Shown here: one piece after another, positions 1 through 64,000 of the stretch
Numbering within the stretch: the stretch's first letter is position 1
Layout of the letters: each line of letters opens with the position of its first letter
NCBI GenBank assembly: GCA_944322305.1
Contig: CALUOP010000005.1
Coordinates: 62,001-126,000 of the forward strand
Source of the DNA: an uncultured Coriobacteriaceae bacterium
GTDB taxonomy: Bacteria; Actinomycetota; Coriobacteriia; Coriobacteriales; Coriobacteriaceae
Direction of reading: 5' to 3'
Length of the DNA: 64,000 nucleotides
Made by a program: the position numbers and the translations under genes
Notes under the pieces: model-generated
Database searches by the model: none
The model's input: only the letters and a program-made list of their open reading frames with translations
What the model was told of the DNA's origin: nothing

Positions 1-1
1 G

Positions 2-127
2 ATCCAGGGCACCGGCGAGCGCACGCCGTTCTCGCGCGAGTGCCTGAGCACGCTGCTCGACTTCGGCCAGAAGGGCATCGCCGAGCTTATCGCCCTGCAA
101 AACGAAGTGACCGGCTTCAGGAGCTAA
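2..127 (+). CDS. rph: Ribonuclease PH, C-terminal end (partial)
   Basis: An open frame enters from the left edge and ends at TAA. It encodes about 41 residues with a run QGTGERTPFSRE followed by a helix ending GIAELIALQ, which is the usual C-terminus of RNase PH, the phosphorolytic 3'-5' exonuclease that trims tRNA 3' ends. The catalytic core lies outside the window. In many bacteria rph is followed directly by rdgB; here rdgB is 6.6 kb away at 6758 with unrelated genes between. Identification rests only on this short tail. Confidence 0.8.
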   Translation: MQGTGERTPFSRECLSTLLDFGQKGIAELIALQNEVTGFRS

Positions 128-149
128 GGCAAGACCGACCAGCCATGCG

Positions 150-213
150 CCATTGGGGACGGGTGCAAATGACAGGACACGTGGCTTGTGCCATCCGTAC
201 CCGTCCCCAATGG
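150..213. repeat. 64-bp palindromic repeat, copy 1 (GGGGACGGGT type)
   Basis: A near-palindrome begins CCATTGGGGACGGGT and ends ACCCGTCCCCAATGG. A second copy of the same 64-bp length lies at 21454-21517. It sits 22 bp after rph and could act as a bidirectional terminator, but there is no U-run. It resembles REP-type elements mobilised by RAYT transposases (family knowledge); no transposase is in the window. Confidence 0.85.
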
Positions 214-316
214 CGGGCGAGGTGCTGTGCCCGGTGCGGCCTTTTTGCTCCCGGGGGTGCCCGCGCCGGCGCAGACCGGTAGAATGAGGGGGCAAACCGC
301 AACGAAAGGACCGCCC

Positions 317-1273
317 ATGTCCGGAACCGCCGCATCCGCCGCCGAGCTTCTCGCCCCGTCCCAGTTGCCCGCCCGCCCCGAAGGCGAGCTCAAGGAGCGC
401 CTCGCCAAGGTGCGCTACGTCTTCACCGACCTGGACGGCACCATGCTCGCGCCGGGTTCCACCGTGATGGCCGACAGCGCCGGCAACCCCTCCTCGGCCC
501 TGCCCGAGGTGCTGTGCGAGCTCAAGCGCGCTGGCATCGAGGTTATCCCTGTTTCCGGGCGCAACCGCTCCATGCTGCACGAGGACTGCCGCATCCTGGG
601 GCTCAACGCCTACATCGGCGAGATGGGCGGCCTCATCGTGACCGACGTGCGCGCCAACCGCTGGTCGTACTACACCGCCGAGATGCACTACGACCCCGCA
701 AGCGGCATCACGCCGCACCAGGTCATCGAGAACACGGGCATCTGCCACAAGATCCTCGAGCGCTGGCAGGGCCTCATCGAGTACCACAACGACATGGGCC
801 CCGGCTACAAGCACCGCGAGGTCACGGTAACCTTCCGCGGCGACGTGCCCGACAGCGAGCTCGAGGCCATGATCGACGCGTCGGGCCTGGCGCTCGAGCT
901 GGCGGACAACGGGTACGTGAACCGCATCTCCAAGCCCACCACGCTGGCCATCCCCGACGACGGCACGCGCTGCCGCAGCCTGCACATCATCCCGCGCGGC
1001 CTCACCAAGGGCAAGGGCGTGCGCCGCTGCATGGAGATCATGGGCGTCAAGCCCGAGGAGGGCCTGGCCATCGGCGATGCGCCGTCCGACTTCCTCATGG
1101 GCCGCAAAGTGAATAACTTCATCTTGATGGAGAACGGCCTGCCGCATCCCGGCGTGCAGAAGGCGCTCGACCACGAGATGCGCCATCACCCCGGCCGCAC
1201 CCTGCTTTCGCGCGGGGCGACCATCGACGGCTGGGTTGCCAGCATGCGCGCCCTGCTCGCTGCCAAGGAGTAG
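317..1273 (+). CDS. HAD-superfamily phosphatase (Cof-like)
   Basis: A 318-residue protein of the haloacid dehalogenase superfamily. Motif I is DLDGT with the nucleophile at Asp38 and the acid at Asp40. Motif II is Ser80 in VSGRNR, and motif IV is GDAPSDF near residue 253. The spacing with a large cap between motifs II and III fits Cof-type sugar-phosphate or mannosyl-3-phosphoglycerate phosphatases. The substrate cannot be read from sequence. The start is set at the ATG preceded by AAAGGA; an upstream in-frame extension to 188 lacks an RBS and runs out of the palindromic repeat. It is apparently monocistronic. Confidence 0.82.
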   Translation: MSGTAASAAELLAPSQLPARPEGELKERLAKVRYVFTDLDGTMLAPGSTVMADSAGNPSSALPEVLCELKRAGIEVIPVSGRNRSMLHEDCRILGLNAYIGEMGGLIVTDVRANRWSYYTAEMHYDPASGITPHQVIENTGICHKILERWQGLIEYHNDMGPGYKHREVTVTFRGDVPDSELEAMIDASGLALELADNGYVNRISKPTTLAIPDDGTRCRSLHIIPRGLTKGKGVRRCMEIMGVKPEEGLAIGDAPSDFLMGRKVNNFILMENGLPHPGVQKALDHEMRHHPGRTLLSRGATIDGWVASMRALLAAKE

Positions 1274-1553
1274 GCGAGAAGCGCGAGGTGGGTTGCTGCG
1301 ACAGGGCTGCAGCGGTGGCTGGTGAGCCGGTTGGGCGCGATAAGGTCGCACAGGCGTCGGTTGGTCGCTGCGGCTGCAGATAAGTTTCTGGTTAGTCGCG
1401 ATAATTGCGGGTTGATTCAGGTTGGTCGCTCGGACGACGCGTAACTTCCGGATTTCCGGGATTTGGCTGTCGTTAGGGCGACCAACCGCTTTTAACGTGA
1501 CGTTTCAGCGATCAACCGAGGCCTTGCAGGACATATTCGCGGGTAACCGGAGC
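1274..1553. other. Intergenic region with short GGTTGGTCGC repeats
   Basis: No gene is seen. The decamer GGTTGGTCGC occurs at 1359 and 1420, with a one-base variant at 1390, and its complement GCGACCAACC at 1478 with a variant at 1508. These could pair into hairpins. The function is unknown. Confidence 0.5.
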
Positions 1554-1680
1554 GGCAACGGCTCCGCCGTTCCCTCAGCTCCGCGCCCTTGCGGGTTCGA
1601 ATCCCCGCGCGCCGCCCGGGCATGAAAACGGCCCCGTCGCCGGGGCCGTCGCAGTCAAGCTGGTGGGCGATGAGGGATTC
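1554..1680. repeat. 127-bp direct repeat, copy 1 (contains a tRNA-Val tail)
   Basis: Identical by eye to 1747-1873, offset 193 bp. It holds a tRNA-like T-arm on the + strand (GCGGGTTCGAATCCCCGC at 1590-1607), a GC-rich hairpin (1628-1649) and, at its right end, the last part of tRNA-Val in minus orientation (about 24 nt including CCA). It breaks off inside the T-loop, so only copy 2 continues into a complete tRNA. Confidence 0.88.
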
Positions 1681-1746
1681 CGCGTGCGGCTGGCGCCGCC
1701 CGTGCTCCGCTGCGGAGGCCTGCCGGCCTCCTTGCGCGCTACGCTG

Positions 1747-1873
1747 GGCAACGGCTCCGCCGTTCCCTCAGCTCCGCGCCCTTGCGGGTTCGAATCCCCG
1801 CGCGCCGCCCGGGCATGAAAACGGCCCCGTCGCCGGGGCCGTCGCAGTCAAGCTGGTGGGCGATGAGGGATTC
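1747..1873. repeat. 127-bp direct repeat, copy 2 (overlaps the intact tRNA-Val)
   Basis: Second copy of the block at 1554-1680. Its right end is the 3' part of the complete tRNA-Val gene. The 66 bp between the copies (1681-1746) is GC-rich and shows no gene. Confidence 0.88.
1818..1842 (-). terminator. Terminator after tRNA-Val
   Basis: Read on the minus strand, ACGGCCCCG pairs with CGGGGCCGT across a short loop and is followed by TTTT. It lies 12 nt beyond the tRNA CCA. Confidence 0.75.
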
Positions 1874-1929
1874 GAACCCCCAACCTTGTGCGTGTAAAGC
1901 ACCTGCGCTGACCGTTGCGCCAATCGCCC
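1854..1929 (-). tRNA. tRNA-Val (UAC)
   Basis: On the minus strand the acceptor stem GGGCGAT/ATCGCCC closes a full cloverleaf. The anticodon loop TTTACAC gives anticodon TAC. The T-arm contains GGTTCGAAT, and CCA is encoded. The 27-43 pair of the anticodon stem is mismatched (G-A). The gene lies 63 nt downstream of the GH4 gene on the same strand but has its own -10. Confidence 0.9.
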
Positions 1930-1939
1930 GCGGGTTTGC

Positions 1940-1948
1940 AGTGTAACA
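1940..1948 (-). promoter_or_regulatory. Extended -10 promoter for tRNA-Val
   Basis: On the minus strand TGTTACACT reads as an extended -10 (TG-T-TACACT) 10 nt upstream of the mature tRNA 5' end. No clear -35 is seen, as is usual for extended -10 promoters. Confidence 0.5.
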
Positions 1949-1992
1949 CAGAAACGTTGCGCGCTGCCAGCAAAAGGCACACAACCCGCGTG

Positions 1993-3381
1993 TTACTTGC
2001 CCTCGGCCAGCAGCTCGCGGACCTTGGCGTCCTTGATCTCAACGCCCTCAGCCTTCAGCTTGGCGATGGCATCGGCGAACTGCGGCAGGTGCTTCTCGTG
2101 GGCGATGAGCAGCTCGTTGAGCACCTGCACGGACTCCTTGCCGTTCTCTACCATGGGGTTGATGCAGAAGGCCTCGAGCGCCTTGCCGTAGTCGCCCGAG
2201 ATGGCGGCGTCCAGCACGCACTCCTCCATGGCCTTCATCAGCTGCAGCCAGCCGCGCTCGAAGGAGTTCATCTCGCCCCACGCCAGCGGCTCGGCGCCCT
2301 TGGCGCTGATGAGCGCGGAGACCTCGACGATGGAGTCGGGCGGCAGGCACGGCACCGCGCCGCGGTTCTCGGTCGACACCACCATGTGCTCGTGGCTGTC
2401 GTTGTAGATGGCGCAGATGGTCTCGCACGCGGCGTCAGAGTAGTGCGCACCGCCGCGCTCGGCCAGTTGCTCGGGCTTGTGGTCGAGCTCGGGGTCACGA
2501 TACAGCTCGAAGAGCTCGTCCTCAACCTTCTTCACGTGCTCGGCGCGGGAGTCGTTCTTCTCGAAGTCCTCGATGCAGTGCTCGAGCATCTCGTGCGCCA
2601 TGTAGTAGTAGCGGTGGTAGCCGCAGGGTAGCAGACCCGTGGCGTGCAGCAGCTCCTCGGAGAAGGGCTGCTCGGCGATGTTCTTGGGCATGCCGTTGTC
2701 CGGGTCGTTGATGTGGTCGATGATCTCGTGCGTGACCTCGCGGCCCTGCTTGTCATAGACCTTGTGCCAGTGGAAGTGGTTGAGGCCGGCGAAGCGGAAG
2801 GTCAGCTCGTCCTCCTTCTTGCCGATGACGCCGGGCTCGTTCATCATGGCGCCCACCGGTACGTTGCAAAGCCCGATCGTCTTCTTCCAGCCGAAGCGCT
2901 TGATGGCCGCCTCGGTCACCATGCCCGAGGGGTTGGTGAAGTTGATGAGCCACGCGTCCGGGCAGAGTTCGCGCATGTCCTCGATGATCTGGCCGATCAC
3001 CGGCACGGTGCGGAACGCCTTGAACATGCCGCCGGCGCCGTTGGTCTCCTGGCCGAGCATGCCGTGGCTAAGCGGGATGCGCTCGTCCTTGATGCGGGCG
3101 TAGAGCAGGCCCACGCGGAACTGCGTGGTCACGAAGTCGGCGCCCGGCAGGGCCTCGCGGCGGTTGAGCGTGGTGTGCACCGTGACGTCGTAGGGGCTCG
3201 CGTCCCACATGCGCTGGGCCATGGCCGACACGATCTCGAGCTTCTCGCGCCCGTCCTCGATGTCCACGAGCCAGATCTCGCGGATGGGGAGCTTGTCGTA
3301 GCGCTTGATGAAGCCCTCCATGAGCTCGGGGGTGTAGCTCGATCCGCCGCCGATGGTCACGATCTTGACGCCGTCTGCCAT
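1993..3381 (-). CDS. GH4 family 6-phospho-beta-glucosidase-like
   Basis: A 462-residue glycoside hydrolase family 4 enzyme. These cleave 6-phospho-glycosides by an NAD- and Mn-dependent redox-elimination mechanism. The N-terminal Rossmann motif reads TIGGGSSYTPEL (residues 9-20). NFTNPSG lies near residue 147, the metal-ligand Cys in CNVP near 172, and the His of GLNHFHW near 204. Length is normal for the family. The start is the ATG after GAGAGGAG. It is transcribed divergently from an RpiR regulator with 384 bp between, so a phospho-sugar-responsive pair is likely. The beta-glucoside preference is inferred; the alpha-specific GH4 enzymes cannot be excluded from sequence alone. Confidence 0.9.
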   Translation of the reverse strand: MADGVKIVTIGGGSSYTPELMEGFIKRYDKLPIREIWLVDIEDGREKLEIVSAMAQRMWDASPYDVTVHTTLNRREALPGADFVTTQFRVGLLYARIKDERIPLSHGMLGQETNGAGGMFKAFRTVPVIGQIIEDMRELCPDAWLINFTNPSGMVTEAAIKRFGWKKTIGLCNVPVGAMMNEPGVIGKKEDELTFRFAGLNHFHWHKVYDKQGREVTHEIIDHINDPDNGMPKNIAEQPFSEELLHATGLLPCGYHRYYYMAHEMLEHCIEDFEKNDSRAEHVKKVEDELFELYRDPELDHKPEQLAERGGAHYSDAACETICAIYNDSHEHMVVSTENRGAVPCLPPDSIVEVSALISAKGAEPLAWGEMNSFERGWLQLMKAMEECVLDAAISGDYGKALEAFCINPMVENGKESVQVLNELLIAHEKHLPQFADAIAKLKAEGVEIKDAKVRELLAEGK

Positions 3382-3765
3382 ACGTACTCCTCTCTGTGCG
3401 GTCCGTCTCCCCGACGTTGCGCCCGGGGCGGAGCCGCTTGTCCTGACACCTTGCAGTGTGCGCCCCAACGTGCGGTGAGCACAAGGAGCACCGGCAAAGC
3501 TGATACGTTTGTGTCTAAGAATTACGCGTCTTTGACCTTGGGTTTGATATAGTTTGAAACGTCTGACGATAAGATCGTGAACAGGCGGAAAACGCCCGGC
3601 GGCAAACGGTGGGAAACCGCCGGCAAACGGTTGGGCGAGAAGCGCGCGCCAGCGTACCTCACCTGTCTGTGCGAGAAGGGCGCCCCGCGCCGCTGCGCGC
3701 CTGCGCGCCGCGTGCCGGCAGCCCGCCTTAGTCGCGCGCGGGTTGCCGTAAAGGGGGGAGGCACC
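3382..3765. promoter_or_regulatory. Divergent control region, GH4 gene / rpiR-type gene
   Basis: 384 bp with no gene. The stretch 3490-3570 is clearly more AT-rich than its surroundings and includes GATATAGTTTGAAAC and TGATACGTTTGTG. It is the likely place for both promoters and the regulator's operator, but no convincing palindrome or -35/-10 pair can be named. Confidence 0.45.
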
Positions 3766-4626
3766 ATGCGCATAGAGAAGCGCATCAAAAGCTGCCCGGA
3801 CCTCACGCCGGTGGAGAACCGCGTGGGGCAGACGGTACTCAGGCTCAAGGACGCGGTGGAGGGCTACACGGTGCAGGAGCTTGCCCGCACGGCCAACGCG
3901 TCGGTGGCAAGCGTGCACCGCTTCTGCAAGAAGATCGGGGTGACCGGGTTCAAGGAGCTCAAGATCGAGCTTGCGCGCGCCGCCGCCGAAAACGCGCCGG
4001 GCCCCGACCAGGTGAACGTGAACTTTCCCTTCACCGCGTCGGACACGCCGCGCTCGGCCGCCGCGCGTCTCAAGGCGCTGTACGAGGTCAGCGTGGCCGA
4101 CACGCTGGATACGCTGGACACGGCGTCGCTCGTGCGCGCCGCCCGCATCCTGCGTGCCGCCCGCACGGTTGACATCTACACCCACACGCACAACTTCTAC
4201 GCCGCCGAATGGTTCGAGGAGCGGCTGCTCGGCATCGGACGCGACGTGCGCTGCCCGGCGACCGAGTACGCGCAGCGCGAGATCGCCGTGGGGTCGGACG
4301 CCAGCCGAGCCGCCATCGCGATCTCGTACTCCGGCCGCGCGCAGTACATCCCAAGCCTGCTGGGTATCTTGCGCGAGCGCGGCGTGCCCGTCATCATGAT
4401 CGGCGCGCAGGAGGTGGAGCGCCTGCACCCGGGGTTGGCGTGCTACCTGTTCTTCAGCGACCGCGAGCACCCGCGCGCCCGCATCGCGCAGTTCTCCTCG
4501 CACATAGCGCTCGAGTACCTGCTCGACGTGCTGTACAGCACGCTGTTCATCATGGACTACGACCGCAACATGCGCTATCTCGCGGCTACCAAGAGCCTGC
4601 TCGACAACCGGCGTTTCCCGTCGTAG
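3766..4626 (+). CDS. RpiR-family transcriptional regulator (HTH_6 + SIS)
   Basis: A 286-residue regulator. Residues 1-77 form the helix-turn-helix of the RpiR family (ELARTANASVASVHRFCKKIG). The C-terminal half is a SIS sugar-isomerase fold that binds phospho-sugars; AISYSGRAQYIP near residue 185 carries the Ser-rich SIS motif. The start is the ATG after AAGGGGGGAG; the frame stays open upstream to 3577 but without an RBS. It is divergent from the GH4 gene and most likely controls it in response to a phosphorylated sugar. Confidence 0.88.
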   Translation: MRIEKRIKSCPDLTPVENRVGQTVLRLKDAVEGYTVQELARTANASVASVHRFCKKIGVTGFKELKIELARAAAENAPGPDQVNVNFPFTASDTPRSAAARLKALYEVSVADTLDTLDTASLVRAARILRAARTVDIYTHTHNFYAAEWFEERLLGIGRDVRCPATEYAQREIAVGSDASRAAIAISYSGRAQYIPSLLGILRERGVPVIMIGAQEVERLHPGLACYLFFSDREHPRARIAQFSSHIALEYLLDVLYSTLFIMDYDRNMRYLAATKSLLDNRRFPS

Positions 4627-4669
4627 CGCCGCGGGGCGTTTATCGCCTTGCCGCTGCGGGGGCTATTCT

Positions 4670-6298
4670 CTACGCATCAAGTTCGCGGACGGCGCGGGTG
4701 AGCGCCTCCACGTCGCCTTCGTAGGGGACGGGGCCCTCGGCGCGCAGCATGCGCTTCTCGTGACCCTTGCCGGCAACCACGATAACGGCGGGCTTGGTTG
4801 TCTCACGCACGGCGGTGCGGATGGCCTCGGCGCGGTCGAGCACCACCTGCACGTTGTCGTTGCCGGCGCTGCGCACGTTTTCGACGATGGTGGCGCAGAT
4901 GGCTGCCGCGTCCTCGGTGCCGGCGTCGTCCTCGGTGACCACGATGCGGTCGGCCAGCTTGCCGGCGGCGAGGCCCATGCCCACGCGCCGCTCCACGCCC
5001 TTCACGCCCGTGGCGCCGAACACGGCCACCACCTCGTGGCCGGGGTAGTGGCGGCGCACGGTCTCAAGCAGCGTCTCGAGCTCGTCGCCGTTGTGCGCGT
5101 AGTCCACGATGCCCACCAGGTCCTCGCGCCCCAGCGGCACGAGCTCCATGCGGCCGGGCACGCGCACGTCGGCGAGCCCGCAGGCGATGCTCTTGCGGTC
5201 GACACCGAGCGCGTAGGCGCAGGCAACGGCCGCCAGCGCGTTGGAGAGGTTGAACTCGGCAACCGAGGGCACCGTCACGTCCGCCACGAACTGCGGCGTG
5301 CGCACGGTGGCCACGGTAGCGCCGGGATGGCCCACGGCGGGGCGCGCGGCAACCAGGGCCACGTCGGCGTCCGAGCTGTTGAGCGCGTAGGTGATCACGC
5401 GCGGGCAGGCTGCGTGCGCCGCGGCGAGGATCCGATCCAGGTGCTCGGGTGCGCCCTCGAGGTTCACCACGGCGGTTTCGGCATGCTTGAATATGCGCAG
5501 CTTGGCGGCCAGGTAGTCCTCGAACGTGGGGTGTTCGATGGGCGAGATGTGGTCGTTGCCGATGTTGATGAACGCGCCAACGGCAAAGCGCACGCCGGTG
5601 ACGCGCCCGTACTTGAGCGCCTGGCTGGAGGCTTCCATGATCACGCGCCGCGCGCCTGCGGCTGCGGCGTTGGCCAGATGGCGCTCGAGGTCGAGCGGCT
5701 CAGGCGTGGTGAGCTTGGAGGGATCGGCCTCTATGCCGTCGTCCAGCTCGATGGTCGAGAAGATCGGCGTGCGGCCGTCGCAGCCGGCGGCGCGCTCGGC
5801 GGCGTTGAGGATGCCGCGCAGGTAGTAGGCGCAGGTGGTTTTGCCTTTGGTGCCGGTGAACGCGCAGATGTCGAGCTTGCCGGAGGGGTGGTCCCACGCT
5901 GCGTCGGCGAGAAGCCCCATGGCCAGGCGTATGTTGTTTACGCGCACGCAGGGGAGGTCGACGTCGGGGAAGGTTCGCTCCGCCACGTAGGCCACGGCAC
6001 CGGCGCGGGACGCCTCCTCAAGGTAGGCCGGCTTGAACGCGGCGCCCTTGCAGATGAAGAGCGTGTCCGGCGCCACGTCGGCCGAGCTGCACGACACGTG
6101 GCGGATGGGAAGCGCGCGCAGGGCGTCGAGCCAAGCTGCGGCGCCGGCTGCGTCCTCGCGGGCGCTTGCGGTGTCGGCAGGCGTGCCGGCGGGGATGACC
6201 TCGGCCAAGACGTGGTTGTTCTCGAGTAGGTCAAGATAGGCGCCGAGGGCGGTGGTGATCTGCTTGGCGGGGGAGGGCTTGTGTGCGGGGTCGCTCAT
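4670..6298 (-). CDS. Mur-ligase family protein, MurE-like paralogue
   Basis: A 542-residue three-domain Mur ligase. The P-loop is GTKGKTT (149-155; canonical MurE has GTNGKTT). The central domain has MEASSQAL (221-228), where MurE usually has VSSHAL, and a candidate carbamylated lysine in DYLAAKLRIF (Lys266). At the place of the meso-DAP recognition motif DNPR it reads DDAG (457-460), so the added amino acid is unlikely to be recognised in the normal DAP mode. It is not in a dcw cluster: neighbours are sugar genes and rdgB. The start is the ATG after AAAGGA. It may be a dedicated second MurE or act on another substrate; the reaction is not determined. Confidence 0.82.
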   Translation of the reverse strand: MSDPAHKPSPAKQITTALGAYLDLLENNHVLAEVIPAGTPADTASAREDAAGAAAWLDALRALPIRHVSCSSADVAPDTLFICKGAAFKPAYLEEASRAGAVAYVAERTFPDVDLPCVRVNNIRLAMGLLADAAWDHPSGKLDICAFTGTKGKTTCAYYLRGILNAAERAAGCDGRTPIFSTIELDDGIEADPSKLTTPEPLDLERHLANAAAAGARRVIMEASSQALKYGRVTGVRFAVGAFINIGNDHISPIEHPTFEDYLAAKLRIFKHAETAVVNLEGAPEHLDRILAAAHAACPRVITYALNSSDADVALVAARPAVGHPGATVATVRTPQFVADVTVPSVAEFNLSNALAAVACAYALGVDRKSIACGLADVRVPGRMELVPLGREDLVGIVDYAHNGDELETLLETVRRHYPGHEVVAVFGATGVKGVERRVGMGLAAGKLADRIVVTEDDAGTEDAAAICATIVENVRSAGNDNVQVVLDRAEAIRTAVRETTKPAVIVVAGKGHEKRMLRAEGPVPYEGDVEALTRAVRELDA

Positions 6299-6757
6299 GA
6301 CGGTCCTTTGCAGCGGGCGTAGGGGACGGCGCGGCCCGCCCGCCGAGCGCGCGCTTTGCTTGCCAAACCCAGGCCGCCATGTGCGGGCTGAGCGTCAGTT
6401 GAACGCATACAGTATACGGTACGACGCGTTTTTCATGCATCTCCGTAGCGCAGGTTCGCCCATGGCCCGCCGATCGGCGGCGGGTGCGGACGGCGGGATG
6501 CGCGGCGCGCCCTGCGGTCCGCATCCGTTTCCAACGGCAGGTCACGGCGTTGCGGATGCGTCCGGCCCTGTTGCGCTGGCGTGTCCGGCCTTCAACTGCC
6601 CAGCGCTGCCGCTGCCGGCGGGTCGGGCTTGCCTGCGCGCTACCCGCGCGCCGGCGTTTGGAAACATGCTGCGGCGCGTGGCGGCCTGCCGTGGGGACAT
6701 GTATATACTAAGAGCGATCTCAAAAAGAGCTGCCTCAACCAGCCGAAAGGAGCGCGC
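6299..6757. other. Intergenic region between divergent genes
   Basis: 459 bp, no gene recognised. There is a GC-rich imperfect hairpin near 6482-6531 (GGTGCGGAC with GTCCGCATCC), a small AT-rich palindromic patch at 6405-6420 (CATACAGTATACGG), and a TATACT at 6704-6709 that may be the -10 of rdgB. Confidence 0.4.
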
Positions 6758-7399
6758 ATGGAGCATATCGACATCAAAACCCTCGACCCCGCGTCAACCG
6801 TGGTGGTCGCCACGGGCAACCTGCACAAGCTTGAGGAGATTTCAGCCATGTTGGCGCCGCAGCTGCCGGGGATGCGCTTTGTGGCGCTCGGCCAGCTGGG
6901 GGACTTCCCCGAGCCGGACGAGAACGGCGAGACGTTTCGCGACAACGCTCTGATAAAGGCAGAGGCCGCCGTTGCCGAGACCGGGTTCGCCGCCATCGCA
7001 GACGACTCGGGCCTGATGGTGGACGCGCTCGGCGGTGAGCCGGGCGTGCATTCGGCGCGCTATTGCGGCCGCCACGGCGATGACGCCGCCAACAACGAGA
7101 AGCTGCTGGCGAATCTGGCGGATGTGCCGGACGCTGAGCGCACGGCGCGCTTCGTGAGCGTGATCGCGCTGGTGAGCCGCTCGGGCTTGGTCACGGTGGG
7201 GCAGGGCACGTGCGAAGGCGTGGTGGGCCGCACCGGCCGCGGCGAGTATGGCTTCGGGTACGACCCGCTCTTCTTGCCGGCTGACACGCCCGGCAAGACC
7301 ATGGCCGAGCTTCTTCCCGAGGAGAAGAACGCTATCAGCCATCGCTTCCACGCGCTGCAAGATCTGGTGCGCCAGCTGGACGGCTGGACCACCGCGTAG
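6758..7399 (+). CDS. rdgB: XTP/dITP diphosphatase (RdgB/HAM1)
   Basis: A 213-residue house-cleaning nucleotide pyrophosphatase that removes non-canonical purine nucleotides (ITP, XTP, dITP) from the pool. Diagnostic motifs are ATGNLHKLEEI (18-28), ADDSGLMVDALGG (81-93), FGYDPLF and SHRFHAL near the C-terminus. Length is typical. The start is the ATG after GAAAGGAG; a frame extending to 6581 has no RBS. It is usually coupled to rph, but here it stands alone. Confidence 0.92.
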   Translation: MEHIDIKTLDPASTVVVATGNLHKLEEISAMLAPQLPGMRFVALGQLGDFPEPDENGETFRDNALIKAEAAVAETGFAAIADDSGLMVDALGGEPGVHSARYCGRHGDDAANNEKLLANLADVPDAERTARFVSVIALVSRSGLVTVGQGTCEGVVGRTGRGEYGFGYDPLFLPADTPGKTMAELLPEEKNAISHRFHALQDLVRQLDGWTTA

Positions 7400-7466
7400 A
7401 CGCCGCGCCGGACCCCTGTTCCGGCGCCTTTGCACACCTTGGAAGGCGGCGGAGCGCCCCTGTCTC

Positions 7467-7615
7467 TGCAAACCTCGCCGTTAACGTGCACACCGATCGG
7501 CCCTCTGTTGCAAGACCCAGTAATCTTCGCAAGAAAACCGCTGGTAGTTGCGTTGGTGCTACCGGGCTTACTTTGCAGCACCGTAATCTTGTGCACGTTA
7601 AGTGCGAGGTTTGCA
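7467..7615. repeat. Structured intergenic element with 25-bp inverted ends
   Basis: 7467-7491 and 7591-7615 are inverted repeats matching at 23 of 25 positions (outer part TGCAAACCTCG, inner part TTAACGTGCAC). The 99 bp between contains a second hairpin (GGTAG...CTACC) and similar AGTAATCTT / CGTAATCTT words. It lies between rdgB and the M24 peptidase. It could be a small non-autonomous mobile element or a structured leader. Confidence 0.75.
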
Positions 7616-7652
7616 CCACCTCCCAGCTTATGACCCCGAAAGGAGAGCCCCC

Positions 7653-8741
7653 ATGGCCCTAAACACCGAGCGCGCGGCCCGCGTTATGGCCGCCGCAGCT
7701 GAGCGCGGCCTGAGCCAGCTGCTGGTTACCGACCCTCTGTCCATCTACTACCTGACCGGCGTTACCACCGAGCCCGGCGAGCGCTTTTTCGGCCTGCTGA
7801 TGGCCGACGGCGCCGCGCCCGTGCTGTTCGTAAACGAGCTGTTCCCGCTGGAGCATCCGGAAGGGTGCCGCTTCGTGAGCTTCACCGACGCCGATGACGT
7901 GCCGGCTCTTCTTGCCCGCTACATCGACGCCGAGCGCGTGCTGGGTGTCGACAAGAACATGCCCGCGCGCTTCTTGGTGCCGTTGATGGAGTCCGGCGCG
8001 GTCGCCCAGGTTGCCCTGGGGTCGTTTGCCGTCGACGGTGCCCGCGCGATCAAGGATGCGCGGGAGCAGGAGCTCATGCGCCGCGCCTCGGCCATCAACG
8101 ACGCCTGCATGGCCGAGTTCGCCGCGCTCGTGCGCGAAGGCGTGACGGAGCGCGAGGTGGCCGACCAGCTGCTCGGCATCTACCGTGCGCACGGGGCGGA
8201 GGACCATTCCTTCCCGCCCATCGTGAGCTTCGGCGCCAACGCGGCCAACCCGCACCACACCCCGGATGACACGCGTCTTGAAGAGGGCGACGTTGTGCTG
8301 TTCGACGTGGGGTGCCGTCTGCCCGAGGGGTATTGCTCGGACATGACCCGCACGTTCTTCTGGGGCAAGCCCAGCGAGGAGAGTGTCCGCATCTACGACA
8401 TCGTGCGCGCCGCCAACGAGGCGGCCGAGGCGCTGGTCCGCCCCGGCGTGCGCTTCTGCGACATCGATGCCGCTGCGCGCCGCGTGATTGCCGACGCCGG
8501 CTACGGCCCCTGCTTTACGCATCGTCTGGGTCACCAGATCGGCCTTGACGAGCACGAGCCCGGCGATGTCTCGGCCACGCACGACGAGCCGGTGCAGCCC
8601 GGGATGATCTTCTCCATCGAGCCGGGCATCTACCTGGCCGGCAACACCGGCGTGCGCATCGAGGATCTGGTGCTGGTAACCGAGGATGGCTGCGAGGTGC
8701 TGAACCGCTTCAGCCACGAGCCGCGTCGCCTGGATAGGTAA
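7653..8741 (+). CDS. M24 family Xaa-Pro aminopeptidase/dipeptidase
   Basis: A 362-residue pita-bread metallopeptidase that removes residues before proline. The two-metal site is visible: Asp in FDVGCRLP (about 217), Asp in CSDMTRTFF (about 228), His in HRLGHQIG (about 290-295), Glu in SIEPGIYL (about 322) and Glu in VRIEDLV (about 335). The N-terminal creatinase-like domain precedes it. The start is the ATG after GAAAGGAG. Whether it prefers dipeptides or longer peptides is not readable. It is cytoplasmic, with no signal peptide. Confidence 0.9.
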   Translation: MALNTERAARVMAAAAERGLSQLLVTDPLSIYYLTGVTTEPGERFFGLLMADGAAPVLFVNELFPLEHPEGCRFVSFTDADDVPALLARYIDAERVLGVDKNMPARFLVPLMESGAVAQVALGSFAVDGARAIKDAREQELMRRASAINDACMAEFAALVREGVTEREVADQLLGIYRAHGAEDHSFPPIVSFGANAANPHHTPDDTRLEEGDVVLFDVGCRLPEGYCSDMTRTFFWGKPSEESVRIYDIVRAANEAAEALVRPGVRFCDIDAAARRVIADAGYGPCFTHRLGHQIGLDEHEPGDVSATHDEPVQPGMIFSIEPGIYLAGNTGVRIEDLVLVTEDGCEVLNRFSHEPRRLDR

Positions 8742-8812
8742 GGCGCGCGCCGCGGCGCGGGCAACGAAAGCCCGGTTTCGCGCGCGGGGTGGGCAACGTT
8801 GGGAGGAAACGC

Positions 8813-9265
8813 ATGAGGGCAGTGGTTCAGCGCGTGCGCGAGGCGCGCGTGGAGGTTGACGGCGAGGTGGTGGGCTCGGTTGGCCGCGGGTACCTGGTGC
8901 TTCTGGGCGTAGCCCAGGGCGATACCGAGGCCACGGCGCAAAAGCTCTGGCACAAGCTGGTTGGCCTGCGCATCAACGAGGACGAGAGGGGCAAGACCAA
9001 CCTGGCGCTTGCCGACGTGGGCGGCGGGGTGCTGGTGGTAAGCCAGTTCACCCTGCTGGCCGACTGCCGCCACGGGCGTCGGCCCTCGTTCACCGGGGCG
9101 GCGGCACCGGCCGAGGCCGAGCGTCTGTACGCGTACGTGTGCGACCTGGCGCGCGCCGATCTGGGTGCCGACCGCGTGGGAACGGGCGTGTTCGGGGCGC
9201 ACATGGAGGTTTCGCTGGTAAACGTCGGGCCCTTCACCGTGGTGCTCGACACCGACGAGCTGTGA
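8813..9265 (+). CDS. dtd: D-aminoacyl-tRNA deacylase
   Basis: A 150-residue DTD that hydrolyses D-amino acids (and glycine on tRNA-Ala) from mischarged tRNAs. It begins MRAVVQRV, as in most DTDs, and carries SQFTLLAD (77-84) and NVGPFT near 136-141, the active-site Thr/Gly-Pro motifs. Full length. The start is the ATG after GGGAGGAAACGC. It follows the M24 peptidase by 71 bp on the same strand, possibly as a small operon. Confidence 0.94.
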   Translation: MRAVVQRVREARVEVDGEVVGSVGRGYLVLLGVAQGDTEATAQKLWHKLVGLRINEDERGKTNLALADVGGGVLVVSQFTLLADCRHGRRPSFTGAAAPAEAERLYAYVCDLARADLGADRVGTGVFGAHMEVSLVNVGPFTVVLDTDEL

Positions 9266-9308
9266 GCGCGCTGCGCCGCCTGCCCCGCGCGGGCACTTCC
9301 TTTGCCCG

Positions 9309-9317
9309 TGCTATACT
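9309..9317 (+). promoter_or_regulatory. Extended -10 promoter for veg-ispE
   Basis: TGCTATACT is a perfect extended -10 (TG-n-TATACT), 68 bp before the veg start codon, in an AT-rich dip. Confidence 0.65.
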
Positions 9318-9384
9318 AAATCTTTAGCACATTGAACACATAACGCGGCGCTTGCGCTGCGCTCATTGGTGGAGGATAGACAGC

Positions 9385-9681
9385 ATGGATGAGTTGGAAG
9401 GCAACCGGATCGAAGACATCCACGAGCAGCTGCAGGGCATGGTGGGCACCCGCGTCAAGGTGCGCGCCAATATGGGCCGCACGCGCGTGATCGAGCGCAT
9501 GGGCACAGTCATGACGGTGCACCCCTCGGTCTTCACCATCGAGGTCGATGAGCGCCGCGGGCGCAAGTCGCGTCAGAGCTACCAGTACGTAGACGTGCTC
9601 ACCGGCACGGTCGAGCTGTTCGACCCCGAGTCCGGCGAGCGCATCTTCACCCCGGCGGGCGATCCCGCAGAGGAGGAGTAA
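9385..9681 (+). CDS. veg: Veg family protein
   Basis: A 98-residue protein of the Veg family. It shows the family pattern of a short helix (IHEQLQGMVGTRVKVRAN), then GRTRVIERMG and YPSVF-like HPSVFTIEVDE, and a SYQYVDVLTGTVELF beta-rich end. In Bacillus subtilis Veg affects biofilm matrix gene expression, but its biochemistry is poorly known. There, as here, it lies just upstream of ispE. The stop codon overlaps the ispE start (TAATG). RBS GGAGGA. Confidence 0.88.
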   Translation: MDELEGNRIEDIHEQLQGMVGTRVKVRANMGRTRVIERMGTVMTVHPSVFTIEVDERRGRKSRQSYQYVDVLTGTVELFDPESGERIFTPAGDPAEEE

Positions 9682-10574
9682 TGGCCTCTCCCTTCATCAT
9701 GGTGACAGCTCCGGCCAAGGTGAACCTCTACCTGGGCGTGTACCCCGAGCTTGACGAGCGCGGCTACCACCGCGTGGACTCGGTCATGACCACGATCGAC
9801 CTGGTGGACACCCTGGCCATCGCCCCGGCGGACGACCTCATGGTCAAGATGGTTCCCGACGCTGGCATCCCCATGGACAGCAACAGCGCCACCAAGGCCG
9901 CCAAGGCCATGGGCGCGGCGTTCGGCCGCGACCCGCGCTTCACCATCGTGATCGACAAGCACATTCCCGCTGGCTCGGGCTTAGGCGGCCCCTCGGCCGA
10001 CGCCGCCGCGGTCATCATGGGGATCTGCCATTTCTGGAACATCGACCCCACCGACCCGCGCATCGACGAGGTAGCGCGCGCGTGCGGCGCCGACGTGCCG
10101 TTTTTCCTCTACGGTCCGCCGGCCTACCTCTCCGGCGGCGGCGACCGCATGGAGGAGCTTTTCCGCCCGCTCACCGGCACCTCGGTGGCGCTGGTGAAGC
10201 CGTGGGAAGCGCACATGAGCTCGGCGGAGGCGTACGCTGCGTTCGACAAGAGCACCCCGGCTGCCGGTGCGCTGGAGCCGCTGGTAGACGCGCTGCGCAA
10301 GCACGATGAGACGGCCATCTTCGCCAACCTCTCAAACAACCTCGAGCCGATCGCCTGCGCGGCTATCCCCGAGATCCCCGAGATCATGGCATGGCTCTCC
10401 GAGCAGCCCGATGTGCGCGCCGTGCGCATGACCGGATCGGGCTCGTGCGTGTACGCCGTGTGCAACACCGCCATGGCGGCCGAGAAGATCGCTCTCGCCG
10501 CCCTGAACGAGAAGAACTGGTGGGCGCAGGCCGCCAAGATGATGGAGCGCGGACCCTACATCGCCGTGGGGTAA
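9681..10574 (+). CDS. ispE: 4-diphosphocytidyl-2-C-methyl-D-erythritol kinase
   Basis: A 297-residue GHMP kinase that phosphorylates CDP-ME in the MEP isoprenoid pathway. The N-terminal substrate strand APAKVNLYLGV is at 9-19, and the ATP-binding motif PAGSGLGGPSADAAA is near 95-109. The C-terminal MTGSGSCVYAV is GHMP motif 3. It overlaps veg by one base, so translation is probably coupled. ispD and ispF of the same pathway are also in this window (22851 and 23817). Confidence 0.95.
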   Translation: MASPFIMVTAPAKVNLYLGVYPELDERGYHRVDSVMTTIDLVDTLAIAPADDLMVKMVPDAGIPMDSNSATKAAKAMGAAFGRDPRFTIVIDKHIPAGSGLGGPSADAAAVIMGICHFWNIDPTDPRIDEVARACGADVPFFLYGPPAYLSGGGDRMEELFRPLTGTSVALVKPWEAHMSSAEAYAAFDKSTPAAGALEPLVDALRKHDETAIFANLSNNLEPIACAAIPEIPEIMAWLSEQPDVRAVRMTGSGSCVYAVCNTAMAAEKIALAALNEKNWWAQAAKMMERGPYIAVG

Positions 10575-10675
10575 TCGCCGCGGGGCGAGCCCGGCGCTTT
10601 CTGCGCGCAGGGCGTGCCGTGGCGAAAAAATATCGCCTGACGCGAAAAAAATCCCGTGCAACTCGCCGGATGTTT

Positions 10676-10684
10676 TGCTATGAT
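10676..10684 (+). promoter_or_regulatory. Extended -10 promoter for tRNA-Pro
   Basis: TGCTATGAT (TG-C-TATGAT) ends 11 nt before the tRNA 5' end. The preceding 60 bp is A-rich. Confidence 0.6.
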
Positions 10685-10695
10685 ATCCAAGCACT

Positions 10696-10772
10696 CGGGT
10701 TGTGGCTCAGTTTGGTAGAGCACCGCGTTCGGGACGCGGGGGTCGCTGGTTCAAATCCAGTCAACCCGACCA
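10696..10772 (+). tRNA. tRNA-Pro (CGG)
   Basis: Acceptor stem CGGGTTG/CAACCCG. The anticodon stem CCGCG/CGCGG encloses TTCGGGA, giving anticodon CGG. The T-arm has GGTTCAAAT. CCA is encoded. Confidence 0.95.
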
Positions 10773-10780
10773 GTGAATGC

Positions 10781-10813
10781 AAACAGGCCAGGGCTTACGC
10801 CTTGGCCTGTTTT
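10781..10813 (+). terminator. Terminator after tRNA-Pro
   Basis: The hairpin AACAGGCCAGGGC-TTAC-GCCTTGGCCTGTT ends in a run of T, 8 nt after CCA. Confidence 0.85.
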
Positions 10814-10973
10814 CGTAGCGCGCCTTATCTGCCCTGAGGCGGGCACCGACGGCAGGGCATGCGCGTGTACCGTCCGCGCCTGCTCCCACGACGGTCTGCC
10901 CGTGCTTTTGGTATGTGCGGCTTGTGGGGCTCGTGTTAGCGGGCCGTAAACGCGCTGCTTTTTTGTGTCTTGG

Positions 10974-11002
10974 TTGTTCGGCTCCCATGGGCGCGGTATA
11001 CT
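10974..11002 (+). promoter_or_regulatory. Promoter for tatA
   Basis: TTGTTC and TATACT are separated by 17 bp, 69 bp before the tatA start codon. The rest of the gap between the tRNA-Pro terminator and tatA shows nothing else. Confidence 0.6.
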
Positions 11003-11070
11003 CTTTCGAGCCGTCAGCGCCCCCGCAGCGTGCGGGCACCTAGGCGCTCCGTATTCTTTGGAGGAACGTT

Positions 11071-11331
11071 ATGCCTTTCAAGCTGGGTCCTTTCGAACTC
11101 ATCATCATCCTTATCGTCGTGCTCGTCATCTTCGGGCCTAAGAACCTTCCCAAGCTGGGCAAGTCGCTCGGCCAGACGGTGAAGAACGTCCGCGAGGGCA
11201 TGGAGGGTGACGACGAGCCCGAGAAGATCGAGGAGTCCGACGAGGACAAGGAGATCAAGGAGCTCGAGGCCAAGCTGGCCGCTGCCAAGGCCAAGAAGGC
11301 CGAGGAGGATTCCCCCATCAAGGAGGACTAG
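11071..11331 (+). CDS. tatA: Twin-arginine translocase subunit TatA/E
   Basis: An 86-residue TatA-type protein. A single N-terminal membrane helix (about residues 8-22, LIIILIVVLVIF) is followed by the hallmark FGPKNLPKLGKSLG hinge and amphipathic helix, and then a highly charged E/K-rich tail. TatA oligomers form the pore for folded-protein export. There is no tatB/tatC nearby, so the receptor complex must be encoded elsewhere. RBS TTGGAGGAA. Confidence 0.93.
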   Translation: MPFKLGPFELIIILIVVLVIFGPKNLPKLGKSLGQTVKNVREGMEGDDEPEKIEESDEDKEIKELEAKLAAAKAKKAEEDSPIKED

Positions 11332-11478
11332 CTCTCCCGCCTGCGGGCTTGTCCGGAGAGGCGCGCTCGTAGGAATGCTATGGAGATGTGACGCACGGCA
11401 CGCTCGGGTCCTCCCCGCGTGCCGTTCGGCGTTTTATGATTCCTGTGAACTGCCACCGAAATCCAAGGGAGCTGCCGC

Positions 11479-11949
11479 ATGGATGCACCTGAGATCGTGT
11501 TAACCGCCGAGGGCCGTCAGAAGCTCGTCGAGGAGCTCGCGTTCCGCGAGGGCGAGAAGGCCCAGGAGATCATCGAGCGCATCAAGGTCGCGCGCGACTT
11601 CGGCGACCTTTCGGAGAACTCCGAGTATGACGACGCCAAGGAAGAGCAGTCCAAGAACGAGTCCCGCATCCGCGAGATCCGCGCCATCCTGGCCAACGCC
11701 AAGGACGCCGGCGAGGGCTCGCTGGCGATCGTCTCCATCGGCTCCGTGGTGACGCTGGTCGACGCCGAGGGCGTGACCACCGAGGTCACCATGGTCGGCA
11801 CCACCGAGACCAACTCCCTGCAGCACAAGATCTCCAACGAGAGCCCCATCGGCCGCGCCATCATCGGCCGCTCCGAGGGCGAGACGGTCGAGGTCGTGGC
11901 GCCTTCGGGCAAGACCCGCACCTACACCATCGTCAAGATCTCGCGCTAG
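11479..11949 (+). CDS. greA: Transcription elongation factor GreA
   Basis: A 156-residue cleavage factor that rescues backtracked RNA polymerase. The N-terminal coiled coil carries the acidic tip DLSENSEYDDAKEEQ (about 48-62) that enters the polymerase secondary channel. The C-terminal FKBP-like domain includes SPIGRAIIGRSEGETV. The start is the ATG after AAGGGAG. It lies 101 bp upstream of lysS on the same strand, with a terminator between. Confidence 0.95.
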   Translation: MDAPEIVLTAEGRQKLVEELAFREGEKAQEIIERIKVARDFGDLSENSEYDDAKEEQSKNESRIREIRAILANAKDAGEGSLAIVSIGSVVTLVDAEGVTTEVTMVGTTETNSLQHKISNESPIGRAIIGRSEGETVEVVAPSGKTRTYTIVKISR

Positions 11950-11989
11950 GGATAGGCGCGCGAGACCGCAACCCTATCGCTAGCGCACC

Positions 11990-12026
11990 GCCGCTCCTAG
12001 GGCCTCCGGCCCGAGGGGCGGCTTTT
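11990..12026 (+). terminator. Terminator/attenuator between greA and lysS
   Basis: A stem of GCCGCTCCT with AGGGGCGGC encloses a second hairpin (GGGCC/GGCCC) and is followed by TTTT. It ends only 24 nt before the lysS start, so it could serve as a greA terminator or attenuate lysS. Confidence 0.7.
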
Positions 12027-12050
12027 GTGTGGTTACTAGAAAGGACACCT

Positions 12051-14081
12051 ATGGCTGAGACCGTATCCGCCGAGAACCTTGCCGCCGACCCCGCCACCAC
12101 CGACGAGCGCACGCTGCGCCTGGTCAAGCGCGCCCGCATGATCGAGGAGGGGCGCTCGCCGTACCCGGAGCACTCCGAGGTCACCGCGCACGTCTCCGAG
12201 ATCATCGAGCGTTACGCCGACCTCGCCGACGGCGAGAACACCGAGGACGCCTACACGGTGGCCGGCCGCGTCATGGCCATCCGCAACCAGGGCAAGATCG
12301 CCTTCTGCGTGCTGCGCGACGCCACCGCCGAGATCCAGCTGTTCTGCCGCGTCAACGCCATGTCCGAGGCCGACTGGGCGCTTCTCGCCGAGCTCGACCT
12401 GGGCGACATCCTGCAGGTTGCCGGCACCGTCACGCGCACCCGCCGCGGGCAGCTCTCGCTCGCGCCCACCGAGCTCACGCTGCTTTCCAAGGCCGTGCGC
12501 CCGCTGCCCGAGAAGTTCCACGGCCTCTCCGACAAGGAGACGCGCTACCGCCAGCGCTATGTTGACCTCATCATGAACGAGGACGTGCGCGAGACCTTCA
12601 AGAAGCGCTCCGCCATCATCTCGGCGTTCCGCCGCTACATGGAGGAGAACGCCTACATGGAGGTGGAGACCCCCATCCTGCAGACCATCCAGGGCGGCGC
12701 CACGGCCAAACCCTTCATCACGCACTTCAACGCGCTCAACCAGGAATGCTACCTGCGCATCGCCACCGAGCTGCACCTGAAGCGCCTGCTCGTGGGAGGG
12801 TTCGAGCGCGTGTACGAGATCGGCCGCATCTTCCGCAACGAGGGCATGGACCTTACCCACAACCCCGAGTTCACCACCATGGAGGCCTATCGCGCCTACT
12901 CCGACCTCGAGGGCATGAAGGAGCTCGCCGAGGGCGTGATCAAGGCCGCCGCGGCCGCCATCGGCGCGGGCGAGAAGATCACCTACCAGGGCACCGAGAT
13001 CGACCTGTCCGGCACCTGGCCGAGCCGTCCGATGACCGAGATCGTGTCCGACGCGCTGGGTCGCACGGTTACGCTGGACACGCCCGTTGAGGAGCTGGCC
13101 GCCGCCGCGCGCGAGGCCGGCATCGACGTCAAGCCCGAGTGGACCGCCGGCAAGCTCATCGCGGAGCTCTACGACGAGATCGGCGAGCCCTCCATCGTGA
13201 ACCCCACTTTCGTGGTCGACTATCCCATCGAGGTGAGCCCGCTGGCCAAGCGATTCGAGGACGACCCGCGCCTGACGCACCGCTTCGAGCTCGTGATCGC
13301 CGGCCACGAGTACGCCAACGCCTTCTCCGAGCTGAACGACCCCGTTGATCAGGCCGAGCGCTTCCGCAAGCAGGTGGAGGAGAAGGCCGGCGGCGACGAC
13401 GAGGCCATGGAGTACGACGAGGACTACGTGCGCGCGCTCGAGTACGGCATGCCGCCGGCGGGCGGCATCGGCATCGGCATCGACCGCGTGGTGATGCTGC
13501 TGACCGACTCCGCCAGCATCCGCGACGTGCTGCTGTTCCCGCACATGCGTCCCGAGAAGGGCAGCGCCAACGGCGCGGCTGCGGCGCGCGCGGCGCAGGA
13601 GGCTGTGGCCGGGGCCGCTGCGGACGGCGGCGAGGCCGCTGAGCCCGGCGCGGCGCACGCCGTTGCCGTGGCGACCAACAAGCTGCCGACGATCGACTAT
13701 TCCCAGGTGGCCGTTGAGCCGCTGTTCTCGGACTGCGTCGACTTCGACACCTTCTGCAAGTCCGACTTCCGCGCGGTGAAGGTCAAGGCGTGTGAGGCCG
13801 TGCCCAAGAGCAAGAAGCTGCTCAAGTTCACGCTGGATGACGGTACGGGTACCGACCGCGTGATCCTCTCTGGCATCCATGCGTTCTACGAGCCGGAGGA
13901 CCTGGTGGGCAAGACCTGCATCGCCATCGTGAACCTGCCGGCGCGCAAGATGATGGGCATCGACTCCTGTGGCATGCTCATCAGCGCCGTGCACGCGGAG
14001 GGCGCGGGCGACGAGGCCGAGGAGCGCCTGAACCTGCTGATGGTTGACGACGCGATCCCGGCCGGCGCCAAGCTCTGCTAA
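12051..14081 (+). CDS. lysS: Lysyl-tRNA synthetase with C-terminal tRNA-binding (Trbp111-like) domain
   Basis: 676 residues, against about 500 for usual class II LysRS. Residues 1 to about 505 are a complete class IIb enzyme: OB-fold anticodon domain, motif 1 around AIISAFRRYMEENAYMEVETP, motif 2 VYEIGRIFRNEG, and motif 3 GGIGIGIDRVVMLL (about 467-480). An Ala/Gly/Glu-rich linker (about 506-545) then leads to about 130 residues resembling the MetG C-terminal/Trbp111 tRNA-binding OB-fold: FRAVKVKACEAVPKSKKLL, ILSGI, LVGKTCIAIVNL and MMGIDSCGMLIS. The fusion should raise tRNA affinity (inference). There is no frameshift at the junction. RBS AAAGGA. Confidence 0.95.
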   Translation: MAETVSAENLAADPATTDERTLRLVKRARMIEEGRSPYPEHSEVTAHVSEIIERYADLADGENTEDAYTVAGRVMAIRNQGKIAFCVLRDATAEIQLFCRVNAMSEADWALLAELDLGDILQVAGTVTRTRRGQLSLAPTELTLLSKAVRPLPEKFHGLSDKETRYRQRYVDLIMNEDVRETFKKRSAIISAFRRYMEENAYMEVETPILQTIQGGATAKPFITHFNALNQECYLRIATELHLKRLLVGGFERVYEIGRIFRNEGMDLTHNPEFTTMEAYRAYSDLEGMKELAEGVIKAAAAAIGAGEKITYQGTEIDLSGTWPSRPMTEIVSDALGRTVTLDTPVEELAAAAREAGIDVKPEWTAGKLIAELYDEIGEPSIVNPTFVVDYPIEVSPLAKRFEDDPRLTHRFELVIAGHEYANAFSELNDPVDQAERFRKQVEEKAGGDDEAMEYDEDYVRALEYGMPPAGGIGIGIDRVVMLLTDSASIRDVLLFPHMRPEKGSANGAAAARAAQEAVAGAAADGGEAAEPGAAHAVAVATNKLPTIDYSQVAVEPLFSDCVDFDTFCKSDFRAVKVKACEAVPKSKKLLKFTLDDGTGTDRVILSGIHAFYEPEDLVGKTCIAIVNLPARKMMGIDSCGMLISAVHAEGAGDEAEERLNLLMVDDAIPAGAKLC

Positions 14082-14112
14082 GGCAACGCTGCGGCTTTGC
14101 TGTTGCGGCTCC

Positions 14113-14143
14113 GCCCCCGAGGAAGGTCCTCGGGGGCTTTTTT
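14113..14143 (+). terminator. Terminator after lysS
   Basis: GCCCCCGAGGA pairs with TCCTCGGGGGC and is followed by six T. It begins 32 nt after the stop. Confidence 0.93.
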
Positions 14144-14157
14144 GTGCGCCAAAACGG

Positions 14158-14192
14158 ATGCGCCAAATGAAGCCCGGCATTATTTGGCGCAT
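14158..14192. repeat. 35-bp palindromic repeat, copy 1 (ATGCGCCA type)
   Basis: Arms ATGCGCCAAAT and ATTTGGCGCAT form a perfect 11-bp hairpin. A sibling of the same length lies at 39643-39677. Confidence 0.8.
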
Positions 14193-14231
14193 AATGGTTG
14201 GTACTGCACGGCAACGCGGAGGGAGCCAGGT

Positions 14232-15905
14232 ATGTCCGAGATGCCAAAGCAGGGTCGGAAGCCGGCAGGCGAGAATCACCTGACGCCGGGGGACGAGAAG
14301 CGCGCGCCGTCTGGTGCGCCGAGGGCCGTGCGACGCCCTGCGTCCGAGGTCCGTCCCGCGCCTGCCGGCACCCGCCCTGCGCGCACCGGCGGTCACCCTG
14401 CGTCCGCTGGCGCCCCTGCCGCATCAGCCGCAGCCAACAGCCACCCGGCAGGTGCCCCTTCCGCCTTTGCCTCGCTTGCCGGCAAGGTGCGCGCCGCCGT
14501 CCGCCCCGGCGCCGGCGCACCCGACCCCGGGCAGCGCCCGCACCGCGAAAGCAAGCTGCGCAAGCTCGTGAACGCCTGGTTCGACCGGCTGGTGGGCGCC
14601 GTCACCGGCGGCACGCTGGCCTACGAGCCCGCGCAGTACGCCGAACACCAAACCACGCGCGACTTCATCTGGAACACGCTGGGCACCGTGGCCTGGGGCA
14701 TGGCGTTTCCCGTGCTCACCGTGGTTGCCACGCAGCTGGCCGGCGCCGAGCAGGCCGGCATGTTCTCGCTCGCGTACGTGACGGGCATGCTCCTCATGTA
14801 CGTGGGCAACTACGGCGTGCGCACCTACCAGGTGTCCGACCTGACCGAGCGCCACACCTTCAAGGACTACCAGGTGCACCGCATCCTCACGTGCGCGGCC
14901 ATGATGGCGGTCGGCGTTGCGTACTGCTGGCTGCGCGGCTACACGGGCCTTATGTTCTCCATCAGCATCGGAACCTACCTGTGGAAGATGCTCGACGCCT
15001 TGGCCGACGTGTACGAGGGGCGCCTCCAGCAGACCGACAAGCTCTACCTCGCGGGCATTTCCCAGCTGGTGCGCTCGCTTGCCGCCATCACGTTCTTCAC
15101 CGCGGCTCTGCTCGTCACGCGCGACATCGGCGTGTCCTGCATCGCCATGGCGGTGGGCTGCGCGGCCACGTTCGTGCTGTTCACCCTGCCGGTGACGTTG
15201 TTCGAGACGCCGCGCTCGCGCCGCTTCACGCTCCGCAGCGTGCGCGCGCTTTTCCGCCAGTGCTTCCCGCTGTTCGTGGCGCTGTTCCTCTACATGCTCA
15301 TCGACTCCATGCCCAAGTTCATGATGGAGGGCATGCTTCCGTACGACAACCAGCTGTACTACAGCGCGCTGTTCATCCCCGCCTCAGGGATCACGCTGGG
15401 GGTGCAGAGCGTGTACAAGCCGCTGCTGGTGCGCATGGCCAGCCTGTGGTCGAACCGCAAGCGCCGCCGGGCGTTCGACCTCACCATCGTCGCGATCCTG
15501 GTGTTTATCGTGGGCGCCACGGCGGCCACCATGCTGGTGATGGCTTGGATCGGCATCCCGTTCATGAGCCTGTGCTACGGCGTCGACTTCGAGAAGTTCC
15601 GCGGGCTTTCCTACGTCATGGTGGCGGCCGGCGGCGTTACGGCGGCGATTGACTTTCTCTACCAGGTCATCACGCTGCTACGGCGCCAAAAGTCCGTCAC
15701 GCGCATCTACATCATGACGTTCGGGTTCTCGCTGTACATCCCGTGGCTGCTGATCGGCTTCACCGGGCTTTCGGGCGCCGTGCTTTCGTTCATGATCGTG
15801 ATGAGCATCCTGTTTGTGCTGCTGGCAAGCGAGTACCTCTCCATCCGCACGAGCTTCAACGACTTGGAAGAAGCTGCGGCTGCCGACGCGCCCAAGGCGG
15901 CGTAA
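14232..15905 (+). CDS. Polysaccharide flippase-like membrane protein (MOP/Wzx superfamily)
   Basis: 557 residues. The first 110 or so are low-complexity, rich in Pro, Ala and Arg, and probably cytoplasmic and disordered. From about residue 135 there is a series of hydrophobic segments of 20 residues separated by short charged loops, about twelve in all, in the pattern of lipid-linked oligosaccharide flippases (Wzx/MurJ fold). Segments include TVAWGMAFPVLTVVATQLAG and LFVALFLYMLIDSMPKFMMEG. The start is the ATG after CGGAGGGAGCC. No glycosyltransferase neighbours are present, so the lipid-linked substrate is unknown. A MATE-like role is less likely. Confidence 0.75.
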   Translation: MSEMPKQGRKPAGENHLTPGDEKRAPSGAPRAVRRPASEVRPAPAGTRPARTGGHPASAGAPAASAAANSHPAGAPSAFASLAGKVRAAVRPGAGAPDPGQRPHRESKLRKLVNAWFDRLVGAVTGGTLAYEPAQYAEHQTTRDFIWNTLGTVAWGMAFPVLTVVATQLAGAEQAGMFSLAYVTGMLLMYVGNYGVRTYQVSDLTERHTFKDYQVHRILTCAAMMAVGVAYCWLRGYTGLMFSISIGTYLWKMLDALADVYEGRLQQTDKLYLAGISQLVRSLAAITFFTAALLVTRDIGVSCIAMAVGCAATFVLFTLPVTLFETPRSRRFTLRSVRALFRQCFPLFVALFLYMLIDSMPKFMMEGMLPYDNQLYYSALFIPASGITLGVQSVYKPLLVRMASLWSNRKRRRAFDLTIVAILVFIVGATAATMLVMAWIGIPFMSLCYGVDFEKFRGLSYVMVAAGGVTAAIDFLYQVITLLRRQKSVTRIYIMTFGFSLYIPWLLIGFTGLSGAVLSFMIVMSILFVLLASEYLSIRTSFNDLEEAAAADAPKAA

Positions 15906-15914
15906 GCGGCCCCG

Positions 15915-16176
15915 GCGGCGGTTGCGCATACCTTCGCGAAGGGTGCTCCGCACACACGGCGGTTACGCATATCTCTGCGAGGGGTGCTCAACGAAAGTGA
16001 CGGTTGCGCATGCCTTTGCGCTGAGTTTTATGCGGCGTAACCGTCACTTGTTGCGTTTACGCAGGTAGGAGAGTTGCTGTTTTCACGCGTTATGCAAACC
16101 GCTTCAGCAAAGACATGCGTAACCGAAGCATGTTCCTTGGGCGATAAAAGCGCGGTCAAAAAGAGATGCGTAACCG
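15915..16176. repeat. GCATGC-type intergenic repeat block, copy A
   Basis: Two tandem units of about 42 bp (from 15915 and 15957: CGGCGGTTRCGCATA..., then GGGTGCTC) lead into a longer element from 16001 with CGGTTGCGCATGCCTTTGCG and the inverse GCGTAACCGTCACTT. The element from 16001 reappears in diverged form at 17563-17698, on the other side of the EamA gene. No gene here. Confidence 0.7.
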
Positions 16177-17295
16177 TCACTTCTCGGCCGCCGTCGGCTT
16201 TGCCGCCGCTGGGCCCTCATCTGCCAGCGCGCGCCCGTCTGTCGCTGCGCGCTTGTCCGCCGTCTGCCCGCTTGCTGTCGGCGCCGCCTCCGTCCCGGCG
16301 CCCGTGCGGTTCACGATCACGATCCCCGCGGCGATAAGTACCAGCGCCAGCAGGGTCTGCGCCCACGGCAGGGCGCTCTGCTCGCCCAACAGCGCGCTGG
16401 AAAGCACCACGCCGAAGACCGGGTTCATGAAGCCGAAGATGGCCACGCGCGAGGTGGGGTTGTGTTTGAGCAGCACCGACCACAGCGAGTACGCCACGCC
16501 CGACACGCATCCCAGCCACGCAAGCACGCCGACGCCCGCCGGCGTCACCTGCGGGATGCGCCCGCCTGCGACAAGACCCGCCACGGCCAGGACGCAGCCG
16601 CCCACCAAAAACTGCCAGCCGCTCAGGGCCACGGGGCTCTCGCGTTGCGAGTACACCCGGATCAGCGCGGACGACACGCTGTAGCACACGGCCGAGATCA
16701 GGATGAAGCCCTCGCCGGTGAGCGTCACAGAGCCGCCGAGGTCCTCGCCGGTGAGGTTCACGATAACCACGCCGGCAAAGCCCACCGCGCAACCGAGAAC
16801 CTTGCGCGCGGTGAGGCGCTCCTGGCGGAACACGAGCGCGGCGATGAGGATGCAGATGAAGGTGTTCGAGGCGTTTACGATGGTGCCCTTCACGCCCGAC
16901 GCGTTGGACACGCCGATGTAGAAGAACGCGTACTGCACCACCGTCTGCGCGAGGCACAGCTTTGCCACCATGCCCCACGAGGATCGCTTGACGCGCGGGA
17001 AGCGTCGCCGCGCAAGACCCTCGGCCCCCAGCGCGATGACGCCCGCCAGCATAAAGCGCAGGCCTGCGAACAGGATCTCGGAGGGCACGTCGGAGCTTTG
17101 AATGCCCATGAGGCGGTAGCCGATCTTGATGCACGGGATGGCGCTGCCCCACAGGGCGCACGCCGTCGTGGCGAGCAGCGCCACGCACCACGTGCGCGTG
17201 AGGACGGACGTGCTTTCGTTGGCGCTGCAGCTCGTGCCGCGAGCGGGCGCGGGGGCGTTGCGTGCCGAGGCTGGGGTAGACGGTGCGGGTGCCAT
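16177..17295 (-). CDS. EamA/DMT-superfamily transporter
   Basis: A 372-residue drug/metabolite transporter with two EamA repeats and about ten membrane helices from residue 37 to about 325. Recognisable words are ALWGSAIPCIKIGY at the first helix, VQYAFFYIGVSNASGVKGTI, and the second repeat's SAVCYSVSSALIRVY. The C-terminal tail of about 45 residues is Ala/Thr-rich and disordered. The start is the ATG after CTAAGGAG. It is transcribed against its neighbours and lies between two related repeat blocks. The substrate (amino acid, nucleotide or other metabolite) is unknown. Confidence 0.85.
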   Translation of the reverse strand: MAPAPSTPASARNAPAPARGTSCSANESTSVLTRTWCVALLATTACALWGSAIPCIKIGYRLMGIQSSDVPSEILFAGLRFMLAGVIALGAEGLARRRFPRVKRSSWGMVAKLCLAQTVVQYAFFYIGVSNASGVKGTIVNASNTFICILIAALVFRQERLTARKVLGCAVGFAGVVIVNLTGEDLGGSVTLTGEGFILISAVCYSVSSALIRVYSQRESPVALSGWQFLVGGCVLAVAGLVAGGRIPQVTPAGVGVLAWLGCVSGVAYSLWSVLLKHNPTSRVAIFGFMNPVFGVVLSSALLGEQSALPWAQTLLALVLIAAGIVIVNRTGAGTEAAPTASGQTADKRAATDGRALADEGPAAAKPTAAEK

Positions 17296-17562
17296 GCGGG
17301 GCTGCTCCTTAGGGTTCAGATGGGCGAGAACTACGCCGGGCGAGAAGGACGGCTGCCTGGGGCATCGCCGCCAAACGCCGCGCCGGACGAGAGGGGGTGG
17401 TGATGCCGGGTGCCCTTCGTCGTCAGGCGCCGGAGCGGCCGCGCGGCTGTTTCGCGCAGCCGCGTGCGGGTCTCGGCGTTTTCGGAGGCTATACTAGCAG
17501 TTCCGCGTATGACGGAGCTGCGCAAGCGCGCGTTGCCGCCCTGCCGCCTGTCTCGCCGGTGT

Positions 17563-17698
17563 CGGTTACGCATGCCTTTGCCCGTGTGTTAATGCAGCAT
17601 AACCGGCGCTTCTCGCATACTCGCAGGTAGACGGTGCGCGTTTTACGCGCGGTATGCAAAACGGCCTGAAAAAGAGATGCATACCCGTTGCTTTTCTC
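17563..17698. repeat. GCATGC-type intergenic repeat block, copy B
   Basis: Aligns with 16001-16182: CGGTTACGCATGCCTTTG, then GCGGTATGCAAAACGG, then AAAAAGAGATGCATACC. Copy A is longer by about 50 bp. The rest of the 750-bp gap (17296-18044) shows only this block and the hairpin at 17829. Confidence 0.7.
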
Positions 17699-17828
17699 CG
17701 CCGGGCGCGAAGCTCCGCCCGCACGCCCTGCCCGCTCTAAGATATCCTCCACAAACTTTCCGCTTACGCGTCGCCGCAAAAGCTGGTAGGGTGGTTTTCA
17801 CAGCTGTTCGAGCATAGGCATGGCAGAT

Positions 17829-17861
17829 GGCGTTCCCGCGCGAATCGGGGGCGCCTTTTTT
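17829..17861 (+). terminator. Orphan rho-independent terminator
   Basis: GGCGTTCCC pairs with GGGGGCGCC (two G-U pairs) and is followed by TTTTTT. No gene lies upstream on this strand for 1.9 kb, so it ends an unannotated short transcript or acts as an attenuator for the DUF2798 gene. Confidence 0.65.
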
Positions 17862-18044
17862 ATGCCGCGCCCGACCGGCTTGCTGCCCGAGCGCGGTGCC
17901 TGCGTCCAGACTCGGACGCCTGCGCAGCTCGCCCCGTTGCAGGAGCGGTGCACAGCGCAGGGCACCCAAGCCACCTCGCGCCGCGCCAGGCGGAACGTGC
18001 AAAGAGCCGATGCAAACGCATCGCCGACAACGGAAAGGTACCGC

Positions 18045-18560
18045 ATGCCAACCAACAAGCGAGAGAGTCTGATCTTCACCGTCATCATGTGCTCCTGCAT
18101 GGTTCTGTGGATGAGCGTCTACAACGTGATGCGCGTCCACGGCTGGGAGTTCAACCTGGGCATCCTGGCCGAGTCCTGGGTGGGCTTCCCGCCTGCCTAC
18201 GTGGTGGCCATGCTGCTGGACGTTTTCGTGGCGAGCCGCTTCGCCAAGTGGGCCGCGTTCCGCTTCTTCGTGACCCCCGGCAAGAGCTCCAAGCTCGCCG
18301 TCACGCTGGCGATCAGCACCCTGATGGTGTTCCCGATGGTGCTGTTCATGTCGCTGTACGGCGCGCTCGAGGCCACCACGCACACCGGCAACGTGAGCCT
18401 CATCCCCGCGATCTGGCTTACCAACATCCCGTGGAACTTCATCGCCGCCCTGCCGTGGAACCTGATCGTGGCCGGCCCCTTCTCGCGCTGGCTGTTTCGC
18501 CGCGTCTTCCCCGAGGGCACCGTGCTTGCCGAGCCGGCCGTGCAGGCGCAGCGCGCCTAG
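18045..18560 (+). CDS. DUF2798 family membrane protein
   Basis: A 171-residue membrane protein with four hydrophobic segments: IFTVIMCSCMVLWMSVYNV (about 10-28), the FPPAYVVAMLLDVFVAS segment, LAVTLAISTLMVFPMVLFMSL, and WNFIAALPWNLIVAGPF. The paired arrangement, with the W/N-rich helix ends, fits two DUF2798 units. The function of the family is unknown. The start is the ATG after GGAAAGG; the frame extends upstream to 17820 but covers a terminator. It precedes clpC, but no shared transcript is evident. Confidence 0.72.
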   Translation: MPTNKRESLIFTVIMCSCMVLWMSVYNVMRVHGWEFNLGILAESWVGFPPAYVVAMLLDVFVASRFAKWAAFRFFVTPGKSSKLAVTLAISTLMVFPMVLFMSLYGALEATTHTGNVSLIPAIWLTNIPWNFIAALPWNLIVAGPFSRWLFRRVFPEGTVLAEPAVQAQRA

Positions 18561-18705
18561 CGCCGTGCGTCCGGCAGCCGCGCCAACGCCACCTCCGCGC
18601 GCGGCTGCGCACCGGCTTGTGAATATGCGGGCTTTTGGGTTACCATGTTCGTTCTCTGGGTAAACAGACACGGTAAAAACCGCGATCGAGCACATGAGCA
18701 TGTGA

Positions 18706-18747
18706 GCCGCCCGGACGGACTCTGGCCTTACGCAGGCCGCGGGCGGC
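18706..18747 (+). promoter_or_regulatory. Nested hairpin in the clpC leader
   Basis: GCCGCCCG (18706-18713) pairs with CGGGCGGC (18740-18747), enclosing GGCCT-TACGC-AGGCC. It ends 18 nt before the clpC start and close to its RBS. No CtsR-type heptad repeat is seen. Confidence 0.55.
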
Positions 18748-18765
18748 ACCCAAAAGAGGTGGATT

Positions 18766-21417
18766 ATGTTAGACCGTTTCACCGACCGCGCCCGCAAGGC
18801 GATGTCGATCGCCAAGGAAGAGGCGCTGGCCCAAGGCTCTGCCAAGGTGGGGACCGAGCACCTTTTGCTGGCGCTTGCCAAGGAAGACGAGGGAATCGCC
18901 TCCGAGGCCCTGCGTTCGCTTGACATCAGCTACGACGACGTGCGCGAGCAGATCGACCAGCTCAAGACTACCGTTCCGGCCGAGAACAACGTCGAGGCCT
19001 CCAAGCTCGCCTTCACCCCGCGCGTCATCGCCGTGATGGAGCGCAGCTTCCGCGAGGCGCGCGAGAACAACCAGACCTACGTGTCGACCGAGCACCTCCT
19101 GCTCGGCATCGTGGCCGAGGGCAACGGCATGGCCATGGACATCCTCACCCGCTTGGGCGTCTCGGCGGCCAGCGTGCGCGAGGCCGTCGAGAAGCTCACG
19201 AGCAACGACAAGCGCAAGCAGCGTCCGCTGGCCGGCGCCTCCTCGGGGCGTCCCGGCGCGGGGCTGCCGTTCTTCTCGGGCGAGGCCGCCGGCCGCGGCG
19301 GCTCGGGCGAGGAGTCCACGCTTGCGCAGTTCGGCACCAACCTCACCGAGGAGGCGCGCGCCGGCAAGCTCGACCCGGTCATCGGCCGCGAGAAGGAGAT
19401 CTCCCGCATGATGGAGATTCTCGCCCGCCGCACCAAGAACAACCCGCTTATCCTCGGCGACCCCGGTGTGGGCAAGACCGCCATCGTGGAGGGCCTGGCG
19501 CAGGAGATCGCCGCGGGCAACGTGCCCGAGAACCTCATGGGCCAAAACATCTGGACGCTCGATTTGCCCGGGCTCGTGGCCGGCGCCAAGTACCGCGGCG
19601 AGTTCGAGGAGCGCCTGAAGAACGTGATCCAAGAGGCCACCGAGGCCGACGACATCATCTTGTTCATCGATGAGATGCACACGCTCATCGGCGCCGGCTC
19701 GGCCGAGGGCTCAATCGACGCGAGCTCCATGCTCAAGCCGGTGCTCGCGCGCGGCGCGTTCCAGATCATCGGCGCCACCACGGCCGAGGAGTACCGCAAG
19801 CACGTGTCCAAGGACCCGGCGTTCGAGCGCCGCTTCCAGGTGGTCGACATCGCCGAGCCAAGCCCCGAGGACACCGTGCGCATCTTAAACGCCCTGCTCC
19901 CGCGCTACGAGGAGCACCACCACGTGAGCTACACGCCCGCCGCGGTCGAGGCGGCGGTGTCGCTTTCCTCGCGCTATATCCAAGACCGCTTCCTGCCCGA
20001 CAAGGCCATCGACCTCATCGACGAGGCCGGCGCCCGCGCCCGCATCCGCGCCAACCGCGCGCCCGAGGACGTTCGCGCCGCTCAGCAGGCCGTCGCGCAG
20101 CTTGAGGAGCAGGTGGAGGCCGCCGCTGCCGCTGACGACATGAACAAGGCCGCGGAGCTCAAGGACGAGCAGAAGGCCGCCGAGGCCGAGCTGGCCAAGG
20201 TCAAGGACGCCTGGGCCGCCGAGCAGAAGGCCAAGCCGCTCGTCATCGACGTGCGCGAGATCGCCGACATCGTCAGCGTGGCCTCCGGCGTGCCGGTGAG
20301 CGCGCTCACCGAGGATGAGAGCCGCCGCCTGCTCACCTGCGAGAACGTGCTCAAGGAGCGCGTCGTGGGCCAGGACGAGGCCGTTGCCGCCGTGGCCCGC
20401 GCCATCCGCCGCAGCCGTTCGCCGCTCAAGGATCCGCGCCGCCCGGGCGGCTCGTTCATCTTCCTGGGCCCCACCGGCGTGGGCAAGACGGAGCTCGCCA
20501 AGACGCTCGCCGAGTACCTCTTCGGCAGCAAGGACGCGCTCATCAGCTTCGACATGAGCGAGTTCGCCAGCGAGTACGAGGTCTCCAAGCTCATCGGCAG
20601 CCCGCCCGGCTACGTGGGCCACGACGAGGGCGGCCAGCTCACCAAGGCCGTGCGCCGCAGGCCGTACTCGGTGGTGCTGTTCGACGAGATCGAGAAGGCC
20701 CATCCCGACATCTTCAACATCCTGCTGCAGGTGCTCGACGAGGGCCGGCTCACCGACGGCCAGGGCCGCACGGTGGACTTCCGCAACACCGTGATCATCA
20801 TGACCTCCAACGTTGGCGCGCGCGAGATCGCACAGACCAGCTCGGTGGGCTTCGGCACCACCGGCGAGGCGGGTCTCACGAACGACGAGATCAAGGGCCG
20901 CGCGATGGGCGAGCTCAAGCGCCTGTTCCGCCCGGAGTTCCTGAACCGCGTGGACGACATCGTGGTCTTCTCGTCGCTGTCCGACGAGAGCCTGCGCGCC
21001 ATCGCTGAGCTCATGGTGGACGAGCTGCGCCAGCGCCTTATCGCCAACGGCATGTCCATCGAGCTCACGCCCGCCGCGCTCGACCTTATCGTCCGCCGCG
21101 GCACCGACCGCGCCATGGGCGCCCGCCCGCTGCGCCGCGCCATCCAGACGCTCATCGAGGATCCGCTGTCCGAGGAGCTGCTGGCCGGCGAGTGGAGAGA
21201 GGGCGACATCGTGCTGGCCGACGCGGTTGCGCCCGCCGAAGGCGAGAAGGGCGAGGAGCGCCTGGTGTTCAGCCACACCACCGGCGAGATCCCCGCGCCG
21301 CGCAAGCACGGCGCGCTGGGCGAGGGCTTCGACCGCGCCCCGCGTTCCGCACGCTTGGGCCAGGGTGGCTCGCCGCGCTCCTCGCGCACCGCGGGCCTCG
21401 GCGCCGGCGTGCGCTAA
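18766..21417 (+). CDS. clpC: ATP-dependent Clp protease ATP-binding subunit ClpC
   Basis: An 883-residue Hsp100 unfoldase that feeds ClpP. The N-terminal Clp_N double repeat ([17 protein letters not shown], then [19 protein letters not shown]) is followed by AAA1 with Walker [14 protein letters not shown] near residue 232. A short coiled middle segment with a UVR-like helix pair lies near 445-485, and AAA2 has [13 protein letters not shown] near 567. It ends with an Arg/Ser-rich tail of about 45 residues. The usual partners ctsR, mcsA and mcsB are absent upstream. disA follows. RBS AGAGGTGG. Confidence 0.95.
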
Positions 21418-21453
21418 GGAAGGCGCCGGCTCATCCGTCATCCTGCCATCCTG

Positions 21454-21517
21454 CCATTGGGGACGGGTACGAATGGCAGAACATGCGGTATGTGCCATTC
21501 GTACCCGTCCCCAATGG
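21454..21517. repeat. 64-bp palindromic repeat, copy 2 (GGGGACGGGT type)
   Basis: Same design and length as 150-213. Here the arms extend further inward (GGGTACGAATGGCA with TGCCATTCGTACCC), so the hairpin is nearly perfect. It follows clpC by 36 bp and might also work as its terminator. Confidence 0.88.
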
Positions 21518-21745
21518 CGCGCAAGGGCGGGCCCGGGGCCACGTGCTTCCGGCGCCAGGGCTTATCGCTTCCGTTATCCGAAGGGGGCGGCTCCAAATGC
21601 TGCCGTATGCGGCGGGTTTTGGGGCCGGCCCCTTTTCGCGGCTTCCCGCCGCCTCTTGTCTAGGTGCTTGTCTCCCCGGGTACAAAGCGGGCGGTTTATA
21701 CTTAAGCAGAGCGAACGCACGTCATACCGCAAGCGGGGAGGGCCT

Positions 21746-22801
21746 ATGGAGAAGAAGAGTCAGCGCGAGCGCATGAGAGAGGCCATCCGCCTTACGGCAC
21801 CCGGTCAGCCGCTGCGCACCGCGCTCGACATGATCATCGCCGGCCACCTGGGCGCCCTCATCTGCGTGGGCGACACCGAGGCCGTGCTCGCCGCCGGCAA
21901 CGACGGCTTCCCCCTCAACATCTCGTTTACCTCGCATCGCCTGTTTGAGCTTTCCAAGATGGACGGCGCCATCGTGATCGACGGGAGCCTCTCGCAGATC
22001 CTGCGCGCCAACTTCCACCTCAACCCCGACCCGTCGCTCGCCACGAGCGAGACGGGCATGCGCCACCGCACCGCCGCGCGCATGAGCGTCCTGACCGACG
22101 CCATCGTGATCTCGGTGTCGGAGCGCCGCTCGGTCATCAACGTGTACGTTGACGGCAAGGCGCACCAGGTCAAGTCGGTGGCCGACATCATGAACACCGT
22201 GGGGCAGCTGCTCTCCACGCTGCAGACCACGCGCACCTCGCTCGACCGCCAGCTCGTCCGCCTCACCGCGCTCGAGCTGGACGACTACGTCACGCTCTCC
22301 GACGTCACCGAGATCTTCTCCACCTTCGAGCTCATTCAGCAGGCAAAAGAGGAGATCAAGCGCTCCATCGAGGAACTGGGCAGCCAGGGCAAGCTCGTGC
22401 GCATGCAGCTCGAGCAGCTGGCCGGCAGCGGCGTGGAGGACGAGTACAACCTCATGATCCGCGACTACGCGGCCGACTCAACCGAGGAGAACGCCGCCGC
22501 CGTGCGCGAGCGGTTCCGCGCCATGAGCGCGCAGGAGCTTACCAACCCCAAGAGCATCGCCTCGGCGCTGGGCTATCAGAACCTCGAGGAGGACTCGGTA
22601 CTGACGCCGCTGGGGCTGCGCACGCTTTCCCGCGTGTCGGTGGTGCGCGACGGCGTGGCCGAGAAGATCGTGGACGAGTACGACTCGTTCCAGGACGTGC
22701 TGAAAGACATCAAGAAGGACCCCGAGCGCCTGCGCGACTTCGGCGTGAACAACCCTACCATCCTGGCAGACAGCCTCTCCCGCATGCAGTCCAAGCGCTA
22801 G
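21746..22801 (+). CDS. disA: DNA integrity scanning diadenylate cyclase DisA
   Basis: A 351-residue protein that makes c-di-AMP from two ATP while scanning DNA for branched structures. The DAC domain shows the DGA motif (Asp73-Ala75, DGAIVIDG) and the RHR motif (Arg106-Arg108, GMRHRTAARMS). A helical linker follows, and the C-terminal helix-hairpin-helix region (about 290-351, NPTILADSLSRMQ) binds DNA. Length is normal. The start is the ATG after GCGGGGAGGG. It lies between clpC and ispD as in Firmicutes, but the radA gene found there is missing. Confidence 0.95.
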   Translation: MEKKSQRERMREAIRLTAPGQPLRTALDMIIAGHLGALICVGDTEAVLAAGNDGFPLNISFTSHRLFELSKMDGAIVIDGSLSQILRANFHLNPDPSLATSETGMRHRTAARMSVLTDAIVISVSERRSVINVYVDGKAHQVKSVADIMNTVGQLLSTLQTTRTSLDRQLVRLTALELDDYVTLSDVTEIFSTFELIQQAKEEIKRSIEELGSQGKLVRMQLEQLAGSGVEDEYNLMIRDYAADSTEENAAAVRERFRAMSAQELTNPKSIASALGYQNLEEDSVLTPLGLRTLSRVSVVRDGVAEKIVDEYDSFQDVLKDIKKDPERLRDFGVNNPTILADSLSRMQSKR

Positions 22802-22850
22802 GCGCGGACAGGGCATGCGGCAGGCGGCACGTGCGAGAAGGGCGGGCGTC

Positions 22851-23639
22851 ATGGCGAAGAAAGACAGCGGCTGCGCGGTGCTGGGGAGCGCGTGCGCGGT
22901 TATCGCGGCGGGCGGCGTGGGCAGCCGGCTGGGGCATACCGGCGGCAAGCAGCTCATGGAGGTGGCCGGCCGGCCGCTCATGAGCTGGTCGCTCACGGCG
23001 TTTGACCAGGCGCAGAGCATCGGGCACATCGTGGTGGTGTGCCCGGCCGACCGCATGAACGAGATGCGCGCTGCGGCGGTGGAGCCGCTGGGGCTTGCCA
23101 CGCCCGTCAGCTACGCGCAGGCGGGTGCCACCCGGCAGGACTCCACGCGCGCTGGCGTCGCGGCGGTGCCGGCGGGCTTTGACGTGGTGGCGATCCACGA
23201 CGGCGCGCGGCCGCTGGTGACCCCCGAGGTTATCGACCGGGCGGTTGGGGCGCTGTACGGCGACGGCGCGGACGAAGGCGCGGACGCGACCGGCGGCGCC
23301 GTCATCGCGGGGGAGCTTTATGCGTGGGACGGCGTGGTGTGCGGCCAGCCGGCGGTGGACACGCTCAAAGAGGTCGGCCCGGCAGGAACCATCGCCGCAA
23401 CGCCCGACCGCACGCGCTTTTGGACGGTGCAGACCCCGCAGGTCTTTCCCGTGGCGGTGATGCGTGTGGCCTATGACGCGGCCGAGCGCGCGGGATTTAC
23501 CGGCACGGACGACGCGTCGCTGGTGGAGCGCGCCGGGGGACACGTGCTTTTGCTCAAGACCCCGCGCGACAACCTCAAAGCCACCGTTCCCGAGGACCTG
23601 CCGCTTATCGAGGCCCTGCTGCGCATGCGCAGCGGCTAG
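22851..23639 (+). CDS. ispD: 2-C-methyl-D-erythritol 4-phosphate cytidylyltransferase
   Basis: A 262-residue nucleotidyltransferase that makes CDP-ME in the MEP pathway. The nucleotide-binding loop is AVIAAGGVGSRLG, and GGKQ provides the catalytic lysine normally in PKQ. The motif IHDGARPLVTP is intact, as is QTPQVF late in the chain. It is about 30 residues longer than the Escherichia coli enzyme, with an insert near DGADEGADATGG. The start is the ATG after AGAAGGGCGGG, 49 bp after disA. Confidence 0.93.
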   Translation: MAKKDSGCAVLGSACAVIAAGGVGSRLGHTGGKQLMEVAGRPLMSWSLTAFDQAQSIGHIVVVCPADRMNEMRAAAVEPLGLATPVSYAQAGATRQDSTRAGVAAVPAGFDVVAIHDGARPLVTPEVIDRAVGALYGDGADEGADATGGAVIAGELYAWDGVVCGQPAVDTLKEVGPAGTIAATPDRTRFWTVQTPQVFPVAVMRVAYDAAERAGFTGTDDASLVERAGGHVLLLKTPRDNLKATVPEDLPLIEALLRMRSG

Positions 23640-23816
23640 GGGCGCGCCCGCTGCCATGAGGGTTGGCGCTGACGCCGGCATGCGCGCCATATGCCCTCAG
23701 CACGCGGTTCCCATGGCAGGTTGCCCCGAATGCAGGTTCGCCGCCTGGCGGCTTCGCGCGCAGGTGCGGTATCATGGGCAGATACTTGTCAACGGCACGA
23801 AAGGGGCTGGCGGCAC

Positions 23817-24311
23817 ATGCAACACGGCGCGCTGCGCATCGGCCATGGATACGACGTTCACCGCTTGGTAGAGGGGCGCCGCTGCATCATCGGCGGTGTC
23901 GACATCCCGTACGAGAAGGGCCTGCTCGGCCATTCGGACGCCGACGTGCTGGCTCACGCCCTGGCTGACGCCATCTTGGGCGCGTGCCGCGGCGGCGACA
24001 TCGGCAAACTCTTCCCGGACACCGACCCCGCTTACGAGGGCGCGGACTCCCTTGTGCTTCTCGCCCGCGTGATGGAGCATGCGCGCGGCCTCGGCTACGA
24101 GCTGGTGGACGCCGACTGCACCATCGCGTGCCAGGCTCCCAAGATCAGCCCGCACCGCGACGCCATGCGCGCCAACCTGGCTCGCGCGCTCAACGTGCCC
24201 GTGGACGCCGTGGGCGTGAAGGCAACCACCACCGAGAAGCTCGGCTGGGAAGGCGAGGGCCAGGGCATCGGCGCCTGGGCCGTCTGCCTGCTCGAGCGAT
24301 GTAGCAACTAA
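23817..24311 (+). CDS. ispF: 2-C-methyl-D-erythritol 2,4-cyclodiphosphate synthase
   Basis: A 164-residue MEP-pathway cyclase, active as a trimer. Zn ligands Asp13 and His15 (GHGYDVHRL) and His47 (SDADVLAHAL) are present. The C-terminal KATTTEKLGWEGEGQGI motif is intact. The start is the ATG after AAAGGGG; an upstream frame to 23691 is not needed for the fold. It follows ispD after 177 bp. ispE is 13 kb upstream. Confidence 0.94.
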   Translation: MQHGALRIGHGYDVHRLVEGRRCIIGGVDIPYEKGLLGHSDADVLAHALADAILGACRGGDIGKLFPDTDPAYEGADSLVLLARVMEHARGLGYELVDADCTIACQAPKISPHRDAMRANLARALNVPVDAVGVKATTTEKLGWEGEGQGIGAWAVCLLERCSN

Positions 24312-24347
24312 CCCCGTCCCAAGCAGGGTACACCGTCCTTTCCCTTC

Positions 24348-24386
24348 TAAGGAATTTCCCGCGGATTCCTTACCCGACGAACGGGG
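24348..24386 (+). promoter_or_regulatory. Upstream part of the cysS leader, small hairpin
   Basis: TAAGGAAT (24348-24355) pairs perfectly with ATTCCTTA (24365-24372). CCCCGT near 24312 can pair with ACGGGG at 24381-24386 outside it. No T-box specifier or T-box core sequence was found. Confidence 0.5.
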
Positions 24387-24433
24387 CGACGCTGCTTAGA
24401 GACGCGCGCCCGATGATGAGAGATAACCTGTCT

Positions 24434-24553
24434 GGAGGTGTCCATATACGGTCTAGCGCAAGTTCCGCACGCAAAGAAGAACCCAGTGGGCTCTTCGTCT
24501 TGCGCAGGACTGTCCGAAGCGCTGGACCGTATATGGACACCTCCTCGAGGAGG
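24434..24553 (+). promoter_or_regulatory. Long hairpin with alternative RBS-covering stem (candidate cysS switch)
   Basis: 24434-24459 and 24519-24544 form a 26-bp helix with a single U-G pair. The 3' arm ends in CCTCC (24540-24544). That same CCTCC begins CCTCC-TCGA-GGAGG (24540-24553), whose right half is the cysS ribosome binding site. The two stems are mutually exclusive. The 59-nt apical region contains further pairing (GCGCAAG with CTTGCGC). It could instead be a small inverted-repeat mobile element. Confidence 0.7.
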
Positions 24554-24559
24554 CCCACC

Positions 24560-26026
24560 ATGAAGATCTACAACAGCAAAACGCATAAAAAAGAGGAGTT
24601 CCGCCCCATCGAGGAGGGCAAGGTCCGCATGTACGTGTGCGGCCCAACCGTCTACGACAACATCCACATCGGCAACGCGCGCACCTTTATCTCCTTTGAC
24701 GTGATCCGCCGCTGGCTTGTCGCCGCGGGTTACGAGGTCACGTTCGCGCAGAACCTCACCGACGTGGACGACAAGATCATCAACCGCGCTAACGAGCAGG
24801 GACGCACCGCGGCCGAGGTGGCCGAGGAGTTCTCGAGGAAGTTCATCGACATCATGCGTGCCGCCAACGTGATGGACCCGGACGTGCGCCCGCGCGCCAC
24901 CAAGGAGATCGGTCCCATGATCGGCATGATAAAGACGCTGATCGAGGGCGGGTACGCGTACGCGGCCGACAACGGCGACGTGTACTTCTCGGTGAGAAGC
25001 GACCCGTCGTACGGCGAGGTGTCCGGCCGCAAGATCGACGACCTCATGGTGGGCGCGCGCATCGCCGCCGGCGAGGCCAAGCGCGATCCGCTCGACTTTG
25101 CGCTGTGGAAGGCCGCCAAGCCCGGCGAGCCCAGCTGGCCGAGCCCGTGGGGGCAGGGGCGCCCGGGCTGGCACACCGAGTGCGCGGCGATGGTGCACCG
25201 CTACCTGGGGACGCCGATCGACATCCACGGCGGCGGCTCCGACTTGGCCTTCCCGCATCACGAGAACGAGTGCGCCCAGGCCACCTGCGCTTGGCACGAG
25301 GGATTCGCCAACACCTGGATGCACACCGGCATGCTGCTGGTGGACGGCGAGAAGATGTCCAAGAGCCTAGGCAACTTCTTCACGCTCGAGGAGGTGCTGC
25401 GCGATCACAGCGCGGCGGCTTTGCGCCTGCTTATGCTGCAGACGCACTACCGCAGCCCGCTGGACTTCTCGTGGGAGCGCCTGGAGGGCGCCGAGAACTC
25501 GCTGGCGCGCATCGCCGGCACGGTGAAAAACCTTAAGTGGGCGGTGACGCACGCGGAGGGTGCGGCGGACGCCGAGCTGGCGGCGGGACTGGTGAGCGCA
25601 ACCGAGCGCGCCTCCGCCGAGTTCGAGGCGTGCATGAACGACGACTTCAACACCGCCGGCGCGTTGGCGGCATACTTCCAGCTGGTGACCGAGGCCAACA
25701 CCTACCTCGACCAAGCAGGTTCGGCCGTGGACGAGGAGGCGGCGACGGTGTGCGCGGTGTCGATCGCCGGCGCGCTCGCCATCTTGGGCGTCAAGCTGCC
25801 CGAGATCGAAGAGCCGCTGCCCGTGGGGCTGCTCGGCGTGGCCGCGGGCCTGGTTGGTTACACCGGCGATGACGTGGACGAGGCGGCCGAGAAGATCCTC
25901 GCCGCCCGCGCCGAGGCCCGCGCCGCCAAGGACTGGGCGCGTGCCGACGCCATCCGCGACCAGCTGCGCGACATGGGCCTGGCCATCGAGGACACCGCCG
26001 CCGGCAGCCGCATCAAGCACGCGTAA
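24560..26026 (+). CDS. cysS: Cysteinyl-tRNA synthetase
   Basis: A 488-residue class Ia synthetase. The HIGH signature is HIGN (36-39) in YVCGPTVYDNIHIGNART. Cys27 and the CAAMVHR and HHENE regions supply Zn ligands. KMSKS is intact (about 265-269, GEKMSKSLGN). The C-terminal DALR-like helical domain follows, with an insertion rich in Ala/Glu. The start is the ATG seven bases after GAGGAGG; the frame is open further upstream but only through the leader hairpin. It is followed by rlmB and rae1, as in Bacillus subtilis. Confidence 0.96.
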   Translation: MKIYNSKTHKKEEFRPIEEGKVRMYVCGPTVYDNIHIGNARTFISFDVIRRWLVAAGYEVTFAQNLTDVDDKIINRANEQGRTAAEVAEEFSRKFIDIMRAANVMDPDVRPRATKEIGPMIGMIKTLIEGGYAYAADNGDVYFSVRSDPSYGEVSGRKIDDLMVGARIAAGEAKRDPLDFALWKAAKPGEPSWPSPWGQGRPGWHTECAAMVHRYLGTPIDIHGGGSDLAFPHHENECAQATCAWHEGFANTWMHTGMLLVDGEKMSKSLGNFFTLEEVLRDHSAAALRLLMLQTHYRSPLDFSWERLEGAENSLARIAGTVKNLKWAVTHAEGAADAELAAGLVSATERASAEFEACMNDDFNTAGALAAYFQLVTEANTYLDQAGSAVDEEAATVCAVSIAGALAILGVKLPEIEEPLPVGLLGVAAGLVGYTGDDVDEAAEKILAARAEARAAKDWARADAIRDQLRDMGLAIEDTAAGSRIKHA

Positions 26027-26077
26027 ACCGGCTTGAGCGGGTCAGATGGGGACGGATCCATTTCAACCCCTTTTGCC

Positions 26078-26125
26078 AGCCGGGGCCGCTGCCGAGAAGT
26101 TCGGCAGCGGCCCCGGCTGCATTTT
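26078..26125 (+). terminator. Terminator after cysS
   Basis: An 18-bp perfect stem (AGCCGGGGCCGCTGCCGA with its complement ending GGCCCCGGCT) with loop GAAG, followed by GCATTTTG. A GGGGACGG word at 26048-26055 recalls the 64-bp repeat family. Confidence 0.85.
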
Positions 26126-26135
26126 GGGAGTGAGA

Positions 26136-26198
26136 AAGCATCGCACAACTGACAAAAATGGCGAGAAAAGCTCCCCCTTTGTCAGGTGTGCGATGCTT
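26136..26198. repeat. 63-bp inverted-repeat element before rlmB
   Basis: 18-nt arms match at 17 positions (AAGCATCGCAC outermost) around a 27-nt loop containing GGCGAGAAAAGC. There is no U-run on either side, so it is not a simple terminator. Confidence 0.75.
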
Positions 26199-26314
26199 TG
26201 GGGGCGCGGGGCCTGCTTGGTGCGCGGCGATTGCGTGCCTGGCTCGCTGCCTTCGCTTTGCGTGCCGGACGCCTTCGGTATACTGGGAGGGTGAAAAGGG
26301 CGAAAGGAACAGCA

Positions 26315-27388
26315 ATGCAGCATAAGCGGCAGGGACAACGCAAAAACCGGCAGGGGGGCACGCAGCGCCCGCAGCAACCGGGTGACCAGGCGCGCCCTCG
26401 CAAGCAGCGGGGATCCTCCGCCGCTGATGCGTACGGCAGCCGCATGCGCAACGCAGATCGCAGCAAAGGACGCAAAGCCGCAGGCTCTTCGCGTTCGGAC
26501 CACGCGCGGGGCAAGGGCGGCGCCGGCCGCTCGGGTTCGGTGGGGGCCGGGGCCGCGTCGCCCCGCAACGCCAACGGCACATATATAGAGGGGCGGCGCG
26601 CAGCTGCCGAGGCGCTGCGCAGCGGCTTTCCCGTTAAACGGGCGCTTATCGCCCAAGATGCGAAGGCGGACGAGAACCTCGCACGCTTGGTGTACGAGCT
26701 GCGCCAAGCAGGCGTGCCGTTCAAGGAGGTGCCGCGCGCGCAGCTTGAGCGCATCTCGAGCCACGGCGCTCACCAGGGCATCGTGCTGGAGGCAGCGCCG
26801 TTTCCCTATGCCCCGCTGGAGGACATCCTTGCCCGCGCCGGCCAGGGTTCCGCGCTCGTGGTGGTGCTCGACCACGTGACCGACGAGGGAAACTTCGGCG
26901 CCATCGTGCGCTCGGCCGAGGTCGTGGGCGCTGCGGGCGTGATTATCGCCAACAAGCGCGCGGCGGCCGTAGGCGTGGGTGCGTACAAAACCAGCGCGGG
27001 CGCCGTCATGCACCTGCCCATCGCGCAGGTGCCCAACCTTCCCGCAGCGGTTGAGCGCCTCAAAGAGGCCGGCTTTTGGGTGGGCGGCTCGTCCGAGCAC
27101 GCGCGCGAGAGCGTGTGGACGGCGCCCTTGACGGGCCGCATCGCGCTGGTGATGGGCTCGGAGGGCTCGGGCATCTCCCGCCTCATGCTCGAGAAGTGCG
27201 ACTTTTTGGTAAAGCTGCCGCAGCGCGGGGCCACCGAGAGCCTGAACGTGGCGCAGGCCGCCACCGTGATGTGCTATGAGTGGCTGCGCGCCAACCAAGC
27301 CGAGCTGCTGGCCGACGGCGATGCGCCGGGCGGTGCCGCTCACGGCGGTTTGGGCGAGGATGCCGCTAGCGAGGGGGCGGACGCCTAG
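26315..27388 (+). CDS. rlmB: SpoU/TrmH-family rRNA 2'-O-methyltransferase (RlmB-like)
   Basis: A 357-residue protein. The first 90 or so residues are basic and low-complexity (Arg, Gln, Gly, Ser-rich), probably RNA-binding. Then comes the substrate-binding domain beginning YIEGRRAAAEAL, and the SPOUT methylase with the knot motifs DHVTDEGNFGAIVRSAEVVG, LVMGSEGSGIS and SLNVAQAATV. Family members methylate the ribose of 23S rRNA G2251; the exact site here is inferred from family and context (downstream of cysS). The acidic tail is not conserved. The start is the ATG after GAAAGGAAC. Confidence 0.9.
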   Translation: MQHKRQGQRKNRQGGTQRPQQPGDQARPRKQRGSSAADAYGSRMRNADRSKGRKAAGSSRSDHARGKGGAGRSGSVGAGAASPRNANGTYIEGRRAAAEALRSGFPVKRALIAQDAKADENLARLVYELRQAGVPFKEVPRAQLERISSHGAHQGIVLEAAPFPYAPLEDILARAGQGSALVVVLDHVTDEGNFGAIVRSAEVVGAAGVIIANKRAAAVGVGAYKTSAGAVMHLPIAQVPNLPAAVERLKEAGFWVGGSSEHARESVWTAPLTGRIALVMGSEGSGISRLMLEKCDFLVKLPQRGATESLNVAQAATVMCYEWLRANQAELLADGDAPGGAAHGGLGEDAASEGADA

Positions 27389-27389
27389 C

Positions 27390-28133
27390 ATGAGCAAGCG
27401 CAACAAGAAAAAGGCCAAGCGCTTTGGCGCGGGATCGGCCAAGCCGGTCGTGGACGCCAGCACGTTTGGTGCCGGCAACGCGTTCAGCAGTGTCGCCGCC
27501 GGTGTGCCGAGCGCGGCGGGATCCGGCGCGGCGAACGGTGCGCTGCGCCGCGAGGCGGGCGTGAGCCCGTACGGCACGGGCCGCGGGGCGCGGAAGCGCC
27601 CGCTGTTGGTGGTGGACGGCTACAACGTTATCTACGCCACGCCGCGCTACGAGGCGCTGGTGTACCACGACACCGCCGGCGACCCGCTCAGCCGCGACGT
27701 GTACCCGCGCGCCCGCGAGGCGCTTATCTCCGACGTGGCGGCGTTTGCCCAGGCCAGCTATGACGCTGTGGTGGTGTTCGACGGCGCAGGCAACAAGAAC
27801 CCCGACCGTCCCAACCTGTCGCAGGCCGGCGTGCAGGTGGTTTTCTCTCCTCCGGGGGTATCGGCTGACCGGGTGATCGAGCAGCTGTGCACCGACGCGC
27901 GTGAGGCTGGCCGCGCCGTGACTGTGGCTACAAGTGACGGCACCATCCAGGCGGTGGCGATGGGCAAGGGCGTGACGCGCATCTCGGCGCGCATGTTCAC
28001 CGCCGAGATCGACGCTGTGAACGCAAGCGTGCAGCGTGAGATGGACGAAACCCCGCCCATGAAGCTCACACTAGCCGATCGCCTGAGCCCCGAGGCGCGT
28101 GCCAAGCTGGCCTCTCTGCGGGATCGGGGCTAG
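27390..28133 (+). CDS. rae1: NYN-domain endoribonuclease, Rae1/YacP family
   Basis: 247 residues. The first 65 or so are basic and low-complexity. From residue 70 the NYN (PIN-like) fold reads LLVVDGYNVIYA with the first catalytic Asp, then VVVFDGAG, and later VATSDGTIQ with further acidic residues. In Bacillus subtilis Rae1 (YacP) cuts mRNA in the ribosomal A site. It starts one base after the rlmB stop (TAGC ATG), so it is translated from the same mRNA. The gene pair rlmB-yacP is conserved in Firmicutes; the mrnC gene normally before it is missing. Confidence 0.9.
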   Translation: MSKRNKKKAKRFGAGSAKPVVDASTFGAGNAFSSVAAGVPSAAGSGAANGALRREAGVSPYGTGRGARKRPLLVVDGYNVIYATPRYEALVYHDTAGDPLSRDVYPRAREALISDVAAFAQASYDAVVVFDGAGNKNPDRPNLSQAGVQVVFSPPGVSADRVIEQLCTDAREAGRAVTVATSDGTIQAVAMGKGVTRISARMFTAEIDAVNASVQREMDETPPMKLTLADRLSPEARAKLASLRDRG

Positions 28134-28195
28134 TTGGGGCAGGGCCTGCGCGCTGCACAGGCGGCGCGCCCGGTCGTGGATAAGCTTCGAAGCGC

Positions 28196-28224
28196 TTGCG
28201 GTTTTACGCGCGCAACGATATTCT
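28196..28224 (+). promoter_or_regulatory. Promoter for tRNA-Thr (UGU)
   Basis: TTGCGG and TATTCT with a 17-bp spacer, 42 bp before the tRNA. Confidence 0.65.
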
Positions 28225-28265
28225 TAACAAGCTCGCGTCGGGTGATACACCCGCGCGTCAACCAA

Positions 28266-28340
28266 GCCAGCGTGGCTCAACGGTAGAGCAAGTGATTTGT
28301 AATCACTGGGTTGCGGGTTCGATTCCTGTCGCTGGCTCCA
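28266..28340 (+). tRNA. tRNA-Thr (UGU)
   Basis: Acceptor stem GCCAGCG/CGCTGGC. The anticodon stem AGTGA/TCACT holds TTTGTAA, giving anticodon TGT. The T-arm has GGTTCGATT. CCA is encoded. Confidence 0.95.
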
Positions 28341-28409
28341 GACGAGAAAGAAGGCCTGCCCGTTTGGGCAGGCCTTTCTCGTCTGGAGCCAGCGACAGGA
28401 ATCGAACCC
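28315..28409. repeat. Large palindrome duplicating the tRNA-Thr 3' end in inverse orientation
   Basis: The last 26 nt of tRNA-Thr plus 10 nt of flank (28315-28350) recur as an inverted copy at 28374-28409. Between them is a GC hairpin AAGGCCTGCCC-GTTT-GGGCAGGCCTT (28351-28376) followed by TTT, which is the tRNA terminator. The left arm has two extra bases near the centre. Confidence 0.88.
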
Positions 28410-28410
28410 T

Positions 28411-28623
28411 ATTGAGGGCGCGAAGCTGAGAAAACGCGGAGGAACGACTCTATAAGAGATTCGTTCCAGCTCGGGCGCGCCGCTCACATGCCGTTTGAGT
28501 TCGCTTCACAACGTCACCACGATTTACGTTGGCAGACCATGCGACAAACACCCCACTGTACCTGCGGAATCGCCAGCAAAAAAGTTTTTTGCAAAAGAGG
28601 TAACGCCCGGTGGCGTGTTATAG
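28411..28623. other. Intergenic region upstream of the tRNA-tuf promoter
   Basis: About 210 bp with no gene. AGGAACGA...TCGTTCC (28440-28467) is a small inverted repeat, and AAAAAAGTTTTTTGCAAAAG (28577-28596) is an A/T tract directly upstream of the promoter that could act as an UP element. Confidence 0.4.
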
Positions 28624-28652
28624 TTGACAGGGGTACGGCGGTTGCCTAATAT
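28624..28652 (+). promoter_or_regulatory. Strong sigma-70-type promoter for the tRNA-tuf operon
   Basis: A perfect TTGACA and TAATAT are separated by 17 bp. It is the best consensus promoter in the window and sits 57 bp before tRNA-Tyr. Confidence 0.85.
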
Positions 28653-28709
28653 ACTTCCTGCTTGAAGTGAGCGGGCCAAACAACCCGGTCGCCGAGGGCA
28701 ATGATAGTT

Positions 28710-28794
28710 GGGAGTGTGCCCGAGTGGTTAATGGGGACGGGCTGTAAACCCGTTGGCTCTGCCTACCAAGGTTCGAATCCTTGCGCTCCCACCA
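28710..28794 (+). tRNA. tRNA-Tyr (GUA)
   Basis: A class II tRNA with long variable arm. Acceptor stem GGGAGTG/CGCTCCC. The anticodon loop CTGTAAA gives GTA. CCA is encoded. First gene after the strong promoter. Confidence 0.95.
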
Positions 28795-28798
28795 TCAA

Positions 28799-28874
28799 GC
28801 CTGTATAGCTCAGTCGGTAGAGCACTTCGTTGGTAACGAAGAGGTCACCAGTTCAAGTCTGGTTGCAGGCTCCA
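28799..28874 (+). tRNA. tRNA-Thr (GGU)
   Basis: Acceptor stem GCCTGTA/TGCAGGC. The anticodon stem CTTCG/CGAAG around TTGGTAA gives GGT. CCA is encoded. Four bases after tRNA-Tyr. Confidence 0.95.
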
Positions 28875-28878
28875 GCAC

Positions 28879-28955
28879 GGCGGTGTAGCTCAGTTGGTTA
28901 GAGCACACGGTTCATACCCGTGGCGTCACTGGTTCGAATCCAGTCACCGCTACCA
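28879..28955 (+). tRNA. tRNA-Met (CAU)
   Basis: Acceptor GGCGGTG/CACCGCT with a G-U first pair. The anticodon stem CACGG/CCGTG around TTCATAC gives CAT. It lacks the C1-A72 mismatch and GGG/CCC anticodon stem of initiator tRNA, so it is elongator Met; a lysidine-modified tRNA-Ile2 is the alternative. Confidence 0.9.
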
Positions 28956-29047
28956 TGGTTACCCTGCGGCCTCCTCGTAAAACAGGGGGTCGTTGTGTAA
29001 GAAGGACAGGTGTTCCCGTAAGGGGCAACCTCAAAGGAGGAGGCTTC

Positions 29048-30238
29048 ATGGCCAAGCAGAAGTTCGAGCGCACTAAGCCGCATGTTAACATCGGCACCAT
29101 CGGTCACGTTGACCACGGCAAGACCACGCTGACCGCAGCAATCACCAAGGTTCTCTCCGAGACCGAGGGTTGCAAGGCCGACTTTACCGCCTTCGAGGAC
29201 ATCGACAAGGCTCCCGAGGAGCGCGAGCGCGGCATCACCATCTCCGTTGCTCACGTCGAGTACGAGACCCCCACGCGTCACTATGCTCACGTTGACTGCC
29301 CTGGTCACGCTGACTACGTGAAGAACATGATCTCTGGTGCTGCCCAGATGGACGGCGCTATCCTCGTTATCGCCGCTACCGACGGCCCCATGGCTCAGAC
29401 CCGCGAGCACATCCTGCTCGCCCGTCAGGTCGGCGTGCCCTACATCGTCGTCTTCCTGAACAAGTGCGACATGGTCGACGATGACGAGCTCATCGAGCTC
29501 GTTGAGATGGAGACCCGTGAGCTCCTCTCCGAGTACGACTTCCCGGGCGACGACCTGCCCGTCATCAAGGGCTCCGCTCTGGGCGCCCTGAACGGCGAGG
29601 AGAAGTGGGTCGAGTCCATCCGCGAGCTCATGAAGGCCGTGGACGAGTACATCCCGACCCCCGAGCGCGACGACGCCAAGCCCTTCCTGATGGCTATCGA
29701 GGACACCATGACCATCTCCGGCCGTGGTACCGTTGCCACCGGTCGTGTTGAGCGCGGCACCCTCAAGCTCAACGAGCCCGTCGAGATCGTCGGCATCAAG
29801 GAGACCCAGTCCTCCGTTGCTACCGGCATCGAGATGTTCCGCAAGACCATGGACTTCTGCGAGGCTGGCGACAACGTCGGCATCCTGCTCCGCGGTATCA
29901 AGCGCGAGGACATCGAGCGCGGCCAGATCCTCTGCAAGCCGGGTTCGGTTACCCCGCACACCAACTTCAAGGGCGAGATCTATGTTCTGACCAAGGAGGA
30001 GGGCGGCCGTCACACCCCGTTCTTCAACGGTTATCGTCCGCAGTTCTACTTCCGCACCACCGACATCACCGGCACCGTCAAGCTGCCTGAGGGCGTCGAG
30101 ATGGCTATGCCCGGCGACCACGTGACCATCGAGGGCGACCTCATTCACCCGATCGCCATGGAGGAGGGCCTGCGCTTCGCTATCCGCGAGGGCGGCCACA
30201 CCGTCGGCTCCGGCGTTGTTACCGAGATCCTCAAGTAA
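29048..30238 (+). CDS. tuf: Elongation factor Tu
   Basis: A 396-residue GTPase that delivers aminoacyl-tRNA to the ribosome. G1 GHVDHGKT (19-26), G2 in [12 protein letters not shown]3 DCPGHADY and G4 NKCD are all intact. The beta-barrel domains 2 and 3 are complete. The start is the ATG after AAAGGAGGAGG. It lies 93 bp after tRNA-Met and very probably shares the transcript of the three tRNAs. It is not next to fusA/rpsL, but upstream of rpmG-secE-nusG. Confidence 0.98.
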
Positions 30239-30273
30239 CAACTCCTTCGTGCTTTATTAGTGCGAACGATAAA

Positions 30274-30304
30274 AGCCCGACCCCAAAAGGGTCGGGCTTT
30301 TTTA
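30274..30304 (+). terminator. Terminator after tuf
   Basis: AGCCCGACCC-CAAAA-GGGTCGGGCT followed by a T-run. Confidence 0.95.
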
Positions 30305-30658
30305 TGCAGCTCCAGAGGAAGGTCAGCAACGAGCAGATTGTGATCCAGGGTTCGGGACGGCTAAAGTGTGTTCTGCGAGCGACTCAATCCGGAATTCGAT
30401 CTCCTCGTCTCGTGGAAAGTCCGCAGTAAAACAACGTCTCAGCCACCCTGACCAAGCATCAACCGCTTACGTTCCACCAAACGTAAGCCCTCCCGCGTTA
30501 CAGATCTTCGCGTGCAGGCAGGGTCGGGGGGATGAAATTCCGAAATCTGATATCGGGCAGATTTCGGAATTTCATCCGCCAAGCCCGCCACCGGAACCAA
30601 GAAGATCGTGCGCCAAATATGGAGCGTATCTGCAGAGCTTCTCATCTAGGAACTTATC
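30305..30658. other. Gap between tuf and rpmG with two strong hairpins
   Basis: 354 bp without a convincing gene and of lower GC than its surroundings. It contains GCTTACGTT/AACGTAAGC (30465-30488) and the 20-bp perfect inverted repeat at 30530-30577. Short open frames exist on both strands, but none shows an RBS or a recognisable domain. Confidence 0.5.
30530..30577. repeat. 20-bp perfect inverted repeat
   Basis: 30530-30549 (GGATGAAATTCCGAAATCTG) and 30558-30577 are perfect complements around the 8-nt loop ATATCGGG. AT-richer than its surroundings. No T-run on either strand. Confidence 0.9.
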
Positions 30659-30687
30659 GTTGACGGGGCAGGTAGGGGATGGTAATG
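30659..30687 (+). promoter_or_regulatory. Promoter for rpmG-tRNA-Trp-secE-nusG
   Basis: TTGACG and TAATGT with a 17-bp spacer, 43 bp before the rpmG start codon. Confidence 0.75.
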
Positions 30688-30729
30688 TACTAACCCGTGC
30701 CCGCGTAAGGGTAAATTTTAGGAGGATAC

Positions 30730-30879
30730 ATGCGTACTATGATTACTCTGGCGTGCACCGAGTGCAAGCGCCGCAACTATACGACCACCAAGAACAAGTC
30801 CACCATGCCTGAGCGCATGGAGATCAAGAAGTACTGCCCTTGGTGCCGTCATCACACGCTGCACCGCGAGACCCGCTAG
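30730..30879 (+). CDS. rpmG: 50S ribosomal protein L33 (bL33)
   Basis: A 49-residue ribosomal protein of the Zn-binding type. CTEC (9-12) and CPWC (36-39) are the paired Cys motifs. The sequence ends HHTLHRETR as in most L33. RBS GGAGG. It lies 13 bp before tRNA-Trp, with which it must be co-transcribed. The gene order rpmG-secE-nusG is conserved widely. Confidence 0.95.
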
Positions 30880-30891
30880 GGTATTAAACAT

Positions 30892-30967
30892 ACGCCAGTA
30901 GTTCAATTGGTAGAGCATCGGTCTCCAAAACCGAGTGTTGAGGGTTCGAGTCCTTCCTGGCGTGCCA
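30892..30967 (+). tRNA. tRNA-Trp (CCA)
   Basis: Acceptor ACGCCAG/CTGGCGT. The anticodon stem TCGGT/ACCGA around CTCCAAA gives CCA. CCA end is encoded. It lies between rpmG and secE on the same transcript. Confidence 0.95.
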
Positions 30968-30976
30968 GTCTTTAAT

Positions 30977-31003
30977 CCGTAAGCCTCCTCGTGAGGCTTA
31001 CGG
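30977..31003 (+). terminator. Hairpin between tRNA-Trp and secE (processing site or attenuator)
   Basis: CCGTAAGCCTC pairs with GAGGCTTACGG. It is followed only by TTTC, so full termination is doubtful. It may help release the tRNA or limit readthrough into secE. Confidence 0.55.
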
Positions 31004-31043
31004 TTTCTTAGGGTCGGGAGAGTTTTTCTCGGAGGTAGCCATC

Positions 31044-31475
31044 ATGGCGAGCAACAAGAAGAAAAAGAAGGGCCAGCAGAAGCCCGCTCAGGGTGCCTCT
31101 GCGCAGACGGCTCCTGTTGCTGCTAAGCAGAAGGCGTCGCAGGAGAAGCAGGCTGCTCCCGAGCCCAAGAAGAAGGGGCTCTTCAAGTCCAAGGCCGACA
31201 AGGACAACAAGGCTGCGGCCAAGAAGGATACCGCTTCCAAGTCCAAGGGTTCCAAGAAGGCCAAGAACGCCAAGCCCACTTTCTTCGGCCGCATCAAGAA
31301 CTACTTCTCGGCTGTCAAGACCGAGATGCATCGCGTGGTGTGGCCTTCTAAGCAGGAGCTGATCAACTACTCCGTGGCGGTTGTCGTCTCCCTTATCGTG
31401 GTTGGCGTGGTTATCGCCGTGCTCGACCTCGTGATCGGTGAGGGTCTGGTTCTCTTCGCGGGGCTGAGGGGGTAA
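31044..31475 (+). CDS. secE: Preprotein translocase subunit SecE
   Basis: 143 residues, more than twice the length of the minimal single-helix SecE. The first 80 or so are Lys/Ala-rich and disordered. The conserved amphipathic segment [27 protein letters not shown] (about 81-107, shown by [15 protein letters not shown]) and one membrane helix (about 112-132) follow. It clamps SecY in the Sec translocon. RBS GGAGG. It is 4 bp from nusG. Confidence 0.93.
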
Positions 31476-31479
31476 CGCA

Positions 31480-32016
31480 ATGGCTAAGCATTGGTACGTT
31501 GTTCACACCTACTCTGGATACGAGAACCGCGTCAAGACCGACCTCGAGCATCGCATCGAGGCCATGGGGATGCAGGACTACATCTTCGATATCCAGATCC
31601 CGACCGAGCGCGTAACCGAGATCAAGGAAGGCGGCAAGCGCGAGACCAAGGACGCCAAGGTGCTTCCGGGTTACGTGCTGGTTCGCATGGAGATGAACGC
31701 CGACGCGCGCTCCTGCGTGCGCAACACCCCCGGCGTCACCGGCTTCCTCGGTGCCGCCGACAACCCCGCGCCGCTTTCGCGCGAGGAGTACAACAAGATC
31801 ATGAAGCGCTCCAACGTTGGCAAAGCGCCCAAGCGCACGGCGGTGGGCATCGAGGTCGGTACCTCGGTGCGCGTCACGTCCGGCCCGTTGGCAGACTTCG
31901 ACGGCCAGGTCTCCGAGGTTAACGCCGAGGCTGGCAAGGTCAAGGTCACGCTGCTCATCTTCGGGCGCGAGACCCCGGTTGAGCTTTCGTTTGACCAGGT
32001 GGCTGCGATCTCGTAG
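31480..32016 (+). CDS. nusG: Transcription termination/antitermination protein NusG
   Basis: A 178-residue NusG. The N-terminal NGN domain starts [17 protein letters not shown] and carries [12 protein letters not shown]. The C-terminal KOW domain begins [16 protein letters not shown] (about 127-142). It couples RNA polymerase to ribosomes or Rho. It follows secE by 4 bp and precedes rplK. Two-domain structure only; no extra actinobacterial insertion is seen. Confidence 0.96.
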
Positions 32017-32024
32017 CCGCCGAG

Positions 32025-32058
32025 ACGGCCGGGGAGCGGGAAGCCTCTCCGCGGCCGT
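32025..32058 (+). terminator. GC hairpin after nusG
   Basis: ACGGCCGGGGAG pairs with CTCTCCGCGGCCGT with one bulge. No T-run. The remaining 150 bp before rplK show no clear promoter, so partial readthrough or an rplKA leader is likely. Confidence 0.45.
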
Positions 32059-32206
32059 AGCTGTTGCCCTTCTTACCTGCACGCTGGGTGAGACGGGCTT
32101 TCTGCTCAGACGTTCGCGCGCTTGCTTTCCTGTGGACGGGTGCTTCTAGCAACTGCGCTGACGATACGTACAACCTACACGTTCGGTAAGTAAGAAGGGA
32201 CACGTC

Positions 32207-32635
32207 ATGGCTAAGAAAGTCGCGACCGTCATCAAGCTTCAGATCCCCGCTGGCGCTGCCAACCCGGCTCCGCCCATCGGCCCCGCCCTCGGTGCTGCCC
32301 AGGTCAACATCATGCAGTTCTGCCAGGCGTTCAACGCCGCCACGCAGGAGCAGAAGGGCGACATCATCCCGACCGTCATCACGGTTTACGAAGATCGCTC
32401 CTTCGACTTCATCTGCAAGACCCCGCCGGCGGCCCAGCTCATCAAGAAGGCCCTCGGCCTCAAGAGCGGCTCCGCGGTTCCGCAGCGCGACAAGGTCGGC
32501 CAGCTCTCCCAGGCTCAGCTGACCCAGATCGCCGAGACCAAGATGCCCGACCTCAACGCCATCGACCTCGAGGGCGCCAAGGCCATCATCGCTGGCACCG
32601 CCCGCTCCATGGGCGTCACCATCGCCGAGGACTAA
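32207..32635 (+). CDS. rplK: 50S ribosomal protein L11
   Basis: A 142-residue L11. The N-terminal domain has the proline-rich switch [16 protein letters not shown] (19-34), and the C-terminal rRNA-binding domain includes [14 protein letters not shown] and the ending ARSMGVTI. It is part of the GTPase-associated centre. RBS AAGAAGGGA. It is paired with rplA 115 bp downstream. Confidence 0.97.
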
Positions 32636-32750
32636 GGCTCGCACACTTGTGTTTCCAGCGCGTCGGGAACGGCTCGGCGCGCTTTGCGTGCAATCCGGCA
32701 CGCACATATGTGGGAGGGCACAGGCCCGTTGACCACAGGAGGTATTGAGA

Positions 32751-33458
32751 ATGGCTAAGCACGGTAAGAAGTTCAACGCTGCTGCCGAGAAGGTTGACAG
32801 CACCAAGCTCTACACCCCGCTGCAGGCGCTGAACCTCGTCAAGGAGGTTGCTCCGGCGAAGTTCGACGAGTCCATCGAGGCCCACTTCCGTCTGGGCATC
32901 GACACCCGTAAGGCCGACCAGAACATCCGCGGCTCCATCTCGCTGCCGAACGGCACTGGCAAGTCCGTGCGCGTTGCGGTCTTCGCCGACGGCGCCAAGG
33001 CCGACGAGGCTCGCGAGGCCGGCGCTGACGTGGTGGGCTCCGACGAGCTGATCGCCGACATCCAGAAGGGCGAGATCAACTTCGATGCTGCCATCGCCAC
33101 CCCCGACCAGATGGCCAAGGTTGGTCGCATCGGCCGTATCCTCGGCCCCCGCGGCCTCATGCCCAACCCCAAGCTGGGCACCGTGACCATGGACGTGGCC
33201 AAGATGGTGAACGAGCTCAAGGCCGGCCGTGTCGAGTATCGCGCCGACCGCTACGGCATCTGCCACGTGCCGCTGGGCAAGTGCTCCTTCGAGGTCGAGA
33301 AGCTCGTCGAGAACTACGCCGCGCTCCTCACCGAGATCCTGCGCGTGAAGCCTGCTTCCGCCAAGGGCCGCTACATCAAGTCCATCACGCTGAGCTCCAC
33401 CATGGGCCCCGGCGTCAAGGTGGACTCCTCGATCCAGCGCGACTTCATGGCTGAGTAG
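32751..33458 (+). CDS. rplA: 50S ribosomal protein L1
   Basis: A 235-residue L1 of the ribosomal stalk base, also a translational repressor of its own operon in many bacteria. Conserved patches: [34 protein letters not shown], and [19 protein letters not shown]. The start is the ATG after CAGGAGGTA. A hairpin in the rplK-rplA gap (AGCGCG...CGCGCT, 32659-32684) may be regulatory. Confidence 0.97.
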
Positions 33459-33487
33459 GGTAGCAACAACCTCGCTTGCTTGCCACG

Positions 33488-33516
33488 AGCCCCGGGTTCA
33501 CGCCCGGGGCTTTTTC
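33488..33516 (+). terminator. Terminator after rplA
   Basis: AGCCCCGGG-TTCACG-CCCGGGGCT followed by TTTTT. It separates rplKA from the unrelated genes that follow. Confidence 0.95.
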
Positions 33517-33712
33517 TGTGCCGCGGCGTGAGCGCGCCGCGGTGGTTGAGTGCGTCGCGGCCGACCGCTTTCCGCCGTGAGGCAGCCGCTTGGGGGCGCG
33601 GGGTGCACGGCGCCTGCGCCCTGTGCCACAATGGGCCTCGGATTACGGCGGCGGGGAGGCCAACAACGCCTGCGCCCGCCGCCTTGAGCAGCAACGGCAC
33701 GGAAGGGGAAAC

Positions 33713-34603
33713 ATGGCAGAGACAACGGTAACCACGCTGGAGCAGGGCGGTTTCTCGGTTGCGTCTGAGACGATGGGCGCCCAGCTCAAGAGCATCAAGC
33801 TGGACGGGCGGGAGTACCTGTGGCAGCGCGACGAGCGCTGGTGGGGTAAGACCGCCCCGATCCTCTTCCCGATCGTGGGCTCGCTGCGCAACGGGCGCGC
33901 CGAGACGGCCAACGGCCCCACCGAGATGGGCCGTCACGGGCTGGTGCGCAACTACAAGCACGAGATCGTGAGCACGGGGGCCGACGCGGTGACGTACGCG
34001 TTCAGCTCCACCCCCGAGACGCTGGCGGCGTTCCCCTTTGCGTTCCGCTTTGAGACCACGTATCGCATCGTGGGGCCCGCCACGGTTGAGCACGAGTTCC
34101 ACGTCATCAACACCGGCGACACGCCCCTGCCCTTCATCGAGGGCGGGCACCCGGCGTTCAACGTCCCGCTGGATGCGGATGCCGGCGAGACGTTCGAGGA
34201 CTTCGAGCTGCGCTTTGCCGAGAAGTGGACGCCCTCGTGCCCCATGGTGCTGGAGAACGGCCTGATGGATTACGACGCGGCGCGCACGCCCTTTGAAAAC
34301 GACGACCACCTGCGCATGGCGCACGAGCTCTTTGAGCACGACGCCTGGGTGTTCCAGGGCGTGCCGGGCAACACGGCCGAGCTTGTGAGCGTGAAGACCG
34401 GCCACGGCGTGCGCTGCGACTTCGAGGGCTTCACGTCGCTCGGCGTGTGGAGCATGGGCGACGCGCCGTTCGTGGCGCTGGAGCCGTGGGTCGGCCACAC
34501 CACGGCCACCGACGAGGACGACGTGTTCGAGCACAAGCGCGACATTATCACGCTCGCGCCGGGCGAGGAGGATGTGCGTTCTTTCCGCATCACGGTGTTC
34601 TAA
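33713..34603 (+). CDS. Aldose 1-epimerase family protein (LacX-like)
   Basis: A 296-residue beta-sandwich of the aldose epimerase superfamily. Family features: QLKSIKLDGREYLWQ near the N-terminus, PILFPIVGSLRNG (about 46-58), the His of MGRHGLVRN (about 76), a second His in EGGHPAFNVP (about 146), and a Glu in FVALEPWVG near 260. It resembles the LacX-like subgroup more than classic GalM. The sugar is unknown. The start is the ATG after GGAAGGGGAA. It sits alone between rplA and gltB. Confidence 0.85.
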   Translation: MAETTVTTLEQGGFSVASETMGAQLKSIKLDGREYLWQRDERWWGKTAPILFPIVGSLRNGRAETANGPTEMGRHGLVRNYKHEIVSTGADAVTYAFSSTPETLAAFPFAFRFETTYRIVGPATVEHEFHVINTGDTPLPFIEGGHPAFNVPLDADAGETFEDFELRFAEKWTPSCPMVLENGLMDYDAARTPFENDDHLRMAHELFEHDAWVFQGVPGNTAELVSVKTGHGVRCDFEGFTSLGVWSMGDAPFVALEPWVGHTTATDEDDVFEHKRDIITLAPGEEDVRSFRITVF

Positions 34604-34993
34604 GCGCCCTTGCCCACAGTGCCGAAGGGCCCTGCGCATGCTGTTTGCGCCAGTTGCGTCGTTGCGCATGCCTTTTGTATCAGCTGGAGGCGATTATCGA
34701 CCGCTAGCTGATACGGATTGCATGCGGACGTGCGCAGCTGATACGGAATGCATGCGCAGCCTCGCGCGCATGCCCGCGCACAGCCCCCGTGTGCCGGCCC
34801 GGGTTCGTTTCGGGCAGGTTTCGAGTTTGTGAGCGGCAGTTTGCAAGCCAGTTAGCGTTTGTTTGCCGCCGCGTGTCCGCTCGTTGCCGGCGCACCCGTT
34901 CCCATACACTTGAGAAACTCACTTCGCATCGCAGCGCGCCGCCCTTCTCGGGCGGCGCTTTCAGATGAAGGGGAAGACCAAGGAGGGGACGCC
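34604..34993. repeat. Intergenic region with GCATGC/TATCAG palindromic units
   Basis: The gap before gltB. CGCATGCCTTTTGTATCAGCT (34665-34685) is followed by two inverse copies, AGCTGATACGGATTGCATGCG (from 34706) and CAGCTGATACGGAATGCATGCG (from 34736, same pattern). The same units recur at 61436-61560. From about 34890 the gltB promoter/leader region begins, with a GC hairpin (GCGCCGCCC...GGGCGGCGC, near 34936-34959) that may be a terminator or leader stem. Confidence 0.65.
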
Positions 34994-39634
<4,641 letters not shown>

Positions 39635-39642
39635 CGTCGCCC

Positions 39643-39677
39643 ATGCGCCAGATTAGGCCGTGCTTAATTTGGCGCAT
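39643..39677. repeat. 35-bp palindromic repeat, copy 2 (ATGCGCCA type)
   Basis: ATGCGCCAGATTAGG...TTAATTTGGCGCAT has the same length and outer arms as 14158-14192. It lies between gltB and gltD and may attenuate gltD. Confidence 0.78.
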
Positions 39678-39766
39678 CGGGTCCCTGAGACGGGTGGGGC
39701 AGGCTGCCTTGCCCCGCCGCGAAACCGCACGTGACTCTCGCATGGCTCCTACGGAAGGAGATACCG

Positions 39767-41272
39767 ATGGGCAAGCCCGGAGCATTTCTCGAGCACGACC
39801 GCGAGGCGCATCGCCTGCGCCCGGTGGCCGAGCGCTCGCACGACTACAACGAGCTGTACGTGAACCTCGACGCCGAGGCGCAGCGCGTGCAGGCCAGCCG
39901 CTGCATGATGTGCGGCGTGGCGTTCTGTCAGGCGGGGGAGTCGTTTGGGCACGCGCGCCCCAGCGGCTGCCCGCTGCACAACCTCATCCCCGAGTGGAAC
40001 GAGCTGGTGTACCGCGGGCGCTGGAGGGAGGCCGCCGAGCGTCTGGCGCTCACGAGCCCGCTGCCGGAGTTCACGAGCCGCGTGTGCCCGGCGCTGTGCG
40101 AGGCCGCCTGCAACTTAGGCACCGTGAACGACGAGCCCACTACCATCCACGACAACGAGCGCGCCATCTCCGACTGGGAGTGGGCGCATGGGGGTCCGGC
40201 GCGCTTTGCGCCCGCCGCACCGGACGCGCCGCGCGTGGCGGTGGTGGGGTCGGGCCCGGCGGGGCTCGCCTGCGCGTGGGAGCTCGCGCGCCGCGGCGCG
40301 GCCGTGACGGTGGTCGAGCGCGATGACCGTCCGGGCGGCCTGCTCATGTACGGCATTCCCGCCATGAAGCTCGAGAAGGACGTGGTGACGCGCCGCACCG
40401 ACCTCATGCAAGAGCTGGGGATCGCGTTCCGTCTGGGCACCGACGCGGCCGACCCGTCCGTTGCGGCCGAGCTGCGTTCGGACTTCGACGCCGTGGTGGT
40501 GGCGGTCGGCGCCCGGGCGGCCCGCGGGCTCGCGGCTGCGGGCGCCGACGCGCCGGGCGTGGTGTTCGCGGTGGACTACCTGGAGGCGGCGACGCGCGCC
40601 GTGCTGGCGGGCGCGCCTGACGAGCCCGCGGCGTCCGCCATTTCGGCTGGGGGGCTCGACGTGGTGGTGATCGGCGGCGGCGACACCGGCAACGACTGCG
40701 TGGGAACCGCCGTGCGCCAAGGGGCGAAAAGCGTGCGCCAGCTCGAGCTCATGCCGGCGCCGCCTGCCGAGCGTCTGCCAACCAACCCGTGGCCCGAGTG
40801 GCCCGTGGCCGCCACGTGCGGGTACGGCCAGGAGGAGGCCATCGCCCTCATGGGCGGCGAGATGCGCTCGTGGGCGGTGGACACCTTGGAGGTGCTGCGG
40901 GACGAGAAGGGCGCGGCCCGTGCCCTGCGCGTGTGCGACCTTTCCTGGGCCGATGGCGCGCCCAAGCGCATCGCCGGCAGCGAGCGCGAGCTTCCGGCGC
41001 AGCTGGTGCTCGTGGCCTGTGGCTTCACAGGGCCTGAGCACGGGGTGTTCGACGCGCTGGGCGCCGCGCTTGCCGAGAAGGGCCGGCCGCTTCCCGTGAT
41101 GGCCGAGCCCGGCGGGCACCTGTGCGCTGACGCGCCCGGTGCGCAGGCGGCCGCGGGCGCCGCGCCCGTGTACGCCGCGGGAGACGCGCGCAACGGCTCG
41201 TCGCTGGTCGTGAGCGCCATGGCCGACGCGCTGGCCTGCGCGGGGGAGGTTGCCGAGGCCCTGGGTCTGTAG
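39767..41272 (+). CDS. gltD: Glutamate synthase, small (beta) subunit
   Basis: A 501-residue NAD(P)H-dependent flavoprotein that passes electrons to GltB. Its N-terminal region has the two 4Fe-4S motifs (SRCMMCGVAFCQ and, later, RVCPALCEAACN). Then there are the FAD motif VVGSGPAGLACAWELARRG and the NAD(P) motif VVIGGGDTGNDCVGTA. The C-terminal ATG-like segment is VYAAGDARNGSSLVVSAM. The start is the ATG after AAGGAG. In-operon position after gltB is normal; the location between rplKA and rplJL is not. Confidence 0.96.
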   Translation: MGKPGAFLEHDREAHRLRPVAERSHDYNELYVNLDAEAQRVQASRCMMCGVAFCQAGESFGHARPSGCPLHNLIPEWNELVYRGRWREAAERLALTSPLPEFTSRVCPALCEAACNLGTVNDEPTTIHDNERAISDWEWAHGGPARFAPAAPDAPRVAVVGSGPAGLACAWELARRGAAVTVVERDDRPGGLLMYGIPAMKLEKDVVTRRTDLMQELGIAFRLGTDAADPSVAAELRSDFDAVVVAVGARAARGLAAAGADAPGVVFAVDYLEAATRAVLAGAPDEPAASAISAGGLDVVVIGGGDTGNDCVGTAVRQGAKSVRQLELMPAPPAERLPTNPWPEWPVAATCGYGQEEAIALMGGEMRSWAVDTLEVLRDEKGAARALRVCDLSWADGAPKRIAGSERELPAQLVLVACGFTGPEHGVFDALGAALAEKGRPLPVMAEPGGHLCADAPGAQAAAGAAPVYAAGDARNGSSLVVSAMADALACAGEVAEALGL

Positions 41273-41445
41273 CCGACGCTGCGCGGGGCGGCGGGGTTCG
41301 ACCTTGCGGATCAAGCCTTGCGCCTCACCGCGGGTGCGCGCGCCTCGGTTTTCGCCGCAATCTCGAGCCTTGCGGCCTCGCTCGCCGATGGGCCGTTCTG
41401 CGCCCGGGCCTCCTGCCGGCTGATGTGGCGGGTTCGTGCATATGC

Positions 41446-41474
41446 TTGACGCGCTTCTCGCCTGCTGGCACAAT
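41446..41474 (+). promoter_or_regulatory. Promoter for rplJ-rplL
   Basis: TTGACG and CACAAT with a 17-bp spacer. The 170 bp before it (41273-41445), after gltD, shows nothing else. Confidence 0.65.
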
Positions 41475-41516
41475 ATCCGGGTGGCCGAAAGGTCGCAGCG
41501 TGTTCATCGCACATTC

Positions 41517-41632
41517 CGCTGCCAGAGACAGCCGGTGCCGCAAGGCTCAATGGGCGCAAGCCCGCCTGCCGAGGTGGTCGAGCAGATCTTGTCTTCTCGC
41601 CCCGTCGCTGGTTTAGCGGCGGGGCTTTCTTG
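41517..41632 (+). promoter_or_regulatory. L10 (rplJ) ribosomal protein leader with attenuator
   Basis: The 5' UTR has the typical L10-leader pattern: CTGCCAGAGACAGCCGGTG, GCAAGGC, and CCTGCCGAGGT. It is followed by an intrinsic terminator GCCCCGTCGCT-GGTTT-AGCGGCGGGGC with TTTCTT (41599-41630), 68 bp before rplJ. In Bacillus subtilis the L10(L12)4 complex binds such leaders and promotes termination. Confidence 0.82.
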
Positions 41633-41699
41633 TTGCAAGACGGCCCCGCCCACGTCCGTGTGGCGGTGTGTGCCGAGTATTGCAACAAGGAGGTGTACC

Positions 41700-42221
41700 A
41701 TGCCCGCACAGTCCAAGTTCGATCAGGTCGAGAAGATCAACGAGCTTCTCGACGCTTCCAACGGCGTGTTCGTCGTGAGCTACTCCGGCCTCACCGTTGC
41801 CCAGGCGCAGGATCTCCGCGCTAAGCTGCGCGAAGCCGGCGCCACGATGAAGGTTCTCAAGAACACCCTGGTCAAGATCGCGCTCAAGGAGAAGGAGCAG
41901 CCCGCGCTCGACGACATCCTCGCCGGCCCCACGGCTTGCGTCTTCTACGAGAACGAGCCGGTCGAGGCCGCCAAGGTTCTCAAGGAGTTCACCGCCACCG
42001 CGAATGGCGTTATCGAGATCAAGGGCGGTATCTCTGAGGGGAACGTTGTTTCCGCCGATGACATCCGCGCTATCGCCGACCTGCCCACCAAGGATCAGCT
42101 CCTGGGTCAGATCGCCGGTCTCATCAACGGCTTCGCCCGCGACATCGCGGTTTGCGTCAACGGCGTGTCCAGCGGTCTTGCTCGTCAGATCCAGCAGATC
42201 TCCGAGCAGAAGGCTGCCTAA
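41700..42221 (+). CDS. rplJ: 50S ribosomal protein L10
   Basis: A 173-residue L10, the stalk base that carries L7/L12 dimers. It shows VEKINELLDASNGVFVVSYSGL-type N-terminus, KVLKNTLVKIAL (about 51-62) and a long C-terminal helix (LARQIQQISEQKAA) for L12 binding. RBS AAGGAGGTG. Probably autoregulated through its leader. rplL follows. Confidence 0.96.
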   Translation: MPAQSKFDQVEKINELLDASNGVFVVSYSGLTVAQAQDLRAKLREAGATMKVLKNTLVKIALKEKEQPALDDILAGPTACVFYENEPVEAAKVLKEFTATANGVIEIKGGISEGNVVSADDIRAIADLPTKDQLLGQIAGLINGFARDIAVCVNGVSSGLARQIQQISEQKAA

Positions 42222-42326
42222 GCGCTGCCCTGTCCTGCGCGCATCTCTGCGCGTGCCCGCGGCGCATCCGCGTCGCATACCACGAACAGCCTCCGTGCGC
42301 CGCACGGAAACCGAAAGGATTGAAAA

Positions 42327-42707
42327 ATGGCTAAGCTTACCAACGAGGAGATCATCGAGGCTCTGAAGGAAATGACCCTGCTCGAGGCTTCCGAGCTCGT
42401 CAAGGCTATCGAGGACACCTTCGGCGTGTCCGCCGCTGCTCCGGCCGCCGTCGTGGCTGGCCCGGCTGCTGCCGCTGCTCCGGCTGAGGAGGAGAAGACC
42501 GAGTTCGACGTCGTGCTCGAGGGCTTCGGCGACAACAAGATCGCCGTCATCAAGGTCGTCCGCGAGCTCACCGGCCTGGGCCTGAAGGAGGCCAAGGCTG
42601 CCGTCGAGGGCGCTCCCAAGGCCATCATGGAGGGTGCCAAGAAGGAGGACGCCGAGGCTGCCAAGGAGAAGCTCGAGGCTGCCGGCGCTGCCGTTTCCCT
42701 CAAGTAG
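42327..42707 (+). CDS. rplL: 50S ribosomal protein L7/L12
   Basis: A 126-residue stalk protein. The N-terminal dimerisation helices are [22 protein letters not shown]. The Ala-rich hinge ([20 protein letters not shown]) is followed by the factor-binding domain [25 protein letters not shown]-type and [16 protein letters not shown]. Complete. RBS GAAAGGA. Confidence 0.97.
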
Positions 42708-42753
42708 TTTTCTCGCAGGCCACGTGCCTGCCTGCCGAGCGTGCGCTCAGCAA

Positions 42754-42786
42754 GGGGCTGGATCCATGCGGTCCGGCCCCTTTTTT
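42754..42786 (+). terminator. Terminator after rplL
   Basis: GGGGCTGGA pairs with TCCGGCCCC (loop TCCATGCGG) followed by six T. Confidence 0.92.
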
Positions 42787-42793
42787 CATGCCT

Positions 42794-43003
42794 TGGGCGA
42801 GAATTGCGCTGATACGAGGCTGCTGGGCGAGAAGCACGCTCATACGAACCCGCTGGGCGCGAATCGTGCTGACGCGAGGCTGCTGGGCGCGAATCGTGCT
42901 GATACGGAACCACTGGGCCAAAACGAAACTCATACGAAGCTGTTGGGCGAGAACCGCACTCATACGAACCCGCTGGGCGAGAACCGCATTCATACGAACG
43001 CGA
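42794..43003. repeat. Seven tandem 30-bp repeats, forward block
   Basis: Seven units of exactly 30 bp, each opening TGGGCGAGAA or a near variant, with a central CTCATACGAA. They are contiguous, with no spacers. The units differ at many positions. Read in the frame of the downstream AlbA_2 gene, they give a decapeptide repeat such as LGENRTHTNP. The block faces an inverse block at 43117-43296. Confidence 0.9.
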
Positions 43004-43116
43004 TTCCGTCATCCTGGGACTCCGTAAGGAGCGACGCTAAAACCCCGGCGACGTTTCCCCAGGTACGCGACGCGGGGTGTTCTTTGCAGCAAGGGTTTGT
43101 CCTCGCGAGAAGGGCC

Positions 43117-43296
43117 GCTCCCTCGTATGAGTGTCGTTCTCGCCCAACGGCGTCGTATCAGTGCATTTTTCGCCCGCCGCGTTCGTGTCAACGTGCTTTT
43201 CGCCCAACGGCGTCGTGCCAGCATGCTTTTCGCCCGGTGCTTTCGTACCAGCGCAATTCTCGCCCAGCAGCTTCGTATGGGCGCTCCGTTCGTTCA
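43117..43296. repeat. Six tandem 30-bp repeats, inverted block
   Basis: Six contiguous 30-bp units in the opposite orientation to 42794-43003, each with TTCGTATCAG-like core and ending TTCTCGCCCA or TTTTCGCCCG. The last unit is degenerate. The 113 bp between the blocks (43004-43116) contains CGCGAGAAGG but no further unit or gene. The block ends 108 bp before the AlbA_2 gene. Confidence 0.88.
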
Positions 43297-43404
43297 GAAG
43301 ATCTGTGCGGGCTCGTTTTTCCTGGCGGGTGCGGTCGAACGCGTTTTTCTCGCGCCCGTCGCTCTGGGTATACTCGCGGTATCCGGGCGGGGGAGGGAGC
43401 GGCC

Positions 43405-44787
43405 ATGTTCAGCCCGTTTCGCAGCGAGCAAGGGGCGCCCAAGGCGCTCGCCGAGGTAACGTGGGCAGACCTCGCGCAGCTTGCCGACCTTGACGAGGGG
43501 TACGCGCTCGAGTTCAAGCAGACCTTCTCGCCCACGGTGCGCAAGAAGATTCCCAAGATCATCGCGTCGTTCGCCAACTCGGCCGGCGGCTGGATCGTGG
43601 TGGGCATCGCCGACCGCGCCAAGGACGTGTGCCCGGTGCCGCGCCTTGCGGCCGACTACGGCCAGATCATCGGCGAGCTCGCGCGCCGGCACGTGACGCC
43701 CACGCCCCGCTTCGACGTGCGCTTTCTGCCCGACCCGACCAACCCCGCCCAGGGCGTGGTGCTCGTGCAGGTGTTCGAGGGCGACTTCCCACCCTACGTT
43801 GCCGACGGCGTGGTTGAGGTGCGCGAGGGTTCCACCTCGGGGCCGGCGGCGGGCTCCGCGCTTGTGGAGCTCTACGGCAAGGCCACGCGCCGTCGCAGCG
43901 AGGTCCGCGCGTTTTGCCGACGTACCGTGTACTATGCCGCGCCGGGTATTCCTCTGTTCGACCTGTACCTGTTCCGCATGGGCCGCCGCGTGCCCGAAAG
44001 CCCCTCGCGCGAGCGCATCAACGCGCACGCCGACGCCCTGCGCACCGCCTTTGCGCGCCAGGGCCTGACCTGCTGCGTGCAACACGCGCACGACTCCCTC
44101 ATCTTCAGCATCCCCACCGCCGACGACCCGCGCGTGCCCCACTCGGCCATCGAGCTGTTCGCCGACGAGTCGCTCAAGCTCTCGGTGCCCATCGTGCTGC
44201 TTGCGGGCGAGAAGCGCGCCCAAGCCCTGGCCCGCCTGCGGGCGCTGACGGCGGGCGCCGCGGGCGAGAAGTGCGCGGTGCGCCGAGAGAGCCTTGCGGG
44301 CGAGAAGGACCAGGCCCGCCGGGAGGTTGCCGCGCCGCGGGCAGAGGACACGGGCGCGCCCGCGGTCGAGGCCGGCTCCGACCCTGTTGCCGGCACCGGC
44401 GCCTTGCCGCCGCTGCGCCTCATCAGCGCGGAGGACACCCTCACGCGCGTGACGCGCATGGCCTCGGTTCTCGACCACTACGCTCGCGAGCGCGCGCTGC
44501 CTTGGCAGCAGTACGCCGTGGCCTACGAGCTCGAGAACATGGCCGGCGCGATCCTGTGGTCGAACGAGGAGCTCTACCAGCGCCGCGTGGCTGCAAGCGG
44601 CCCGCTGTACTGCGCCACCACCGACGGGGTGTCGCGCGTGCGCTACTTAGACGACGGCGCGCACGACTCCTTCCGCGCGCGGCAGTTCGCCGGCAGCCAC
44701 TTCTTCGAGGCGTGCGGGCTGCCGCTCGGCTCGCCCGATCAGGCTGACAACGACCTGGTGGATGCCCTGCTGCGCCACAGCCGCTGA
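43405..44787 (+). CDS. AlbA_2-domain putative DNA-binding protein
   Basis: 460 residues. Residues 25-150 match the AlbA_2 (Schlafen-type) domain: GYALEFKQTFS, KKIPKIIASFANSAGGWIVVGIAD, and the strand FDVRFLPDP...GVVLVQVFEGDFPPYV. The rest shows no recognised domain. A low-complexity linker (about 265-330, with three GEK words) precedes a C-terminal part with a YAVAYELENMAGAILW helix. The start is the ATG after GGGAGGGAGC. The same frame is open upstream through the whole repeat array to 42634, but without an RBS-backed start. Function unknown; members are often annotated as transcriptional regulators. Confidence 0.7.
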   Translation: MFSPFRSEQGAPKALAEVTWADLAQLADLDEGYALEFKQTFSPTVRKKIPKIIASFANSAGGWIVVGIADRAKDVCPVPRLAADYGQIIGELARRHVTPTPRFDVRFLPDPTNPAQGVVLVQVFEGDFPPYVADGVVEVREGSTSGPAAGSALVELYGKATRRRSEVRAFCRRTVYYAAPGIPLFDLYLFRMGRRVPESPSRERINAHADALRTAFARQGLTCCVQHAHDSLIFSIPTADDPRVPHSAIELFADESLKLSVPIVLLAGEKRAQALARLRALTAGAAGEKCAVRRESLAGEKDQARREVAAPRAEDTGAPAVEAGSDPVAGTGALPPLRLISAEDTLTRVTRMASVLDHYARERALPWQQYAVAYELENMAGAILWSNEELYQRRVAASGPLYCATTDGVSRVRYLDDGAHDSFRARQFAGSHFFEACGLPLGSPDQADNDLVDALLRHSR

Positions 44788-45039
44788 CGTCGCCGCGGGG
44801 AACGGGTATGCGCGGCAGGTGCATGAGCAGGGACGGGCGTGCCTCAGCCGCTCGGGATGGATGCGTCTGGCAGATGCCGCGCGGCCGGTCAAACGCGCCC
44901 GTCTCTGCTAGCCGGACCGTCTCCTATGGCCGTTCATGGAAAATGCATGAACGCGTGTTCGTAACAGCAGCGTTTACCTGCGCTTTTATCGACAAAAAAG
45001 TTTTGCATGCACAAACGCCCGCATTCGTCAAGCGTTTTC
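44788..45039. other. Gap upstream of the rpoB promoter
   Basis: About 250 bp, no gene recognised. ACAAAAAAGTTTTGCATGC (44991-45009) is an A/T-rich tract near the promoter. Confidence 0.4.
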
Positions 45040-45067
45040 TTGCTAAACGGCACCCTCCTGATAAACT
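45040..45067 (+). promoter_or_regulatory. Promoter for rpoBC
   Basis: TTGCTA and TAAACT with a 16-bp spacer, 49 bp before the rpoB start. Confidence 0.55.
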
Positions 45068-45115
45068 GTTAGGTTGCTATAAAAGCCGCCTTTCTATACA
45101 AAGGAGGATAGCCTG

Positions 45116-48619
<3,504 letters not shown>

Positions 48620-48624
48620 TGACT

Positions 48625-53106
<4,482 letters not shown>

Positions 53107-53164
53107 GCTAGCGGCACGTCTGTCCAGACCCGCGTAGCTTTGCCTTCAGCGCTTCTGCGCAACC

Positions 53165-53203
53165 AAAGCGCAGGACGGTCAACCGGCCGCCCTGCGCTTT
53201 TTT
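53165..53203 (+). terminator. Terminator after rpoC
   Basis: AAAGCGCAGG pairs with CCTGCGCTTT around an inner GC stem, followed by TTT. Confidence 0.92.
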
Positions 53204-53315
53204 GTTTGCGCAGGAGCGTGGTGTGTCCCCGCGGCTCGCGCCGGAGCGCCGTACCGGGGCTCGCGCCGAAGCCGCGCGCGCTTTGAAAAAGACGCTTTGC
53301 TGTGCCGCGGATGCT

Positions 53316-53477
53316 GTTGCGCTTGTAGTTCTCGCACGCAGCCACGTTGCGCTTGCTGTTATACCGCCCTGGAACGTTCCGCTAGCATTTCTCTACGGCG
53401 TAGAGATCGAAAAGGGCGAGTTAGAGGAAAGTTTTGCTAGCGGAGCGTTCTACGATGAAGCAAAAGCAAGCAGAGCG
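53316..53477. repeat. 162-bp direct repeat, left copy
   Basis: Matches 55129-55290 over 162 bp with about nine differences counted by eye. It contains an internal hairpin: GAACGTTCCGCTAGCA (53372-53387) with TGCTAGCGGAGCGTTC (53435-53450). The frame is open and shared by both copies. A more diverged relative lies at 61611-61700. The surroundings (53204-53873) hold no other convincing gene. Confidence 0.9.
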
Positions 53478-53873
53478 AGCTACAAGGAAACGCATGCAAG
53501 CACAGCGGAAGCAACGCTCGTATCAAACTGCCTCGAAGCGGCTGCGAAGAGCGGGCGCACCTGTCTCAATGCGATTGAGAAGAGTATGCAAGCCGGGTTT
53601 GTGACAAATTCGTTGCTCTCTGCGTGTCGTGTGGGCAAAGGCGCTCGCAGTCTATGTGTGTTGTAAGGATAATTCGATGCGTATCGAAATCGTTGCGTTT
53701 TGAGGTCAACGGAACTGCCTGCCCAAAGAAAGCTCTCGACGGTTTCATGCCAAGGCTTTGCATAGGTACAGGTAAGAGATCTGCCAGATATGCCTGTTAG
53801 CGTTTCTGTAAGGAAGACAGGTCCAGCCGCAGGGGATTTCCTGGCGAGCTTGGAAAGGACGCGGAGGCATCAC
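53478..53873. other. Unassigned stretch between repeat and accessory gene
   Basis: About 400 bp of lower GC. An open frame from the repeat continues to 53666, but lacks an RBS and any recognised domain. No promoter can be named with confidence. Confidence 0.35.
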
Positions 53874-55091
53874 ATGAGTAGCGAGCGGAATATGGCACAA
53901 CGGTCGAAGACCAACAATATGCCAGCCGGGCATTTGAAGGGCAAGGTGGACGAGAGGTTCCTCTCTGCTGGAATGTGGCATATCGCCCAATCGAGTAGCT
54001 CTGGGTACAGCAGCACGTCTCGGATGGACGACACCCTTGCGGTGGGTACGGTGTTTAGACGCGGTGCTTATAGTAAGGGCGCGCATGCGAGCGTGCTGCA
54101 TTCAAAGATTCCGCGCAGAACACGGCGATTCCAAAATCTCCAAGCGGTTCTCGACCAGGCGGAGAGAAACAGTAGCTGCGCAGCGATTGGCCCCGATGAC
54201 GAGAACTATCGTCTGGCACGGCAAAGCGTGCGTGATGGAGCGCTGCTCAACCCGTTTCCGTTGCTGTATGTACGCTCGCAATTTTGGCATAACCTCAAGC
54301 CGGGTGAACAGGCGCTTTGTATACTGCGCGGCGCGTACGAGGCGCATCCCTCATGGACGTTCTGTCTCTATTCGGCAGCGCTGGCTCATGGGCTCAGCGT
54401 GTCGTATCGCTTAGTGTCGCAGGTGTACGTGCGGTCTTCGCGTCGTTCGCCCACTCGTGGCAACGAGTATGTAAGGCGCTGCTATACGCGGGCGCGTGCC
54501 GACGAGGTGACAATGGCACGAGGACTGCCTGTAACCTCGCTGATGCAGACGCTGCTTGACTGTCTGATTGCTGGCCCGTTGCCCGATGCGCTGGCGATAA
54601 CCGACTCTGCCTTGCGGTTGTACGGCATAAGCAAGGAGGATCTTACTGCCTTCATGCTGGTACAGGGCAAGCGCCGTCCCGGCTTGCGCCGCGCGCTTGA
54701 GGTGGCTGCGCTGGCGGACGCGCGGGCAGAGAGCGGCGGAGAGTCCATTTTGCGCGGCGTCATTATTGCAGAAGGGTTCATGCTACCAACCAACTTGCAA
54801 GTTGAGCTGCCTGATCCGACGAGCCTGCGCGGCGTATTTCGCGCCGACATGCTTTGGGAATTACCGGACGGTCGCCGCGTTGTCGGCGAGCTCGACGGTG
54901 CGGAGAAGTACGTTGATGAGCGCATGCGCGCCGGCAGGTCGACGGTCGACGTCCTCCTGGAGGAACGGCAGCGGGAGTCGCGCATTACGGCGCTGGGCAT
55001 GCCGGTGATGCGCTTTTTGTTCCGCCACGTGCGCGAGCCAGGGTACGTTGCGCATATCCTCGAGTCGTTCGGTATTCCGCGACGCTGGTAG
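53874..55091 (+). CDS. Accessory protein with AbiEi-like N-terminus and DUF559-like C-terminal domain
   Basis: 405 residues, lower in GC and with different codon choice from its neighbours. The middle part (ALNPFPLLYVRSQFW, GLPVTSLMQTLLDCL) resembles AbiEi-type antitoxin/transcriptional regulator proteins common in actinobacteria. The C-terminal 130 or so residues show a very-short-patch/DUF559-like nuclease pattern: Glu in GGESILRG, Asp in FRADMLWELPDGRR, and GELDGAEKYVD, then EERQRESRITALGMPVMRF. Nuclease activity is inferred, not shown. The start is the ATG after GCGGAGGCATCAC; an upstream ATG at 53790 has a weak RBS. It is flanked by two 162-bp direct repeats. Confidence 0.62.
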   Translation: MSSERNMAQRSKTNNMPAGHLKGKVDERFLSAGMWHIAQSSSSGYSSTSRMDDTLAVGTVFRRGAYSKGAHASVLHSKIPRRTRRFQNLQAVLDQAERNSSCAAIGPDDENYRLARQSVRDGALLNPFPLLYVRSQFWHNLKPGEQALCILRGAYEAHPSWTFCLYSAALAHGLSVSYRLVSQVYVRSSRRSPTRGNEYVRRCYTRARADEVTMARGLPVTSLMQTLLDCLIAGPLPDALAITDSALRLYGISKEDLTAFMLVQGKRRPGLRRALEVAALADARAESGGESILRGVIIAEGFMLPTNLQVELPDPTSLRGVFRADMLWELPDGRRVVGELDGAEKYVDERMRAGRSTVDVLLEERQRESRITALGMPVMRFLFRHVREPGYVAHILESFGIPRRW

Positions 55092-55128
55092 GAGGAACGT
55101 TGCAGTTGAAGGCTGCGTTGCCAGCCAC

Positions 55129-55290
55129 GTTGTGCTTGCGGTTCTCGCACGCAGCCACGTTGCGCTTGCGGTTATACCGCCCTGGAACGTTCCACTAGCA
55201 TTTCTCTACGGCGTAGAGGCCGAAAAGGGCGAGTTAGAGGAAAGCTTTGCTAGCGGAGCGTTCTACGATGAAGAAAAAGCAAGCAGAGCG
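55129..55290. repeat. 162-bp direct repeat, right copy
   Basis: Right-hand partner of 53316-53477, same orientation, offset 1813 bp, starting 37 bp after the accessory gene. The 200 bp after it (55291-55490) shows no gene; it is GC-rich again. Confidence 0.9.
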
Positions 55291-55490
55291 TTCTTGGATG
55301 ACAGTTGTACGAGCGCAGCGCGGCCCCATCGACAGGGGACGGCTTTGTGGTGGGGCGTGGGTTCGACGGGTGAACACGGGTGCCCGACACGAGAGCATGA
55401 TTCGACCGGCGCGGGAGCCGGACCCAAGGATGGAACCCGGATCCAGCGCGTGCGAAATGATCCTTCGCCTTTCAGGCGCGCGCCCGCCGG

Positions 55491-56771
55491 CTAGAACGGG
55501 CGCGGCATGAGGGTGCCGCCGGCGTAGCGGGCGCGGATGGCGCGGTCGTCACCGGTGTAGATGAAGTGCTCTAGCCGCTCCAGCGGCGTGCGGGCGAGAA
55601 GCGCGTCCAGCTCGGCTGTGCGCTCGTCGCCGATCACCAGCGCGTCGCAGCGGTAGCCGGGCTCGAAGCTGCCGGAGGGCTGGCTGAAGCCGGCGAAGCC
55701 GCCCGGCGCCTTGGTGGCCAGGTAGAGGGCCTCGGGCACAGAGGCGGCGCGCTCCTCGGCGCAGGCGACCTGGCGCAGCTTGGAGGTACGCACGGCGCAG
55801 GCGACGTGCCGCGAAAGCGCAACGTCGCTGCCGCCGGCAACGTCGCTGGCCACCGCGCACGCTATCCCCGCGTCAAGCCAGCGCCTGAGCGGCATGATCC
55901 CGCTGGTGAGGTTGGCGTTGCTCTGCGGGGAGTGCGCCACGAGCACGTGCTTCTCGCGCAGCAGATCGACCTCGGGGCCGGTGAGCCAGATGGCGTGCGC
56001 CAGCACGGTGCGCCTGGCAGGCATGAGGCCGAAGGCGTCGTACACGTGAGCGTAGCTGGGGGCGTCGGGATGCAGCTCGCGCACCAGCGCCACCTCGCTG
56101 CGGTTCTCGTCCACATGGGATTGAACGGGCAGCTGGTAGGTCTCAACCAGCCGGCCCAAGCCCTCCATGAGCTCCGGCGTGCAGGCAGGCACGAAGCGCG
56201 GCGTAGCGATGAACCCTATGCGGCGCAGCTCCTCGCGGCTGCGCTGCGCCAGCATCTCGGTTTGCGCCAGCGACGCGACAGTGTCCTCGCGCAGCTCGTC
56301 GGGGGCGTTGCGGTCCATGTTGACCTTGCCCACCAGCCCCGAGAAGCCGGCATCCTCGGCCAGGCGCATCAGGTGCCAGGTAGCCTCGGCATGCACGGTG
56401 GCGAACGCGCAGAAGCGCAGCGTGCCGGCCTCCCACAGCGCGTTCAGAAACGCCCGGTAGGCGCGGTCGGCAAACGCGGGGTCGGCAAAGCGCGCTTCCA
56501 GCGGGAAGGTGTGGTGGTTGAGCCAGGGCAGCAGCTCCTCGTCCATGCCGATGCCGGCGTTCAGAAACTGCGGCGCGTGCACGTGCGCGTCGGTGAACGC
56601 CGGGATGACGAGCGCGTCGCCGTAGTCGGCAACAGGCTGACCGACGCAGTCGGCGGGCAGCTCGTCAAAGACGCCGCGCACCGTCTCGCCGTCGGCAACG
56701 AGGTAGGCGCCCTCGCGCACTTCGACGCGCCCCAGCTCGGGCGTCCAGATCACGGTTCCCTTGAGGATCAT
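55491..56771 (-). CDS. guaD: Guanine deaminase
   Basis: A 426-residue amidohydrolase that converts guanine to xanthine. The metal motif is HVHAP with His63 and His65 (FTDAHVHAPQFLNAGIGMDE), closely matching the GuaD signature. HVDEN (His, about 219), HAIW and SDVAGGS supply the remaining ligands. The start is the ATG after GAAAGGAA; the frame runs 12 codons further upstream without support. It is downstream of the PTS EIIC gene on the same strand with a 216-bp GC-rich gap. Confidence 0.92.
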   Translation of the reverse strand: MILKGTVIWTPELGRVEVREGAYLVADGETVRGVFDELPADCVGQPVADYGDALVIPAFTDAHVHAPQFLNAGIGMDEELLPWLNHHTFPLEARFADPAFADRAYRAFLNALWEAGTLRFCAFATVHAEATWHLMRLAEDAGFSGLVGKVNMDRNAPDELREDTVASLAQTEMLAQRSREELRRIGFIATPRFVPACTPELMEGLGRLVETYQLPVQSHVDENRSEVALVRELHPDAPSYAHVYDAFGLMPARRTVLAHAIWLTGPEVDLLREKHVLVAHSPQSNANLTSGIMPLRRWLDAGIACAVASDVAGGSDVALSRHVACAVRTSKLRQVACAEERAASVPEALYLATKAPGGFAGFSQPSGSFEPGYRCDALVIGDERTAELDALLARTPLERLEHFIYTGDDRAIRARYAGGTLMPRPF

Positions 56772-56987
56772 GCGGGTTCCTTTCGCACGTAAGCGGAGGC
56801 GGCGCACACGCGATGCGCCGCGCGGGGTATGCCGGGCAGCCAGGCGCCAAGGCGGGGGCGCCGTCGGGCCGTATGCGCTTTACCCGAAGGCTTCGCGAGG
56901 GGGCAAAGCCGCCGGGTAAAGCGCGTCGCCGCCGCGGGCAGGGCAGGACAAGCGCGCCCTGCCCGCCCGCGGCAAGCGACGAGGCAG

Positions 56988-58307
56988 CTACGCCGCCTTG
57001 GCGGTGGCCACGGCCTCTTCGTCGCGCTTGAGCTGACTGCGTTCGTACACCTTGAAGAACGGGTAGTACATCGCAACGGTCAGCGGGATCAGCACCAGCG
57101 TGAACACCACGTTGCGCCAGTCCATGCTCGACAAAAACGCCTGCGCGAAGAACGGCGTGAACGACGGGTCGACGATGTAGCCCAGCCCGATCAGCCCCAG
57201 CGACTGCGCCAGGTAGGTGAGCGTGAGCGTCACGATGGGCGTCAGGATGAACGGGACGGCGATGATGGGGTTGAACACGATCGGCAGGCCGAAGATGACC
57301 GGCTCGTTGATGCCGCAGATGCCGGGGATAAGCGCCAGCTTGCCCAGCGTGCGGTTCTCGGGCACCTTGGAGAGGATCATGAGGATGATGAGGCCGAGCG
57401 TGTTGCCCGCGCCGCCCATGACCGAGATGCGGTACATCTGCAGGTTCATAACATGGGTGAGCGCCTCGCCGGCGGCGAACTGCTCGGCGTTGAGGCCGGT
57501 CTGCGCCACGCCCAGCGTGAAGACGATGGGGAAGATGATGGAGGAGCCATTGACGCCGAAGATCCACAGCACCTGCCCCAGCGTCACCACCAGCAGGAAG
57601 CCCGGCAGGCTGTTGGCGATGTCGAGGCCGGGGGTGAGCGCCTGCATCACGGCGGCGGGGAAGCTCACGCCGAGCCCGGCGATGAAGCCCAGGTTGATGC
57701 CGTAGAAGATCACGATGTTGGCCAGGAGCGGCAGCAGCGAGCTCATGAACGTGGCCACGGCCGGCGGAATGCTCGGCGGGAGGTTGAGCCGCATGTTGTG
57801 CTTGTCCATGAAGTGGGTGATCTCAACGGACAGGAGGCCGATGATGATGGCCACGAACAGGCCGTCGGCACCCAGGTACTGGGTCTGGAGCGTGCCCTCG
57901 GCAACGGGGGTGGCCACCATGAGGAAGGTCACGAGCGAGATGATGCCGCTGTTGGCCTGCGCCAGGCGGTACTCGCCGGCCAGCGAGTAGGCGATGCCGA
58001 AGGCCGAGATCAGGCCGACAAGGCCGAAGGTGAGGTTGTACGGCGTGGTGATGGCGTCGTAGTTGGCCACGGCCCAGTTCTTCCACGCGGCCAGCGCCTG
58101 CATGAACACGTTGGCGGTGGCGGGGTCGTACTGGTCCATGTTGATGGGCGGGTTCGCCGCGATGAGGAAGAACGCGCCGATGACCATGAACGGCAGGCTC
58201 AGGAACATGCCGTCGGAGATGGCTTGCAGGTGCCGCTCGCCGCCGATCTTCTCAGCGAAGGGCTGGACTTTGTCGTTTAAACGGTCGAGAAGAGAGGTGG
58301 TGCTCAT
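56988..58307 (-). CDS. PTS transporter subunit EIIC (lactose/cellobiose family)
   Basis: A 439-residue membrane component of a sugar phosphotransferase system, CelB/LacE-like. About ten hydrophobic segments are visible, starting at DGMFLSLPFMVIGAFFLIA. The signature GINEPVIFGLPIVFNP (about 336-351) contains the substrate-contact Glu. No EIIA or EIIB gene lies nearby, so it must borrow these. The start is the ATG after AAAAGGCGG. It is downstream of the MgsA_C-domain gene (about 105 bp gap), likely the same operon. The sugar could be a beta-glucoside. Confidence 0.92.
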   Translation of the reverse strand: MSTTSLLDRLNDKVQPFAEKIGGERHLQAISDGMFLSLPFMVIGAFFLIAANPPINMDQYDPATANVFMQALAAWKNWAVANYDAITTPYNLTFGLVGLISAFGIAYSLAGEYRLAQANSGIISLVTFLMVATPVAEGTLQTQYLGADGLFVAIIIGLLSVEITHFMDKHNMRLNLPPSIPPAVATFMSSLLPLLANIVIFYGINLGFIAGLGVSFPAAVMQALTPGLDIANSLPGFLLVVTLGQVLWIFGVNGSSIIFPIVFTLGVAQTGLNAEQFAAGEALTHVMNLQMYRISVMGGAGNTLGLIILMILSKVPENRTLGKLALIPGICGINEPVIFGLPIVFNPIIAVPFILTPIVTLTLTYLAQSLGLIGLGYIVDPSFTPFFAQAFLSSMDWRNVVFTLVLIPLTVAMYYPFFKVYERSQLKRDEEAVATAKAA

Positions 58308-58411
58308 AAAAGCCGCCTTTTCTTGTCGAAGGGGGTGGGGTTGCAAACGCGGTGGGCGAGAAGCGCGCGACGGGGTTGGCGGGGCCGTTGCCGCCGGCTG
58401 CGCAGCCGCGT

Positions 58412-59074
58412 TTACGCCTGGATCGCGCTGAACTTGAACGCCGAGGCGATGACCTTGTCGGGGCTGTAGTGCTTCAGCAGCTCGCCGTACTCCTCGCGGT
58501 AGGTGTTGGAGACCTCGGCCTGCGGGGTGACCTTGCACGCCACATTGAAGAAGTGCTCGGAGTCACGGCCCATCTGCTGGCCGCGCACGGTGTGCTTGTC
58601 CAGGGCGTAGTCGGGGATCTCGGGGACGTAGCCCATGGCGAAGTTCTTGATCACGATGTTCTTGAGGAAGTCCGTGGAGCGGTCCTTCTCGGACTCGCAC
58701 AGGTAGCGGATCGCGTGGAAGAAGAACATGGCGCGGTCGGACTCGTTGTACTGGAAGGTCTGGCGCATCTGGTTGAGTGCGTTGACCAGCACGGCGGCCT
58801 TGGGGTTGCCCATGCCGATGTCCTCAACCGAGATGGCCAGCAGGCGCCGCCAGAGCTTCTCCTCCCACGCCGGCGAGGTGATGTACATCTCGTAGGCGAA
58901 CTCGCAGGCCGCGCGCTCGTCGCCGCGGCGGATGCTCTTCTGCAGCGCGGAGATAACCTCGTCGCCGGGCAGGCCGTTGCGCGTTTTGCAGCGCGCCCAC
59001 GGATCCTCTACGAAGGGCTGCGCGCCGCCGGTGTCGGCGGGCTCAGCGGCGGGGGTGACGTGCTCTTCTGCCAT
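58412..59074 (-). CDS. Stand-alone MgsA_C (RarA C-terminal) domain protein
   Basis: 220 residues. From about residue 30 it matches the C-terminal domain of MgsA/RarA AAA+ ATPases: VISALQKSIRRGDERAACEFAYEM, then WRRLLAISVEDIGMGNPKAAVLV and MRQTFQYNESDRAMFFFHAI. The AAA+ ATPase half is absent: no Walker A or B is present. The first 30 residues are acidic and disordered. The start is the ATG after TGGGAGCACCT. It precedes the PTS EIIC. Function unknown; in RarA this domain forms the tetramer interface (family knowledge). Confidence 0.78.
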   Translation of the reverse strand: MAEEHVTPAAEPADTGGAQPFVEDPWARCKTRNGLPGDEVISALQKSIRRGDERAACEFAYEMYITSPAWEEKLWRRLLAISVEDIGMGNPKAAVLVNALNQMRQTFQYNESDRAMFFFHAIRYLCESEKDRSTDFLKNIVIKNFAMGYVPEIPDYALDKHTVRGQQMGRDSEHFFNVACKVTPQAEVSNTYREEYGELLKHYSPDKVIASAFKFSAIQA

Positions 59075-59177
59075 AGGTGCTCCCATCTGTTCGGGCATGC
59101 CGGGCGGCATGCGGTTTGCCTTGCGGTGCGGCGCCACGCGACCGCGCGGGCGCGTGGCCCAGCAGGTCGGACGAAAA

Positions 59178-59258
59178 AAGCACCTGCCCGCATAAGCCTC
59201 CACGTACGGCGCGCTGCGCGGCGAACCGAAAGTGGGCTGCTTATGCCGGCAGGTGCTT
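59178..59258. repeat. Inverted repeat upstream of the MgsA_C gene
   Basis: 20-nt arms (59178-59197 and 59239-59258) match at 19 positions, with outer AAGCACCTGCC and inner GCATAAGC. The 41-nt loop is GC-rich. On the minus strand it would lie in the 5' leader of the MgsA_C/EIIC transcript. Confidence 0.8.
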
Positions 59259-59362
59259 GGCTGATCGTGCGGATCTGCGTGCATTGCGCGGTTTTATGAT
59301 GCCCGATGCATACTATACGCCAAAAATGGTTATTGCGCGCCATTTGATTTGGGTGTGCGCGG

Positions 59363-59430
59363 GATCCAAGCAGATATTGCACATTTGCAGGTTGATTGAC
59401 GGCCCAAACTGTGCAGGATCTGCTTGGATC
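59363..59430. repeat. Inverted repeat GATCCAAGCAGAT
   Basis: Perfect 13-bp arms at 59363-59375 and 59418-59430, with additional pairing inside (GCACA with TGTGC). AT-richer than neighbours. A TATAGT on the minus strand near 59317 is a possible -10 for the MgsA_C gene. Confidence 0.75.
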
Positions 59431-59530
59431 TTTGCCGCGCCGGCTGGTTGCCCGCCCGCTTGGTCTCTGCCGCGCCGCTGCCCGCTCCCCGCGCAATGTA
59501 ACGAATCCGTCATCGGTTGGGCGGGAAGCG

Positions 59531-59566
59531 CTGGTGGGTACTTTAGTATGGTAAAGTACCCACCAG
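59531..59566. promoter_or_regulatory. Operator-like palindrome upstream of hisZG
   Basis: A 15-bp perfect dyad (CTGGTGGGTACTTTA and its complement) around GTATGG. The core ACTTTA-N6-TAAAGT recurs at 63336-63353 upstream of hisD; read on the minus strand the 18-bp cores differ at only two positions. It lies 73 bp before the hisZG start. Confidence 0.8.
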
Positions 59567-59638
59567 ATATGCCGAGGCGCCCGCCGCACGTTCCGTCTGC
59601 CCGCCGGTGCCGTACTTATATAAGAGAAAGGTCGCACC

Positions 59639-61348
59639 ATGATCGCAGCCGCCCCATGGGGTTTTCGCGACATCCTGCCCGAAGAAGCGCTGGTGCGCGA
59701 GCGCATCGCCCGCACCGTGCAGGACTGCTTCCAAGCCCACGGCTACCTGCCCATCGAGACGCCGCTGCTCGAGAACCGCGGCGTGCTCGAGGCCGGCGGC
59801 CGCATCGCCGACACGCCGCTGCAGCTCTTTGACGACGACGGCCGCCTGATGGTGGTGCGTTCCGAGCTCACGCTGCCCATCATCCGCATGGTCTCGGCCC
59901 GCCGCGGCGCGCTCAGCTTCCCGCTGCGCGTGCGCTACCAGGGGCCGGTGGTGCGCGAGCAGCCGCGCCTTGCCGGCCGCGAGCGCCAGTTCATCCAGCA
60001 CGGCGTGGAGCTTATCGGCGCGGGTGGCGCAGAGGCGGACGCCGAGGTGGTGGGCCTTGCCGCCGACGCCGCCGAGGCGCTGGCGCTGCCGGACTGGCTC
60101 GTGGTGTGCGGCAGCGTGCGGCCGCTCCACGCGGCGCTGGCCCACGTGGCCGACGCGCAGCTGGCCTGCGCGGTTATCGACTGCGTGCACGGCAACAACC
60201 TGGTCGACCTGGACGATGCCGTGGCGGAGGCCGAGGAGCGCGGCTCCTTGACGGCCGAGCTCGCGTGCGCCTTGCGCGAGATCCCGCGCGTGCACGGCGG
60301 CGCCGAGGCGCTTGACGCCGTGGATACGCTCATCGCGTCGGCGGGCATCCTGGGCTCGGCCACCGAGGAGCTGCGCGCGCTCATGGCCGCCTTTGCCGAG
60401 CGCGGCCAGGCGGATCGCCTGCGCTTCGACTTCTCCATCATGAACTCGTTCGACTACTACACGGGCCTGCTGTTCAAGGTGTACGCCGCGGGCCAAACCG
60501 AGTGCGTGTGCTCCGGCGGCCGTTACGACTCGTCGTTCGACGCGGGCGGCGAGTCCCTGCCGGCGGCGGGCTTCGCGTTCTCGCTGGAGCGCCTTGAGCT
60601 TGCGATGCCCGAGGACGCTCCGCGCGCCTCCGCTGCGGGCAAGAAGAGCGACAGCTACGGCGCGCGCCCGGCCTCCGTTTCCCCCGGCGTCCCCGCGCGC
60701 CCCGTCCGCCCGCTGCGCATCGCGGTGCCCAAGGGGTCGCTCTTTGCCGGGTCGGTGGACCTGCTCGAAGCCGCGGGCCTGGACGTGGCGCGGCTGCGCA
60801 ACCCGGGGCGGCACCTCGTGGTGCCGGGCGGCGCGGACGTTGAGTTCGTGATCGTGCGCGCCACCGACGCGCCGGCGTTCGTGAGCTGCGGCGGGGCCGA
60901 CTGCGGCATCTGCGGGCGCGACTCGCTCATCGAGGCCGACCTGGGGCTGTTGCAGCTGGTTGACCTGCGCTTCGGCGCGTGCCGCTTCATCGAGGCCGAG
61001 CCGGAGGGGCGCGCGGGGGAGGCCGAGTGCACCTACGCTCGCCGGGGCACGCTGCGCGTGGCCACCAAGTACCCCAAGATCGCACAGGGGTACTACGAGA
61101 GCCGCGGCATCCAAGCCGACATCGTGCAGCTGCACGGCAACATCGAACTCGGCCCCATCGTGGGCATGACCGACCGCATCGTGGACATCACCGCCACAGG
61201 CACCACCCTGCGCGAGAACCACCTGGTGGTGACCGGTGACATCCTGGAATGCACGGCGCGGTTCTTTGTGCATCCCGGCCGCGCGCGTCTGGATCCGCGC
61301 GTGCGCGCGCTGGGCGAGAAGCTTGCTGCGGCGGTGCGCGAGGGCTGA
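59639..61348 (+). CDS. hisG: ATP phosphoribosyltransferase, fused HisZ-HisG
   Basis: 569 residues in one frame. Residues 1 to about 322 are a HisZ regulatory subunit (class II HisRS paralogue: PWGFRDILPEEA, VRYQGPVVREQPR, SGGRYDSSF). A linker of about 40 residues (about 323-361, Pro/Ser/Ala-rich) leads to a short-form HisG (about 362-569) with RIAVPKGSLFAGS, LRVATKYPKIAQGYYE and the PRPP loop DITATGTTLRENHL (about 514-527). HisG normally needs separate HisZ for activity and histidine feedback. Here both are in one chain. The start is the ATG after GAAAGG. First step of histidine biosynthesis. Confidence 0.93.
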   Translation: MIAAAPWGFRDILPEEALVRERIARTVQDCFQAHGYLPIETPLLENRGVLEAGGRIADTPLQLFDDDGRLMVVRSELTLPIIRMVSARRGALSFPLRVRYQGPVVREQPRLAGRERQFIQHGVELIGAGGAEADAEVVGLAADAAEALALPDWLVVCGSVRPLHAALAHVADAQLACAVIDCVHGNNLVDLDDAVAEAEERGSLTAELACALREIPRVHGGAEALDAVDTLIASAGILGSATEELRALMAAFAERGQADRLRFDFSIMNSFDYYTGLLFKVYAAGQTECVCSGGRYDSSFDAGGESLPAAGFAFSLERLELAMPEDAPRASAAGKKSDSYGARPASVSPGVPARPVRPLRIAVPKGSLFAGSVDLLEAAGLDVARLRNPGRHLVVPGGADVEFVIVRATDAPAFVSCGGADCGICGRDSLIEADLGLLQLVDLRFGACRFIEAEPEGRAGEAECTYARRGTLRVATKYPKIAQGYYESRGIQADIVQLHGNIELGPIVGMTDRIVDITATGTTLRENHLVVTGDILECTARFFVHPGRARLDPRVRALGEKLAAAVREG

Positions 61349-61922
61349 GGCGCGGGCGGGCGCGCGGGGGCTGCGACGCGGCGGCGCAACGACGCGGCGG
61401 CCGGGCGGCAGGGCACTGGCGTGCGCCATTGCTTCCGCATGCATTTTCTATCTATGGAAACGTTCCGCATGCACTCTGTATCAGCTAGAAGCTAAAAATG
61501 GCCCGTTGCAAATACGGAATGCATGCGGAAGCACGCAGCTGAGACGCGCTGCATGCGCAACGATGCCTGCAACTGGCAGCTGCCGCTTACGCTTGCGTTT
61601 TCTTCATCTTGGAACGTTCTGCTGGCAGTCTTTGTCGTCATAGAAGGCAAAAACAGGCCTGTTGGAGGAAGAAAACGCTAGCGGAACGTTTTGGGAGGAA
61701 GGTTCTACAAGCGCAAGGGTGTAGCAGAGAGCGGTGTCGCGCGGCTTGTTGGGCGGAGCGAAGGGTTGCCGCGTGGGCGCGGCGCTTCGGCGCTGCTGTG
61801 GCGCGCCTGGCGCGAATGCGGGATAATAGGCGGCACAGCGTGCGACGGGGCGCGCGCTTCTCTAGCAAAAACGATGTTCCGGACCGTGGGTTGTGGCGGG
61901 GTGGCTGCGGCATACGGGAGAA
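61349..61922. repeat. Intergenic block of palindromic repeats before the sortase gene
   Basis: 61436-61560 holds GCATGC/TATCAG units like those at 34665-34757, e.g. CCGCATGCACTCTGTATCAGC followed by AATACGGAATGCATGCGG. 61611-61700 is a diverged relative of the 162-bp repeat hairpin (GGAACGTTCTGCTGGCA with GCTAGCGGAACGTT). No gene is convincing. Confidence 0.6.
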
Positions 61923-63158
61923 ATGGGGCTCGGTATGAGAAGGCGCGGCGGATCCCGTGGCGCGGGCGCAGCGTATGTTCGCGCGCGCGGCAACGGCGGG
62001 CGCGGAAGGCGGCGCAGCGGGCGCGTGTCGATGGTCGCCGGCGTCGCCATGCTGGCGGTTGGTCTTGGCCTGCTGCTCTATCCTGCGATAACGGCGGCAA
62101 TTGCCCAACATGACGTAGACGAGGCTTTGGCGGCCTGGCGCTCGGGCGCGGTAGACGGCGGCGACGCCGGAACCGTTGGCGAAACCGGCGCCGGTTCAGG
62201 CTCCAACGCGGCGGGCTCAGGCTCCGCGGACGGCGCGGTGGCTTCGGAGGACACCGCGGCAAATGTCAGCGCCGACGCGTCCGCCTTTCGCAGCAAAGAG
62301 GGCGACGCCACCTACCAACAGCTCGTTGACTATAACGCGCGCGTGCTCTCTGGCGAGGGCGGGCAGATCAACGACCCGTTTGCCTTCAGCGGTGATGACT
62401 TGGCCGAGCTCGGCCTGCCGGACGGTATTATCGGCAGCATATCCATCCCTTCTATGAGCGTTGAGATCCCGCTGTACCTGGGCGCTACGGCCGCGAACAT
62501 GGAGTACGGCGCTGGCGTGGTGGCCGGTACGTCCATGCCGCTGGGAGAGAGCACGTCCAACACGGTGATCGCGGCGCACCGCGGTGGCTGGCACGGGTTG
62601 CCGATGTTTCGCGATATCGAGGACCTGCAGGTAGGGGACACGGTCACGGTGACCACGCCGTGGGACAAGCTCACCTACCGCGTGAGCGCGTTCAAGGTGG
62701 TCTCGCCCGACGACACGGTCGCGGTGGGCATCCAGCCGGGGCGCGACCTGATAACGCTGCTCACCTGCCATCCGTACGGCGAGCACCCGTCGCACCACCG
62801 CATGCTGGTGTTCTGCGAGCGCGTGCCAAACGACGAGGCCGAACAGGCGCCCGGCCCCTTGGCGGCGGCGATCTCGCAGATCGTGCCGGGCAACGCCGGA
62901 GACTCGCCGCTGCTTGCGCTAGAGGACGCGCTGCGCGTAGCGGGGCTGGGCATTTTGCTGGGGACCGGCATGTTTCTCGTGATGGATTCGGCGCGGCGGC
63001 GGAGAAGGACGCGGGAGCAGCAGCGGCAGAAGCAGCGCCAGCGGTGTCAGCAGCAGGGGCCTGGGCTCCACCGCGCGGAGATGCGCGGACAAGGGTTGGT
63101 TCCCGCAGACGCGGACGGCGCAGGCGATCCGCCCAGCACGGGGCTGCACTTCAAATAA
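61923..63158 (+). CDS. Class C sortase (orphan)
   Basis: 411 residues. A basic N-terminus, a membrane helix at about 37-58, an extracellular Gly/Ser/Ala-rich linker, then the sortase barrel with SISIPSMSVEIPLYLG. Catalytic His about 219 (NTVIAAHRGG), Cys about 282 (LLTCHPYG) and Arg about 293 (SHHRMLVF) are present. A second hydrophobic segment near 335-355 and a basic tail fit class C (pilin-polymerising) enzymes. No LPXTG pilin gene is adjacent. The ATG at 61923 has GGGAG very close upstream; ATG at 61935 or GTG at 61893 are alternatives. Confidence 0.85.
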   Translation: MGLGMRRRGGSRGAGAAYVRARGNGGRGRRRSGRVSMVAGVAMLAVGLGLLLYPAITAAIAQHDVDEALAAWRSGAVDGGDAGTVGETGAGSGSNAAGSGSADGAVASEDTAANVSADASAFRSKEGDATYQQLVDYNARVLSGEGGQINDPFAFSGDDLAELGLPDGIIGSISIPSMSVEIPLYLGATAANMEYGAGVVAGTSMPLGESTSNTVIAAHRGGWHGLPMFRDIEDLQVGDTVTVTTPWDKLTYRVSAFKVVSPDDTVAVGIQPGRDLITLLTCHPYGEHPSHHRMLVFCERVPNDEAEQAPGPLAAAISQIVPGNAGDSPLLALEDALRVAGLGILLGTGMFLVMDSARRRRRTREQQRQKQRQRCQQQGPGLHRAEMRGQGLVPADADGAGDPPSTGLHFK

Positions 63159-63324
63159 GCGGAGCAGGGCGGGGCGTGGCGATGGGCGCGAGCGGCAGGA
63201 CATGCGGCAGCATGACTCCCGCGCCCGTCTCCCTTGCTAAGTGAATTAGCGCCCCCATGCGCCGCCCCCCCGCGCAACGCCCGAAAACGCTTGGTAACAC
63301 CAGCCGCATCGCTTGCCGCCCCGT

Positions 63325-63353
63325 TTGAGTCAGTCACTTTACCATGATAAAGT
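63325..63353 (+). promoter_or_regulatory. hisD promoter overlapping the shared operator
   Basis: TTGAGT and TAAAGT with a 17-bp spacer. The -10 is the right half of ACTTTA-CCATGA-TAAAGT (63336-63353), the same palindrome core as before hisZG. A bound regulator would block this promoter directly. Confidence 0.75.
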
Positions 63354-63453
63354 ATGGAACCGTCGCAAGCCGCGCCGCCGCATTCCGGCGGCGCGTCATC
63401 CGCCCGCCTTCGCCCGCGCCGCGCGCCGGGCAAGCCATAAGGAGACGATGCCC

Positions 63454-64000
63454 ATGAAAACCATCACCCTCGCGCCCGGCGAGCGCCTCAAGCCTGCGCA
63501 GCTCATCCGCAAAGGCGTGCTCCCGCAGCACATCGTGGACGCTGCGCGCGACATCGTGGCAGCCGTGCGCACCGAGGGCGACGCCGCCGTGCGCCGCTTC
63601 TGCCGCGACTTCGACGGCGTAGAGCTCACGGCGCTCCGCCTGCCCCAAGAGCAGATTGACGCCGCGCTCGACGGTCTGGACCCGGCGTTTCTCGCCGCGC
63701 TTGAGAAGGCCGCCGCGCAGATCCGCGCCTTTCACCAGCGCGAGGTCACGCAAAGCTGGTTTACCACGCGGGCAGACGGCACGATGCTGGGCGTCAAGGT
63801 CACGCCAGTCGCCGCAGCCGGCATCTACGTGCCCGGCGGCCGCGCCCAGTACCCCTCCACCGTGCTCATGAACGCCATCCCAGCCAAGGTGGCGGGTGTA
63901 GAGCGCGTGGTCATGGTCACCCCGCCGCAGCGCGACGCCGCTCCGGGCACCGCGCCCATCTCGCCGTACACGCTGGCCGCGGCCAAGTTCGCCGGCGTGG
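63454..64000 (+). CDS. hisD: Histidinol dehydrogenase, N-terminal part (partial)
   Basis: The open frame runs off the right edge (about 182 residues seen). It matches HisD, the NAD-dependent four-electron oxidation of histidinol to histidine: IVDAARDIVAAVRTEGDAAV, then AAAQIRAFHQRE, and the strongly conserved VTPVAAAGIYVPGGRAQYPSTVLMN (VPGGRAQYPSTVLM is shown). The catalytic metal ligands are beyond the window. The ATG at 63454 is chosen because AAGGAG lies 9 nt upstream; the ATG at 63448 is too close. Confidence 0.93.
   Translation, partial: MKTITLAPGERLKPAQLIRKGVLPQHIVDAARDIVAAVRTEGDAAVRRFCRDFDGVELTALRLPQEQIDAALDGLDPAFLAALEKAAAQIRAFHQREVTQSWFTTRADGTMLGVKVTPVAAAGIYVPGGRAQYPSTVLMNAIPAKVAGVERVVMVTPPQRDAAPGTAPISPYTLAAAKFAGV

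Follow-up and report, generated by a model that had tools for sequence, protein, structure and literature searches.

Why a long hairpin should stand directly before the gene for cysteinyl-tRNA synthetase, and whether it controls that gene, are the questions raised by one locus of an uncultured Coriobacteriaceae bacterium. The gene, cysS, is an open reading frame at positions 24560..26026 (+ strand, like all features below) of the window, the 64,000-nucleotide stretch of DNA that was analysed, and its orthologue at L056 matches NCBIfam TIGR00435. Upstream of it lies an outer stem, P1, whose 5′ arm (GGAGGTGTCCATATACGGTCTAGCGC, 24434..24459, its outer part locus-specific) pairs with a 3′ arm at 24519..24544, as seen from sequence, fold and comparison. 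A preliminary description had read the leader as a translational switch, and its coordinates and pairings are exact: by direct reading P1 has 26 base pairs (25 Watson-Crick and one wobble) and ends in CCTCC (24540-24544), after which come TCGA (24545..24548), the cysS Shine-Dalgarno sequence GGAGG (24549..24553) and six bases before the ATG at 24560. In the proposed anti-RBS hairpin (24540-24553), whose CCTCC/GGAGG pairing is not conserved, TCGA would form the loop. The description left out both the repetition of the element elsewhere and the structured interior between the P1 arms (24460..24518), a set of internal loops and inner stems which BLAST and a covariance model identify as the conserved part. 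Within it, AGTTC (24461..24465) pairs with GGACT (24507..24511) as P2, recognized by covariation and including an invariant U-G pair; CGCAA (24470..24474) pairs with TTGCG (24500..24504) as P3; and a freely covarying tip hairpin, GAAGAACCC-AGT-GGGCTCTTC (24476..24496), has a single A-C mismatch in the cysS copy.

The fold check that had been proposed bears the hairpin out, since the region 24400-24580 folds at -78.3 kcal/mol against -53.1 (sd 4.1) for shuffled sequences (z -6.2; 0 of 200 as good). In the predicted fold of the cysS leader the Shine-Dalgarno sequence is mostly unpaired (0.66). That the long hairpin is real and evolutionarily kept follows chiefly from comparison, because the same core and stem recur, with compensatory changes, in many genomes.

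A BLAST comparison of the 136-bp region with 100 relatives found its inner 60-70 bases in 47 of them, often at least eight times per genome, and in three Collinsella genomes an exact core pattern, AGTTCCGCACG...GCAGGACTG, gave 24, 18 and 19 matches, against zero when it was read backwards. More than 100 stretches came up in a scan of public genomes, and among the matches listed all were from Collinsella or Coriobacteriaceae. By covariance model, copies are present in 63 of 67 genomes of the family, at 1-40 each. The source genome yields 18 such hits, with at least 15 separate loci read; the single copy suggested there by whole-element BLAST was wrong and reflects the limits of that method. Related elements at no fewer than 15 unrelated loci of the same genome run counter to the idea of a leader belonging to cysS. 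Among 296 genomes of the phylum the model hits fall only in Coriobacteriia, bar two isolated weak ones; other families of the class reach up to 43 hits per genome, with 43 and 31 in a genus of one such family. Two loci of the same class (L299 and L300, family f11) give weak single matches with an insertion (~109 nt) and may be distant homologues. No Rfam family matched the cysS element or the related loci tested, phage records and viral contigs held no match, and the plasmid set held one, in a Collinsella aerofaciens record of 0.9 Mb that is apparently a piece of chromosome. Taken at the level of sequence, these comparisons firmly indicate that the cysS hairpin is one copy of a dispersed, apparently undescribed structured family of Coriobacteriia.

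In each copy an outer stem of roughly 25 bp encloses a conserved core, 57-66 nt long, whose inner stems covary. The covariation score of the aligned copies is 0.337, as opposed to 0.166 when shuffled (0 of 500 as high), and all slid controls are lower, which is the behaviour of a structured RNA or single-stranded DNA element family. (A first, RNAalifold-based covariance model, R1, held 13 pairs only and was superseded by the curated R2.) P2, AGUUC/GGACU, keeps its U-G pair in 41 of 41 copies; the core has an internal loop, CGCA/CA; P3, CGCAA/UUGCG at cysS, is exchanged elsewhere for CGAGC/GCGAG or CGAAC/GUGAG, that is, for tandem G-A pairs; and the 3′ bulge reads UGUCCGA or UGUAGA. The median length of P1 outside C. 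aerofaciens is 26 bp, and within that species P1 reaches 35-57 bp, with its inner 12-13 bp common to subfamilies and its outer part locus-specific yet self-complementary. The cysS leader of one genome (G008, L049) carries a variant core, about 10 nt shorter, whose P3-tip region forms a single uninterrupted stem.

The element precedes cysS in 11 leaders, from the source genome, several Collinsella and one species of a third genus, with a P1 of 24-27 bp. From the ispF stop to the element there are 119-122 nt, and from the element to the ATG 15-17 nt, in the source genome and close Collinsella; in another genus the corresponding distances are 117 nt to the upstream stop and 15 nt to the ATG. Relative to the source genome, 10-17 of the 24-26 outer-stem pairs are changed on both sides. 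Of the compensatory changes envisaged for both stems, those in P1 are present and extend across genera, whereas the CCTCC/RBS stem is not conserved. What the alignments show is a cysS copy that appears to be old and retained in place while the sequence of its stem has turned over. In two sister species (G001 and G002; L036 and L038) the gap between ispF and cysS is short and the element is absent from it, contrary to the expectation that close relatives would all possess it.

The orientation of the copies is strongly polar. Where genes flank the copy on both sides, the median distance to coding sequence, over 107 copies outside C. aerofaciens, is 27 nt from the 3′ end and 138 nt from the 5′ end (p = 2e-13), and over all loci the 3′ end is the one near coding sequence in 91 of 96 clear cases, the 5′ end in 5 (p = 1.6e-21). 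Of these 91, 23 precede a start codon in sense orientation, and 68 follow a stop codon in antisense orientation, at a median of 17.5 nt past it. Gene calls came from a simple predictor, so single distances may be off, and loci common to relatives count only partly as independent; an asymmetry of this size, however, does not hinge on either point. Start-side genes in Coriobacteriaceae are leuS, cysS, thrB, a serA-like gene, leuD, lepA and kdpD, and in other families cysK, trxB, thyX, purH, queA, clpB and others; stop-side genes include valS, gatB, tsaBD, nrdD, a pcrA-like gene and folP. The copies at cysS, leuS, serA, gatB and other sites are common to several genera. In the leuC-leuD gap of the source genome (L256, 1932-2135) two elements stand back to back, one antisense after leuC and one in sense before leuD, and diverging pairs of this kind are also present at L061, L149, L082, L126, L343 and L353. 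At L064 and L122 the neighbours are a tRNA-Ile/Ala cluster and a tRNA-Asp gene, whose promoter regions lie shortly downstream of the copies.

P3 alternates between a Watson-Crick version and tandem G-A versions that pair only on the + strand, and the G-A versions make sense only if that strand is the folded one; the outer stems, read on the same strand, have 67 G-U against 34 A-C oppositions. We infer from these pairings that the + strand folds, as RNA or as single-stranded DNA. A scan for + strand promoters gave no enrichment left of the copies; it is insensitive and says little, because it found none before the start-adjacent copies either.

On balance, and with modest confidence, we favour reading the cysS copy as a member of this family whose + strand is folded and which acts as a fixed hairpin of the leader, not as a switch that masks the ribosome binding site; the preference rests on its having been kept in place through turnover of the stem. 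Folded in this way, the + strand would occupy the larger part of the 5′ leader as a rigid hairpin, stopping just short of the ribosome binding site, which would stay free; the hairpin would be a constant module, serving either mRNA stability or the docking of a core-reading protein. Compensatory change, probably aided by template switching, would renew the complementarity of the outer stem, and copies would spread within and between genomes. While the description of the family as dispersed and structurally conserved is firm, the mechanism is not: 68 of the 91 polar copies lie antisense after a stop codon, with no + strand transcript evident; strains differ in having or lacking entire elements, as a mobile repeat without function would lead one to expect; and the sister species manage without the element at cysS.

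The main rival, which we hold to be possible though clearly less probable, is that the family is a selfish mobile palindromic DNA repeat with no host role, moved as folded single-stranded DNA by an enzyme acting in trans, the cysS copy being a tolerated passenger. Two orthologous C. aerofaciens sites lack the whole palindrome, both arms included, which is the presence and absence expected of a mobile repeat; since both arms are missing, insertion into pre-existing palindromes is disfavoured, and the two empty sites show no clear target duplication. Young subfamilies within genomes (in G003, some two dozen similar copies), intergenic placement and locus-specific outer arms also fit a selfish repeat. 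Against it, the copies at cysS, leuS, serA and gatB are common to genera and keep their pairing as the stem sequence turns over, and no mobilising gene was found: the Y1 transposase domain PF01797 was not detected in G092, G347 and G042 despite their many copies, and none of 10 Y1 genes has a copy in its vicinity. The source genome itself has a single-copy Y1 (RAYT-like) transposase gene (G000:C4:265091-265420, L364), with no element copy beside it. The alternative that the preliminary description had allowed, a small mobile inverted repeat, came closer to the truth in that the element is dispersed, but it did not foresee copies retained in place and strictly oriented. Neither a fixed leader hairpin nor a selfish repeat explains the polarity.

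In many groups of orthologous copies, changes in both arms are at least as frequent as changes in one, and at thrB the stems are 51% identical though the downstream flank is 89% identical. Such both-arm changes would be produced by template switching between the arms (PMC8794818), and strong selection for pairing would produce them as well. Two copies within one 8-kb stretch (L145) have their flanks and the outer 11 bp of P1 in common, while about 10 bp of mid-P1 differ in both arms at once, each copy still being paired. At one C. aerofaciens site (L081, L111, L030, L129, L150) the stems, of ~46-57 bp, are strain-specific in sequence and length and still paired.

The strict polarity, 91 to 5, the short distance past stop codons and the very stable stems would also suit a boundary element that lies at gene edges and blocks or processes transcription there, as a non-canonical terminator or antisense barrier, and that stands before cysS by chance. 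We regard this as unlikely, given that neither strand has a U-run, that for some copies the upstream gene already has a terminator of its own before the element, that 23 copies are in sense leaders, some of them of essential genes, and that the strand richer in G-U is antisense to the adjacent mRNA.

Still harder to sustain is a new type of tRNA- or amino-acid-responsive leader, an idea prompted by the start-adjacent copies of Coriobacteriaceae, which precede leuS, cysS, thrB, the serA-like gene and leuD in positions before the start codon that are conserved in several genera. The same core also lies after stop codons and before kdpD, lepA, thyX, trxB, purH and clpB, a range of neighbours, with many stop-side genes among them, that does not correspond to T-box-type regulation of amino-acid and aminoacyl-tRNA synthetase genes, and amino-acid-dependent variation was seen in no part of the core. 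The earlier remark that no T-box core is visible holds: no Rfam T-box model matched within 24200-24700 up to E 10, nor, at the gathering score, in 11 related loci.

Least probable of all is the switch first proposed, in which the long helix and the CCTCC/GGAGG hairpin would exclude each other and so control cysS translation, for although the anti-RBS hairpin is perfect in the source genome (-7.6 kcal/mol) and a comparable one can form in at least two other cysS leaders (L047, -9.5; L060, -4.9), it is weak or absent in most, the complementarity of matched loci equals that of swapped ones (-5.62 against -5.40 kcal/mol in cysS leaders, -5.43 against -5.26 in 40 start-adjacent copies), the long helix forms first and is favoured (forbidding the outer six P1 pairs worsens the fold of the source leader by 9.6 kcal/mol), and the element also stands at unrelated genes. 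Some anti-RBS complementarity is to be expected, as the 3′ end of P1 is C-rich and Shine-Dalgarno sequences are G-rich. As one copy of a family scattered beside many genes, the hairpin is unlikely to serve cysS alone as an on/off switch. The preliminary description was therefore right about the long conserved stem and the missing T-box, and not about a cysS-specific switch.

A wider proposal, doubtful at present, is that a genome-wide system of folded elements, specific to the class, combines a common recognition core, a private and continually renewed stem and a fixed polarity at coding-sequence edges, with the leuS, cysS, thrB, serA and leuD leaders, among other uses, as the regulon of one core-binding protein. 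Gene regulation is little known in Coriobacteriia, a class common in the gut, and the element, if functional, would mark a large set of their genes with one structural signal. Its locus-specific, always complementary arms are a test bed for how stem pairing is kept up, by selection or by template switching (PMC8794818). There is also a warning in these data: a lone striking leader hairpin may be a copy of a dispersed element, and a genome-wide check should come before it is named a riboswitch.

Among known systems, NEMIS/Correia, ERIC and BOX are dispersed intergenic hairpin repeats with fixed terminal repeats, and the present element is likewise structured, intergenic, gene-adjacent and open to co-transcription. 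We know of no strict 3′-end-to-coding-sequence polarity and no locus-specific arms in those repeats. Intrinsic terminators were considered and rejected, because the flanks have no T-run after the element and no A-run before it, and thus no hairpin with a U-run on either strand. REP and REPIN palindromic repeats are moved by RAYT transposases (PMC3116915). Like them the element is short, intergenic, palindromic, multi-copy and capable of a single-strand hairpin; in REPINs, however, the two REP arms are strongly conserved, whereas in the present family conservation lies in the core and the outer arms differ from locus to locus, and a RAYT link was rejected as no RAYT gene with copies beside it was found in the genomes examined. 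The translational T-boxes of Actinobacteria, which precede ileS (PMC1262725), resemble the cysS copy in being aminoacyl-tRNA synthetase leaders with a hairpin near the Shine-Dalgarno sequence; the element differs in having no Rfam T-box match, no gene specificity and no conserved anti-RBS pairing. Also comparable are the structured RNA motifs from comparative genomics (Weinberg 2010, PMC2864571; the human-microbiome set, PMC8040213). The element differs in matching no Rfam family, and an earlier, unlabelled listing of it in PMC8040213 is conceivable; it is like these motifs in its covarying structure and in having Collinsella among its hosts.
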